Source: an uncultured SAR86 cluster bacterium
Lineage (GTDB): Bacteria > Pseudomonadota > Gammaproteobacteria > Magnimaribacterales > D2472
DNA length: 47,087 nt
Assembly (NCBI GenBank): GCA_902517505.1
Contig: CABYCL010000007.1
Span: forward strand, 1-47,087
Direction of reading: 5' to 3'
Below the pieces are notes generated by a model. That model saw only the letters and a list, made by a program, of their open reading frames with translations. It ran no database searches and was not told the origin of the DNA. This document shows, piece by piece, positions 1 to 47,087 of the stretch. Every line of letters starts with the position of its first letter. Positions within the stretch are counted from its first letter, which is position 1. The position numbers were made by a program, and so were the translations under genes.

Positions 1-701
1 TTGCTGGATTACTTCTTCTAAATAATGTTCTTATTGTTGCTGGTTCATTAGTAGGAGCCAGTGGATTAATACTAACAATAATAATGGCTAAGGCAATGAA
101 CAGATCAATTGGAAACATTTTATTTGTTGGCTATGCATCTTCATCCTCTGGACCAAAGTCTGAAGAAACGGGCGAAGTAAAACCAATAAATGTTTCAGAT
201 GCTTATTTAATTCTTGAGAATGCTAGCTCTGTTCTGGTAATTCCAGGTTATGGTATGGCAGTAGCACAAGCCCAGCACGTTGTTCGTGAACTTGGAGAGC
301 TCCTTGAAGCAAATGGTACAGAGGTAAAATATGGTATTCATCCTGTTGCTGGAAGAATGCCAGGTCATATGAATGTATTATTAGCTGAAGCCAATGTTCC
401 ATATGATGTTTTGGTTGAACCTGATGATGTAAACCCATCAATGGATAGTGTAGATGTAGCAGTTGTAATAGGGGCAAATGATGTAGTTAATCCATCAGCA
501 ACAGAAGAACCAGGCAGTCCAATTTATGGAATGCCTATAATAGAAGCTCATAATGCAAGGACTGTTTTTGTTCTTAAAAGATCAATGTCTTCTGGTTTTG
601 CAGGTGTTCAAAATCCACTTTTCTTTAAAGAAAATACTAGAATGCTTTTTGGTGATGCAAAAGAGTCAATAGGCGGTTTGGTAGCTGAATTTAAAGAGTA
701 A
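1..701 (+). CDS. pntB: NAD(P) transhydrogenase subunit beta, C-terminal part (5' end outside window)
   Basis: Inner-membrane proton-translocating transhydrogenase, beta subunit, which passes hydride between NAD(H) and NADP(H). The reading frame is open from base 3 with no start in the window, so about 232 C-terminal residues are visible against about 460 in the family. The first ~30 codons encode the last hydrophobic membrane segments. The rest is the NADP(H)-binding domain III, with GYGMAVAQAQ (near base 246), GIHPVAGRMPGHMNVLLAEA and the terminal KRSM...GVQNPLFF block, all close to E. coli PntB. The stop is at 699-701, 82 bases before gyrA. The ATG at 84 is internal, not the start. Identity is firm; the upstream part and pntA lie outside the window. 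Confidence 0.95.
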   Translation, partial: AGLLLLNNVLIVAGSLVGASGLILTIIMAKAMNRSIGNILFVGYASSSSGPKSEETGEVKPINVSDAYLILENASSVLVIPGYGMAVAQAQHVVRELGELLEANGTEVKYGIHPVAGRMPGHMNVLLAEANVPYDVLVEPDDVNPSMDSVDVAVVIGANDVVNPSATEEPGSPIYGMPIIEAHNARTVFVLKRSMSSGFAGVQNPLFFKENTRMLFGDAKESIGGLVAEFKE

Positions 702-783
702 TTTTTGCCGTAAATATGTTAAAATATTGCCTAATTTAGGTAATAAAATCCGTGTATAAATTTAAGGTTCAATAAGCAGAAAA

Positions 784-3324
784 ATGAGTGATTTTGCCAA
801 AGAAATTATATCTGTAAACATTGAAGATGAGCTAAAACAATCTTATCTAAGCTATGCACTTAGCGTTATTCATGGTAGAGCGCTACCAGATATAAGAGAT
901 GGTTTAAAGCCGGTACATAGAAGAATCTTATACGCAATGTACGATCTAAAAAATTTCTACAATAGACCATATAAGAAATCTGCAAGAGTTGTTGGTGATG
1001 TTATTGGTAAATATCATCCCCATGGTGATTCTGCTGTCTATGATGCCATGGTTAGAATGGCTCAAGATTTTTCTATGAGATATCCAATCGTTGAAGGCCA
1101 AGGAAACTTTGGTTCAATTGATGGCGACCCACCTGCGGCAATGAGATATACAGAAGTAAGGATGTCAAAAATTACTGATCAAATGCTTGGAGATATAGAA
1201 AAAGAAACTGTATCTTTTTCTCCAAATTATGATGGTAGTGAATTTATACCTGATGTGCTTCCAACAAAAATCCCAAATCTTTTAGTCAATGGTTCATCTG
1301 GAATTGCTGTAGGCATGGCTACAAATATCCCACCCCACAACCTAAATGAAGTTTTAAATGGATGTATCAATCTAATTAATAATCCTAAAATATCTATTGA
1401 TGAATTAATTAAGGATATTTCTGGACCTGATTTCCCAACCGGGGGAACGATTGATGGTAAAGCAGGTATTTATGAAGCTTATAAAACTGGTAGGGGGATA
1501 ATTCATGTTCGATCTAATACTTCTATAGAAGAAGATAAATCAGGAAAACAATCATTAATCATTAACGAAATCCCATTTATGGTTAATAAAGCAAGAATGC
1601 TTGAAAAGATTGCAGAGCTAGTAAAGGAAAAGAAGATAGAGGGCATAACTGAAATTCGAGATGAATCAGATAAAGATGGATTGAGAGTGGTGATTGAAGT
1701 CAGAAAAGGCGACTCTGTAGAAGTTCTTGAAAATAATTTATTTGCACAAACTCAACTTGAACAGTCTTTTGGAATAAATTTCACAGTACTTTCAGACGGT
1801 CAACCAAAAGAAGTTAATCTCAAAGAAATGCTTCAGGCATTTATTAAGCATAGAAAAGAAATTATTATCAAAAGAACTAAATTTGATCTTAAAAAAGCAA
1901 AAGATAGAGGACATGTAGTAGAAGGTTTGATGGTTGCTATTGCAAATATTGATCAGATTATAGCGATAATTAAAAAATCAAAGGATCCAAAAATAGCTGC
2001 TAGTGAATTATGTAAGAAAGTTTGGAAATCTGGACCAGTGGAAGCAATTCTTAAAAAAGTTGGCAGTGATGCATGTAAGCCAAAAGGTCTTAGTAAAGAT
2101 CTTGGCTTGAAAGGGAAAAAATATAAATTATCTCAAGATCAAGCTAAAGCAATTCTTGAATTAAGACTGGGAAGACTTACCGGTTTAGAACAAGATAATT
2201 TAAGTAAAGAATTTTCAGAAATTGTAGAAAAAATACTTAGCCTTCAGAAAATTTTGGATGAAAAGCAAACTCTTACAGATCTAATGATAGGCGAGTTAGA
2301 GGAGATTAAAAATAGTTTTGGAGATGACAGAAGAACCCTAATCAATGATACAAGAAGAGGAATCACAAACGAAGATCTTATTCCTGAAGAGACAAGAGTA
2401 TTAACAGTATCGAGAAGTGGCTATGCTAAGACTCAACCTCTAGATGAATATCGTGAGCAAAGAAGAGGTGGTCAAGGTAAGGCAGCTGCTACAGTAAAAG
2501 AAGAAGATTTAATTCAAAATTTATATGTTCTAAGTAGTCATGTTCAAATTCTTTGTTTTACAACAAAAGGTAAGGTATTTTGGTTAAAGGTATATGAAAT
2601 ACCAGTTGCTTCAAGGACATCAAAAGGCAGGCCATTGGTTAACATGCTTAATTTGGATGACGATGAAAGAGTAAGCGATATTTTACCAGTTGAAGAATTC
2701 TCAGATGATAAGTTTATCTTTATGGCTACAAGAAAAGGAATAACTAAGAAAACTAAGTTGAGCCTCTTTGCTAGAAAATGGAAGTCAGGTATTAAGGCAA
2801 TTAATTTAGATGATGACGATCGATTAATTGGAACAGCAATAACTGATGGTAGTAAAGAAATTTTATTGGCATCTTCAGCTGGAAAATTAATTAGGTTTAA
2901 TGAATCTAAAGTAAGAGCTATGGGAAGAACAGCAAGAGGAGTCAAAGGAATGAAATTAAAAAAAGATCATAAATTAATTTCACTTAATGTTGCAGATTCA
3001 TCCAAAACAGTTTTGTGTGTTTCGGAAAATGGCTATGGCAAAAAAACAGAATTAGATGATTTCCCAACTCATAATAGAGGTGGTCAAGGAGTAATATCTA
3101 TAAAAACAAGCGAGAGAAATGGGTTAATGGTTGCTGCAGCATTAGTTAAAGAAGAAGATGGAATAATGTTAATTAGCGATAAGGGAACTATGATTCGAAC
3201 TAATGTGTCACAAGTGCCAACATTAAGCAGAAATACCCAAGGAGTTAAAATCATTACTCCAAAAGAGGAAGAAAAACTTATTGAGTGTGTCACGATCCCT
3301 GAAGAAGAAAATCAAGAAGATTAA
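784..3324 (+). CDS. gyrA: DNA gyrase subunit A
   Basis: Type II topoisomerase breakage-reunion subunit, acting with GyrB to introduce negative supercoils. The 846-residue protein is slightly shorter than E. coli GyrA (875). The N-terminal domain keeps E. coli numbering: catalytic Tyr122 in RYTEVR, and a quinolone-resistance region around [12 protein letters not shown] with Ser83 and Asp87, which is the sensitive-type pattern. The GyrA box QRRGGQG lies near residue 560 and is followed by the C-terminal beta-pinwheel repeats. The pinwheel ends EEENQED, an acidic tail. The gene lies 82 bases after pntB and 3 bases before serC, a gyrA-serC order known from Pseudomonas and relatives. The upstream gap is AT-rich, and no convincing promoter could be fixed in it. 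Confidence 0.98.
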
Positions 3325-3327
3325 ATA

Positions 3328-4404
3328 ATGAGAAAGTGGAATTTTTGTGCAGGACCAGCAGTTCTCCCTGAAGATGTCCTTAAAGAAGTAAAGTCAGAAT
3401 TTTTAGAATTTAATAATTCTGGTACATCTATTATGGAGATGAGTCATAGATCTGAAATCTATACCTCAGTCGCAATAGAAGCAAAAAAAGATCTCATAGA
3501 GATATTAAATATTCCTAAAAATTACGATGTTTTATTTCTACAAGGCGGAGCAACTCATCAATTTTCAATGGTTCCCTATAATTTTGGACATAATACCAAA
3601 GAGGCAGACTATGTTTTATCAGGTTCTTGGTCTAAAAAAGCAATCTCAGAAGCTTCAAAAATAATTAAAGTTAATACTATTGCATCATCTGAGGGCAAGA
3701 ACTTTACCTATGCACCAGATCCAAACGATTGGAAAGTTTCAGAAAAATCTGCATATTTACATTTTTGTCCAAATGAAACTATTCAAGGAGTAGCAATTCA
3801 TGAACCACCAATTATTGATAAACCTCTCATATCAGACGCATCTTCTGTAATCTTAAGTGAGCCTTTAGATGTTTCAAAGTTTTCTTTAATTTATGCTGGA
3901 GCTCAAAAAAATATTGGACCATCAGGTTTAACAATTGTAATTATAGACCGTGAATTTATGGAATATGGAGATCAAAATATACCCAATATTCTTAAATATT
4001 CTGAACACTCTAATTCTGATTCAATGCTTAATACACCTCCTACATTTGCCTGGTATATGGCAGGAAAAGTATTTAAATGGATAAAAGATTCTGGTGGCTT
4101 AGATTATTTTAGTATTCAAAATAATAAAAAAGCTAGTGAGTTGTATAAATTTATTGATGAATCTTCATTTTATTCCAACAATATAGATATAAAAAATAGA
4201 TCGATTATGAATGTTACTTTTTTTCTTGCAAATGATGATCTTGATAAGACATTCTTGTCAAATGCAGAAGAAAACGGATTATTAAACCTAAAAGGCCATA
4301 GATCAGTTGGAGGAATGAGAGCAAGCATATATAATGCTATGCCCTTTGAGGGGGTTGAGGAATTGATTAAATTTATGGAATATTTTGAATCAAAATATGG
4401 ATAG
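3328..4404 (+). CDS. serC: Phosphoserine aminotransferase
   Basis: PLP enzyme converting 3-phosphohydroxypyruvate to phosphoserine in serine synthesis (also used in PLP synthesis). The protein has 358 residues, the usual length, and starts RKWNFCAGPAVLP as in the family. The Schiff-base lysine is Lys194 in YAGAQKNIGPSG. SHRS (residues 39-42), QGGATHQF (near 72) and the C-terminal GHRSVGGMRASIYNA phosphate-binding stretch are also clear. It starts 3 bases after the gyrA stop and ends 5 bases before pheA, consistent with one transcript running into aromatic amino acid synthesis. Confidence 0.97.
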   Translation: MRKWNFCAGPAVLPEDVLKEVKSEFLEFNNSGTSIMEMSHRSEIYTSVAIEAKKDLIEILNIPKNYDVLFLQGGATHQFSMVPYNFGHNTKEADYVLSGSWSKKAISEASKIIKVNTIASSEGKNFTYAPDPNDWKVSEKSAYLHFCPNETIQGVAIHEPPIIDKPLISDASSVILSEPLDVSKFSLIYAGAQKNIGPSGLTIVIIDREFMEYGDQNIPNILKYSEHSNSDSMLNTPPTFAWYMAGKVFKWIKDSGGLDYFSIQNNKKASELYKFIDESSFYSNNIDIKNRSIMNVTFFLANDDLDKTFLSNAEENGLLNLKGHRSVGGMRASIYNAMPFEGVEELIKFMEYFESKYG

Positions 4405-4409
4405 GCAAG

Positions 4410-5498
4410 ATGACAAAAAAAAACCTTAAAAGCTTTAGAGATAAAATTGATAAGATTGATCAAGAAATACTTGCGCTTATCCAAAAAAGAGCATTTCATG
4501 CAGTAGCTATAGGTAAAATAAAATCTAAAACTGATCCAAAACAGTCTTTTTATAAACCTGGCAGAGAAACTAAAATTTTAAGAAACATAATTAAATCAAA
4601 TAAAAAAGGATTACTTCCGGACTCTAAAATAAGAGCCATATATAAAGAGCTTATTTCAGGATGTTTATCTTTAGAAGAAATTTTAAAAGTTGCATATCTA
4701 GGTCCAGAAGGAACTCACTCTGAAGCAGCTGTTCATAATCAATTTGGATCGCAGGCTATAAGGATTCCAACAAACACTATTGACGATGTTTTTTATCAAG
4801 TAATAAATAACGAAGTAAATATTGGGGTTGTACCTGTTGAAAATTCATCAGAAGGAGTTATTAATACGACACTAAATTGTTTGGCAGATAGTGAAGATAT
4901 AAAAATCATTGGTGAAATATATTTAGATATTGATCATCAGTTAGCTTCGGGTAATAAATTTGATTTAAATCAAGCTTTTGCAATTGCTTCACATCCACAA
5001 GCACTTGGACAATGCTCGAAGTGGATAGAAAGGAATATAGGAAGCATTAAAAGACTTGAGATGCCAAGTTCAGCAGCTGCAGCTAAATATGCTAAAGAAA
5101 ATAAAAATATATTATGTATTGTAAATTCATTAGCTGTTGAAAATTATAAACTTCGTCTTGTAAAAAAGAATATCCAAGATTACTCTGAAAATAGTACAAG
5201 ATTCCTTGTAATAGGTAAAACTCAAGTTGAAAAGACTGGCAAAGATAAAAGCTCTTTTTTAATTCAGACCCCCAATAAGCCTGGTTCTCTTATGTCTGTT
5301 TTAAAGCCTTTTGATGAAAAGAAAATTAACTTAAGTAAGATTGAAACACGACCTTCAAGAGGAAATATTAATTCTCATGATTTCTTTGTTGATTGTGAAG
5401 GGCATATTAAAGATCAGAAACTTCGATTAGCTATAAAAGAAGTTATAGATACCGGAGCAATTGTAAGAAATTTTGGCTCATATCCTGAATATGTATGA
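4410..5498 (+). CDS. pheA: Bifunctional chorismate mutase / prephenate dehydratase (P-protein)
   Basis: Makes phenylpyruvate from chorismate in phenylalanine synthesis. Three domains are visible in 362 residues. An AroQ-type chorismate mutase covers about residues 1-85 (RDKIDKIDQEILALIQKR). The prephenate dehydratase domain runs from about 92 (VAYLGPEGTHSEAA) to 270, with the catalytic TRF motif in NSTRFLVIG. A C-terminal ACT domain follows from about 275, with PGSLMSVL and ETRPSRG standing for the GALV/ESRP phenylalanine-binding motifs, so feedback inhibition is likely. The gene starts 5 bases after serC, and its stop overlaps the tyrA start as ATGA. Confidence 0.97.
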   Translation: MTKKNLKSFRDKIDKIDQEILALIQKRAFHAVAIGKIKSKTDPKQSFYKPGRETKILRNIIKSNKKGLLPDSKIRAIYKELISGCLSLEEILKVAYLGPEGTHSEAAVHNQFGSQAIRIPTNTIDDVFYQVINNEVNIGVVPVENSSEGVINTTLNCLADSEDIKIIGEIYLDIDHQLASGNKFDLNQAFAIASHPQALGQCSKWIERNIGSIKRLEMPSSAAAAKYAKENKNILCIVNSLAVENYKLRLVKKNIQDYSENSTRFLVIGKTQVEKTGKDKSSFLIQTPNKPGSLMSVLKPFDEKKINLSKIETRPSRGNINSHDFFVDCEGHIKDQKLRLAIKEVIDTGAIVRNFGSYPEYV

Positions 5499-6367
5499 AC
5501 TTGAACGTTGAAAAAATTCTAATTATTGGAGTGGGCATGATAGGGGCATCAATTGCATTAGCTTCTAAATCAAAAGGAATCAAAGTTGCTGGATTTGATA
5601 ATAATCCTGAGTTTTTGAACAATGCTGTCAAAAAGCAGATTATTGACCAAAGCATTGATTCATTAGATGAGATAAATTCAAAAAATTATATTAAAGATGT
5701 TGATTTAATTATTATTGCAGTTCCACCAAAGCAAACATTAGAGGTATTAAATAGCTTAAAAGAATTATGGAATACAGATATAACTATTACAGATACATCA
5801 AGTGTAAAAAATCATATTCAATTAAAAGATGTTTCCAATATAATTCTTTCTCATCCAATTGCCGGCTCTGATCAATCTGGCTTATCAGCAGCAGACGCAA
5901 ACCTTTTTCAGGGTAAAAAAAATGTTTTGTGCAATCCATTTGATAGCTCCAAAGAACATTTCGATAAGGTAGATAATTTTTGGAAAAATGCTCTTCAAAT
6001 GAGAACTTCTTTAATGACAGTTTCTGAACACGACTTAGTTTTTGCAATGACAAGTCATCTTCCGCATTTGATATCCTATGCTTTAATAGATTCAATTCGC
6101 TTATCAAATAATGATGTTGGTGATAATGCCGGCGGCGGCTTAAAAGAATTTTTAAGATTAAGTGGGTCAAATCCAGAAATGTGGAGCGATATTTTTACTC
6201 TTAATAGAGTAGATTTAATAAAAGCACTTGCCGGTATGCAAGTTTCACTTAATAATTTATTAGAGCTTATTTCTGAAACAAAGCAAATTCCTGATATTTT
6301 TTCCCATCTTGAATTTCTTAAAAATGAACTTGATGAGATTAAATCTTTTAAAGAAGATAAATTTTGA
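5495..6367 (+). CDS. tyrA: Prephenate dehydrogenase
   Basis: NAD(P)-dependent oxidative decarboxylation of prephenate (or arogenate) toward tyrosine. The 290-residue protein is a single dehydrogenase unit: Rossmann motif GVGMIGASIAL (residues 11-21), IIAVPP, and the substrate/catalytic histidine segment SHPIAGSDQSG followed by TSHLPHLISYAL. There is no chorismate mutase or ACT domain, unlike E. coli TyrA. The start overlaps the pheA stop by 4 bases, and the stop overlaps the aroA TTG start by 4 bases (TTGA). In Pseudomonas these activities are fused as TyrA-AroA; here they stay separate but translationally coupled. Prephenate versus arogenate preference cannot be read from sequence. Confidence 0.93.
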   Translation: MNLNVEKILIIGVGMIGASIALASKSKGIKVAGFDNNPEFLNNAVKKQIIDQSIDSLDEINSKNYIKDVDLIIIAVPPKQTLEVLNSLKELWNTDITITDTSSVKNHIQLKDVSNIILSHPIAGSDQSGLSAADANLFQGKKNVLCNPFDSSKEHFDKVDNFWKNALQMRTSLMTVSEHDLVFAMTSHLPHLISYALIDSIRLSNNDVGDNAGGGLKEFLRLSGSNPEMWSDIFTLNRVDLIKALAGMQVSLNNLLELISETKQIPDIFSHLEFLKNELDEIKSFKEDKF

Positions 6368-7677
6368 ATTTAGTATCCTATCAAATCAATACAATGTCTG
6401 GTGAAATTGTTTGTCCTGGTGATAAGTCTATTTCTCAAAGAATACTAATTATTGGTTCGATATTAAATTGTGATATGGAGATAGATGGGTTTCTGGATTC
6501 AGCTGATCCTAATTCAACTCTTAATGCTTTAAATGAAATTGGAGCATCAATTAAAAAAGATCAAGAAAAAGTATTTTTAAATAAAAGAAATATCCCATTT
6601 CATGAGCCTGTTAATGATTTAGATCTTGGTAATTCAGGGACTGGTGCCAGGCTTATCTTGGGATTAATTTCAGGCTTAGGCCTAAGATCTAAATTAATTG
6701 GAGATTCTTCTTTATCTAATAGACCTATGCAAAGGGTTATAAAACCTTTAATTCAAATGGGCGCAAAAATTGATAGCAACAAAGGGAAATTACCAATTTT
6801 TACCCTTGATTCAAAAATTTCTAATAATTTTCAATATAAAATGCCTATTGCGAGCGCTCAAGTTAAATCATGTCTTTTATTAACAGCGCTAGCCTCAGAG
6901 AATAATATAAAAGTTATTGAACCAAAAATAACACGAGATCATACAGAGAGAATGATTGATTATTTTGGAGGTGACATTAGTTTTAAACAAAAAGCAAATA
7001 TAGGAGAAATAAATTATAAATTCCACAATTTAACTCCGAAAGATTCCTACAAGGTCGCTGGTGATTTTTCTTCAGCAACATTTATCATTGTAGCCACCTT
7101 AATATCTTTAAATTCAGAAGTTTTAATTAAAAATGTAGGACTAAACAAAACAAGGAGTGGGTTATTAGAAATACTAAAAATGATGGGTGCTAATATTCAG
7201 ATTAAAAATAAAAAAATTGAATCAAATGAAGAGGTTGGAGACATAGTAGTTAAATCCTCTAAATTAATTGGTGTTCAGGTGCCTAAGAATATAATCCCAA
7301 ATATAATCGATGAAATACCCATATTAAGCATTGCTGCAGCTTTTGCTGATGGCGTGACTAAAATCAGCAATGCATCTGAATTAAGAGTTAAAGAATCAGA
7401 TAGATTAAATGCTATATCAAATGGACTAAGTAAATTAAATATAATTCATGAAATATTTGAGGATGGTTTAAATATAACTGGAACAAAAGAAAAGGTAGAT
7501 TCAGAAAAGAAAATTAATTCTTTTAATGATCATAGAATTGCAATGAGTTTTTTAATAGCTGGAATTAGATCAAAAAAAGGAATATCTGTAGAAAACTGCA
7601 AGAATATCGAAACCTCATTTCCAAATTTTAGGAATATAATGAATTCTTTAGGTATGAAAATTGATGAAAAAAATTAA
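6364..7677 (+). CDS. aroA: 3-phosphoshikimate 1-carboxyvinyltransferase (EPSP synthase), class II-like
   Basis: Sixth step of the shikimate pathway: shikimate-3-phosphate plus PEP gives EPSP. The TTG start at 6364 is chosen because the first ten residues align with family N-termini and it overlaps the tyrA stop; the in-frame ATG at 6394 would cut just before the conserved PGDKSISQR. The SAQVKS, ITRDHTERM, DEIPIL, ELRVKESDR and FNDHRIAMSF blocks follow the CP4-like (class II) pattern more than the E. coli one. In the PEP/glyphosate site the motif is LGNSGTGAR. Glycine is kept where the tolerant CP4 enzyme has alanine, so no intrinsic glyphosate tolerance is predicted at that position. Length is 437 residues. 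Confidence 0.96.
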   Translation: MNLVSYQINTMSGEIVCPGDKSISQRILIIGSILNCDMEIDGFLDSADPNSTLNALNEIGASIKKDQEKVFLNKRNIPFHEPVNDLDLGNSGTGARLILGLISGLGLRSKLIGDSSLSNRPMQRVIKPLIQMGAKIDSNKGKLPIFTLDSKISNNFQYKMPIASAQVKSCLLLTALASENNIKVIEPKITRDHTERMIDYFGGDISFKQKANIGEINYKFHNLTPKDSYKVAGDFSSATFIIVATLISLNSEVLIKNVGLNKTRSGLLEILKMMGANIQIKNKKIESNEEVGDIVVKSSKLIGVQVPKNIIPNIIDEIPILSIAAAFADGVTKISNASELRVKESDRLNAISNGLSKLNIIHEIFEDGLNITGTKEKVDSEKKINSFNDHRIAMSFLIAGIRSKKGISVENCKNIETSFPNFRNIMNSLGMKIDEKN

Positions 7678-8323
7678 TGTGGTAGCGATAGATGGTCCTT
7701 CAGCATCAGGAAAGGGAGCATTATCAAGAAGCATAGCGCATCGATTTGGATTTGACATTCTTGATAGTGGACTCTTATATAGACTTTATGCTTTCTTATC
7801 TCATTTAAAGTTTGATATAGATGAAATTAATAAAAAAATTAGCAAAGATATATCTTTTATTTCTGACGAAGATAGCGTACATGTTATTTATGAAGGAAAA
7901 GAAATAACTAATCATCTAAGATCAGAAAATATTGCAAAAATAGCATCTGAACATAGCGCCAAAAAAGAAGTAAGAAGATCATTATTTGAGATCCAAAGGA
8001 ATTTTTATAATGAAAAAGGCCTAGTAGCTGATGGAAGAGATATGGGTACTGTGGTCTTTAAAGATGCAAAAATAAAAATATTTCTTACAGCATCTAAAGA
8101 AATTAGAGCAAAAAGACGTTATTTAGAGTTGCAGAATCGCGGTCAAGAAGTTAATATGCCCGCTCTGATAGCCGATATTGAGAAAAGAGATTTAAAGGAT
8201 AGCTCAAGAGAATTATCGCCTCTTTTACCAGCTGAAGATGCTCATATAATTGACTCTTCAGAAATGTCTCTTGAAGAAGTATTCAGTCTTACTGAAAATT
8301 TAATTAAAAAGGAATTTATATAA
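7664..8323 (+). CDS. cmk: Cytidylate (CMP/dCMP) kinase
   Basis: Phosphorylates CMP and dCMP in pyrimidine nucleotide salvage and supply. The 219-residue protein has the P-loop GPSASGKG (about residues 10-17), the GLLYR lid/substrate segment, and DGRDMGTVVF typical of bacterial CMP kinase, followed by an arginine-rich region. I chose the ATG at 7664; the TTG immediately before it (7661) is in frame but adds only one residue. The start lies inside the 3' end of aroA (14-base overlap), and the stop abuts the rpsA ATG. The cmk-rpsA pairing is standard in proteobacteria. Confidence 0.96.
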   Translation: MKKINVVAIDGPSASGKGALSRSIAHRFGFDILDSGLLYRLYAFLSHLKFDIDEINKKISKDISFISDEDSVHVIYEGKEITNHLRSENIAKIASEHSAKKEVRRSLFEIQRNFYNEKGLVADGRDMGTVVFKDAKIKIFLTASKEIRAKRRYLELQNRGQEVNMPALIADIEKRDLKDSSRELSPLLPAEDAHIIDSSEMSLEEVFSLTENLIKKEFI

Positions 8324-9631
8324 ATGTCAGAATCTTTTTCAACCTTATTAGATGAAAGTTTAAATACGCTTGATATGCAACCAGGTTCAATAGTACCTGG
8401 AGTGGTTCTTGATATTGACAAAGACTGGGTCACTGTTCATGTTGGTCTTAAATCAGAGGGAATGATATCAATAGACGAATTTAGAAATAATAAAGGCGAA
8501 GCTAATATTGAAGTTGGAGATGAGATTGAGGTAGCTCTTGAGGCGGTTGAAGATGGGTATGGAGAAACTAGAATTTCTAGAGAAAAAGCAAGAAAATTAT
8601 CAACTTGGAAGATGTTAGAGGAAGCCCTCGAGACAGGTGAATTTGTAACAGGTAAGATTCAAAATAGGGTTAAAGGTGGATTTGCAGTTGAAGTTGATGT
8701 TGTTAAAGCTTTTCTTCCTGGTTCATTGGTAGATGTAAGGCCTGTAAAAGAAGCACCTGATATTGAAAATACTATTCAAGATTTTAAAGTTATTAAACTT
8801 GATTATAAAAGAAACAACGTTGTTCTATCGAGAAAAGCTGTATTAGAAAAAAATAACTCTGAAGTTAAAGTTGAATTACTAAAAAATCTTGAAGAAGGCC
8901 AAATTGTAAAAGGTATTGTAAAAAATATTACCGATTATGGTGCTTTTATTGATCTTGGAGGATTAGATGGCCTGCTGCACATTACTGATATCTCATGGTC
9001 GCGAGTCACAAATCCCTCTGATCATTTAAATCTTGGTGAAGAAATAGATGTCAAAGTTTTAAGTTTTGATAAGGAGAAGTTAAGAGTTTCATTGGGACTC
9101 AAACAAATTCATAATGACCCATGGGAAAATGTTGAGTCTAACTATTCAGTTGGAGGCATATATGAAGCAGAAGTTTCAAATTTAACAGATTATGGTTGTT
9201 TTGCTCAACTTGAAGAGGGAATAGAAGGCCTTATCCATTTATCTGAACTAGATTGGACTAGTAAAAATATTCATCCTTCAAAGGTTGTTGAAATCGAAGA
9301 AAAAATTAAAGTTATGATTCTAGAGATTGACCATGATAAGCGAAGAATTTCTTTGGGTTTAAAACAGACTAAACCAAATCCTTGGACTGAATTTGCTAAC
9401 AAATATGGAATAGGAGATAAAGTTGAAGGAAAGATTAAATCAATTACTGATTTCGGCATCTTCGTTGGACTTGAGGGCGATATTGATGGATTGATCCATT
9501 TGTCTGATATATCTGATGAAGTCGAATCCAATGATGCATTAGAAGAATTTAAAAAAGATCAAGTTCTTGAATGTATTGTTTTTGCTGTTGATGCTGAAAG
9601 AGAAAGAATCTCATTGAAGTTGAGTGAATAA
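8324..9631 (+). CDS. rpsA: 30S ribosomal protein S1, short five-domain form
   Basis: Ribosomal protein that captures mRNA for initiation on the small subunit. At 435 residues it is well below the ~557 of E. coli S1. Five S1 (OB-fold) repeats can be counted: about residues 18-82, 100-165, 185-257, 272-344 and 359-432. The first two are divergent, as expected for the S2/ribosome-anchoring domains. Domains 3-5 carry clear signatures (DYGAFIDL..GLDGLLH, DYGCFAQL..GIEGLIH, DFGIFVGL..DIDGLIH). The protein ends just after domain 5, so the usual sixth domain is absent and no remnant of it follows. Its 3' end overlaps the ihfB start by 8 bases. Confidence 0.96.
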   Translation: MSESFSTLLDESLNTLDMQPGSIVPGVVLDIDKDWVTVHVGLKSEGMISIDEFRNNKGEANIEVGDEIEVALEAVEDGYGETRISREKARKLSTWKMLEEALETGEFVTGKIQNRVKGGFAVEVDVVKAFLPGSLVDVRPVKEAPDIENTIQDFKVIKLDYKRNNVVLSRKAVLEKNNSEVKVELLKNLEEGQIVKGIVKNITDYGAFIDLGGLDGLLHITDISWSRVTNPSDHLNLGEEIDVKVLSFDKEKLRVSLGLKQIHNDPWENVESNYSVGGIYEAEVSNLTDYGCFAQLEEGIEGLIHLSELDWTSKNIHPSKVVEIEEKIKVMILEIDHDKRRISLGLKQTKPNPWTEFANKYGIGDKVEGKIKSITDFGIFVGLEGDIDGLIHLSDISDEVESNDALEEFKKDQVLECIVFAVDAERERISLKLSE

Positions 9632-9917
9632 TCAAAAACAAGAAACCTTTACACGCTCAGATATAGAAGCATCTCTCAAAAAGAAATTCCCAAATTTAAG
9701 TAAATTTGAAATCTCCGAAGCTATAGATGCTATTTTAGAGTCTATTGTTGAATCAGTTGCATTGGATGAAAAGGTAGAAATTAGAGGTTTTGGTACTTTC
9801 TCAAAAAAATTTATAAGACCTAGAAAATTCATTAATCCTAAAACAAAGGAGGTATCATATTTGGGTGAAACTGCAACAATGCATTTTAAACCTTCAAAAT
9901 CATTGATAAAAATATGA
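9624..9917 (+). CDS. ihfB: Integration host factor subunit beta / HU-family DNA-bending protein
   Basis: Small nucleoid protein that binds and sharply bends DNA. The protein has 97 residues. It shows the HU/IHF fold with IRGFGTFSKK, and the beta-arm RPRKFINPKTKE carries the DNA-intercalating proline of the family's NP motif; MHFKPSKSL ends the domain. The usual GRNP reads FINP here, so the arm is divergent. The start is GTG at 9624, inside the end of rpsA; no ATG lies nearby in frame. The stop overlaps pyrF as ATGA. Position directly after rpsA is the classic ihfB location, and that is the main reason for choosing IhfB over HU. Confidence 0.88.
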   Translation: MNNQKQETFTRSDIEASLKKKFPNLSKFEISEAIDAILESIVESVALDEKVEIRGFGTFSKKFIRPRKFINPKTKEVSYLGETATMHFKPSKSLIKI

Positions 9918-10582
9918 TCATAGTAGCAATAGACGAAATTAGCTTTAATAAGGCTTCAAGTATTATTGATAATCTTGATTCAACAAAATGCATGGTGAAA
10001 ATTGGAAGTGTTGCCTTTAATTCTATCGGCCATAAAGTTATCGATTATGCTGCTAAAAAAGGCTTTGATATATTTCTTGATTTAAAACTTCATGACATAC
10101 CAAATACCGTTAAAAAATCTATAAAAGGATTAACTAATCTCCCAATAACAATGCTAACAGTCCATACTTCTGGTGGAAAAGATATGATGGTGGCTGCAAT
10201 GGAAGCAGTCTCAGGTACTGATATAAAAGTTTTTGGAGTGACTGCATTAACTAGTCTCAACGACGACGATACAAATAAAATATACCAAAGGAATGCCTCA
10301 GACCATGTAAATGCAATGTTAGATCTAGCAGAATCAGCTGCAATAGATGGTGTTGTATGTTCTCCACACGAGTTAGATCTTGTAAGTAAAAGAGAATCAT
10401 TATTATCCATAACACCTGGTATAAGACTGCAGGACTTAAATGATGACCAAAGCAGAGTTATGTCACCAGAAGAAGCAATTAACTTAGGTGCAAATTATCT
10501 GGTTATTGGAAGACCAATAACTCAATCAGATAACATATCAGGAACCTTAGAAGATATTTTTAATAAAATAAGTAACTCTTAG
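9914..10582 (+). CDS. pyrF: Orotidine 5'-phosphate decarboxylase
   Basis: Final step of UMP synthesis, OMP to UMP. The 222-residue TIM-barrel protein has the family signature FLDLKLHDIPNTV with the catalytic Asp-Lys-Asp array (D..K..D), preceded by the lysine in CMVKIGS. It also has HTSGGKDMM, CSPHEL, and the phosphate-binding end ITPGIR...GANYLVIGRPIT. It starts within the stop of ihfB (ATGA overlap), as in several gammaproteobacteria where pyrF follows ihfB. It is slightly shorter than E. coli PyrF (245). Confidence 0.96.
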   Translation: MIIVAIDEISFNKASSIIDNLDSTKCMVKIGSVAFNSIGHKVIDYAAKKGFDIFLDLKLHDIPNTVKKSIKGLTNLPITMLTVHTSGGKDMMVAAMEAVSGTDIKVFGVTALTSLNDDDTNKIYQRNASDHVNAMLDLAESAAIDGVVCSPHELDLVSKRESLLSITPGIRLQDLNDDQSRVMSPEEAINLGANYLVIGRPITQSDNISGTLEDIFNKISNS

Positions 10583-10606
10583 TATTTTTATGAGTTAAAA
10601 TGAAGA

Positions 10607-10984
10607 ATGCTAAAATCAAATATTAAAGTAAATATCAATGATATAGGTGGAAAAGTTGCTAAAGAAGATGATAGATATGTAGTAAAGGATAATTCCTTTG
10701 GCAACAAGCTTATACTTAGTAGCACTTTATTAGAACCAAATCAAAGTACTAGCGGACATTTTCATAATGGACAGGAAGAGGTGTATCTCTTTGTTAGAGG
10801 AAATGGAGAAATGGAACTAGATTCAGAAAGATTTGAAGTAAAAGCTGGAGATATTATTAATATTGAAGATGGCGTATTTCACAGAGTTTACAATACTAAT
10901 GACAATGACCAGCTTTATTTTGTTTGTGTTTTTGATGGTGGAAGCACTGCAAGAGAAAATCATAATAAAATAAAAGATCAGTAA
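10607..10984 (+). CDS. Single-domain cupin protein, probably sugar-phosphate or small-molecule related
   Basis: A 125-residue one-domain cupin. Cupin motif 1 is seen as GHFHNGQEEVYLFVRGNGEM, with two histidines and a glutamate placed to bind a metal. Motif 2 is GDIINIEDGVFHRVYN, with the third histidine. The shape resembles mannose-6-phosphate or glucose-6-phosphate isomerase-type cupins, but the substrate cannot be told. It lies 24 bases after pyrF and 105 bases before another cupin-containing gene (11090), so the two could serve one pathway. Function is unassigned. Confidence 0.75.
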   Translation: MLKSNIKVNINDIGGKVAKEDDRYVVKDNSFGNKLILSSTLLEPNQSTSGHFHNGQEEVYLFVRGNGEMELDSERFEVKAGDIINIEDGVFHRVYNTNDNDQLYFVCVFDGGSTARENHNKIKDQ

Positions 10985-11059
10985 GCCTGGATTAGAACCA
11001 AGCTAAATTGAAGATCGTTTAGAATCCATACACTTAGTAAAAAATAATAGAAATTTCTT

Positions 11060-11089
11060 AAAGACAATTGATAGATTATAATTAAAAAT
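11060..11089 (+). promoter_or_regulatory. Candidate -10 element for the gene at 11090 (possible leaderless transcript)
   Basis: A perfect TATAAT lies at 11077-11082, inside the only sizeable gap of this stretch (10985-11089). Transcription would begin about 7 bases later, at or within a base or two of the ATG at 11090. No Shine-Dalgarno sequence is visible, so a leaderless mRNA is possible. The -35 region (TTTCTT near 11054) is poor. This is a weak call. Confidence 0.3.
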
Positions 11090-11863
11090 ATGAAAGTAAT
11101 AGTGGTAAGTGGTGGTTTTGATCCATTGCATTCAGGCCATATTTCTTATTTTAAAGATGCAAGAAGTCATGGAGATAAGCTAATTGTTGCTTTAAACAGT
11201 GATTACTGGCTAGAAAAGAAGAAAGGCAAATTTTTTATGCCTTTTTCAGAAAGAAAGCTAATCATTGAAAATTTAATGTTTATAGACGAAGTTATCGATT
11301 TTGAAGATGATGAAATTGGTAGCTGCATTAATGCCCTTGAAAAAGTTAAAGATTTACATGTAAATGATGAGATTTATTTTGCAAATGGTGGTGATAGGGA
11401 TAAAGAAAATATTCCTGAAATGTCAGTTGATGGCATTAATTTTTTATTCAAGATAGGAGGCGATGATAAAAAAAACTCCTCCTCATCAATTTTAAAAAAA
11501 TGGCAAAATTATCATGAAGAAAGAATTTGGGGCGCTTTTTACAACTTATTTGAATCTGATGATGTAAAAGTAAAAGAGTTGATTGTTGATCCAGGCAAAG
11601 GCATGAGTTTCCAAAAACATTTTAAAAGGTCAGAAATATCGATAGTAAGCAAAGGATCATGCATTATCAATTACAGCAGAGATAATCCAGACGATAGAAA
11701 AGATATACAATTGAACAAATTTGATTATTATTTCGTTCCTGTTGGTGAGTGGCATCAGATTACTAATCCATTCGATGAACCATGCCATCTTATTGAAATT
11801 CAATACGGTGAGTCCTGTGTTGAAGAGGACATTGAAAGAATAGATTATTACGATCCAAAATAA
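11090..11863 (+). CDS. Cytidylyltransferase-like domain fused to mannose-6-phosphate isomerase-type cupin
   Basis: Two-domain protein of 257 residues. Residues 1-~140 form an HxGH nucleotidyltransferase (SGGFDPLHSGHISYF; ALNSDYWL), similar in layout to the RfaE/HldE adenylyltransferase and TagD-type cytidylyltransferases, ending with a serine-rich KNSSSSIL segment in place of the usual ISST-like motif. Residues ~142-257 form a cupin like the C-terminal part of ManC/type II phosphomannose isomerase: RIWGAFYNL, DPGKGMSFQKHFKRSEI, FVPVGEWHQITNP and IEIQYGE. This pairing suggests a sugar-phosphate isomerase or sensor joined to a nucleotidyl transfer step. The exact sugar is unknown. It is preceded by another cupin gene and followed 15 bases later by uvrC. 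Confidence 0.75.
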   Translation: MKVIVVSGGFDPLHSGHISYFKDARSHGDKLIVALNSDYWLEKKKGKFFMPFSERKLIIENLMFIDEVIDFEDDEIGSCINALEKVKDLHVNDEIYFANGGDRDKENIPEMSVDGINFLFKIGGDDKKNSSSSILKKWQNYHEERIWGAFYNLFESDDVKVKELIVDPGKGMSFQKHFKRSEISIVSKGSCIINYSRDNPDDRKDIQLNKFDYYFVPVGEWHQITNPFDEPCHLIEIQYGESCVEEDIERIDYYDPK

Positions 11864-11878
11864 TTTTAATAAAGTCAA

Positions 11879-13660
11879 TTGAAGATAAATATCAAAAAAG
11901 TTCCAAATACTCCAGGAGTATATAAATTCTTAAATAATCAAGAAATTATTTATATTGGCAAAGCAAAAGATCTAAAAAAAAGAGTTTCTTCTTATTTTGG
12001 AAACTCCTACAAAGACAGAAAAACATCTCAAATAAAGTTTTTAACAGATAAAGTTGAGACCTTCACAACAAAGAATGAGGTGGAGGCTTTATTATTGGAA
12101 CAATCTTTGATAAAGGAGAATAAACCTAAATTTAATATACTTTTAAGAGATGACAAAACTTACCCATACATATATTTTTCACTAGATCATGAATATCCTG
12201 GAGTTTATTTGAAGAGAACAAAAAAAAGTGTTGATAAAAAATACTTTGGACCGTTTGTAAGCTCTGAGGCAGTAAAAAAATCAATTAAAGAGATTCAAAA
12301 AATTTTTAAAGTTAGAAACTGTACTGATAGCACCTTTGCAAATAGAACAAGGCCTTGTATTGAGTTTCAGATGAAAAGATGCTCCGCTCCATGTGTCCAA
12401 AAAATAAATAAATTAGATTACTTTGAAGATATAACAAGTGCAAAATCGTTTTTAACATCTTCAGATACCAAAACTGTAGAACGATTAATGAAAGAAATTA
12501 ATAAAGCTGTATCAGAACTTGATTTTGAGAAGGCTTCTGAAATTAGAGATCGTCTTAATAGATTGAATCTGTTGAAAGAGGAACAATCGGTAGTGACATT
12601 AGCTAATGATATTGATATTTTTTCAGTTAGCTCAGAAATGAGTTATTTAGGAGTATCTATTATTGTTGTAAGAAATGGAAAAATTAGAGGAACAAAAACA
12701 CATTTAATTAAACAGGCTCTTTATAGCTCCTTTGATGAAGTCTATCAAAGCGCAATATTTAATTTTTATGAAAATCAACTGGATATTCCTAACAAAGTTT
12801 TATGTGCTTATGAATTGGAGGATAAAAAAATTCTTGAGGATATGTTTGAAAGTAAGCACCAAAAGAAGGTAAGGATTATACATTCACCAAGTAAGTCAAT
12901 TAGACCAATATTTAATTTATGCAAGCTTAATTCCCAACAAGTCATCAAAAATTATATTAGTAAAGAGGATAAATATACCTTTGCATTAAATGAGATTTGT
13001 GGGTATGTAGGACTAAAACACATTAATAAAATTGAAGCATATGATGTAAGCCATATCTCTGGAGAGAATGGAGTTGCATCTTCTGTAGTATTTACTAAAA
13101 CTGGACCAGAAAAGAAAAGTTATAGGCTGTTTAATATACCAAATCATCTATGTGGTAATGATGTTGGTTCTTTAGAGCATGTTTTAGAAAGAAGGATCAA
13201 ATACTTTGATGACCCAAAAATAAAACCGGATTTGCTGTTGATTGATGGTGGCAAAACTCAATTAAAATTTGTAAATTCAGTTTTAGATAAATCAGAGCAT
13301 AAAGATCTAAAAGCAATATCTATAGTAAAGGGGTCAAATAGAATTAGAGCAACTGAGACAATAATTAGTAGAGATGGAATTTTAGAGCTTGATAAAAATT
13401 CTAAAGCTTTTCTAATTTTACAAGAGATGCGTGATGAGTCTCATAGGTTTGCAATTCAAGCTCAGAGAAAGAAAAAAAGAAAGACAATATCTAAATCGGA
13501 ATTGGATTCAATAAAAGGTATTGGAACCATTTTAAAAAAAAGATTACTTAAAAAATTTAAAAGTATAAAGAACATAAAAACTGCAAATTTATCTGATTTA
13601 ATGACTGTTGAAGGTATAAATGAGAAAATAGCAGAACGTATAATGAAGAAATTTAAATGA
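11879..13660 (+). CDS. uvrC: UvrABC excinuclease subunit C
   Basis: Nucleotide-excision-repair nuclease making the 3' and 5' incisions around a lesion marked by UvrAB. The 593 residues contain an N-terminal GIY-YIG nuclease (GVYKFL...IYIGKAKDLKKRV). Next is a four-cysteine segment (Cys at CTDS, RPC, RCSAPC) matching the Fe-S-binding cysteines of the family. A UVR helical hairpin follows (~residues 200-235), then the RNase H-like endonuclease (AYDVSHISG, LLIDGGKTQL, DESHRFAI) and a C-terminal double HhH (SIKGIG, VEGINEK). The start is TTG at 11879, immediately followed by the conserved N-terminus; no ATG fits. The stop overlaps the pgsA start (ATGA). Confidence 0.97.
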   Translation: MKINIKKVPNTPGVYKFLNNQEIIYIGKAKDLKKRVSSYFGNSYKDRKTSQIKFLTDKVETFTTKNEVEALLLEQSLIKENKPKFNILLRDDKTYPYIYFSLDHEYPGVYLKRTKKSVDKKYFGPFVSSEAVKKSIKEIQKIFKVRNCTDSTFANRTRPCIEFQMKRCSAPCVQKINKLDYFEDITSAKSFLTSSDTKTVERLMKEINKAVSELDFEKASEIRDRLNRLNLLKEEQSVVTLANDIDIFSVSSEMSYLGVSIIVVRNGKIRGTKTHLIKQALYSSFDEVYQSAIFNFYENQLDIPNKVLCAYELEDKKILEDMFESKHQKKVRIIHSPSKSIRPIFNLCKLNSQQVIKNYISKEDKYTFALNEICGYVGLKHINKIEAYDVSHISGENGVASSVVFTKTGPEKKSYRLFNIPNHLCGNDVGSLEHVLERRIKYFDDPKIKPDLLLIDGGKTQLKFVNSVLDKSEHKDLKAISIVKGSNRIRATETIISRDGILELDKNSKAFLILQEMRDESHRFAIQAQRKKKRKTISKSELDSIKGIGTILKKRLLKKFKSIKNIKTANLSDLMTVEGINEKIAERIMKKFK

Positions 13661-14196
13661 TGATTAAGCTAATTAACATTCTTACTTTAGTAAGAATTTT
13701 TATTGCAGTGGTAATTTTTGCTTTTTTATCAATCAAAAACTTCTACTTGCTTACATTACTTTTGTTTTTTATTGCTGGTTTAACAGATTATTTTGATGGT
13801 TTGTTAGCAAGAAAATTCAATGCAACATCTCAACTTGGTGAGATTTTAGACCCTTTGGCAGATAAAATTTTAATTATTTTTTTATTTTTTGGTCTAGCAG
13901 TGAATTTATCTAGTTTTCTAATAGGATTTGCAGGGTCTTTAATTCTCTCTAGAGAAATTTGGATAAGCGCATTAAGAGATTACAATTCAAGAAATAATAA
14001 TGTTAATGCTACCAAGGTTATTTATATTGCTAAGATTAAAACGAGTATTCAATTATTAACAATTTTTATTTATCTTACAGGCCTAGCATTTAATAAAATG
14101 TTATTAATTATATTTGGTGACATATTTTTGATTATTTCTGTTTTGGTGACAATATACACCGGCTATCTATATACCATAAATAGTTTTAAGAATTAA
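13657..14196 (+). CDS. pgsA: CDP-diacylglycerol--glycerol-3-phosphate 3-phosphatidyltransferase
   Basis: Inner-membrane enzyme making phosphatidylglycerol-phosphate from CDP-diacylglycerol. The 179-residue protein has several hydrophobic segments and the full CDP-alcohol phosphotransferase motif DGxxARx8GxxxDxxxD (D-G-L-L-A-R ... G-E-I-L-D-P-L-A-D, about residues 46-68). The start overlaps the uvrC stop by 4 bases; uvrC-pgsA is a long-recognised gammaproteobacterial pair. Other CDP-alcohol transferases share the motif, but length and context favour PgsA. Confidence 0.92.
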   Translation: MMIKLINILTLVRIFIAVVIFAFLSIKNFYLLTLLLFFIAGLTDYFDGLLARKFNATSQLGEILDPLADKILIIFLFFGLAVNLSSFLIGFAGSLILSREIWISALRDYNSRNNNVNATKVIYIAKIKTSIQLLTIFIYLTGLAFNKMLLIIFGDIFLIISVLVTIYTGYLYTINSFKN

Positions 14197-14225
14197 TTGC
14201 CACATTTTATCAATACACATATACA
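14197..14225 (+). promoter_or_regulatory. Candidate sigma70 promoter for tRNA-Cys
   Basis: TTGCCA (14197-14202) and TATACA (14220-14225) are separated by exactly 17 bases and lie directly after the pgsA stop. Predicted initiation near 14232 leaves about 10 bases of leader before the mature tRNA-Cys 5' end at 14242. Spacing is ideal and both boxes match at four or more positions; unverified. Confidence 0.5.
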
Positions 14226-14241
14226 ATACTATAAAAATTTA

Positions 14242-14315
14242 GGCTGGATGGCAGAGTGGTTATGCAGCGGCCTGCAAAGCCGTTTACGCCGGTTCGATTC
14301 CGGCTTCAGCCTCCA
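14242..14315 (+). tRNA. tRNA-Cys (anticodon GCA)
   Basis: Full cloverleaf. The acceptor stem GGCTGGA pairs with TTCAGCC (one G-T pair). The anticodon loop CTGCAAA is on a 5-bp stem, and the T-arm is GCCGG/CCGGC around TTCGATT. The discriminator is T, as expected for Cys, followed by an encoded CCA at 14313-14315. It marks the left edge of the polysaccharide island together with the tRNA-Leu downstream. Confidence 0.97.
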
Positions 14316-14321
14316 TATATT

Positions 14322-14405
14322 ATGAAAATAGGAATTATTGGCTTTGGTTTTGTTGGCAAGGATTTAAGAAATGTCCTAAAAGAAAATGTTGAGAGCATAG
14401 TATAA
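14322..14405 (+). pseudogene. Remnant start of a nucleotide-sugar dehydrogenase-like (Rossmann) gene
   Basis: Between the two tRNAs an ATG opens 27 codons reading MKIGIIGFGFVGKDLRN..., then a TAA at 14403-14405. The GIIGFGFVG pattern is the classic dinucleotide-binding start of UDP-glucose/UDP-HexNAc dehydrogenases and related sugar enzymes, but the rest of the gene is missing. The remaining 72 bases to tRNA-Leu show no continuation I can recognise. I read this as the leftover 5' end of a polysaccharide gene lost from the island boundary. A functional 27-residue peptide is unlikely. Confidence 0.6.
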
Positions 14406-14477
14406 TGAACTGTCTGCTCGAGAAAAAGAACAACACATTAAATATAAGATTTATAAAGAGGAGTAATTTAAAGATAT

Positions 14478-14564
14478 GCCCGAGTGGTGGAATTGGTAGA
14501 CACAAGGGACTTAAAATCCCTCGATAGAAATATCGTGCCGGTTCAAGTCCGGCCTCGGGTACCA
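14478..14564 (+). tRNA. tRNA-Leu (anticodon TAA)
   Basis: Class II tRNA with a long variable arm. The acceptor GCCCGAG pairs with CTCGGGT (G-T at the end). The anticodon stem AGGGA/TCCCT holds loop CTTAAAA (anticodon TAA). The variable stem is CGATA/TATCG, and the T-arm GCCGG/CCGGC encloses TTCAAGT. The discriminator is A with an encoded CCA at 14562-14564. It sits immediately upstream of the polysaccharide cluster, a common insertion point for islands. Confidence 0.97.
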
Positions 14565-14585
14565 AATTAAAGCTAGATCAATATC

Positions 14586-15062
14586 ATGAAAGTTTGGATA
14601 GTAGCCACATATAAAAATAATGAGTTAAAAAGACTTAAAGACAATCTTCAAAATCAAGATCTTGAATATTACCATCCCAAAATAAACACCAAAAAATATA
14701 ATTTAACTCCCAAAGAAGAGCCCTTATTTCCTGGCTATATTTTTATTTATTCCTGCATTAAAAATTATTCAAAAATTAAATACACAAGGGGAATTTCCAA
14801 AATTATACGATTCAATAATAATATTGCAACACTTGAAGATGATGAGATTTTTGAATTAAAAAAAATAGAATCAGAGTCTTTTTCAAAACCCATAATTCAA
14901 AAAATATTTGTTGGACAAGAGGCAATAATGTCTGAAGGACCCCTTAAAGGCTCATTTATTTCAATCGCCTCATTGCCAAATAAAGATAGGGTAAATATTT
15001 TTATTCATATCCTAGGAAAAAAAAGAAAGGTGACAGCATCTTTAAATGAAATTAAGCTCTAA
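14586..15062 (+). CDS. rfaH: RfaH-like transcription antitermination protein (NusG paralogue)
   Basis: Specialised NusG paralogue that binds RNA polymerase paused at an ops element and suppresses termination across long surface-polysaccharide operons. The 158-residue protein aligns along its length with E. coli RfaH (162). It has an N-terminal NGN domain with VWIVATYKNNEL, NLQNQDLEYYHPK, EPLFPGYIFIY and TRGISKIIRF, then a C-terminal KOW-type domain from about residue 105 (GQEAIMSEGPLKGS). The His-Thr-Thr ops-contact segment of the E. coli protein aligns with Asn-Tyr-Ser here. It lies 21 bases after tRNA-Leu and one short gap before an ops-like site (15188) that heads the cluster, which strongly supports RfaH over housekeeping NusG. 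Confidence 0.88.
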   Translation: MKVWIVATYKNNELKRLKDNLQNQDLEYYHPKINTKKYNLTPKEEPLFPGYIFIYSCIKNYSKIKYTRGISKIIRFNNNIATLEDDEIFELKKIESESFSKPIIQKIFVGQEAIMSEGPLKGSFISIASLPNKDRVNIFIHILGKKRKVTASLNEIKL

Positions 15063-15120
15063 AAAAATTAATATCTCAAGTATTAAGGTTTTTAAATTTT
15101 TATAAGAATTTCATATTTAG

Positions 15121-15149
15121 TTGTTTTTCTTGTACATAAGTTATATAGT
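15121..15149 (+). promoter_or_regulatory. Candidate sigma70 promoter of the polysaccharide cluster
   Basis: TTGTTT (15121-15126), a 17-base spacer and TATAGT (15144-15149) form a good promoter in the gap between rfaH and the MarR-like gene. Predicted initiation near 15156 gives a leader of about 75 bases that would contain the ops-like element. The -10 box overlaps the left arm of a dyad (15148-15162), so a repressor there would block initiation. Confidence 0.55.
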
Positions 15150-15165
15150 TCAACCGTTGAACGGT
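15148..15165 (+). promoter_or_regulatory. Two overlapping inverted repeats at the predicted transcription start (candidate operator)
   Basis: GTTCAAC-C-GTTGAAC (15148-15162) is a perfect 7-1-7 dyad. ACCGTT-G-AACGGT (15153-15165) is a perfect 6-1-6 dyad sharing most of the same bases, with its centre shifted 4 bases. The pair covers the -10/+1 region of the candidate promoter. The next gene encodes a MarR-like regulator that could bind here; in RNA, the two would be mutually exclusive small hairpins. The dyads are seen directly; the operator role is inferred. Confidence 0.5.
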
Positions 15166-15185
15166 AGAAATAATCATTTTTTTCC

Positions 15186-15198
15186 GTGCGGTAGCTAT
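15186..15198 (+). promoter_or_regulatory. ops-like element (RfaH recruitment site)
   Basis: The sequence GTGCGGTAGCTAT contains GCGGTAGC (15188-15195), an exact match to positions 2-9 of the ops consensus GGCGGTAGCnT and including the short GC/GC stem of the ops hairpin. It lies about 35 bases before the first cluster gene and 125 bases after an rfaH-like gene. It differs from the consensus at the first G and at the T of position 11. I saw no other copy of this core in the window gaps I inspected. Confidence 0.75.
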
Positions 15199-15230
15199 AT
15201 TGTATTACAAAACTATTAATAACTTTACCT

Positions 15231-15545
15231 ATGTCAAATGATAAAAAAATCAATGAAGACGATTTAAAAGTACTTCATTTGGTTCATAACAATCCAGAAA
15301 TTTCTCAAAGGGGTATTTCTGAACAAATGGGTTTCAGCTTAGGTAAAGTTAATTATTGCATCAAAGCTTTAACTGAAGTTGGCTTCATAAAATGTAAAAG
15401 CTTTTTAAATCACAAAAACAAATTGGGTTATTTATATATATTAACTCCAAAAGGGCTAAGTGAAAAAACTTCCTTAACAAAAAGATTTTTACAAAAAAAA
15501 CAACTTGAATACGAAAAACTATATAATTACTTCCATGAACAATAG
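15231..15545 (+). CDS. MarR-family winged-helix regulator, EPS-associated type
   Basis: A 104-residue DNA-binding protein. Residues about 10-80 form a winged helix: DDLKVLHLVHNNPEISQR, a recognition region GISEQMGFSLGKVNYC, and a wing around LGYLYILTPKG. A basic C-terminal helix follows. Small MarR-like proteins of this kind commonly open exopolysaccharide clusters. It is the first gene downstream of the promoter/dyad/ops leader, so it may regulate its own operon. The 3' end overlaps the next gene by 11 bases. The ligand is unknown. Confidence 0.8.
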   Translation: MSNDKKINEDDLKVLHLVHNNPEISQRGISEQMGFSLGKVNYCIKALTEVGFIKCKSFLNHKNKLGYLYILTPKGLSEKTSLTKRFLQKKQLEYEKLYNYFHEQ

Positions 15546-16440
15546 CACTGATTTAAATAATAATGACGAACTAGGCGATGAAATGGATATAAAATCATTA
15601 TTGAAGACAATTCTTGTTAATAAGCGCCTAATTATTGCTTCCACTGTTTCGTTTGCAATAATCGCACTTATTTATAGCCTTACTCTTACAAATATTTATC
15701 AATCAACTGCACTTTTGAGTCCAGTTGGAGACCAAAGTAACTCAAGTCAATCTTTAAATAATTTAGGAGGGTTGGCTAGCCTTGCTGGTATAAACATATC
15801 ATCAACCTCAGGCGGTAATTCAACAAAAGCAATAACAAAAATAACTACTCTAAGTTTTTTTGAAGAAAATATTTTGCCTAATATTTTTCTGCCTGATCTT
15901 ATGGCTGTGAGAACTTGGGATGAGGATAGCAACTCTGTTATATATGACTCTTCATATAATGTGCAAACGGGAAAATGGAACAACATTCCTCATCCTCAAA
16001 AAAGTTACAAATCTTTTAAGGGCAAGTTACAAGTTTCTGAAGATTATGAAACTAAATTTTTAACCATTTCTGTTAAACATGAGTCACCTCATATCGCTAA
16101 AGAATGGACAGAGCTAGTAGTAAATCAGATCAATGATTCTTTTAGAGCCAAAGATAAGCGTGAAGCCGAGTCAGCTATGAATTTTTTGAATACTCAGATG
16201 GCTTTAACTAGCTACACTGAAATAAAGCAAGTTGTAGCTCAGATTCTCAAACAAAAAATGCAACAACTTACATTAATTGAAGCAAATGAGTTTTATGTTT
16301 TTTCATATTTAGATCAACCTGCGGTTGCAAGAAATAAAATAGAGCCTTCAAGAACTTCTATTTGCATACTTGGTACATTATTAGGATTTATGCTTGGAGT
16401 TCTATTTGTCCTTGTTCGTGGATATTTCAAAGAAGATTAA
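15535..16440 (+). CDS. Wzz-like polysaccharide chain-length determinant (PCP family)
   Basis: Inner-membrane protein setting the modal length of Wzy-polymerised chains. With the ATG at 15535 it has 301 residues. It has a short acidic cytoplasmic N-terminus, transmembrane helix 1 (about LIIASTVSFAIIALIYSL), a periplasmic domain rich in charged helices, and transmembrane helix 2 near the C-terminus (ICILGTLLGFMLGVLFVLV) preceded by the proline-rich EPS segment typical of Wzz. No kinase domain is present. An upstream in-frame TTG (15505) would add ten residues but lies deeper in the preceding gene, so the ATG is preferred. Its presence predicts a Wzy polymerase, and a candidate lies at 28083. 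Confidence 0.85.
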   Translation: MNNSTDLNNNDELGDEMDIKSLLKTILVNKRLIIASTVSFAIIALIYSLTLTNIYQSTALLSPVGDQSNSSQSLNNLGGLASLAGINISSTSGGNSTKAITKITTLSFFEENILPNIFLPDLMAVRTWDEDSNSVIYDSSYNVQTGKWNNIPHPQKSYKSFKGKLQVSEDYETKFLTISVKHESPHIAKEWTELVVNQINDSFRAKDKREAESAMNFLNTQMALTSYTEIKQVVAQILKQKMQQLTLIEANEFYVFSYLDQPAVARNKIEPSRTSICILGTLLGFMLGVLFVLVRGYFKED

Positions 16441-16455
16441 AGTAACTTACATTTT

Positions 16456-16621
16456 ATGAATCCAAAAGTTACAGCATTAGTTCCTGTTTATCGCTGTCCA
16501 AAGTATCTTAAAAGAGCTATTTTGAGTGTCTTAAACGAAAGTTATAAAGATTTAGAAATATCAATTTTTAATAATGCATCCTGAAACAATACTAAATTTA
16601 ATAAAGTGACGAATCTAAATA
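16456..16621 (+). pseudogene. Truncated N-terminus of a family 2 glycosyltransferase
   Basis: An ATG at 16456 opens 42 codons reading MNPKVTALVPVYRCPKYL...SVLNESYKDLEI, the unmistakable beginning of a GT-A (GT2) glycosyltransferase, then a TGA at 16582-16584. Reading through the TGA in the same frame gives a further NNTKFNKVTNLNNV, which also looks like coding sequence, before TAA at 16627. That frame overlaps the start of the ABC transporter gene (16622). The remaining ~200 residues and the DxD site are absent. This is a decayed gene head between two intact genes, evidence of replacement inside the cluster. Confidence 0.7.
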
Positions 16622-18433
16622 ATGTTTAAAATTGTAAAACATCTCTTTAGCATATTGAAAACAAGTCAAAGAAGGCAGTTTTACCTTCTTCAAGTTTTGG
16701 TTATAGTGATGTCATTAACACAGATAGTTGGCGTTGCCTCAATAATTCCTTTTATGGCCTTGGTTGGTGATTTAAGCCAGCTTCAACAAGACACCATTAT
16801 TGCAGAAGTTTATAAGTTGAGTGGCTTGAACTCAGAATCACAATTTGTATTTTGGTTGGGTTTAAGTGTTTTAATAATGTTATTTTTTGCATCCATTATC
16901 TCTATGTATACAACATGGAGAATTACATTATTTGCAAATAAAATTAGTGTTGAAATTGCCGATAGATTATATACACATTACCTAAAACAGGATTGGTTAT
17001 TTCATGCATCAGGCAGTAGCGCTCAATTAACAAAACAAATCGCGACTGAAACCCTAAGGATAAATCATGGTATTTTAATGCCCTTTATGCATTTGAATGC
17101 AAATGTTGTATTCGTGACATCTATGAGCATAAGTATTTTTATTTTTGATCCAATAGTTGCGATTGTTGGTGTTGTAATATTTGCATTATCATATTATTCC
17201 ATTTTTAAAATTGTCAGCCTTACATTATTAAAAAATGGCAGGTCAATATCAGAAATGTATGAAAAACGTTATCGCCTAATGAATGAAGGATTTGGCGGTA
17301 TAAAAGATGTATTGTTATTAGGAAGATACAGCGACTTTATAGATCGTTTCTACAGAACTGGCGTTGTGTTTGCTTATAGCCAAGGCGTTAATAACGCTTT
17401 AGCACATGCACCACGTTACTTTATGGAACTGATTGCTTTCGGCTCGATGATAGCACTCGTACTTTATTTATTTACAAGTTACGATGCAGATTTAAGCTCA
17501 ATTCTTCCAATACTTTCTGTATATGCTATTGCCGGTATGAAATTGTTGCCCGCATTCCAAGGAATATATAATAGTTTGGCGTCTATTAGGGCAAGCACAG
17601 GAGCCTATGAAGCAATTCAGCAAGATTTAATTGATTCATCAGAAATAAAACCTGCGACAAATATATCTAAGACAAGTAAAAAAGAAAAAAGCTATCTAAA
17701 TCCTAAAAAACAAATATCGTTAGAAAATATCTCATTTAGATATCCTGGTAAAAAAGAACTAGTTCTAAATCAAATGAATATATCAATACCAGTTAAAAAA
17801 GTAATTGGAATAGTTGGGCCATCTGGATCTGGAAAATCAACATTAGTTGATATTTTGCTTGGTTTGATAGAACCTCAGAAAGGATTCTTAAAGATTGACG
17901 ATAAAATTATTAATAATCAAAATCGTAGATCTTGGCAAAATAGCATTGGTTTCGTAGCACAAGCAATATTTCTATCAGAGGGCACCATTGCCGAAAATAT
18001 AGCTTTCGGTCTTTCAAAGGATCTAATTAACTTCAATCAAGTAGAAAATGCATTAAAGTTAGCTAACATGGATGAATTTGTCAAAGACCTAAAAGATGGA
18101 GTTCATACTAAGGTTGGAGAGAGAGGAGTTCAGCTTTCTGGTGGGCAACGTCAGCGAATTGGAATTGCTAGAGCTTTATATCATCAACCAGAGATACTTG
18201 TATTTGATGAGGCAACTAGCTCTCTTGATGGAATAAGTGAAAAAATGATTATGCAAGCCGTACACAAATTTAGCGATGAAAAAACCATTATCATGATTGC
18301 GCATCGTTTGAAGACAGTAGAAAAATGTGATCAGATATTTTTTATTGATGGAGGAAGAGTTGCCGATCAAGGCACTTTTCAAGAATTAATAAAAAACAAT
18401 GAAAAGTTTAAAAATATGGCTAATCATACTTAA
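16622..18433 (+). CDS. ABC transporter permease/ATP-binding protein, PglK/MsbA-type lipid-linked glycan flippase
   Basis: Full-length exporter half (603 residues) expected to work as a homodimer in the inner membrane. Residues 1-~330 hold about six membrane segments. The nucleotide-binding domain from about 360 has Walker A GPSGSGKST (~399-407), signature LSGGQRQRIGIARAL (~505), Walker B ILVFDEATSSLD (~525) and the H-loop IMIAHR. Its position in a glycan cluster with Wzz and a Wzy candidate, and the lack of any Wzx-type flippase in the window, suggest it flips undecaprenyl-linked units as PglK does. A general lipid-A type MsbA role is less likely here but cannot be excluded. Confidence 0.8.
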   Translation: MFKIVKHLFSILKTSQRRQFYLLQVLVIVMSLTQIVGVASIIPFMALVGDLSQLQQDTIIAEVYKLSGLNSESQFVFWLGLSVLIMLFFASIISMYTTWRITLFANKISVEIADRLYTHYLKQDWLFHASGSSAQLTKQIATETLRINHGILMPFMHLNANVVFVTSMSISIFIFDPIVAIVGVVIFALSYYSIFKIVSLTLLKNGRSISEMYEKRYRLMNEGFGGIKDVLLLGRYSDFIDRFYRTGVVFAYSQGVNNALAHAPRYFMELIAFGSMIALVLYLFTSYDADLSSILPILSVYAIAGMKLLPAFQGIYNSLASIRASTGAYEAIQQDLIDSSEIKPATNISKTSKKEKSYLNPKKQISLENISFRYPGKKELVLNQMNISIPVKKVIGIVGPSGSGKSTLVDILLGLIEPQKGFLKIDDKIINNQNRRSWQNSIGFVAQAIFLSEGTIAENIAFGLSKDLINFNQVENALKLANMDEFVKDLKDGVHTKVGERGVQLSGGQRQRIGIARALYHQPEILVFDEATSSLDGISEKMIMQAVHKFSDEKTIIMIAHRLKTVEKCDQIFFIDGGRVADQGTFQELIKNNEKFKNMANHT

Positions 18434-18454
18434 ATTGACTTATTTTTAGTATTT

Positions 18455-19528
18455 ATGAATAAAAAAATATTAGTTACTGGTGGTGCAGGTTTTATAGGCT
18501 CAGCCCTTATTCGGAATATTATATCTAACACTAATCATAGCGCAGTAAACATTGACAAACTTACTTACGCAGGAAACTTGGAATCATTATCATTAGTAGA
18601 AAGCTCTGATAGATATTCTTTTGAGTTAGCAGATATTTGTGATCCAAACAAAATTAAAAATATTTTTGAAAAACATCAACCTGATCTAATTATTCATTTA
18701 GCTGCTGAATCTCATGTCGATAAATCAATAAATACACCTTCAGAGTTTATACAAACGAATATTATTGGTACATATGTTTTGCTTGAACAGTCTAGAATGT
18801 ATTGGGGATCTCTTGAAAATAATAAAAAAGATAAATTTAGATTCCTTCATGTATCTACCGATGAGGTGTACGGAGATCTTGAAGGCACAAATGATTTATT
18901 TACAGAGACAACACGATATGCTCCAAGCTCTCCATATTCCGCCTCAAAAGCTAGTTCTGATCATTTGGTTCGTGCATGGAATAGGACTTATAAATTACCA
19001 ACATTAATAACAAATTGTTCGAATAACTATGGACCTTATCAGTTCCCTGAAAAACTTATTCCTAATACCATTCTAAAAGCATTGAATGGAAGTAACATTC
19101 CTGTATATGGTGATGGAAAACAAATACGAGACTGGTTATATGTAGATGATCATACGAGAGCACTACTTGAAGTTGGACTAAGGGGTAAAATTGGTCAAAC
19201 TTTCAATATTGGAGGTCACAATGAAATTCCAAATATAGATGTTGTAAAAACCATTTGCAATATATTAGATGTATTAAAGCCTAGCAAACATTATAATATT
19301 GCTAAATACGAAGAACTTATCACTCATGTTGAGGATAGACCAGGACATGACAGCAGATATGCTATAGACGCTAGTAAGATTGCAGACGAACTTAACTGGA
19401 GCCCGGCAGAAACTTTTAATACAGGCATTAAGAAGACTATTGAGTGGTACGTAGAAAATACCAATTGGTGCAATCAAATAATAAAAAATAATAATCAATA
19501 TATAAGATTAGGAGATAAAGATTCATGA
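18455..19528 (+). CDS. rfbB: dTDP-glucose 4,6-dehydratase
   Basis: Short-chain dehydrogenase/reductase that turns dTDP-glucose into dTDP-4-keto-6-deoxyglucose. The 357 residues have the NAD-binding GGAGFIGS (9-16), the catalytic triad region STDEVYGD (~134-140, with Asp-Glu next to Thr) and YSASK (~162), and the sugar-nucleotide segment [17 protein letters not shown]. All are typical of RmlB. The stop overlaps the rfbA start by 4 bases. RmlC and RmlD, which would complete dTDP-rhamnose, are not in the window. Confidence 0.95.
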
Positions 19529-20418
19529 AGGGAATTATATTAGCTGGTGGTTCTGGCACTCGTCTTTATCCTGTAACTAAAGCAGTTTCAAAGCAACTGA
19601 TGCCAATTTATGACAAACCAATGGTTTACTATCCCTTGTCAGTATTGATGATTGCTAACATTAAAGAGGTACTAATCATTTCAACTCCTGAAGATTTGCC
19701 ACGATATAAGCAATTACTAGGAACTGGTAATGACATTGGTATGAAGTTTGAGTATGTAGAGCAACCTTCTCCAGATGGTTTGGCGCAAGCATTCATTCTA
19801 GCTAAGGATTTCATTGGTGATGATGATGCATGTTTAATTCTTGGTGATAATATTTATTATGGTCATGGTTTGAATGATCTTCTGTCTAGCGCTGTGATAA
19901 ATGCAAAAGATAAAAATAAGGCAACAGTTTTTTGTTATCATGTTAATAATCCTGAACAATATGGGGTTATTGACTTTGATGCAAATGGCAAAGTTTTAAG
20001 TATTGAAGAAAAGCCAGATAAACCAAAAAGCAATTTTGCTCTAACCGGTCTATATTTTTTCCCAAATGATGTAATTTTTAAAGCGCCAGAGGTTTTGCCT
20101 TCAGAAAGAGGAGAGTTAGAAATAACTACCTTAGCTGAAATGTATCTTCATGAAGATCGGCTAGATGTCGAATTAATGGGTCGAGGTTATGCTTGGTTAG
20201 ACACAGGCACACACAAAAAACTTCTTGAGGCTTCTACATTTATTGAAATAATTGAAAGAAGACAAGGTCTAAAAGTTGCATGCATTGAAGAAATTGCATT
20301 TAATAAAGGCTATATTAGTAGAACTCAACTTCTTGAATTAGCAAAACCATTATCTAATAATCAATATGGACAATATTTACTCAGATGTGCTGAAGAAATT
20401 AAAGATAAGGACTTTTAA
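19525..20418 (+). CDS. rfbA: Glucose-1-phosphate thymidylyltransferase
   Basis: Makes dTDP-glucose from dTTP and glucose-1-phosphate. The 297 residues begin with the nucleotidyltransferase signature [18 protein letters not shown] and [45 protein letters not shown] and the C-terminal [11 protein letters not shown] block are all characteristic of RmlA. Length is as expected. It overlaps rfbB and is directly followed by the FAD-NeuB fusion gene, whose ATG comes immediately after its stop. The fate of its product is open because no further dTDP-sugar enzyme follows. Confidence 0.96.
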
Positions 20419-22794
20419 ATGAAAAAAACAGTATATATTCTTGGTGGAGGTATAACAGGTTTAGCATCTGCTTATGAACTCTTAAAACATGGACACAATG
20501 TTGAGATTATTGAAAAAACTTCAATGGTAGGAGGCCTAGCTAGGACTGAAACCTGGAAAGGAAGGCCTATAGATATGGGACCACACATATATCATACGCC
20601 TGACGATGATATTAAAAATTATTTGCTAACTGAATTTGAAGGCCTTTTTTACGAGAGAGATCATTGGGCTAAAAATTTTAAAAACGGTAAGTTTTATGAC
20701 TATCCTATTTCAAGAGAGTTTATTAATAGCTTGCCAAAAAAAACAAGTGACAAAATAAATGATGAACTAGCAAAGGTTAATCCTGACGATTTATCAAAAG
20801 CTAATAATTATTATGAATATACAAAAGCACTCGCAGGGGACACCTTACAGGAACTTTTTTTTACAAAATACCCAGAAAAGTTATGGGGCATTCCTACAAA
20901 TGAGTTAGATGCGAATTGGGCACCCAAAAGAGTACAAATAACTGAAGAACGTCGTGCATTTTATCAAGATCAGTGGAGTGCTGTTGGTAATGAGGGTAGT
21001 GGAACTATTCTTGGGTGTCTTGAGAAAAAAGTTCTTGACCTTGGCGGCGTAATAAACCTGGAAGAAACAATTCAAAATATTCAATTAAGCAACAGTAATA
21101 ATATAAATAAAATTGTTACAGATAAGCGTGATATCAGTTTAATGCCAAAAGATATTGTTATAAATACAACATCATGTACAAATTTCTCTAGGTTCCTTGG
21201 GTTTGAAACTAACTTAAAATATAGAGGAGTTATTTTGGTAATGTTGGAGCTTTCAACTGCAAAAGTTTTGCCTGAAGGCGTTGATTTTATTTATATAGAT
21301 GATGAAGATATTTTTTTTAATAGAGTCTCAGATCAAAATTCATTTATTAAAGATCCATCTCCAGATACTACAATAATGTGTTGTGAAATAACTTATTCTC
21401 CTGATGATAAATACGATGTGATGAATGAAGATGAGTTATTTAATAATGTTAAAACACAATTTGCCAGCCTCGGTTTATGTAAGTTAGATCAAATTACCGA
21501 CTTTAAAGTTATTAAGTTGCCCGAAGTTTATCCTATGTACATTAAAGGTTATCAGGCAGCACTTGCTGAGACACGTGAAAAATTTGACAAGATTTTAAAT
21601 TTATATACTTTAGGCAGCCTTGCAGAATTTATATATGCTGATTTACAAATATTGTTTAGTAAGGCAATTGATCTTGCACAAATTATAAGCGACAAGACAT
21701 TTAAAATTAATTCAATTGATAAAACAAACCCTCGTTTAGATTTTAACAAAATTGTAAGCATTAAAGATAAATGTGTGGGTATAGACCAAGGTACTTTTTT
21801 GATTGCAGAGATTGGGCTCAATCATAATGGAAGTATGGATATGGCAAAAAAATTAATTGATGCTGCTATTGATGCTGGAGCAGATGCAGTCAAGCTACAA
21901 TCCTATAAAACCAAATATCGAGTTGCAAAACATGGAAAAACTTCCCGCTACGTTGAAAAAGTTCTCGGCGTTGAAGAGACCGATTATGAGATGCTTAAAA
22001 AATATGAGCTTACAAAAGAACAAACTATTGAACTTTTTGATTATGCCAAAGATAGAACCATAATCTTTTCAGCTCCTTTTGATTTAGAGAGTGCAGATGA
22101 ACTCGCTGAGCTCGGAGTTGATTGCTACAAAATTGCGTCTTTTGATTTAGTTAATTTGCCACTTATTAGAAAAGTCGCCTCAACTCAAAAGCCAATAATA
22201 ATTTCTACAGGTATGTCATATCTTTCTGAGGTTCAAGATGCTCTTATGGAGGTTGCCAAATGTGGGAATCCTAATGTAATTTTGATGCAGTGTACATCTT
22301 CATATCCTTGTCCACCTGAAACCATGAACATCAAAGCTATTGATACAATGAAACAAGCATTCAATGGTTTACCTGTTGGGATCTCTGATCATGTAATAGG
22401 AGATATGGTTAGTCTAGGCGCAGTAGCTAGAGGAGGAGATATAATTGAAAAACATTTTACTTTAGATAAAAAAATGGAAGGCCCCGATCATATTCTATCA
22501 ATGGAACCAAAAGAATTTGCTGAAATGAAGGAACGAGTTAAAATCGTAGAAAAGTCTCTGGGTGATGGAATTAAACAACCATCGTCAAGTGAAATTGCAT
22601 CTGTTATAAGATTTAGAAAAACTATGTATGCGAAAAATAAGATAAATAAAGGCTCTATTATTAATGCTGAAGATATAATTTATACAGCTCCTGCTTATGG
22701 GATATATGCAAAATTTGAAGATATAGTTTTTGGTAAGAAGGCTAATCAAGATATACCAGAGAATACTCCAATTACTTGGGACCTGATCTCTTAA
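20419..22794 (+). CDS. Fusion: FAD-dependent amine oxidase-like oxidoreductase + NeuB-type nonulosonate synthase
   Basis: A 791-residue open frame with two enzymes. Residues 1-~430 are an FAD-binding oxidoreductase of the UDP-galactopyranose-mutase/protoporphyrinogen-oxidase-like kind seen in LPS clusters: ILGGGITGLASAYELL (7-22), VGGLARTETW, GPHIYHTP, KYPEKLWGIP. After a linker, residues ~456-791 are a complete NeuB (sialic acid synthase family): FLIAEIGLNHNGSMD, AVKLQSYKT, STGMSYLSE, QCTSSYPCP, GISDHVIGD, IIEKHFTLDKKMEGPDH. A C-terminal SAF/antifreeze-like domain follows (RKTMYAKNKINKGSII). NeuB enzymes condense PEP with a HexNAc-type sugar. No stop or frameshift occurs at the junction. NeuA follows two genes later. 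The substrates of both halves are unknown. Confidence 0.88.
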   Translation: MKKTVYILGGGITGLASAYELLKHGHNVEIIEKTSMVGGLARTETWKGRPIDMGPHIYHTPDDDIKNYLLTEFEGLFYERDHWAKNFKNGKFYDYPISREFINSLPKKTSDKINDELAKVNPDDLSKANNYYEYTKALAGDTLQELFFTKYPEKLWGIPTNELDANWAPKRVQITEERRAFYQDQWSAVGNEGSGTILGCLEKKVLDLGGVINLEETIQNIQLSNSNNINKIVTDKRDISLMPKDIVINTTSCTNFSRFLGFETNLKYRGVILVMLELSTAKVLPEGVDFIYIDDEDIFFNRVSDQNSFIKDPSPDTTIMCCEITYSPDDKYDVMNEDELFNNVKTQFASLGLCKLDQITDFKVIKLPEVYPMYIKGYQAALAETREKFDKILNLYTLGSLAEFIYADLQILFSKAIDLAQIISDKTFKINSIDKTNPRLDFNKIVSIKDKCVGIDQGTFLIAEIGLNHNGSMDMAKKLIDAAIDAGADAVKLQSYKTKYRVAKHGKTSRYVEKVLGVEETDYEMLKKYELTKEQTIELFDYAKDRTIIFSAPFDLESADELAELGVDCYKIASFDLVNLPLIRKVASTQKPIIISTGMSYLSEVQDALMEVAKCGNPNVILMQCTSSYPCPPETMNIKAIDTMKQAFNGLPVGISDHVIGDMVSLGAVARGGDIIEKHFTLDKKMEGPDHILSMEPKEFAEMKERVKIVEKSLGDGIKQPSSSEIASVIRFRKTMYAKNKINKGSIINAEDIIYTAPAYGIYAKFEDIVFGKKANQDIPENTPITWDLIS

Positions 22795-22799
22795 AACCA

Positions 22800-23840
22800 A
22801 TGAAGAAAGTCTTTCTCAAACAGCTTAAAGAAAACTTAAAGGCTCTTAAAAAAAATAATAGTAGAACTGTTTTTACTATTGCCACAACATCCAAACAGGA
22901 AACTGAACCTTATCTTACACCAATAAGAGAATGTGATTTTTTTGTTGTTTGCGGTTGTGTAATATTTGAACAATCTATTTTAACAGAAATAATAGATATT
23001 ATTGATGGGGAGGTCGATTATATTTTTGTAGATAGCGAAAAGAAAATTCCAGTCACAATTCATCCAAAACTTAATGTTGTCGAAACTGGAAATTTGTCAA
23101 AAATTTGTTTTCAAAAAATTAAAAAATCAAGAATTCTAGAATATAAGCCCAATGATATAACAGTTAATGCAACTTGGTCTTTTTTAAGCCAAAAACTTAA
23201 TTTTTTGAGTGGGAAAAAAGTTTCAATATTAGGCTCTGGTAACATAGGAAGTAAGCTTGCCTTAAAATTAGTAGAGTGTGGCGTGAGTGTAAGTATTTAT
23301 AGGCGAAATGCACATAAAGGCTATGGAATCGCTCAGGGTCTAAATTTTATAAAACCTGAAAATACAGTTTCAAATATTACTTTTCACGAAAATATTTTGC
23401 AAACCTCATTTATGTCAGATGTTTTAATAGGAGCCTCTAATGGAGTGCCTATAATAGATGTTGATATAGTAAAAAGTATTAAAAGTGATGCCATCATAGT
23501 TGATCTTGGAAAAAATAATCTTACACAAGATGCTATACAGCATGCATTAGATCAAAATATAGAAATTTATCGCACAAACATAACATCAGCTTTTGAAGGC
23601 TTCATATATGAAGCTATTAAAACAGACGAAATTTTAAATAATTCATATGGAAAAAAAGATTTGGGTTATTGCAATATAGTTGGTGGCGGTTTTCATGGTA
23701 GTGATGGGGATATTGTGGTCGATAATATTTCAAACCCAAATATAATCTATGGTGTCGCCGCAGGTGATGGAACTCTCAAAAATAAGCTTTCCACTAAAGA
23801 TAAAGAAAAACTAAGTAAATTAAAAAAAGAGATCTCTTAA
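22800..23840 (+). CDS. Unassigned NAD(P)-binding Rossmann protein of the nonulosonate block
   Basis: I do not recognise the family. The 346-residue protein has an N-terminal ~135-residue region with short hydrophobic strands (FFVVCGCVIFEQSIL). A clear Rossmann domain follows: GKKVSILGSGNIGSKLALKL (about residues 142-161), then IYRRNAH, which suggests NADP preference because arginines follow the second strand. It then has VLIGASNGVPIID and DAIIVDLGKN, and ends VGGGFHGSDGDIVV. The layout recalls shikimate/amino-acid dehydrogenases. The ATG at 22800 is chosen; an in-frame TTG at 22776 would overlap the fusion gene. It lies between the NeuB fusion and NeuA genes, so a step on the nonulosonic acid or its precursor is the natural guess. 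Confidence 0.6.
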   Translation: MKKVFLKQLKENLKALKKNNSRTVFTIATTSKQETEPYLTPIRECDFFVVCGCVIFEQSILTEIIDIIDGEVDYIFVDSEKKIPVTIHPKLNVVETGNLSKICFQKIKKSRILEYKPNDITVNATWSFLSQKLNFLSGKKVSILGSGNIGSKLALKLVECGVSVSIYRRNAHKGYGIAQGLNFIKPENTVSNITFHENILQTSFMSDVLIGASNGVPIIDVDIVKSIKSDAIIVDLGKNNLTQDAIQHALDQNIEIYRTNITSAFEGFIYEAIKTDEILNNSYGKKDLGYCNIVGGGFHGSDGDIVVDNISNPNIIYGVAAGDGTLKNKLSTKDKEKLSKLKKEIS

Positions 23841-23918
23841 TGATTGATTTATTAAGCTTCAAGTTAAACCTTAATCACAATAATTTCCTTATCTTCATAT
23901 TCTAAATAATAAATAAAG

Positions 23919-24611
23919 ATGAAAGTAGTAGTTATAATTCCAGCAAGAAGTGGAAGTAAATCTCTGCCAAAAAAAAATATATTACCTCTAAACGGTAAGC
24001 CTTTACTTTGTTACTCAGTGTCATATGCATTAAAGTCTGACTCAGTAAATAAAGTAATAGTTTCAACAGATTCTGAAGAATTTGCAGAAATCGCTAAAAA
24101 TTGTGGCGCAGACGTACCTTTTCTAAGACCAGCCAAAATATCTATGGACAATACAAGAGATTATCCTTTTATGAGACACGCTTTGGATTATCTTGACTCA
24201 GTTGGCGATGTTTATGATATATATATTTTGCTAAGGCCAACATCACCATTGAGGCCAGAAGGACTTATAGAAAGATCGATTGATATACTTAACAAAAACC
24301 CTAGTGCAACATCTGTTAGAGCAGTTACAAGGGCAAAGGAACATCCATACAGAGTCTTGGGAATTAATGAAGATGGTAGTATGAGCTCTATGATTTCTGG
24401 TATAGAAGAGCCTTATAATTTTCCTAGACAAGAGTTACCTGAAGCTTACTCCATGACTGGTGATATTGAGGCTGCTCGAAGAGAGACGTTATTAAATGGA
24501 AGTGTTTCTGGAGAAAATATGTTCCCAATCGTTATTAAACCTGAAGAAAAGATTGACATTGATCATATAGATGATTTCAAGATCGCTGAAGAAAAACTAA
24601 AAAATTTATAA
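23919..24611 (+). CDS. NeuA-type CMP-nonulosonate (acylneuraminate) cytidylyltransferase
   Basis: Activates a nonulosonic acid (sialic, legionaminic or similar) with CTP. The 230 residues open with the family signature IIPARSGSKSLPKKNILPLNGKPLL (the R-x-G-S-K-x-x-x-K-N core), followed by VIVSTDSEEFAEIA, a LLRPTSPLR block with the conserved R-P-T-S-P-x-R, and PRQELPEAY with TGDIEAARR near the end. A 78-base gap without a recognisable feature separates it from the Rossmann gene. It pairs functionally with the NeuB domain at 20419. Which sugar acid is used cannot be read from the sequence. Confidence 0.9.
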   Translation: MKVVVIIPARSGSKSLPKKNILPLNGKPLLCYSVSYALKSDSVNKVIVSTDSEEFAEIAKNCGADVPFLRPAKISMDNTRDYPFMRHALDYLDSVGDVYDIYILLRPTSPLRPEGLIERSIDILNKNPSATSVRAVTRAKEHPYRVLGINEDGSMSSMISGIEEPYNFPRQELPEAYSMTGDIEAARRETLLNGSVSGENMFPIVIKPEEKIDIDHIDDFKIAEEKLKNL

Positions 24612-24660
24612 TATTTCAGTAAGTCAATAGATTCAAAATTTAAAGATATTATTTATATAA

Positions 24661-25908
24661 ATGATAAAAATTTTTAAAGGCATTCTTATTTCAATGCATT
24701 ATTTTTTAAAGCTTATATTTGTAGGCAAAAGCTATGATGTAGTCTTTGTAAGTCCAGCATTTTTTAATAGAGGAGAAGGTGGAGAGAATATTCTATTAAA
24801 ACCAATGATTGAAAGTTGTATTAAGAATAACTTAAATTACTTAATTTTTGAGGATACTGACATCAAGGGCGTATACAAAAATTTTTCTAGAAATAATCAA
24901 GCAATCCGATTTGACTTCATTTCAATGATTCAGATAATTTTAAGAAAAATCTTTAACAGGAAAAGCAGAAATAATTTATCAAAAGATCAAATATATTTAA
25001 ATGAATTAAAGATTTCTAAAATCCTTAAAAAAATATTTTTTAGAAAATTTCACTCAAAAATTTATATAACTTTATTATGGAATAACATAACATTGTGGAG
25101 ATGTATTGATCCTAAAGCATGCATTATGGACTATCAGCACGGAATCATATTTGATGGGCATGAAGAATCAATCAAAGATGGAAAGCCTCCAGCAATAAAG
25201 CATCTTAATAATATTATTACGCTTGTATACGGAGATACTTTTAAAAATATTCTTATAAATAATGATGCTTCAGGATTTTATAGTGAAAAAAATGTTATTA
25301 CAGTTGGCTTAAAAAAAGAATCATATTCTCGCAAGAAATCGAAATTAAACAGTAAAAAAATATTATTTACTTTGCAGATTGTTCCAGATTGGGAAAATAA
25401 AGATATTAATGAGCTTTATGTTGATATTGTTGAAAATCTCATACACAGTAATGCTGAATATTTATTTCATAATAATTATGAAATTATTTTTAGAAATCAT
25501 CCAAGATTCGATGATAAAACCTGCCCAAATGTTAATTTAAGTTATGATTTTATATATTTTGATAATGAAACCCCAATTAATGATTTGCTTGATAAGGTTA
25601 ATATTCACATGACTTTCCATTCAACTTCAACTTTTGAAGCCGCAGTATCTGGAACTCCGTCAATTTTAATTGATATGCATGATCATTTCTCACCAAATGA
25701 AACATTCTTAAGACAATATAAGTATCCCTTTGACGATCTGGTGATAAGGGATCAAGAAGATTTCAGTAATATATTAAACTTATTAAATAATAAGCAGATT
25801 TATAATAAAAAATGTGAAGATGTATATAGATGGTCAAAAGAAATCTATCAAGATTTTGATAAGTCTGTGTTTGAAAATCTTTTGTTAGAAAATATAGATA
25901 ACAAATAA
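24661..25908 (+). CDS. Putative GT-B glycosyltransferase, candidate nonulosonate transferase
   Basis: A 415-residue protein of no named family that I can assign. The C-terminal half has features of inverting GT-B enzymes using CMP-sugars: an HP motif in FRNHPRFDD (~residue 280) and a serine/threonine motif HSTSTFEAAVSGTPSIL (~320), the two best conserved signatures of bacterial sialyltransferases and Kdo/capsule transferases. The acidic D/E-D/E-G motif was not found. The N-terminal half contains FVSPAFFNRGEGGEN and DYQHGIIFDGHEE. There is one hydrophobic stretch at the N-terminus and many lysines. Its place directly after the CMP-sugar synthetase fits a role in transferring that sugar. The transferase fold is moderately supported; the donor is inferred. 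Confidence 0.55.
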   Translation: MIKIFKGILISMHYFLKLIFVGKSYDVVFVSPAFFNRGEGGENILLKPMIESCIKNNLNYLIFEDTDIKGVYKNFSRNNQAIRFDFISMIQIILRKIFNRKSRNNLSKDQIYLNELKISKILKKIFFRKFHSKIYITLLWNNITLWRCIDPKACIMDYQHGIIFDGHEESIKDGKPPAIKHLNNIITLVYGDTFKNILINNDASGFYSEKNVITVGLKKESYSRKKSKLNSKKILFTLQIVPDWENKDINELYVDIVENLIHSNAEYLFHNNYEIIFRNHPRFDDKTCPNVNLSYDFIYFDNETPINDLLDKVNIHMTFHSTSTFEAAVSGTPSILIDMHDHFSPNETFLRQYKYPFDDLVIRDQEDFSNILNLLNNKQIYNKKCEDVYRWSKEIYQDFDKSVFENLLLENIDNK

Positions 25909-25922
25909 CAAAGATATCAGCT

Positions 25923-26858
25923 TTGGGAGAAAAAAATATCAATAAAAAAACGAGTGTAATTATAACAACATATAATGATGCAGAATTTTTAAAAAGATTA
26001 ATTCCCTCATTACTTAATCAAAGCCTGGAACCGCTTGAAGTCATAATTATTGATGATGGCTCTCTTGATGATTATGCAGAAAAAATTATACGTTCCTTCC
26101 GCGATCATACGTACATTCCAATTAAATTTTTAAAGAAAGAGAATGGTGGTCCATCAAGCGCTCGTAATACTGGAATTAAGATTGCAAAAGGAGAGTTTAT
26201 AGCTTTTGTTGATGCTGATGATGAATTATTAATAGACTCAATAGAATGGCGTCAAAAGAAACTTGAATCGGTTGGTAAAGATTATGCTTCTGTTTTCTGT
26301 AGTTGGATAAACTACTATAGAAATAAAAAAAATATAAATGAGAATATAGTTGAGATCGAAGGAAGCATTGATGGCAGCTTAGTTGGGTATAAAAATGGAA
26401 TACCTGGTGGCGCACCTTGTCATTTTTTTAGAAGGGAAGTCTTAAAAGAAGTAGATGGATTTGATGAAAATCTCAAATTTAATGAAGATTTTGAATTAAT
26501 TCTTAGAATTTCAAAAAAATGGAAATTTCTTGGCATTAATAAACCTGGTTTTATAAGACATATACGAAAAGATTCATGGAGTAATGCAGACCCAAATATT
26601 GCATATTACGGAGTGGAGGAATTTCTTAAGACAGCTAGAATTAAAAATTTATTATTATGCACTGAGATATCTAAACGAAAAAAAGAAAACAGATTAACAT
26701 TAGTAAAAAAGCTATTTCTCAGTGGAAGTAAAATCAGTCAAGTTATACCATACATTGTGGAAGCCTTTGAAATCAAAAAACCACAAAATTTTAAAGAGTT
26801 TGTATTGTTTTATATTGGAATAATTTATACCAAAATATATCCTCACAATGATAAATAA
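25923..26858 (+). CDS. Family 2 glycosyltransferase
   Basis: GT-A fold transferase, 311 residues, cytoplasmic face of the inner membrane. Clear motifs are SVIITTYNDAEFLKRLIPS (~10-28), the nucleotide-binding VIIIDDGSLDD (~38-47), GGPSSARNTGI, the metal-binding FVDADDE (~96-102), and the acidic NEDFELILR (~185) near the acceptor/catalytic base. A TTG at 25923 is taken as start because the conserved N-terminus begins a few residues later and no ATG is available. It starts 14 bases after the preceding gene. Sugar specificity is unknown. Confidence 0.88.
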   Translation: MGEKNINKKTSVIITTYNDAEFLKRLIPSLLNQSLEPLEVIIIDDGSLDDYAEKIIRSFRDHTYIPIKFLKKENGGPSSARNTGIKIAKGEFIAFVDADDELLIDSIEWRQKKLESVGKDYASVFCSWINYYRNKKNINENIVEIEGSIDGSLVGYKNGIPGGAPCHFFRREVLKEVDGFDENLKFNEDFELILRISKKWKFLGINKPGFIRHIRKDSWSNADPNIAYYGVEEFLKTARIKNLLLCTEISKRKKENRLTLVKKLFLSGSKISQVIPYIVEAFEIKKPQNFKEFVLFYIGIIYTKIYPHNDK

Positions 26859-26905
26859 AATGAATTTTCTTATTAATTATTCAATCAACTAAATCATAAA
26901 CAATT

Positions 26906-28033
26906 ATGAGAATCTTACATATTATTTCAGGACTCAAAAGGGGAGGAGCTGAAACTCAACTGTTTCGAATATGTAAATTTGATCAGGATAATGATCATAT
27001 TGTCGTATCTCTCTCAAATAAACAAGGATATGGAGATATTTTAGAAAAACTTAATGTGTCTGTTTACGCATTAAATTTCTCAAGTGGAAGAATAAATATT
27101 TCTGGTTTAATTAAGTTATATAGAATTATGAAGCAACTAAAGCCAGATGTTGTTCAAACTTGGATGAATCATGCAGATCTGATAGGTGGAATTATTGCTC
27201 GAATTGCTGGAATTAAAAATATTTTTTGGGGAGTTCATCAAACAATCCTTATTAAAGGAAAATCAAAGGCATCTACAATTATGATAGTTAAATTAAATGC
27301 GTTTTTATCTAACCTGATACCTAATAAAATTATTTATTGTGCTGAAAAATCAAGAGAAGTTCATGAATTAATTGGCTTTAAAAAGTCAAAAGGTGTGGTG
27401 ATACAAAATGGTTATGACATAAACATTTTTCATCAAAATGATTCTTTAGCTAAAGATTTTCGAGATAAGCTGAAGATACCTCAAGACGCATTTATTATTG
27501 GGCATGTTGCAAGTTATGATCCTCTTAAAGGCCAAGATACTTTAATTAAATCTTTGAGTAGTTTATTAAAAAGAAAAATTAAATTTATAGCAATTCTTGC
27601 TGGCACAAACTTAGATCATTTAAATAATGATTTAGTTACCTTATTGAAGGATAATGGACTTTCAGATAATGTTCATTTACTAGGCATTAGAGATGACATT
27701 TTAAGTATAATGAATGCAATAGATTTATTTTTACTTTCATCAATATCCGAAGCATTTCCAAATGTTCTCAATGAAGCTATGTTATGTGGCACACCCTGTT
27801 TGACTACAAATGTTGGTGATGCTGCCTTAATTGTTGATAAAACTGGCTGGATTGTTGAGCCTGGTGATTCATCAGCTATGGCTGATGCATGTGTCTATGC
27901 TTTAAATGAGAAAGAGAAAAATAGTGAACATTGGAAAAACAGAAAAGAATCTTGCCGTAAAAGGATCATAGAAAACTTTAGCTTTGAAAAAATGATTAAC
28001 AAATACAAAGAAATATGGACTCATAATGTTTAA
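26906..28033 (+). CDS. Family 4 glycosyltransferase
   Basis: Retaining GT-B transferase of 375 residues. The N-terminus MRILHIISGLKRGGAETQL is the usual GT4 acceptor-side glycine loop. The C-terminal donor domain shows GHVASYDPLKGQDTLIKSL and VHLLGIRDDI, and the E-x7-E signature lies in SEAFPNVLNEAMLCGTPCL. The end NFSFEKMINKYKEIW is typical. It is separated from the GT2 gene by 47 bases of AT-rich sequence, and about 50 bases separate it from the next membrane protein gene. It adds one sugar of the repeat unit; donor not determinable. Confidence 0.88.
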   Translation: MRILHIISGLKRGGAETQLFRICKFDQDNDHIVVSLSNKQGYGDILEKLNVSVYALNFSSGRINISGLIKLYRIMKQLKPDVVQTWMNHADLIGGIIARIAGIKNIFWGVHQTILIKGKSKASTIMIVKLNAFLSNLIPNKIIYCAEKSREVHELIGFKKSKGVVIQNGYDINIFHQNDSLAKDFRDKLKIPQDAFIIGHVASYDPLKGQDTLIKSLSSLLKRKIKFIAILAGTNLDHLNNDLVTLLKDNGLSDNVHLLGIRDDILSIMNAIDLFLLSSISEAFPNVLNEAMLCGTPCLTTNVGDAALIVDKTGWIVEPGDSSAMADACVYALNEKEKNSEHWKNRKESCRKRIIENFSFEKMINKYKEIWTHNV

Positions 28034-28082
28034 AAGATTAAAGACATTATTAAAAATTTTTAATTTTGGAAGTAACAATTAA

Positions 28083-29186
28083 ATGTTTATTTATGATTTA
28101 CCAAACTTATTCGCAATATTAATAGTGATATTAGTATCATTTAGAATTGGTTTAATTCCATTGTGGTTATCTTTTTTTCTTTGTTTGTTTGCCTTTACTC
28201 CATTTTTTCTTAATGAGGTTCTTTTCCCAGCAAGTTATATGCCTGATCAATTTCAGTACTATAAAGTTTCTAAGGGTGTTCGTTCTTTTGCCTTAGATAG
28301 CTTTTCTGATACTTCAACAGTTGAGAGCGCCAGTTGGATATTAGCTTTGATTCCTTTGCCTTATATAGAAACAATTCAAAGTTTAGGTTTTTTTAATAGA
28401 TTTATTGTTACTGTTCTTATTATCTGGCTCTATTCGTCCAAGAACTTACGTGGCTGGCCTCTTTTGTTCATAGTTTTCTATCCAAGCTTGCTACTTTATA
28501 GTTCATTAGCTCTCAGAGACACATTAGTATTAATTTTTATGATTTTACCTGTAATTCTTTTTATAGAGAATCGAAGATTGCTGGCAGTAATATGTGTTTT
28601 GCCATTATTATTATTTAAATATCAAAACTTTTTATTAGTAATTGTTTTTTTTGTAGTCCACCTTTATTTTTCCCGAGATTCTTTTGTTTATAGATTTAGA
28701 TATATGTTCTTAATTATCGTAATAGCCTCACTAGCTCCTTTTATGCTCACAATAATTGAGTTCCTCGATATAAGCAGGCTAAATATGTTTATCGATGATG
28801 GAGGAAGGCGCAATGCATATGTGCATATGAGAACTATAGAAGATTTTATAATTATAGCTATGCAATCTGCACCTTATTTCTTAATGAAGCCCTTGCCCTG
28901 GGAAGCTGATAGTTTTTTAACATTTCTTCAAAGCTTTGAAAATATACTTATATTATTTTTCCTGAGTTTTATGTTTATAAAAACATTTGAACTTGATAAA
29001 CGAATTGCTTTTAAATGGATGGTATATTTATTTGCTGCATTAGGTATTTATGGCTTGGTTGTCTTTAATTTTGGATCAGCTGTTCGATATAAATTCCCCT
29101 TTATTGTTATTGTAATTATTGGCATGGCTTATGAATTATATTTAAAACATGGCAATTTAATCTTAAATAAGGGTGTTAAACTTTGA
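28083..29186 (+). CDS. Polytopic membrane protein, candidate Wzy-type polysaccharide polymerase
   Basis: A 367-residue, strongly hydrophobic protein with about ten membrane segments and one larger charged loop around FIDDGGRRNAYVHMRT. A polar SLALRDTLVL motif lies in the middle, and NFGSAVRYKFPF lies near the last helices. Arginines placed like these are common in Wzy/EpsG-like polymerases, which join repeat units in the periplasm. No residue pattern is decisive, because Wzy proteins share little sequence. The case rests on topology plus a Wzz gene and glycosyltransferases in the same cluster. An O-antigen ligase or an acceptor-specific transporter is the alternative. Confidence 0.6.
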   Translation: MFIYDLPNLFAILIVILVSFRIGLIPLWLSFFLCLFAFTPFFLNEVLFPASYMPDQFQYYKVSKGVRSFALDSFSDTSTVESASWILALIPLPYIETIQSLGFFNRFIVTVLIIWLYSSKNLRGWPLLFIVFYPSLLLYSSLALRDTLVLIFMILPVILFIENRRLLAVICVLPLLLFKYQNFLLVIVFFVVHLYFSRDSFVYRFRYMFLIIVIASLAPFMLTIIEFLDISRLNMFIDDGGRRNAYVHMRTIEDFIIIAMQSAPYFLMKPLPWEADSFLTFLQSFENILILFFLSFMFIKTFELDKRIAFKWMVYLFAALGIYGLVVFNFGSAVRYKFPFIVIVIIGMAYELYLKHGNLILNKGVKL

Positions 29187-29284
29187 TATTTGATGAAGTT
29201 TTGAAATATTCTGAAGCAAAGTTCTTAATATATAACCATAATCGTGACGTTATTCATTTATTAGGATTTTATAGGGAAATTTAA
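29183..29284 (+). other. Possible 33-codon open frame or gene remnant in the gap before the AsnB gene
   Basis: The 101-base gap between the Wzy candidate and the AsnB gene is open in one frame from a TTG at 29183, which overlaps the preceding stop as TTGA, to TAA at 29282-29284. It would encode MIFDEVLKYSEAK...HLLGFYREI. No family is recognisable. The AsnB Shine-Dalgarno AGGGA (29273-29277) lies inside its end. It may be chance or a leftover of a lost gene. Confidence 0.2.
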
Positions 29285-29287
29285 TAA

Positions 29288-31207
29288 ATGTGTGGAATAG
29301 CAGGATATGTTGGTGAAACCCCAAATCCATCAGACTGCCTGGCCAAAATGGCACAGGCGATTAATCATCGTGGTCCTGATAATAAGGGTATATGGTCTGA
29401 TGAAAAAGCAGATATCGGTCTTGCTCATGCCAGGTTGTCTATTCTAGACTTAAGCTCAGCTGGCAATCAGCCTATGCATTCAACATCAAAAAACTATGTA
29501 ATAGTATTTAATGGAGAGATTTATAATCATAATGAGCTCAGATTGGAGTTGGAGTTAATTAATAATAGAAACTGGTTGGGCCATTCCGATACAGAAACTC
29601 TTTTGGCTGCTATTGAAGAATGGGGATTAGAAAAAACACTCATTAAATCTAAGGGAATGTTTGCTCTAGCTTTGTGGGATAAAAATTCTAAAAATTTGTC
29701 GATAGCATGTGACAGAATTGGAGAGAAGCCACTTTACTATGGATGGGTAAAAGAACAGTTTGTTTTTGCTTCTGAATTAAAATCAATTAAAAAGTTTCCA
29801 GAATTTAATAACCCAATAGATAGAGATTCATTGGCATTATTTTTAAGATTTAATTCAATACCGGCACCGCATTCAATATATAAAGATATTTTTAAATTAG
29901 AACCGGGTCAAATAATGCAAATTCATGCGGATTCAAAAAAAATTAAAAAGCATAACTATTGGTCAACAGAGGATGTATTCAAACAAGGCCACATGGATCA
30001 ATTCTCTTTTACCCCATCCGAAGCAGTCAATCAGCTTGAGACTACTTTATCAAATGCTGTATCTTCTCAAATGCAATCAGATGTCCCATTGGGTGCTTTT
30101 TTATCTGGGGGAATAGACTCAAGTACAATTGTTGCTTTAATGCAATCACGATCTAGCCTTAATGTAAACACATTTACTATTGGTTTTAATGCCAAAGAGT
30201 TTGATGAAGCTAAGCACGCTGGAGAGGTTGCTAGACATCTTGGCACTAATCATTTTGAAAAGTATGTTACTGATCATGATGCATTAGATGTTATTCCTCA
30301 TATACCGGATATTTATGACGAACCTTTCGCTGATTCTTCACAAATACCAACTTATTTGGTTTCAAAGTTTGCTAAGCAAGAAGTTACTGTTGCCCTTTCT
30401 GGAGATGCAGGCGATGAGCTATTTGGTGGATATAATCGTTATGTTTTTAGTGAAAAAATGCTCATTAAAATTCTAAAAAGCCCAATTTTTATAAGGAAAT
30501 TAATGTCTAAAACTATTTTTAGCATGACAGAGGAAAAGTGGGATAGCTTGTTGGGTAGTTTAATGAGTAAACGTTTTGCAAACTTTGGTCATAAACTTCA
30601 TAAATCTGCAAATATTCTATCATCTAAATCAATTCGTGATTTACACTTCAAGTTAATATCACAAATCCACAAACCATCAGATTGGCTTATAAATGCGCAC
30701 GAACATAGAACAATATTAAATGATGATATTGAACACTTTGAAGGATTAAACTCTATTGAGAAGATGATGGCTTATGATTTAATAACCTATTTGCCAACTG
30801 ATATATTAACTAAGGTTGATAGAGCGGCTATGGCAGTTTCATTGGAAACTAGAGTTCCGTTTCTAGATCCTGAAGTTATTGAGTTTTCAGCTTCTTTGCC
30901 TGTTGAATTTAAAATTCGTAATGGCATAACTAAATGGGCACTTAGAGAGGTTCTTTATAAATATGTCCCTAAAGATCTAATTGAGCGACCAAAGATGGGG
31001 TTTGCAGTTCCTTTAGCTGAATGGTTGCGAGGACCATTAAAGGACTGGGCTGAAGCTCTGTTGGATGAAAAACGTTTACATCAAGAAGGTTTTTTTAATG
31101 TAGAATTTGTTCGATGTAAATGGTTGGAGCATTTAAGTGGTAAACGAAACTGGCATCATCAATTATGGAATGTTTTAATGTTCCAAGCTTGGCTTGAAAA
31201 TAATTAA
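29288..31207 (+). CDS. asnB: Asparagine synthetase B-type glutamine amidotransferase of the polysaccharide cluster
   Basis: Glutamine-dependent, ATP-using amidation enzyme, 639 residues. The N-terminal class II glutaminase has nucleophile Cys2 (MCGIAGYVG), HRGPDNKG, LAHARLSILDLS and FNGEIYNH. The synthetase domain has the ATP-pyrophosphatase loop SGGIDSS (273-279), LSGDAGDELFGGYNRY, and LTKVDRAAMAVSLETRVPFLD. Paralogues of this type inside O-antigen clusters (for example Francisella WbtH, Pseudomonas WbpS) amidate hexosaminuronic acids. The UDP-HexNAc dehydrogenase gene next door makes that the likely job here, rather than free asparagine synthesis. A Shine-Dalgarno AGGGA lies about 10 bases upstream. 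Confidence 0.88.
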   Translation: MCGIAGYVGETPNPSDCLAKMAQAINHRGPDNKGIWSDEKADIGLAHARLSILDLSSAGNQPMHSTSKNYVIVFNGEIYNHNELRLELELINNRNWLGHSDTETLLAAIEEWGLEKTLIKSKGMFALALWDKNSKNLSIACDRIGEKPLYYGWVKEQFVFASELKSIKKFPEFNNPIDRDSLALFLRFNSIPAPHSIYKDIFKLEPGQIMQIHADSKKIKKHNYWSTEDVFKQGHMDQFSFTPSEAVNQLETTLSNAVSSQMQSDVPLGAFLSGGIDSSTIVALMQSRSSLNVNTFTIGFNAKEFDEAKHAGEVARHLGTNHFEKYVTDHDALDVIPHIPDIYDEPFADSSQIPTYLVSKFAKQEVTVALSGDAGDELFGGYNRYVFSEKMLIKILKSPIFIRKLMSKTIFSMTEEKWDSLLGSLMSKRFANFGHKLHKSANILSSKSIRDLHFKLISQIHKPSDWLINAHEHRTILNDDIEHFEGLNSIEKMMAYDLITYLPTDILTKVDRAAMAVSLETRVPFLDPEVIEFSASLPVEFKIRNGITKWALREVLYKYVPKDLIERPKMGFAVPLAEWLRGPLKDWAEALLDEKRLHQEGFFNVEFVRCKWLEHLSGKRNWHHQLWNVLMFQAWLENN

Positions 31208-31227
31208 TCAATTTATGAGGAAAGCTT

Positions 31228-32502
31228 ATGCAATATACTGATTCGTCAATAGCAATAGTTGGACTGGGATATGTTGGGTTACCGCTGGCAGTTGAATTTG
31301 GTAGCAAGCGAAAAGTTATCGGTTTTGATATAAATGAAGATAGGATTAAAGACTTAAAGAAAGGTATAGACAATACTCTTGAAACCACCAATGAAGAATT
31401 AAAAGATGCTATTCATTTAAGCTTCACAAACTGTCTTGAGGATATAAAAGACTGTAAAATTTTTATAATAACTGTCCCAACCCCAATTGATGAAGATAAA
31501 AAACCTGATTTATCTCCATTAGAAAATGCTAGCAAAGCAATTGGCTCTATTCTAAAAAAAGAAGATATAGTTATTTATGAATCAACTGTTTTTCCTGGAG
31601 CAACCGAGGAGATATGTGTTCCTATTCTTGAAGCCAAATCTGGTTTATCCTTCAACGAAGAATTCTTCTGTGGATATTCTCCAGAACGCATCAATCCTGG
31701 AGATAAAGAGCATCGCATTTCAACGGTTAAAAAAGTTACCTCAGGATCAAATCCTGAGATTGCAACAAAAGTTGACGAGTTATATCAAGAGATCATTACT
31801 GAGGGTACTCATAAGGCAAGTAGTATAAAAGTTGCTGAGGCTGCTAAGGTAATTGAGAATACTCAAAGAGATGTAAACATAGCTCTAATAAATGAACTTT
31901 CACTTATTTTTAATAAATTAAATATTGATACTGAATCAGTTCTAGAAGCAGCTGGTACGAAATGGAACTTTCTACCATTTAGGCCTGGTTTGGTAGGTGG
32001 ACATTGTATTGGTGTCGATCCTTATTACCTTACCCATAAAGCATTGGAAGTTGGTTATAACCCTGAGATGATTCTTGCAGGTCGAAGGATAAACGATAAC
32101 ATGGGGTTTTTTGTTGCAGATCAAATATCAAAGCTGATGAATGAAAAAGGCATCGATGTAGAAGACGCAAATATATTGATAATGGGCTTAGCTTTTAAAG
32201 AAAATTGTCCTGATATTAGAAATACAAGAGTAGTTGATCTTATAGAGCAGTTCGATGGTTTTAATTGTTCAACAGAGGTATATGATCCTTGGGTTGATAA
32301 AGATGCTGCTATGGATGAATATAAAATCAAGTTGATTGAAGAACCTGAGGAAGGTAAATATGATGCAATAATTTTAGCAGTTGCACATGATGTTTTTAAA
32401 AATTTATCATCAGAGCAAATAAAGACTTTTGGAAAAGAAAATCATGTAATTTATGATATTAAATATTTATTAGATAATGAAGATGTTGACGGCAGACTAT
32501 AA
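31228..32502 (+). CDS. tviB: UDP-HexNAc (UDP-GlcNAc/GalNAc) 6-dehydrogenase, TviB/WbpO type
   Basis: Oxidises the C6 hydroxyl of a UDP-N-acetylhexosamine to the uronic acid with two NAD. The 424 residues have the Rossmann [14 protein letters not shown] (12-25), [26 protein letters not shown] and the catalytic cysteine at residue 260 in [12 protein letters not shown]. The C-terminal domain has [14 protein letters not shown]. The SPERINPGD and [11 protein letters not shown] patterns match the TviB/WbpO subgroup rather than UDP-glucose dehydrogenase. The Shine-Dalgarno GAGGAAAG precedes the ATG. Its stop abuts the start of the epimerase gene. Confidence 0.88.
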
Positions 32503-33543
32503 ATGACTAAATTTGAACACTTACAAGAATATTTAAATAATAATCAAAAGACTTGGTTGGTGACTGGAGTAGCTGGATTTATTGGATCTAACTTACTTGA
32601 AAAATTATTAATATTAAATCAAAAAGTGGTGGGGCTAGACAGTTTTGATACTGGTTATCAACATAACATTGATCAAGCACTCCAAGATGTTCAAAACACT
32701 ACCGGTAAAGACTTAAGTAATAACTTTAATTTTATTAATGGTGATATAAGAAATTCAAGTGATTGCAATCAAGCATGTGATGGTGTTGATTATGTTTTGC
32801 ATCAAGCCGCACTTGGCTCGGTTCCAAGATCAATTGAAGACCCCCTTGGAACTAATGAAGCAAATATTGATGGCTTTATAAATATGTTAGTGGCAAGTAG
32901 AGATGCAAAAGTTAAAAGATTTGTCTATGCTGCATCTAGTTCATCATATGGTGATAATACTGATCTCCCAAAAATAGAGCATATAATTGGCAATCCTTTA
33001 AGCCCTTATGCTGTAACAAAGCTTGTAAATGAGCTTTATGCAAGTGTTTTTGCAAAAAATTATGATTTCAAAACTATTGGACTAAGATACTTTAATATAT
33101 TTGGTAAAAGACAAGATCCAAATGGCGCCTATGCTGCAGTGATCCCAAAGTGGGTAGCCTCAGTTTTAAATAATGAAGATGTTTATATAAATGGCGATGG
33201 AGAAACTAGTAGAGATTTTTGTTACATTGATAATGCGGTACAGAGCAATATTTTAGCTGCAATGACTGAAAATAATGAAGCTATTGATCAAGTTTATAAT
33301 GTTGCTCTAAATGACAGGACAAGTCTTAATGAGCTTTACAGAATGATTGAAGATAAAATAATGCAAAGAGTTAAAGGTTTAGAGAAGAAAGAGCCAATTT
33401 ATAGAGACTTTAGACCTGGAGATGTTAGACACTCACAAGCAAGTGTTGATAAAGCTCATAAACTTTTAGAGTATCGACCTAAATATAAAATATCTGAAGG
33501 TTTAGATGAGGCAATAGACTGGTATATTAATTCTGTTAAATAG
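32503..33543 (+). CDS. tviC: UDP-HexNAc(A) 4-epimerase, TviC/WbpP type
   Basis: Extended SDR enzyme interconverting gluco and galacto forms of UDP-HexNAc or its uronic acid. The 346 residues start with a family-typical leader ([16 protein letters not shown]), then NAD-binding GVAGFIG (22-28), [14 protein letters not shown], catalytic SSSYG and Tyr169/Lys173 in SPYAVTK, and [21 protein letters not shown]. These are diagnostic of WbpP/TviC. ATG follows the tviB stop directly, so the two are cotranscribed and together would give UDP-GalNAcA as in the Vi antigen pathway. Followed by a 72-base gap. Confidence 0.88.
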
Positions 33544-33615
33544 AAGATTTCTGAATTGATTTGTAAAATAAACTTGGGTTTCTAAAATTCCTGATATTAC
33601 ATAAGGTATTTAAAG

Positions 33616-34716
33616 ATGAAAATATTAATTCTTGGAACTGTACCAAATGATTTATTAAATTTTAGAGCTGATTTAATTAAAGATTTTATAAAAAAAGACC
33701 ATGAAGTAATAACTTCTTCTTCATCACTTGACTCTAATTCAATTATTCACATGAATAATTTGGGAGTTACTTATGAACCAATTTTTTTAAACAGACATAG
33801 TTTAAATTTAGTTGGGGATTTAAGAACTCTCATCAATTTATTAAATTTAATTAAAAAACATAAACCACATTTAGTTTTAGCACATGGCATTAAATTGGTA
33901 ATTTGGGGTGGTCTTTCCGCGAGTATTAGAAATGTCCCATTTTTTGCTTTAATCACAGGCCTTGGTTTTGCTTTTCAAGGTAAATCATTCAAAAGAAGAA
34001 TATTAACTAAGTTAGTTTCTTTTCTATACAAAATTGCACTAAGAAATTCAAAAGCTGTTATTTTTCAAAATAAAGACAATAGAGATCTTTTTATTAAAAA
34101 AGGTATCGTACCTCGATCTAAAACTTATATTGTTAATGGATCGGGTGTGGATATTGAAAAATATAGTTATTCAAAACAACCTGACACTGATGTTAGTTTT
34201 TTGTTAGTTTCTCGTTTACTTGGTGAAAAAGGTTTACGAGAATATGCCGCAGCTGCAAAAATTGTAAAGGATCAATTTCCTTACATTAAATTTGACTTAG
34301 TAGGCGCACAGGATGAATCATTGGATGCAATTTCACTTGAGGAAGTATATAGCTGGGGGAATTATGTAAAATATAATGGTTCGACTGATGATGTAAGGCC
34401 TTATATTAAAAAATGTCACGTTTATGTTTTACCTTCATATCACGAAGGATTGCCAAGAAGTACTTTAGAAGCCATGTCTATGGGTCGTCCAATACTTACA
34501 ACAGATGCGGCAGGGTGCAAAGAAACAGTTGATGAAGGTATCAATGGTTTTATGGTTCCAGTAGGGTCATCAAGAAAATTAGCTGAGAAAATGATTTGGT
34601 TTATAAAGAATAAAGACAAAATTGAAATTATGGGAAATAAAAGCAGAAATATAGTTGAAACTAGATTTGATGTTCGTAAGGTTAATGAAGAAATGATAAG
34701 GATTCTTGGAATTTAG
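33616..34716 (+). CDS. Family 4 glycosyltransferase (PglA/WbpT-like HexNAc-uronate or HexNAc transferase)
   Basis: GT-B retaining transferase of 366 residues. The N-terminus is MKILILGTVPNDLLNFRADL. Mid-domain HGIKLVIWGGLSA and ITGLGFAFQGKSFKRRI are shared with PglA-like enzymes that add GalNAc-type sugars to lipid carriers. The donor domain has NGSGVDIEKY, VSRLLGEKGLREY and the E-x7-E segment YHEGLPRSTLEAMSMGRPIL. Its place after the UDP-GalNAcA genes suggests that donor. Subfamily placement by eye is tentative. Confidence 0.85.
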   Translation: MKILILGTVPNDLLNFRADLIKDFIKKDHEVITSSSSLDSNSIIHMNNLGVTYEPIFLNRHSLNLVGDLRTLINLLNLIKKHKPHLVLAHGIKLVIWGGLSASIRNVPFFALITGLGFAFQGKSFKRRILTKLVSFLYKIALRNSKAVIFQNKDNRDLFIKKGIVPRSKTYIVNGSGVDIEKYSYSKQPDTDVSFLLVSRLLGEKGLREYAAAAKIVKDQFPYIKFDLVGAQDESLDAISLEEVYSWGNYVKYNGSTDDVRPYIKKCHVYVLPSYHEGLPRSTLEAMSMGRPILTTDAAGCKETVDEGINGFMVPVGSSRKLAEKMIWFIKNKDKIEIMGNKSRNIVETRFDVRKVNEEMIRILGI

Positions 34717-34829
34717 AATAAACCTAATTATAAAAATAAAATAATTATTCACTTATTTATAATACGTTGAAGTGTTTTATTGACCAGTCTATTATATAAA
34801 AATAAAAAATAATTTTTGGAACTATAAAA

Positions 34830-35537
34830 ATGAATATTAAAGAATACTGGCAAGACATAGACTCTAACTTAGATAGTTTGCTGAAGCATGGATTTGTAAA
34901 ATTTCCATCTTTAAAAATGTTTGAGCTTGATTTGTTAGCAAACGATATTTCAGATGAAATGGGACCATTAACATTTAAAGAATTGGGATCTCGTCATAAT
35001 AGATTTTTAGATAAACTTGAAGTTAATAAGTATTTAACTCCAAAATTACATGCTATTGCTAGAGATTGTTTTAATTACAAAGGAGATTCGTCAAATCAAT
35101 ATCACGTTGCAAGAAAAGTTGAGCCTGGAAATTCAAAAGAGATGTTTAGAGCTCATTTTGATTCACATCTTTTTACAATGGTTTTACCTATTAAGATACC
35201 TGATGTGAATCAAGATGGTTCTGCTGGAGAGTTAATGTATTTCCCTAATGCTAGAAAAGCTCCTAAAAATGAGATTAGTAATTTTATTGGAAAGGCTTTT
35301 TATAAGAAGTATGCATCAAAGGAAGGCTTGGAAAAATTTTCTTTAAGTTCTACTCAAAAAATCGATGATTTTAGAGATTATCAACCTTTACTTTTTATTG
35401 GGAATACAACTCTGCATACTAACTATCCAGTATCCTCAAGTTGTTCGAGCTATAGACTGACTTTACTAGCTCATTTCTTTGATCCCTCACCTAAATATGG
35501 TGTTGGAGGATTATTGAGATTAATTAGGAATAGATGA
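34830..35537 (+). CDS. Putative Fe(II)/2-oxoglutarate-dependent oxygenase
   Basis: A 235-residue protein I cannot place in a named family. It carries the facial-triad pattern of 2OG oxygenases: His and Asp in FRAHFDSHLF (around residues 107-112), a distal His in NTTLHTNYPV (~197), and a downstream Arg in YRLTLLAHFF (~212) placed to bind the 2OG carboxylate. The flanking strands TMVLPIKIP and QPLLFIGN fit the jelly-roll fold. It lies after a 113-base gap and directly before a methyltransferase gene, at the tail of the polysaccharide cluster. It might hydroxylate a sugar or lipid before methylation; substrate unknown. Confidence 0.6.
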   Translation: MNIKEYWQDIDSNLDSLLKHGFVKFPSLKMFELDLLANDISDEMGPLTFKELGSRHNRFLDKLEVNKYLTPKLHAIARDCFNYKGDSSNQYHVARKVEPGNSKEMFRAHFDSHLFTMVLPIKIPDVNQDGSAGELMYFPNARKAPKNEISNFIGKAFYKKYASKEGLEKFSLSSTQKIDDFRDYQPLLFIGNTTLHTNYPVSSSCSSYRLTLLAHFFDPSPKYGVGGLLRLIRNR

Positions 35538-35545
35538 AATAAAAA

Positions 35546-36256
35546 ATGTCAGGAGATATTAAAATTACTTCAAGATACGGCGATGGAGACTATCTTTCTA
35601 AAAATGAAGATTGGCACGTCGAGGATTCACCTTGGAAGGCATCACAAATACATAAGATTATTCACCGAAATAATTTAAAAGTTCAAACAATTTGTGAAGT
35701 AGGTTGTGGTGCTGGTGAAATTTTAAATCAGCTTTCATTAAAAGATGATTATAAAAATATCGAATTTTTTGGTTATGAAATAAGTGATGATGCATTTGAA
35801 TTATGCTCTAAAAGAGAAACAGACAATATACATTTTTTTAAAGAAGACTTACTTGAGGTTCAGAAAAAATATGATGCTGTTTTATGTATAGATGTATTCG
35901 AGCATGTTGAGAATTATATGGGCTTTGTAAGAAGTTTACGTGAAAAGGGAGAGTATAAAATTTTTCACATACCTCTTGATCTGTCAGTCCTTTCTTTAAT
36001 TAGAGGTTCTCTAATACATCATCGAAATACAGTTGGACACTTGCATCATTTTACTCCAGACACAGCAGTGGCTACATTAATTGATTGCGGATACGAAATT
36101 ATTGATACTATGTATACAACACATTTTGCTGATCAACTAACTAAAACCTGGAAGGCACAAATGTTAAAACTACCTAGAAAAATCTTATATAAAATTTCTC
36201 CAAAATTAATGTCTACACTTATAGGCGGATCTTCTTTAATGATCTTAGCTAAATAG
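35546..36256 (+). CDS. SAM-dependent class I methyltransferase
   Basis: A 236-residue enzyme. Motif I is ICEVGCGAGEILNQL (~51-65). The acidic residue ending strand 2 is in FFGYEISDDA, and motif III/IV is AVLCIDVFEHVENY, the usual cofactor-binding pattern. The C-terminal part is basic with a hydrophobic tail (STLIGGSSLMILAK), so membrane association is possible. It starts 8 bases after the putative oxygenase, suggesting linked functions such as modification of a sugar in the same glycan. It is the last gene of the cluster; the following 101 bases hold no recognisable gene or terminator. Confidence 0.8.
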   Translation: MSGDIKITSRYGDGDYLSKNEDWHVEDSPWKASQIHKIIHRNNLKVQTICEVGCGAGEILNQLSLKDDYKNIEFFGYEISDDAFELCSKRETDNIHFFKEDLLEVQKKYDAVLCIDVFEHVENYMGFVRSLREKGEYKIFHIPLDLSVLSLIRGSLIHHRNTVGHLHHFTPDTAVATLIDCGYEIIDTMYTTHFADQLTKTWKAQMLKLPRKILYKISPKLMSTLIGGSSLMILAK

Positions 36257-36357
36257 TATCTAATAATAAGTACTTTAATTTTCTGTTTATAACCCGCAAT
36301 CTCTAATCAATAAAAAAAATCTACATGAATAATAACTTGTATTAAGATATTAGAGTA

Positions 36358-36954
36358 ATGATTAAATTTGATAACATAAACAATGAAACCCCTTATTTAG
36401 TTTTTAGGGATAAATACACAGAATCCGTAAAAGCCAAACAAAAAAACATTGAAGCTATATGCATATCATCTTATTCATCAGAAAATAAAGAGGTGAATGC
36501 AAGATACGTTAACCTTAAGATCATAGATGGCAAGGAATTTATTTTCTTTTCAAATTACAACTCACCCAAATCAATTGATTTTAATTCACACAATCAAATT
36601 ACTGCTCTAATTTATTGGAACAATATTAATGTTCAAATTAGAATGAAGGCTCATATCAAGAAGACTAGCAGAGAATTCAATAAGGCTTATTTTGCTGGAA
36701 GGGATGAAGAAAAAAATGCTTTAGCAATTTCATCAGAACAGTCTAATGTTATTGATTCATATAAGTCTGTTCAAGAAAATTATGAAATTTCTCTTGAAAA
36801 TAGTAACTTAAGTGAATGTCCTGACTACTGGGGCGGATTTTCATTCACTCCATACTACTTTGAATTTTGGGAAGGCCACGAGAAGAGACTTAATAAAAGA
36901 GAGGCTTATGAAGATCAAAATGGTATATGGATTCATAGTTTTTTACAGCCATAA
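36358..36954 (+). CDS. pdxH: Pyridoxamine 5'-phosphate oxidase-like flavoprotein
   Basis: FMN enzyme that would oxidise pyridoxine/pyridoxamine phosphate to PLP. The protein has 198 residues, slightly short of E. coli PdxH (218). The split-barrel pattern is seen as FIFFSNYNSPKSIDF, ALIYWNNINVQIRMKA and AYFAGRDEEKNALAISSEQS. The best evidence is the C-terminal dimerisation block CPDYWGGFSFTPYYFEFWEGHEKRLNKRE, matched in classical PdxH as PDYWGG...FWQG..RLHDR, and the final W-I-H...LQP. Several N-terminal positions are divergent, so a related PNPOx-family oxidase is possible. The gene stands alone between the polysaccharide cluster and infC. Confidence 0.75.
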   Translation: MIKFDNINNETPYLVFRDKYTESVKAKQKNIEAICISSYSSENKEVNARYVNLKIIDGKEFIFFSNYNSPKSIDFNSHNQITALIYWNNINVQIRMKAHIKKTSREFNKAYFAGRDEEKNALAISSEQSNVIDSYKSVQENYEISLENSNLSECPDYWGGFSFTPYYFEFWEGHEKRLNKREAYEDQNGIWIHSFLQP

Positions 36955-37093
36955 AACATTTGCGAAATTAATTTATTAGTATAAAATTCTCATTAATTTA
37001 TGATATATATAGTCTTCCTTCAGTAGTGCGATATTGTTCCTCAGCAATTAATTAATGTTCTTTAATCAAATTTACTCCTTATAGGTATTTCTC

Positions 37094-37645
37094 ATAGCTA
37101 GTTTCAAAAAACAATCTACTCCCATTAATCAGATGATAAAGGCCAGTCAGGTAATGCTTATAGATAGCAAGGGAGAAAAACAAGGTATTGTCTCAATAGA
37201 AGATGCCTTAGCTGAAGCAAATAATGCATCATTGGATTTAGTCCAAGTATCTCCAAACAACTCAAATCCTGTTGTTTGCAAACTTTTAGACTATGGAAAG
37301 CATCTGTTTGACAAGAAGAAGAGCTCTTCATCCTCTAAAGTAAAAACAAAAAGAAATACCACAAAAGAAATCAAATTTAGGCCCTCAACTGACGTAGGCG
37401 ACTATAATATTAAATTAAAAAAGATTAAAGGCTTTATTCTTGATGGAGATAAGACTAAAATAAGCGTCCGATTTAGGGGACGAGAAATACTTAATAGTGA
37501 TATGGGACTTGAACTTTTAAATAGATTAAGAAATGAACTTGAAGAAATTGCTCAAGTTGATCAAGAACCTTCATTAGAAGGCAGGCAATTATTGATGGTT
37601 TTATCACCTTTGAAAAGGAACAAACAACATAAAAAAGTACAATAA
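37094..37645 (+). CDS. infC: Translation initiation factor IF-3, probable AUA start
   Basis: IF-3 controls start-codon fidelity on the 30S subunit. From the first ATG (37133) the protein has 170 residues and begins at [11 protein letters not shown], which drops the conserved N-terminal stretch before it. The frame is open back to a TAG at 37082. It encodes a basic segment and TPINQMIKA that aligns with the RINGEIRA region of other IF-3s. An ATA at 37094 has AGGT (37084-37087) about 7 bases upstream as Shine-Dalgarno and gives 183 residues, close to E. coli (180). infC in enterics starts with AUU and is autoregulated through it. Downstream motifs [18 protein letters not shown] and [17 protein letters not shown] are clear. 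The exact start is inferred. Confidence 0.9.
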
Positions 37646-37646
37646 T

Positions 37647-37841
37647 ATGGGATATAAATTAAAAACACATTCTGGAGCTGCTAAACGTTTTAAGAGGACT
37701 GGCTCTTCTGTAAAAAGTAAAAGCGCTAATAGAAACCATATACTTACTAAACAGTCTACTAAACGAAAGAGACATAACAGGGGCCTTAATAAGTTATCAG
37801 GAACAGTTCTTAAGATGGCTTCAAAATTAATAAGAAGATAA
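37647..37841 (+). CDS. rpmI: 50S ribosomal protein L35
   Basis: A 64-residue basic protein with [16 protein letters not shown] at the N-terminus and [16 protein letters not shown] in the middle, the L35 signatures. It starts 1 base after the infC stop and ends 3 bases before rplT, the invariant infC-rpmI-rplT order. Length is standard. Confidence 0.97.
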
Positions 37842-37844
37842 ATT

Positions 37845-38192
37845 ATGCCAAGAACAACAAAATCAGTTACAGCTAAGTCCAGACACAAAAAAATACTAAA
37901 AGCTACTAAGGGGCATTATGGTGCAAGAAGTAGATTATATAAAACTGCCAAGCAGTCAAATATTAAATCTTTACAGTACGCCTTCAGAGACAGAAAAAAT
38001 AGAAAAAGGGCTTTTAGGGCTTTATGGATCGCGAGGATTAACGCTGGAGCAAGAGAACTAGGCGTTTCATATTCAACTTTAATCAACTCAATGTCTAAAA
38101 AAAATATCACGCTTGATAGGAAGATTTTATCTGATATTGCTATTTCAGATAGCACAACATTTGAAAAGATCGTAAAAGCTGCTACCAGCTAA
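37845..38192 (+). CDS. rplT: 50S ribosomal protein L20
   Basis: The 115-residue protein is needed early in large-subunit assembly and in many bacteria represses its own operon. RHKKILKATKGHYGARSRLY, QYAFRDRKNRKRAFRALWI and ARELGVSYSTLIN are diagnostic. It lies 14 bases before pheS. The E. coli pheM leader peptide and attenuator that normally sit between rplT and pheS have no room here. Confidence 0.98.
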   Translation: MPRTTKSVTAKSRHKKILKATKGHYGARSRLYKTAKQSNIKSLQYAFRDRKNRKRAFRALWIARINAGARELGVSYSTLINSMSKKNITLDRKILSDIAISDSTTFEKIVKAATS

Positions 38193-38206
38193 AATGTTCC
38201 CTAATA

Positions 38207-38932
38207 ATGTCATCTAATAAAGACATTTCAGCCCCAAAGATTATCAAAGAAAGGGGTTCAATACATCCAATAAACCATTTAAAAGATTCAATAATGGATC
38301 TATTAGTTTCTTTTGGTTTTGAAATTATTGATGGTCCTGAGATTGAAACCGAAGAGTTCAATTTTGATATGCTTAATATAAAAAAAACACATCCTGCAAG
38401 ACAGATGCATGATACTTTTTACGTAGAGAACAAATCAAATTTGTTAAGGACACATACTTCGCCAGTTCAAATAAGAGGAATGCTAGAAAAAAGACCGCCA
38501 TTAGCTTTTATTTCTGGTGGTAAGGTTTTCAGAAAAGATGATGATGCAACTCATTTACCGATGTTTCATCAAATCGAAGGAATTCTAATAGATAAAAATA
38601 TTAGCTTTGCTCATTTAAAAGATTTGATATATAAAATTGTTCACTCATTATTTGGAGAAGATATTGAATTAAGATTCAGACCTAGTTATTTTCCATTTAC
38701 AGAACCATCAGCTGAAGTTGATATTTTATCAAGTGAGGGAAAGTGGCTAGAAATTCTTGGTTGTGGTTTAGTAAATCCTATAGTGTTGGAGAATTGTAAT
38801 ATTGATTCGAATTCATACTCTGGTTTGGCATTTGGATTAGGTATTGAAAGAATAGCTATGTTGAAACATGGGGTAAAAGACATAAGAGATTTTTATAAAT
38901 CTAACCTAGACTTTCTGAGTCAATTTAAATGA
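38207..38932 (+). CDS. pheS: Phenylalanyl-tRNA synthetase alpha subunit lacking the N-terminal coiled coil
   Basis: Catalytic subunit of the (alpha-beta)2 PheRS. At 241 residues it is ~85 shorter than E. coli PheS (327). The whole catalytic core is present: RGSIHPINHLKDSI, the GPEIETEEFNFDMLNI segment, motif 2 region LLRTHTSPVQIRGM and GKVFRKDDDATHLPMFHQIEG, FRPSYFPFTEPSAEV, and motif 3 GLAFGLGIERIAMLKHG. It begins just a few residues before the core, so the N-terminal helical coiled coil that contacts tRNA in bacterial enzymes is missing. Only 14 bases separate it from rplT, and no start or frameshifted coil sequence is found upstream. The stop overlaps pheT as ATGA. Confidence 0.95.
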   Translation: MSSNKDISAPKIIKERGSIHPINHLKDSIMDLLVSFGFEIIDGPEIETEEFNFDMLNIKKTHPARQMHDTFYVENKSNLLRTHTSPVQIRGMLEKRPPLAFISGGKVFRKDDDATHLPMFHQIEGILIDKNISFAHLKDLIYKIVHSLFGEDIELRFRPSYFPFTEPSAEVDILSSEGKWLEILGCGLVNPIVLENCNIDSNSYSGLAFGLGIERIAMLKHGVKDIRDFYKSNLDFLSQFK

Positions 38933-40839
38933 AAATAGCATACAAGCACTTAGTAAAAAACATTATTGCAAATCCTTCAATAGACGAGATTTCTGATCGC
39001 TTGTTTCAACTAGGACATGAGCATGAGATTGAAAATGATATCTTTAATATGGAATTCACACCAAATAGAGGTGACTGCCTCTCAATAAACGGTCTTTTAA
39101 GAGATTTATCAGTTTTTTACAATGTTAATACAAACCAAGAAATCTATAATCATAAGTTAAATAAGTTAGACATTGATTTTGAAAATTTGTCACAAGATAT
39201 TTGTCCTCAAATTTCATTTCTTAAAATAGAAATAGAGAGCATTCCCAATAAGTACAAGGATTATTTGAATGATTATTTTAAAGATCTTAACTTAAATAAA
39301 AATAATTTCTTTACAGATATTTCTAACTATGTTTCATATGAAAATGGACAACCAACTCATTGTTACGATGCTGATAAGATCAACGGTAAATTAGTATTCC
39401 AAGAATTAGATACTGAACAAGAATTTGAAACATTACTCGAAAAAAAAATTAATTTAATAGGCAGAAATAATGTCTTCTTATCAAATGATAAGGTAATAAA
39501 TTTAGCTGGAGTTGTTGGAGGAAAAGAAACATCATGTTCTTCAGATACAAAGACAGTTCTTGTTGAATGTGCTTTTTTTAAACCTGAAGCAATAATAGGT
39601 AAATCTGTTAAGTATGATATTCAATCTGAAGCATCTTATAAGTTCGAAAGATTCGTCGATCCAGAATGCCAAGAGAAAACAATTAGAAGATTTATAAAAA
39701 TTGTTGAAGAACATACAAATATTAAAGATATGTCTTTAATCACATATAACTATAAAAAAAATAAAGTTACAAAAATTCCTGTTAAGACTAATGTAATTAA
39801 TCAAATAATAGGCACTAATATTAGCCAAGATGAATATTTAACTTATTTATCTAAATTAGGTTTTGTCGTAAATGATGAAAATATAGAAGTTCCGTCATAC
39901 AGAAGTGATATCGAGACTCAAAATGATTTAGCTGAGGAGATTGCAAGAGTTATTGGATATGACAATATTGCAAGGAATGAAATAACTATCCCTAAAGGAA
40001 AAATATCAAATATTTATGATATGGAGAATAAGTTAAGGTTTTTTTTATTAGATCATGGTTTTTATGAAGTTATTAATTCTCCATTTGTTGGAATTAATAC
40101 AAGCAATTCTATTTGTGTTGATAATCCACTAGATTCTAATAAAAAATATCTAAGATCAAATTTAACTCAGTCATTACTAGAAAATCTTCTTTTCAATGAA
40201 AGAAGACAAAAAGATTCCATTAAATTATTTGAAATATCGGATATATACAACATCAAAGATAACAAAATTAATGTATCAAGAAAGCTTGCAGTAATTGCAA
40301 GCGGAAGGGCTGGACATAATTATAAAGACTTTTCAAAAAAAATTAGTAAGAAGTACCTTGATGCGCTTTTTAAAGAATCTTTACCAAATGAAGATTTTGA
40401 ATTTAAGGTGCTAAGTAGAGAATCATTAAATACTAAAGTAAAAAATGAGATTATTAGTTGCGAAGTTGATATAGCAAATTTTTCAACTGATGTTTTAAGT
40501 TATTCAGAGATATCTAAATCACCTGAAAGTTTTATAGAATACTCTCCCATATCTGACTTACCTTACTCTATTAGAGACTTATCTTTTTCAATAAAAGATT
40601 TCAAAGAATTAGATACATTTATAGAATACATTTTAGAATTCAAACACAAGCTTTTAAAAGAAATATATATATTTGATTATTTTAATAATGAAAAGAATGC
40701 CGAAATTAAAATTGGTTTTAGATTTATTTTCCAATCAGCAGATTCTACAATCACAGAAGCGCAGGTAAACGATATAATAAGTGTTATAATAGATCATATT
40801 GAGGAGATAGATGGTATTACTATACCAGGTTTAACATAG
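38929..40839 (+). CDS. pheT: Phenylalanyl-tRNA synthetase beta subunit lacking the EMAP/OB-fold domain
   Basis: At 636 residues it is ~160 shorter than E. coli PheT (795). The N-terminal B1 helix (MKIAYKHLVKNII...) passes directly to NMEFTPNRGDCLSI near residue 42, which in E. coli follows an ~110-residue tRNA-binding EMAP-like OB fold (B2). That domain is absent. B3/B4 is present with SNYVSYENGQPTHCYD (including the editing-site His), LAGVVGGKE, LVECAFF and SEASYKFERFVDP. B5 (VPSYRSDIETQNDLAEEIARVIGY), the B6/B7 catalytic-like core and a C-terminal FDX-ACB anticodon domain (SDLPYSIRDLSFSI ... ITEAQVNDII) are also present. It overlaps pheS by 4 bases. Confidence 0.95.
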   Translation: MKIAYKHLVKNIIANPSIDEISDRLFQLGHEHEIENDIFNMEFTPNRGDCLSINGLLRDLSVFYNVNTNQEIYNHKLNKLDIDFENLSQDICPQISFLKIEIESIPNKYKDYLNDYFKDLNLNKNNFFTDISNYVSYENGQPTHCYDADKINGKLVFQELDTEQEFETLLEKKINLIGRNNVFLSNDKVINLAGVVGGKETSCSSDTKTVLVECAFFKPEAIIGKSVKYDIQSEASYKFERFVDPECQEKTIRRFIKIVEEHTNIKDMSLITYNYKKNKVTKIPVKTNVINQIIGTNISQDEYLTYLSKLGFVVNDENIEVPSYRSDIETQNDLAEEIARVIGYDNIARNEITIPKGKISNIYDMENKLRFFLLDHGFYEVINSPFVGINTSNSICVDNPLDSNKKYLRSNLTQSLLENLLFNERRQKDSIKLFEISDIYNIKDNKINVSRKLAVIASGRAGHNYKDFSKKISKKYLDALFKESLPNEDFEFKVLSRESLNTKVKNEIISCEVDIANFSTDVLSYSEISKSPESFIEYSPISDLPYSIRDLSFSIKDFKELDTFIEYILEFKHKLLKEIYIFDYFNNEKNAEIKIGFRFIFQSADSTITEAQVNDIISVIIDHIEEIDGITIPGLT

Positions 40840-40886
40840 ATCTTGCTTGCATGCGGGTCAAACATTTGGGTGAAAAATAAGAGATT

Positions 40887-42716
40887 ATGAAAATTATTAA
40901 GTTAGTATTATTAATGTTAGTCACAGTAGTATTTATTAATGCACAAGAATTAGATGAAGAATTTCTTGAAAGTCTACCAGATGATGTCAGGAAGGACATT
41001 CAAGAAAGGAATCAGCAAAAAGCTGATGGCACTGCTGAACAATATAGACCCTATGTCTATTCTTCAAAATTGTCCAAAGTTGAAACTTTTCTGAAATTAA
41101 AAGATAGGTTGGAAGCAGATCTATTAGAGCTTGAGAGAAGAATATCTACTGATGAAGAAATTGATATTAGTAAAGATTTAAAAGTTTATGGCTCAGATTT
41201 TTTTAATACCTTTCAAACATCATTTATGCCAATTAATGAACCTAATCCTGATTCTGGGTATATCCTCGATGTTGGAGATGTTCTGCAAGTTCAATTAGTT
41301 GGCCCAAATGCATATTATGATGATGTAGAAGATTTTTTAATAAACTCAGATGGTTCAGTTAGTCTGCCAGATATAGGAAAGATATTTATAGCAGGTTTGT
41401 CATTAAATGATGCTTCGCAGTTAATAAAATCTAGTGTTAATTCTGCACTAATAGGGAATGAAGCGTTCATTAATCTTGCTGAAATAAGAGATGTTAATAT
41501 TTTAGTTACTGGAAACGCAGAAAATCCTGGCATTTATACCTTAACTGGTAATTCAAATATATTACATGCGTTGTCAGCTGCAGGAGGTATCAGTGAGTTT
41601 GGGTCTTTAAGGGAAATAAATCTTGTTAGAGATAATGTTATTATTGAAACATTAGATGTTTATGATTTGCTAATTGAAGGACGATATAATCTCAAAAAAC
41701 GACTTAGATCTGGAGATGTTGTTTTTGTCGAACCAAGAAAAAATATCGTTAGTATTGATGGTGCAATAAACAGACCTTCAAAGTATGAAGCGTCAGATGA
41801 TCAAAAACTTATAACTATTATTAAATATGCTAATGGTATTAACCGAAATGCTGACCTTGAAAATATTTCTCTTGAAAGACTTGAGAATGGATCATTAAAA
41901 ACTATACCAGTTCCAAATGATAGTTATTTTGAAGCGATAAATGTTCAAGATGGCGATTCAATTTACATTAGAGAATACCCATATAGGGAAGCTAAAATTA
42001 CGGGTGCTGTTCTCAAACCAGGATCATATACAATGTCTGCAGGCGAAACAATTAGTGATTTAATTGAAAGAGCAGGTGGCTTTACAGAAAATGCTTATCA
42101 GTTTGGTGCAATTTATTTAAATGAGGATGCAAAAAAAGTAAATGAGTTATCAAAAGAAATTCTATATCAAGACTTTCTAGATAATATTATTGCTGCAAGC
42201 CAACAAAATATAGGTGGAAATTTTGATTTGACTCCTATAGTAAAATTGACCGAAGAACTAAAAAATACTGTTCCAAATGGAAGAGTTGTTATAAATCTTC
42301 TGAATGATTTAACTATTGATCTTTATAGTGTCAAAGAGGGCGATGAGTTATTTGTTCCTGAAAGGAATAATGTTGTTTACGTATACGGAGAAACCTCAAC
42401 TGAGGGAGCAGTTATGTTCACTGAAAATCAAAGCATAGAGTATTTTGTTGATAAATCAGGAGGCTTTAAAAAGTTTGCTGACAACGAGTCAATATATATT
42501 CTTCATCCAAATGGAGAGTCACAACTATATAGATCAAAAAGAAATATTTTTGAGAGTAGTCCTAAGAGTGAAATGAAAATTTATCCTGGCTCAATAATTT
42601 TTGTGCCGAGGAAACTAGATGATTCTGCCCCTAGAAGATTAGCAACTCAGGCTTATGTCTCAATCCTTGGTAATCTAGGAATTGCTTTGGCATCTTTATC
42701 GGCTATAAACGATTAA
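40887..42716 (+). CDS. Wza-like polysaccharide export protein with multiple SLBB domains
   Basis: Secreted envelope protein of 609 residues. A signal peptide covers residues 1-19 (cut after FINA); there is no lipobox cysteine, unlike classical Wza. After a charged helical region (to ~115), a Poly_export domain spans ~125-205 (YILDVGDVLQVQLVG, DGSVSLPDIGKIFIAGLSL). Several SLBB-type beta-grasp repeats follow, e.g. ILVTGNAENPGIYTL, VSIDGAINRPSKYE, AKITGAVLKPGSYTM and VYVYGETSTEGAVMF, each continuing with a GG-containing helix. A C-terminal hydrophobic helix (VSILGNLGIALASL) could form an outer-membrane pore as in Wza. It is followed 14 bases later by a YjbH-family gene, the usual export partner. 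Confidence 0.85.
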   Translation: MKIIKLVLLMLVTVVFINAQELDEEFLESLPDDVRKDIQERNQQKADGTAEQYRPYVYSSKLSKVETFLKLKDRLEADLLELERRISTDEEIDISKDLKVYGSDFFNTFQTSFMPINEPNPDSGYILDVGDVLQVQLVGPNAYYDDVEDFLINSDGSVSLPDIGKIFIAGLSLNDASQLIKSSVNSALIGNEAFINLAEIRDVNILVTGNAENPGIYTLTGNSNILHALSAAGGISEFGSLREINLVRDNVIIETLDVYDLLIEGRYNLKKRLRSGDVVFVEPRKNIVSIDGAINRPSKYEASDDQKLITIIKYANGINRNADLENISLERLENGSLKTIPVPNDSYFEAINVQDGDSIYIREYPYREAKITGAVLKPGSYTMSAGETISDLIERAGGFTENAYQFGAIYLNEDAKKVNELSKEILYQDFLDNIIAASQQNIGGNFDLTPIVKLTEELKNTVPNGRVVINLLNDLTIDLYSVKEGDELFVPERNNVVYVYGETSTEGAVMFTENQSIEYFVDKSGGFKKFADNESIYILHPNGESQLYRSKRNIFESSPKSEMKIYPGSIIFVPRKLDDSAPRRLATQAYVSILGNLGIALASLSAIND

Positions 42717-42730
42717 TTAGATAAAGATGG

Positions 42731-44704
42731 ATGAAAATATTTTCTAATAATTTCATTAAAAGTTTATTTATATTAGTATCACTGGTTTCTATTAATTCTA
42801 TATATGCAGATAGTTTTAAGCATAATTTATATAATAATTACGGCATTGTAGGATTAATCCATACTCCAAGTGCAAGAACTTATGATGAAGGTGTCTATGG
42901 CCTCACAACATATGTTGGTGATCCGAATCAGACAGTAACACTTTCAGCAAGTCCATTTGATTGGTTTGAAGCCTCCTTTTTTTATACTAATGTCCAGGAT
43001 AGGCCATATTGTTATGATTTTACTAGTGACATTTGTTTTAATGATTTTAAAGATAAAGGCTTTAATGTAAAACTAAGGTTGAAAGAACAGGATAAATTAC
43101 CTGCCATTGCAATTGGATTGAATGACTTTGCAGGTACTGGTATTTATAGTTCAGAATATATAGTTGGTAGCTACGGAATAAATAGAACTGATTTTCATTT
43201 TGGATTAGGTTTTGGTCTATTAAATGGCTCTGACCTAAATTTCAAGAACCCGTTAACTTTTATTTCTGATAAATTTAATGATAGACCAACCGTATTTAAA
43301 GACCAGGGAGGAAGTTTTCAACCGTCAAGATATTTTTCTGGTGAAAAAGCAGCACCTTTTTTTGGAGTATCTCATGTTCTAAGAGATAAGCTCATTTTAA
43401 AACTAGAGCATGATACTTCAGTTAGACCTGGGTTAGTACCTTTTAGTGAACCAAAGAGTGACTTTTCATTTGGCTTTGATTATTTAATTAACGACAACTT
43501 CAGCATTGGAATGTCTTTTGAAAGAGGTGATTATGCTTCTTTTAAATTTGTTTATAAAAATGATCCCGTTAAGACATATGAGCAAAGTCAATATACAAGA
43601 GGAGATCGTCGAAGAGGAGATAATAAGTATACTCAGTTAATAAACAATCTTGAAGAGAATGGTATTGGGGTAAAGAAACTTACTAGGAATGCAAATTCAA
43701 TAGGCCTTCAACTTACCCAAGTTATGCATCCTAATCTAAAAGTCGTAGAAAATATTATTGATCAGTCAGCAAGAGATGCTGGAATAACTGAAGATATTGT
43801 AAAAGACATTGAAATTGCAAATTTATTAGCTGTTCAAGAGATTGACGATGCTTATAGAGCAAGCTCTCAAACAATTTATGAGAGAAGTACTACAAAAAGA
43901 TATAGTACAAACACTCGTGCAAACTTTAGGCCATTTCTTGCATCGAGGGAAGAATTTTTTAAAGGTGCTTTTTTGGTTGAAAATGATACTGAATTCATAA
44001 TCAGAAAAGATCTGTTTTTTAACACCAACATAAAATATAGCCTAGCCGACAATTTAGATGATTTATATATACCACCAGTTGATGTATTCCCTGCTCAAGT
44101 GAGATCGGATGTTAAACAGTATTTAAAAAATGTGAAAGATGGAGGTATTTTGATAGGAAGGGCCCAACTAGATTATCATTTAACTCCTGCTAAAAATCAT
44201 CATATTATGATGTCTGCTGGAATCTTTGAAGATATGTTTTCTGGATACGGTGGAGAATATTTATATTTCACACCAAATACCAATTATTCATTTGGAGTTG
44301 ATGTTTTTAAAGTTTTTAAAAGAGATTATGAATGGAGATTTGGTCTCTTAGATTATGAAAATACGATGGCAACATTAAATTTTAATTATAGAAATTATGG
44401 AACTATACCTTTTGATATGAAGGTTTCTGCAGGAGAATATCTTGCTGGTGATGTTGGATACACTCTAGAATTTTCTAGAACTTTTTATAATGGCGTGTAT
44501 TTTGGTGTTTTTGCTACTTTCACTGATGTTACTACAGATCAATTTGGTGAAGGAAGCTTTGATAAAGGCATTTTTTTTAACATACCTATATATGGTAATT
44601 TAGTAAATTATACTTGGAGACCTTTGACAAAAGATCCAGGTGCAAAGCTCAATAGAAGACATACCTTGCATGGTTTATTAGTCAAGCTTCAGCCAATAAA
44701 CTAA
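42731..44704 (+). CDS. YjbH/GfcD-family exopolysaccharide outer-membrane protein
   Basis: Large outer-membrane beta-barrel-type protein, 657 residues. The signal peptide is about residues 1-26 (cut after SIYA). The family hallmark follows at once: NNYGIVGLIHTPSARTYDEG with TLSASPFDWFEASFFY, as in YjbH/GfcD (PF06082-like). There are many alternating aromatic strands through to a C-terminal barrel-like end (YFGVFATFTDV, GIFFNIPIYGN). YjbH-like proteins act with Wza-like exporters in exopolysaccharide secretion, matching the upstream gene. Followed by a 178-base gap holding a dyad (44806) and a Shine-Dalgarno sequence but no gene. Confidence 0.85.
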   Translation: MKIFSNNFIKSLFILVSLVSINSIYADSFKHNLYNNYGIVGLIHTPSARTYDEGVYGLTTYVGDPNQTVTLSASPFDWFEASFFYTNVQDRPYCYDFTSDICFNDFKDKGFNVKLRLKEQDKLPAIAIGLNDFAGTGIYSSEYIVGSYGINRTDFHFGLGFGLLNGSDLNFKNPLTFISDKFNDRPTVFKDQGGSFQPSRYFSGEKAAPFFGVSHVLRDKLILKLEHDTSVRPGLVPFSEPKSDFSFGFDYLINDNFSIGMSFERGDYASFKFVYKNDPVKTYEQSQYTRGDRRRGDNKYTQLINNLEENGIGVKKLTRNANSIGLQLTQVMHPNLKVVENIIDQSARDAGITEDIVKDIEIANLLAVQEIDDAYRASSQTIYERSTTKRYSTNTRANFRPFLASREEFFKGAFLVENDTEFIIRKDLFFNTNIKYSLADNLDDLYIPPVDVFPAQVRSDVKQYLKNVKDGGILIGRAQLDYHLTPAKNHHIMMSAGIFEDMFSGYGGEYLYFTPNTNYSFGVDVFKVFKRDYEWRFGLLDYENTMATLNFNYRNYGTIPFDMKVSAGEYLAGDVGYTLEFSRTFYNGVYFGVFATFTDVTTDQFGEGSFDKGIFFNIPIYGNLVNYTWRPLTKDPGAKLNRRHTLHGLLVKLQPIN

Positions 44705-44805
44705 ATTATCTGATTAGAATTTCATAAGTAGACTTAATTAATGATTTTAAATGTCTATATTTAGTACATATTTTTGTGTCTTTTTTGTAAAACTTGGGTT
44801 AATAT

Positions 44806-44818
44806 ACTCCTCCGGAGT
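44806..44818 (+). promoter_or_regulatory. Inverted repeat upstream of the surface-protein gene
   Basis: ACTCC-TCC-GGAGT forms a perfect 5-3-5 dyad, flanked by TATA on both sides, in the 44705-44882 gap. TAATAT (44800-44805) directly precedes it and may be a -10 element, though its -35 is unclear. The dyad is GC-rich in an otherwise AT-rich spacer. It has no T-run, so it is not a terminator; an operator is possible. Confidence 0.35.
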
Positions 44819-44882
44819 TGTATATCATTAAATTTTATGTGAATATAGCTACTATAAATAGCGTAAAAAAGAGGAAATAGCT

Positions 44883-46760
44883 ATGAGAAAATTTTATCTA
44901 ATTTGTTTAACAATTTTATCTATTGGTGTTACTGCTGAAGTAAGTCCTGAGAGAATGACTCAGATAGAATCCAGCGTTGGATCTATGAGCATAAATGAGC
45001 TTCGAGATAGAAGAGCATTTTTAATCAATGAGCAATCTTATCTTCAAGACACACAAGCTAGCACACAAAACCCATCTACTGTAAAAAGTACTTCTGGTAG
45101 ACTTGCTGAGATTAGAGCAGAATTAAGCGCTATTCAAAAAGCACTTATTGGTATTGTTGGTATTGCTGCAATTAGTGCACTTACAGATGACGATTCCAAA
45201 GATATGGTTCCTCCAGTCATAACTGTTACTGGAAGTGATCCAGCAACTGTTGAATTAGGTGGAACATACACTGACGCTGGAGCAACTGCAAATGATGCAC
45301 GTGACGGTTCAACTGCAGTATCCTCATCAGGTTCAGTTGATACTAATACAGTTGGATCATATACAATTACATACACAGCTACTGATAATAGTGGTAACAC
45401 TGCTACAGCCACTAGAACTGTTAATGTTGTTGATACAACAGAACCGGTAGTGACTGTAACAGGTGATAATCCTGCAACAACAGAATTAGGTGATACCTAT
45501 ACTGATGCTGGTGCAACTGCAACCGATGCATCTGGCACAGTTGAAGTAGTTACTACTGGAACTGTCGATACAGACACAGTAGGCGAATACACATTAACAT
45601 ATACAGCAACTGATGCTTCAGATAATTCTGGAACAGCGACAAGAACTGTTAACGTTACTGATACAACATCTCCTGTATTTACATCATCATCAACATTTAC
45701 AGTTGACGAAGGTGTAATAGCAATTGGAGTTGTTTATGTAACTGACGCTGATACTGTCACTTTCACAATTGGGGCTACAACTAGTCCTGCATTACAGGGT
45801 ACCGGAGCTAAATCAAATCTTGTAATAGCAAGCGATGGGCATTTATCTTTTGATATAATTCCTGACTATGATGCACAAGTAACTGACGTTCAGTTATATA
45901 CTGGTGATGGTGTTCTTCCACTAGATATGTTCGGTACTGAAACTAAACGAGCAAGAACATTATCAGGCTATACAACTGGTGCAACAATGGACTTCACTGC
46001 AACAGTTACAGCTACTGACGCTTCTGGTAACACTGCAACACAAGACATTACTGTTCAGGTAAGAGATGTTGGTGGTGTTGATGATGATGCATCTACAGGT
46101 ACAGGTACAGGAACAGGTACAGGAACAGGTACAGGTACAGGAACAAGCACTGGTACATTTGGTGAAAATCCTGACCTCGGTGTTCCTCAATTTACAACTA
46201 CAGATACATATGTAGTTGACGAAGGCGTAATTGCGATTGGGGTTGTTGTTGCAACTGTTGAAGCAGCTCCTGCTGATAAACTAAGCATCACCTATACTAT
46301 TGGAGCGACATCTGGTCCTGCAGTTCAAGGTAATGGAACTCAATCAAACCTTATAATAGCAAGCGATGGGCATTTATCCTTTGATAAAGCTCCTGATTAT
46401 GATACACAAGTACCCGACATTACGTTGTATGACACATCTCTCGCACAAGCGAACTGTCCTCAACTTAATGGAAGCCAAGTATGTTATGAGACTGAAAGAA
46501 CAGATTCATTATCTGGCTATACCACTGGTGCAACAATGGACTTCACTGCAACAGTTACAGCTTCCGCACTTATAGAAGGTACAGGCATTGTAAAAACTAA
46601 CGAACAAAACATTACCGTTCAGGTAAGAGACGTTGGTGGTGTTGATGACGATGCTGGTACAGGTACTGGTACTGGAACAGGTACAGGTACAGGTACAGGT
46701 ACTGCTACTAATACAACAGTTGACTCATCATCAACTGGAGCAGCAATTTCAGGCGGGTAA
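44883..46760 (+). CDS. Secreted repeat-rich Ig-like/cadherin-like surface protein
   Basis: A 625-residue exported protein. The signal peptide is residues 1-18 (cut after GVTA). A coiled-coil-like helix (~25-85) ends in a hydrophobic stretch IGIVGIAAISAL. Two Ig-like HYR/DUF5011-type domains follow (~110-184 and 185-260), each with V.VTG..PAT.ELG.TYTDAGATA and YT.TYTATD. Two cadherin-like domains come next (~265-400 and ~432-590) that are near copies at DNA level, each followed by a Thr-Gly repeat linker. The end STGAAISGG has no anchoring motif. The Shine-Dalgarno GAGGA (44871-44875) is unusually strong for this window. Likely adhesin or matrix protein, given the export genes upstream. No known function is assigned. 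Confidence 0.8.
   Translation: MRKFYLICLTILSIGVTAEVSPERMTQIESSVGSMSINELRDRRAFLINEQSYLQDTQASTQNPSTVKSTSGRLAEIRAELSAIQKALIGIVGIAAISALTDDDSKDMVPPVITVTGSDPATVELGGTYTDAGATANDARDGSTAVSSSGSVDTNTVGSYTITYTATDNSGNTATATRTVNVVDTTEPVVTVTGDNPATTELGDTYTDAGATATDASGTVEVVTTGTVDTDTVGEYTLTYTATDASDNSGTATRTVNVTDTTSPVFTSSSTFTVDEGVIAIGVVYVTDADTVTFTIGATTSPALQGTGAKSNLVIASDGHLSFDIIPDYDAQVTDVQLYTGDGVLPLDMFGTETKRARTLSGYTTGATMDFTATVTATDASGNTATQDITVQVRDVGGVDDDASTGTGTGTGTGTGTGTGTSTGTFGENPDLGVPQFTTTDTYVVDEGVIAIGVVVATVEAAPADKLSITYTIGATSGPAVQGNGTQSNLIIASDGHLSFDKAPDYDTQVPDITLYDTSLAQANCPQLNGSQVCYETERTDSLSGYTTGATMDFTATVTASALIEGTGIVKTNEQNITVQVRDVGGVDDDAGTGTGTGTGTGTGTGTATNTTVDSSSTGAAISGG
45702..46656 (+). repeat. Tandem duplicated cadherin-like domain (two diverged DNA copies)
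   Basis: The unit beginning GTTGACGAAGG at 45702 recurs at 46214. Long stretches match base for base, for example AGCAAGCGATGGGCATTTATC (45829 region and 46359 region), the CAACAATGGACTTCACTGCAA segment, and CAGGTAAGAGA.GTTGGTGGTGTTGATGA at 46056 and 46620. Copy 2 is longer by about 50 bases, with an extra cysteine-containing loop. Recent duplication inside one gene. Confidence 0.85.
46095..46142 (+). repeat. Hexanucleotide repeat ACAGGT/ACAGGA encoding Thr-Gly linker 1
   Basis: Eight consecutive hexamers (ACAGGT or ACAGGA) encode alternating Thr-Gly between the two cadherin-like domains. The unit is a multiple of three, so slippage would change linker length without breaking the frame. Confidence 0.9.
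46656..46703 (+). repeat. Hexanucleotide repeat GGTACA/GGTACT encoding Gly-Thr linker 2
   Basis: Eight hexamers (GGTACA, GGTACT or GGAACA) encode a second Gly-Thr run near the C-terminus, after the second cadherin-like copy. It mirrors linker 1, as expected if domain plus linker duplicated together. Confidence 0.9.
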
Positions 46761-46778
46761 ACTAGACTGATCTAAAAC

Positions 46779-47051
46779 ATGGGCTTTGGAAAAAAAGATA
46801 TTGTAAAAAATATCTCTTCCAAAGCCCTTTTTTCATCTAAAGAAAGTTCATTAGTTTTAGAAGCTTTTCTTAGCTTTATCAAACTAAATAAAAGACACAA
46901 AATAAAGATATCTAAATTCGGAACTTATTATTTACATAAAAGTCCGGCTAGAATAGGCAGAAATCCAAAAACAAAAGAAGAATTTAAAATTCCAGCTTCA
47001 GAGAAGCTTGCATTTAAAGCCTCAAATAAAGTTAAATCTATATTAAATTAA
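46779..47051 (+). CDS. ihfA: Integration host factor subunit alpha-like / HU-family protein
   Basis: A 90-residue DNA-bending protein. KKDIVKNISSKA..SSKESSLVLEAFLSFI is the N-terminal helical pair of HU/IHF. KISKFGTYYLHKSPARIGRNPKTKEEFKIP holds the beta arm with the intact GRNPKT motif and intercalating proline. AFKASNKVKSILN ends the fold. The choice of IhfA rests on the neighbourhood: ihfA follows pheT in many gammaproteobacteria, though here ~6 kb of surface genes intervene. The first 18 codons coincide with a strong intrinsic terminator hairpin (46781-46833). No downstream alternative start preserves helix 1, so coding and terminator truly overlap. The start codon and expression level are therefore uncertain. 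Confidence 0.82.
   Translation: MGFGKKDIVKNISSKALFSSKESSLVLEAFLSFIKLNKRHKIKISKFGTYYLHKSPARIGRNPKTKEEFKIPASEKLAFKASNKVKSILN
46781..46833 (+). terminator. Strong Rho-independent terminator overlapping the ihfA 5' coding sequence
   Basis: GGGCTTTGGAA (46781-46791) pairs perfectly with TTCCAAAGCCC (46817-46827), followed immediately by TTTTTT (46828-46833). The interior also has GATATT/AATATC arms that extend the stem. It starts 20 bases after the surface-protein stop and would end that transcript. It is the only unmistakable intrinsic terminator I found in the window. It lies entirely inside codons 1-19 of the ihfA-like gene. Confidence 0.9.
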
Positions 47052-47055
47052 TAAA

Positions 47056-47087
47056 TGGTCGGGATGGCCGGATTTGAACCGACGACC
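47056..47087 (-). tRNA. tRNA-Pro, 3' part only (cut by window end)
   Basis: Read on the minus strand, the last 32 bases give a T-arm GTCGG-TTCAAAT-CCGGC, a 3' acceptor strand CATCCCG, discriminator A and an encoded CCA (47056-47058 on +). The implied acceptor 5' strand CGGGATG begins with C, a feature of bacterial tRNA-Pro. The anticodon lies beyond the window, so the isoacceptor is not visible. It is convergent with ihfA and the only minus-strand gene here. Confidence 0.75.

Follow-up and report, generated by a model that had tools for sequence, protein, structure and literature searches.

A hairpin under nucleic-acid-level selection in the first codons of ihfA at a surface-gene junction of SAR86 bacteria

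Hairpins at gene boundaries and the SAR86 ihfA locus

In Escherichia coli, hairpins located within a downstream coding sequence protect the upstream mRNA without a U-tract (Dar and Sorek 2018, PMC5927463). These protective hairpins are the closest known system to the element described here, a hairpin (H1) shared at the same codons of ihfA by 22 SAR86 sequences (genera g1 and g9). Like them, H1 is stable and stands at a boundary between two co-directional genes, early in the coding sequence of the second. Unlike them, it occurs in ihfA at a derived location, is known from sequence comparison and is backed by base-pair covariation, and it starts at the start codon, sometimes with a real T-run, instead of ~107 nt into the gene. 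Intrinsic (Rho-independent) partial terminators inside operons also combine a G+C-containing stem with a following T-run, as found in genus g3 and in the window (the whole 47,087-nucleotide stretch of SAR86 DNA analysed), but across the H1 clade the T-run is dispensable while the stem is not, and the element lies within coding sequence. In Bacillus subtilis, interrupted U-rich tracts of suboptimal, NusA/NusG-dependent terminators can still work with Nus factors (PMC8060035); these resemble the H1 relatives with interrupted T-runs, although they mostly have weak stems and a Firmicute host, unlike SAR86. Finally, transcript 3' ends internal to E. coli open reading frames come from intrinsic termination or processing and were found by 3'-end mapping (PMC7815308), whereas the SAR86 case rests on comparative evidence.

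The features of the window that bear on H1 are as follows.

44883..46760, + strand: surface-protein gene with Ig-like/HYR domains and a TG-repeat C-terminus; stop codon 18 nt upstream of the ihfA start
46779..47051, + strand: ihfA-like gene (IHF alpha/HU family), 90 aa, ATG start, the last complete gene in the window
46781..46791, + strand: 5' arm of the outer stem, GGGCTTTGGAA, codons 1-5
46796..46802, + strand: 5' arm of the 7-bp inner stem that caps the outer stem, AGATATT
46809..46815, + strand: 3' arm of the 7-bp inner stem, AATATCT
46817..46827, + strand: 3' arm of the outer stem, TTCCAAAGCCC, codons 13-17, with 11 of 11 pairs to the 5' arm
46828..46833, + strand: T-run TTTTTT directly past the outer stem, shared with a minority of relatives
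47056..47087, - strand: 3' end of a convergent tRNA-Pro(GGG) directly past the ihfA stop codon, truncated where the contig ends

The gene product is a member of PF00216, scoring 74.7 bits where the cut-off is 22.4. Its top NCBIfam model is IHF alpha, but at 61.6 bits it falls below the equivalog cut-off of 111; we nevertheless use the name ihfA because the gene is orthologous to the pheT-linked ihfA of other SAR86 genomes and because this genome has two other PF00216 genes, which we infer to be HU-like and IhfB-like. The hairpin and T-run lie fully within the 90-codon open reading frame (46779-47051), with the fold made by its first 17 codons. The original prediction of an 11-bp perfect stem plus six T wholly inside an HU/IHF-like coding sequence was exact. 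A start codon downstream of the hairpin, which that prediction had named as grounds for its rejection, is excluded: the window gene has no other in-frame start, and none of the 22 H1 genes has one before codon 26. No described RNA family in Rfam matches the hairpin, and a simple terminator scan missed it because that scan accepts loops of 3-8 bases only. The same locus is present in named SAR86 single-cell genomes. A literature search returned nothing on SAR86 with IHF, nor on SAR86 with hypervariable surface proteins.

Selection on the hairpin

The region 46760-46850 folds with a minimum free energy of -26 kcal/mol, a value reached by none of 200 shuffled sequences (z -5.05). When the synonymous codons of the window ihfA were randomised with the protein kept, none of 200 versions folded as well (z -4.94). 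We gathered IhfA orthologues across 107 genomes of the family, reading each one onwards from its start codon. The mean z under the same randomisation was -4.28 for H1, -2.88 for a different hairpin of genus g3 (H3) and -0.40 for pheT-linked orthologues.

The 22 H1 sequences form one IhfA clade (support 91/82), and 96% of the pair cells in their ungapped alignment are standard pairs. Although kinship among these sequences inflates some of the covariation and conservation counts, the separate tests nonetheless agree: 29 double-change cells were observed, whereas shuffled controls gave 9.1 ± 2.2 and slid controls no more than 6, and synonymous codon identity is 0.74 over codons 2-17, against 0.47-0.53 elsewhere. 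The compensatory stem changes among relatives that had been proposed as a check are thus present. The raised conservation of wobble and synonymous sites over the structure is a further likeness to the E. coli protective hairpins, and the corresponding profile is flat in pheT-linked ihfA genes. On a tree built without the hairpin codons, the four most variable kept pairs changed 4, 4, 1 and 5 times, about a dozen independent changes, though a few of these steps are one-sided (G-U) or unpaired.

Each covarying pair joins a silent site in one arm to an amino-acid-changing site in the other, as where Ala16 to Thr (GCN to ACN) accompanies a silent change in a Ser codon (AGC to AGT) or a Gly codon (GGC to GGT), so that the RNA structure has visibly altered a conserved protein. 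Likewise, residue 4 is Gly in all 22 H1 sequences, where the stem has GG, and mostly Thr in relatives. The H1 hairpin is under selection at the nucleic-acid level, and the locus is a clean case in which a protein segment and an RNA structure, both conserved, share one stretch of DNA. We regard it as extremely improbable that the hairpin arose by chance or simply followed from which codons and amino acids the IHF N-terminus uses. The inner stem does partly follow from the D-I...N-I codons usual in the family, but for the outer stem a chance origin is refuted by the compensatory changes, the synonymous-site conservation and the codon randomisation.

A mobile or repeated element was also ruled out: a covariance model searched against 203 genomes of the order matched only at the ihfA start, including weak matches there in G074, G078 and G104, under strict filters that weak copies may escape.

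Gene order around ihfA and hairpins in other genera

In the pheT-linked SAR86 order, ihfA lies behind pheT, overlapping it or nearly so, and has no hairpin; the order in G086, for instance, is rplT-pheS-pheT-ihfA-wza-yjbH. In the derived order, wza-yjbH-surface gene-ihfA, a convergent tRNA-Pro follows 2-12 nt past ihfA in nearly all such genomes, and the spacing between surface gene and ihfA in H1-type genomes is 9-25 nt. All H1 and H3 hairpins occur in the surface-gene arrangement, and pheT-linked orthologues lack them. This confinement marks the hairpin as a feature of the surface gene-ihfA junction, not of ihfA in general, and it bears out the link to the upstream surface gene that the original prediction had drawn. 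Since the H1 clade is a single ihfA lineage, its gene order and its hairpin have a common ancestry. Genomes in which ihfA was found have a single copy, and no second one was seen behind pheT in genomes with the surface-gene arrangement.

Several side observations concern this region. The two positions of ihfA in SAR86, after pheT and after the surface gene, have the wza/yjbH genes on either side of it (loci L091, L093 and L095), and no IhfA was found in one genome that is 91% complete (G001). In the pheT-linked loci examined (L110-L116, L118, L119), the slot before tRNA-Pro usually holds an opposite-strand protein unrelated to the surface gene, an ST/PT-rich repeat protein (MAKFIKSKF...WGTVFxFF).

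Beyond H1, independent hairpin cases are limited to genus g3 and, weakly, genus g6. H3 occupies ihfA codons 17-24 in L039, L042, L044, L052, L053, L056 and L060, starting ~48 nt into the gene and away from the start codon. It consists of GGCTATCtcaaaaaGATAGCC followed by T8-9, with a perfect or near-perfect stem and this T-run in six of seven sequences and terminator scores of up to +40, and synonymous codon identity in these genes peaks at codons 18-33 (0.84), matching its position. By these features H3 is predicted to be a bona fide embedded terminator, near-perfect, stronger than that of the window and almost bidirectional, at another position of the same gene in a sister genus. The genus g6 sequences (L045, L051 and L054) carry a weaker 10-11 bp hairpin at ihfA +73 to +106, in the region encoding QLLDRFIQVVV, followed by TTTCTG. 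Because the hairpin tracks the derived gene order, and the sister genus has a different hairpin elsewhere in ihfA, these genomes offer a natural experiment on how transcript boundaries are handled in compact genomes when genes move.

The proximity of tRNA-Pro raises the possibility of a bidirectional terminator serving mainly that convergent, minus-strand gene, and the g3 hairpins, A-rich before and T-rich after the stem, have a minus-strand T score of 3.44. For H1, however, the T score is lower on the minus strand (1.82) than on the plus strand (2.98), and the hairpin lies more than 200 nt from the tRNA, which makes this reading very unlikely.

Terminator features, translation and the transcript boundary

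The window hairpin has the makings of an intrinsic terminator, a stable G+C-containing hairpin with a U-tract directly after the stem, and its terminator score (d'Aubenton-Carafa formula) is +10.6, whereas among 18 intergenic gaps of the window that were examined the highest score is -21.6. Conservation of the stem does not extend to the T-run: at least five T follow the stem in 8 of the 22 H1 sequences, and the score is positive in only 5. The closest, near-identical relatives (L006-L009) keep the stem intact, with TTATTA, TTATTT or ACATTT in place of the T-run. In 14 of 22 the run is absent or broken, and in the window it is present; in this respect the E. coli protective hairpins, which have no U-tract, may resemble most H1 relatives but not the window. 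T content after the stem is slightly higher than synonymous choice would give, with a mean z of +1.23 and positive values in 19 of 22. Intrinsic terminator is hence an apt term for the window and a few relatives but not for the element that is conserved. Of the proposal that one stretch of DNA is both a terminator and ihfA coding sequence, the part that stands is a structure selected inside a real coding sequence and tied to the upstream surface gene; as a description of the whole clade, a terminator is not supported, the T-run being variable.

The start region of ihfA is unusual in H1 genomes. A Shine-Dalgarno core is absent in all 22, the start codon is GTG or TTG in 9, and the base of the stem is fixed at the start codon in every case, at +2/+3 in nearly all; in L010 (ATGAGTC...GACTCAT) and some other relatives the stem includes the start codon itself. 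The calculated cost of opening this region is 19.5 kcal/mol in H1 genes, against 6.5 in pheT-linked ihfA. These features suggest that H1 holds ihfA translation down, and low ihfA translation is predicted in H1 genomes. No consistently placed -10-like element was found directly upstream of ihfA, and the window sequence holds no separate leader open reading frame between the surface gene and ihfA.

These data bear on the earlier reading, in which an intrinsic terminator attenuates ihfA unless a translating ribosome covers the hairpin. The score and six-T run of the window, together with the slight T excess across H1, are what this reading would lead one to expect, but the loss of the T-run with the stem intact and the scarcity of positive scores run against it. 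The proposed relief by a ribosome found no support: with no Shine-Dalgarno sequence, a start codon that abuts or joins the stem and an opening cost of ~20 kcal/mol, the initiation signals are poor and ribosome-driven relief is therefore improbable. We consider this reading quite unlikely, and the least supported of the three that concern the junction itself, the other two being a transcript-boundary element and a lock on the ihfA start codon.

On balance, the hairpin is probably a transcript-boundary element in the first codons of ihfA, one that would form the 3' end of the surface-gene mRNA and throttle ihfA. The 9-25 nt gap upstream of ihfA and the convergent tRNA-Pro immediately downstream leave no space for a separate boundary. 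The surface-gene RNA would fold into the hairpin just past the surface-gene stop codon, and the hairpin would then supply the 3' end of that mRNA. Where a T-run follows, as in the window, a minority of relatives and the distinct g3 hairpin, partial intrinsic termination may occur; where none follows, the hairpin may instead block 3'-5' exonucleases. ihfA output would be kept low, since few transcripts would pass the hairpin and translation would have to begin at a start codon that adjoins the stem and has no Shine-Dalgarno sequence. From sequence comparison we thus infer 3'-end formation, protection and reduced ihfA expression, and a boundary element would account for the variability of the T-run, for the association with gene order and for the distinct solution in g3. 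Counting against it, four surface-gene-linked orthologues (L021, L022, L049 and L050) have no clear hairpin.

The main rival to the boundary element is start-codon locking as a dedicated control of ihfA, in which the stem would limit initiation and a trans factor (possibly IHF/HU acting on its own mRNA) or co-transcriptional timing would set the output. The H1 base sits at the start codon in 22 of 22, whereas the E. coli precedents lie farther off (107 ± 56 nt); this proximity would fit such translational control equally well, as do the missing Shine-Dalgarno sequence, the high opening cost and the retention of the hairpin even without a T-run. However, pheT-linked orthologues manage without a hairpin, the g3 hairpin lies off the start codon and carries T8-9, and there is no known binding partner. 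We therefore hold this alternative to be possible but distinctly less probable than a boundary element. A more elaborate form appears unlikely: a cis-acting RNA regulator of a nucleoid protein, whose locked ihfA start would open under a specific condition or factor (e.g. IHF/HU feedback on its own mRNA). Such a switch would couple the packaging of the chromosome to the expression of surface proteins, and the change of Thr4 to Gly would be a reshaping of the coding sequence that preserves it.

Two further observations concern the surface gene. Its C-terminal TG repeat tract (46637-46712 in the window) is highly variable among relatives in both length and flanking residues. A palindrome, ATATACTCCTCCGGAGTTGTATAT, lies in its leader (44802-44825 in the window) and also occurs in a close relative (L090/L098); it may be an operator or a leader hairpin.
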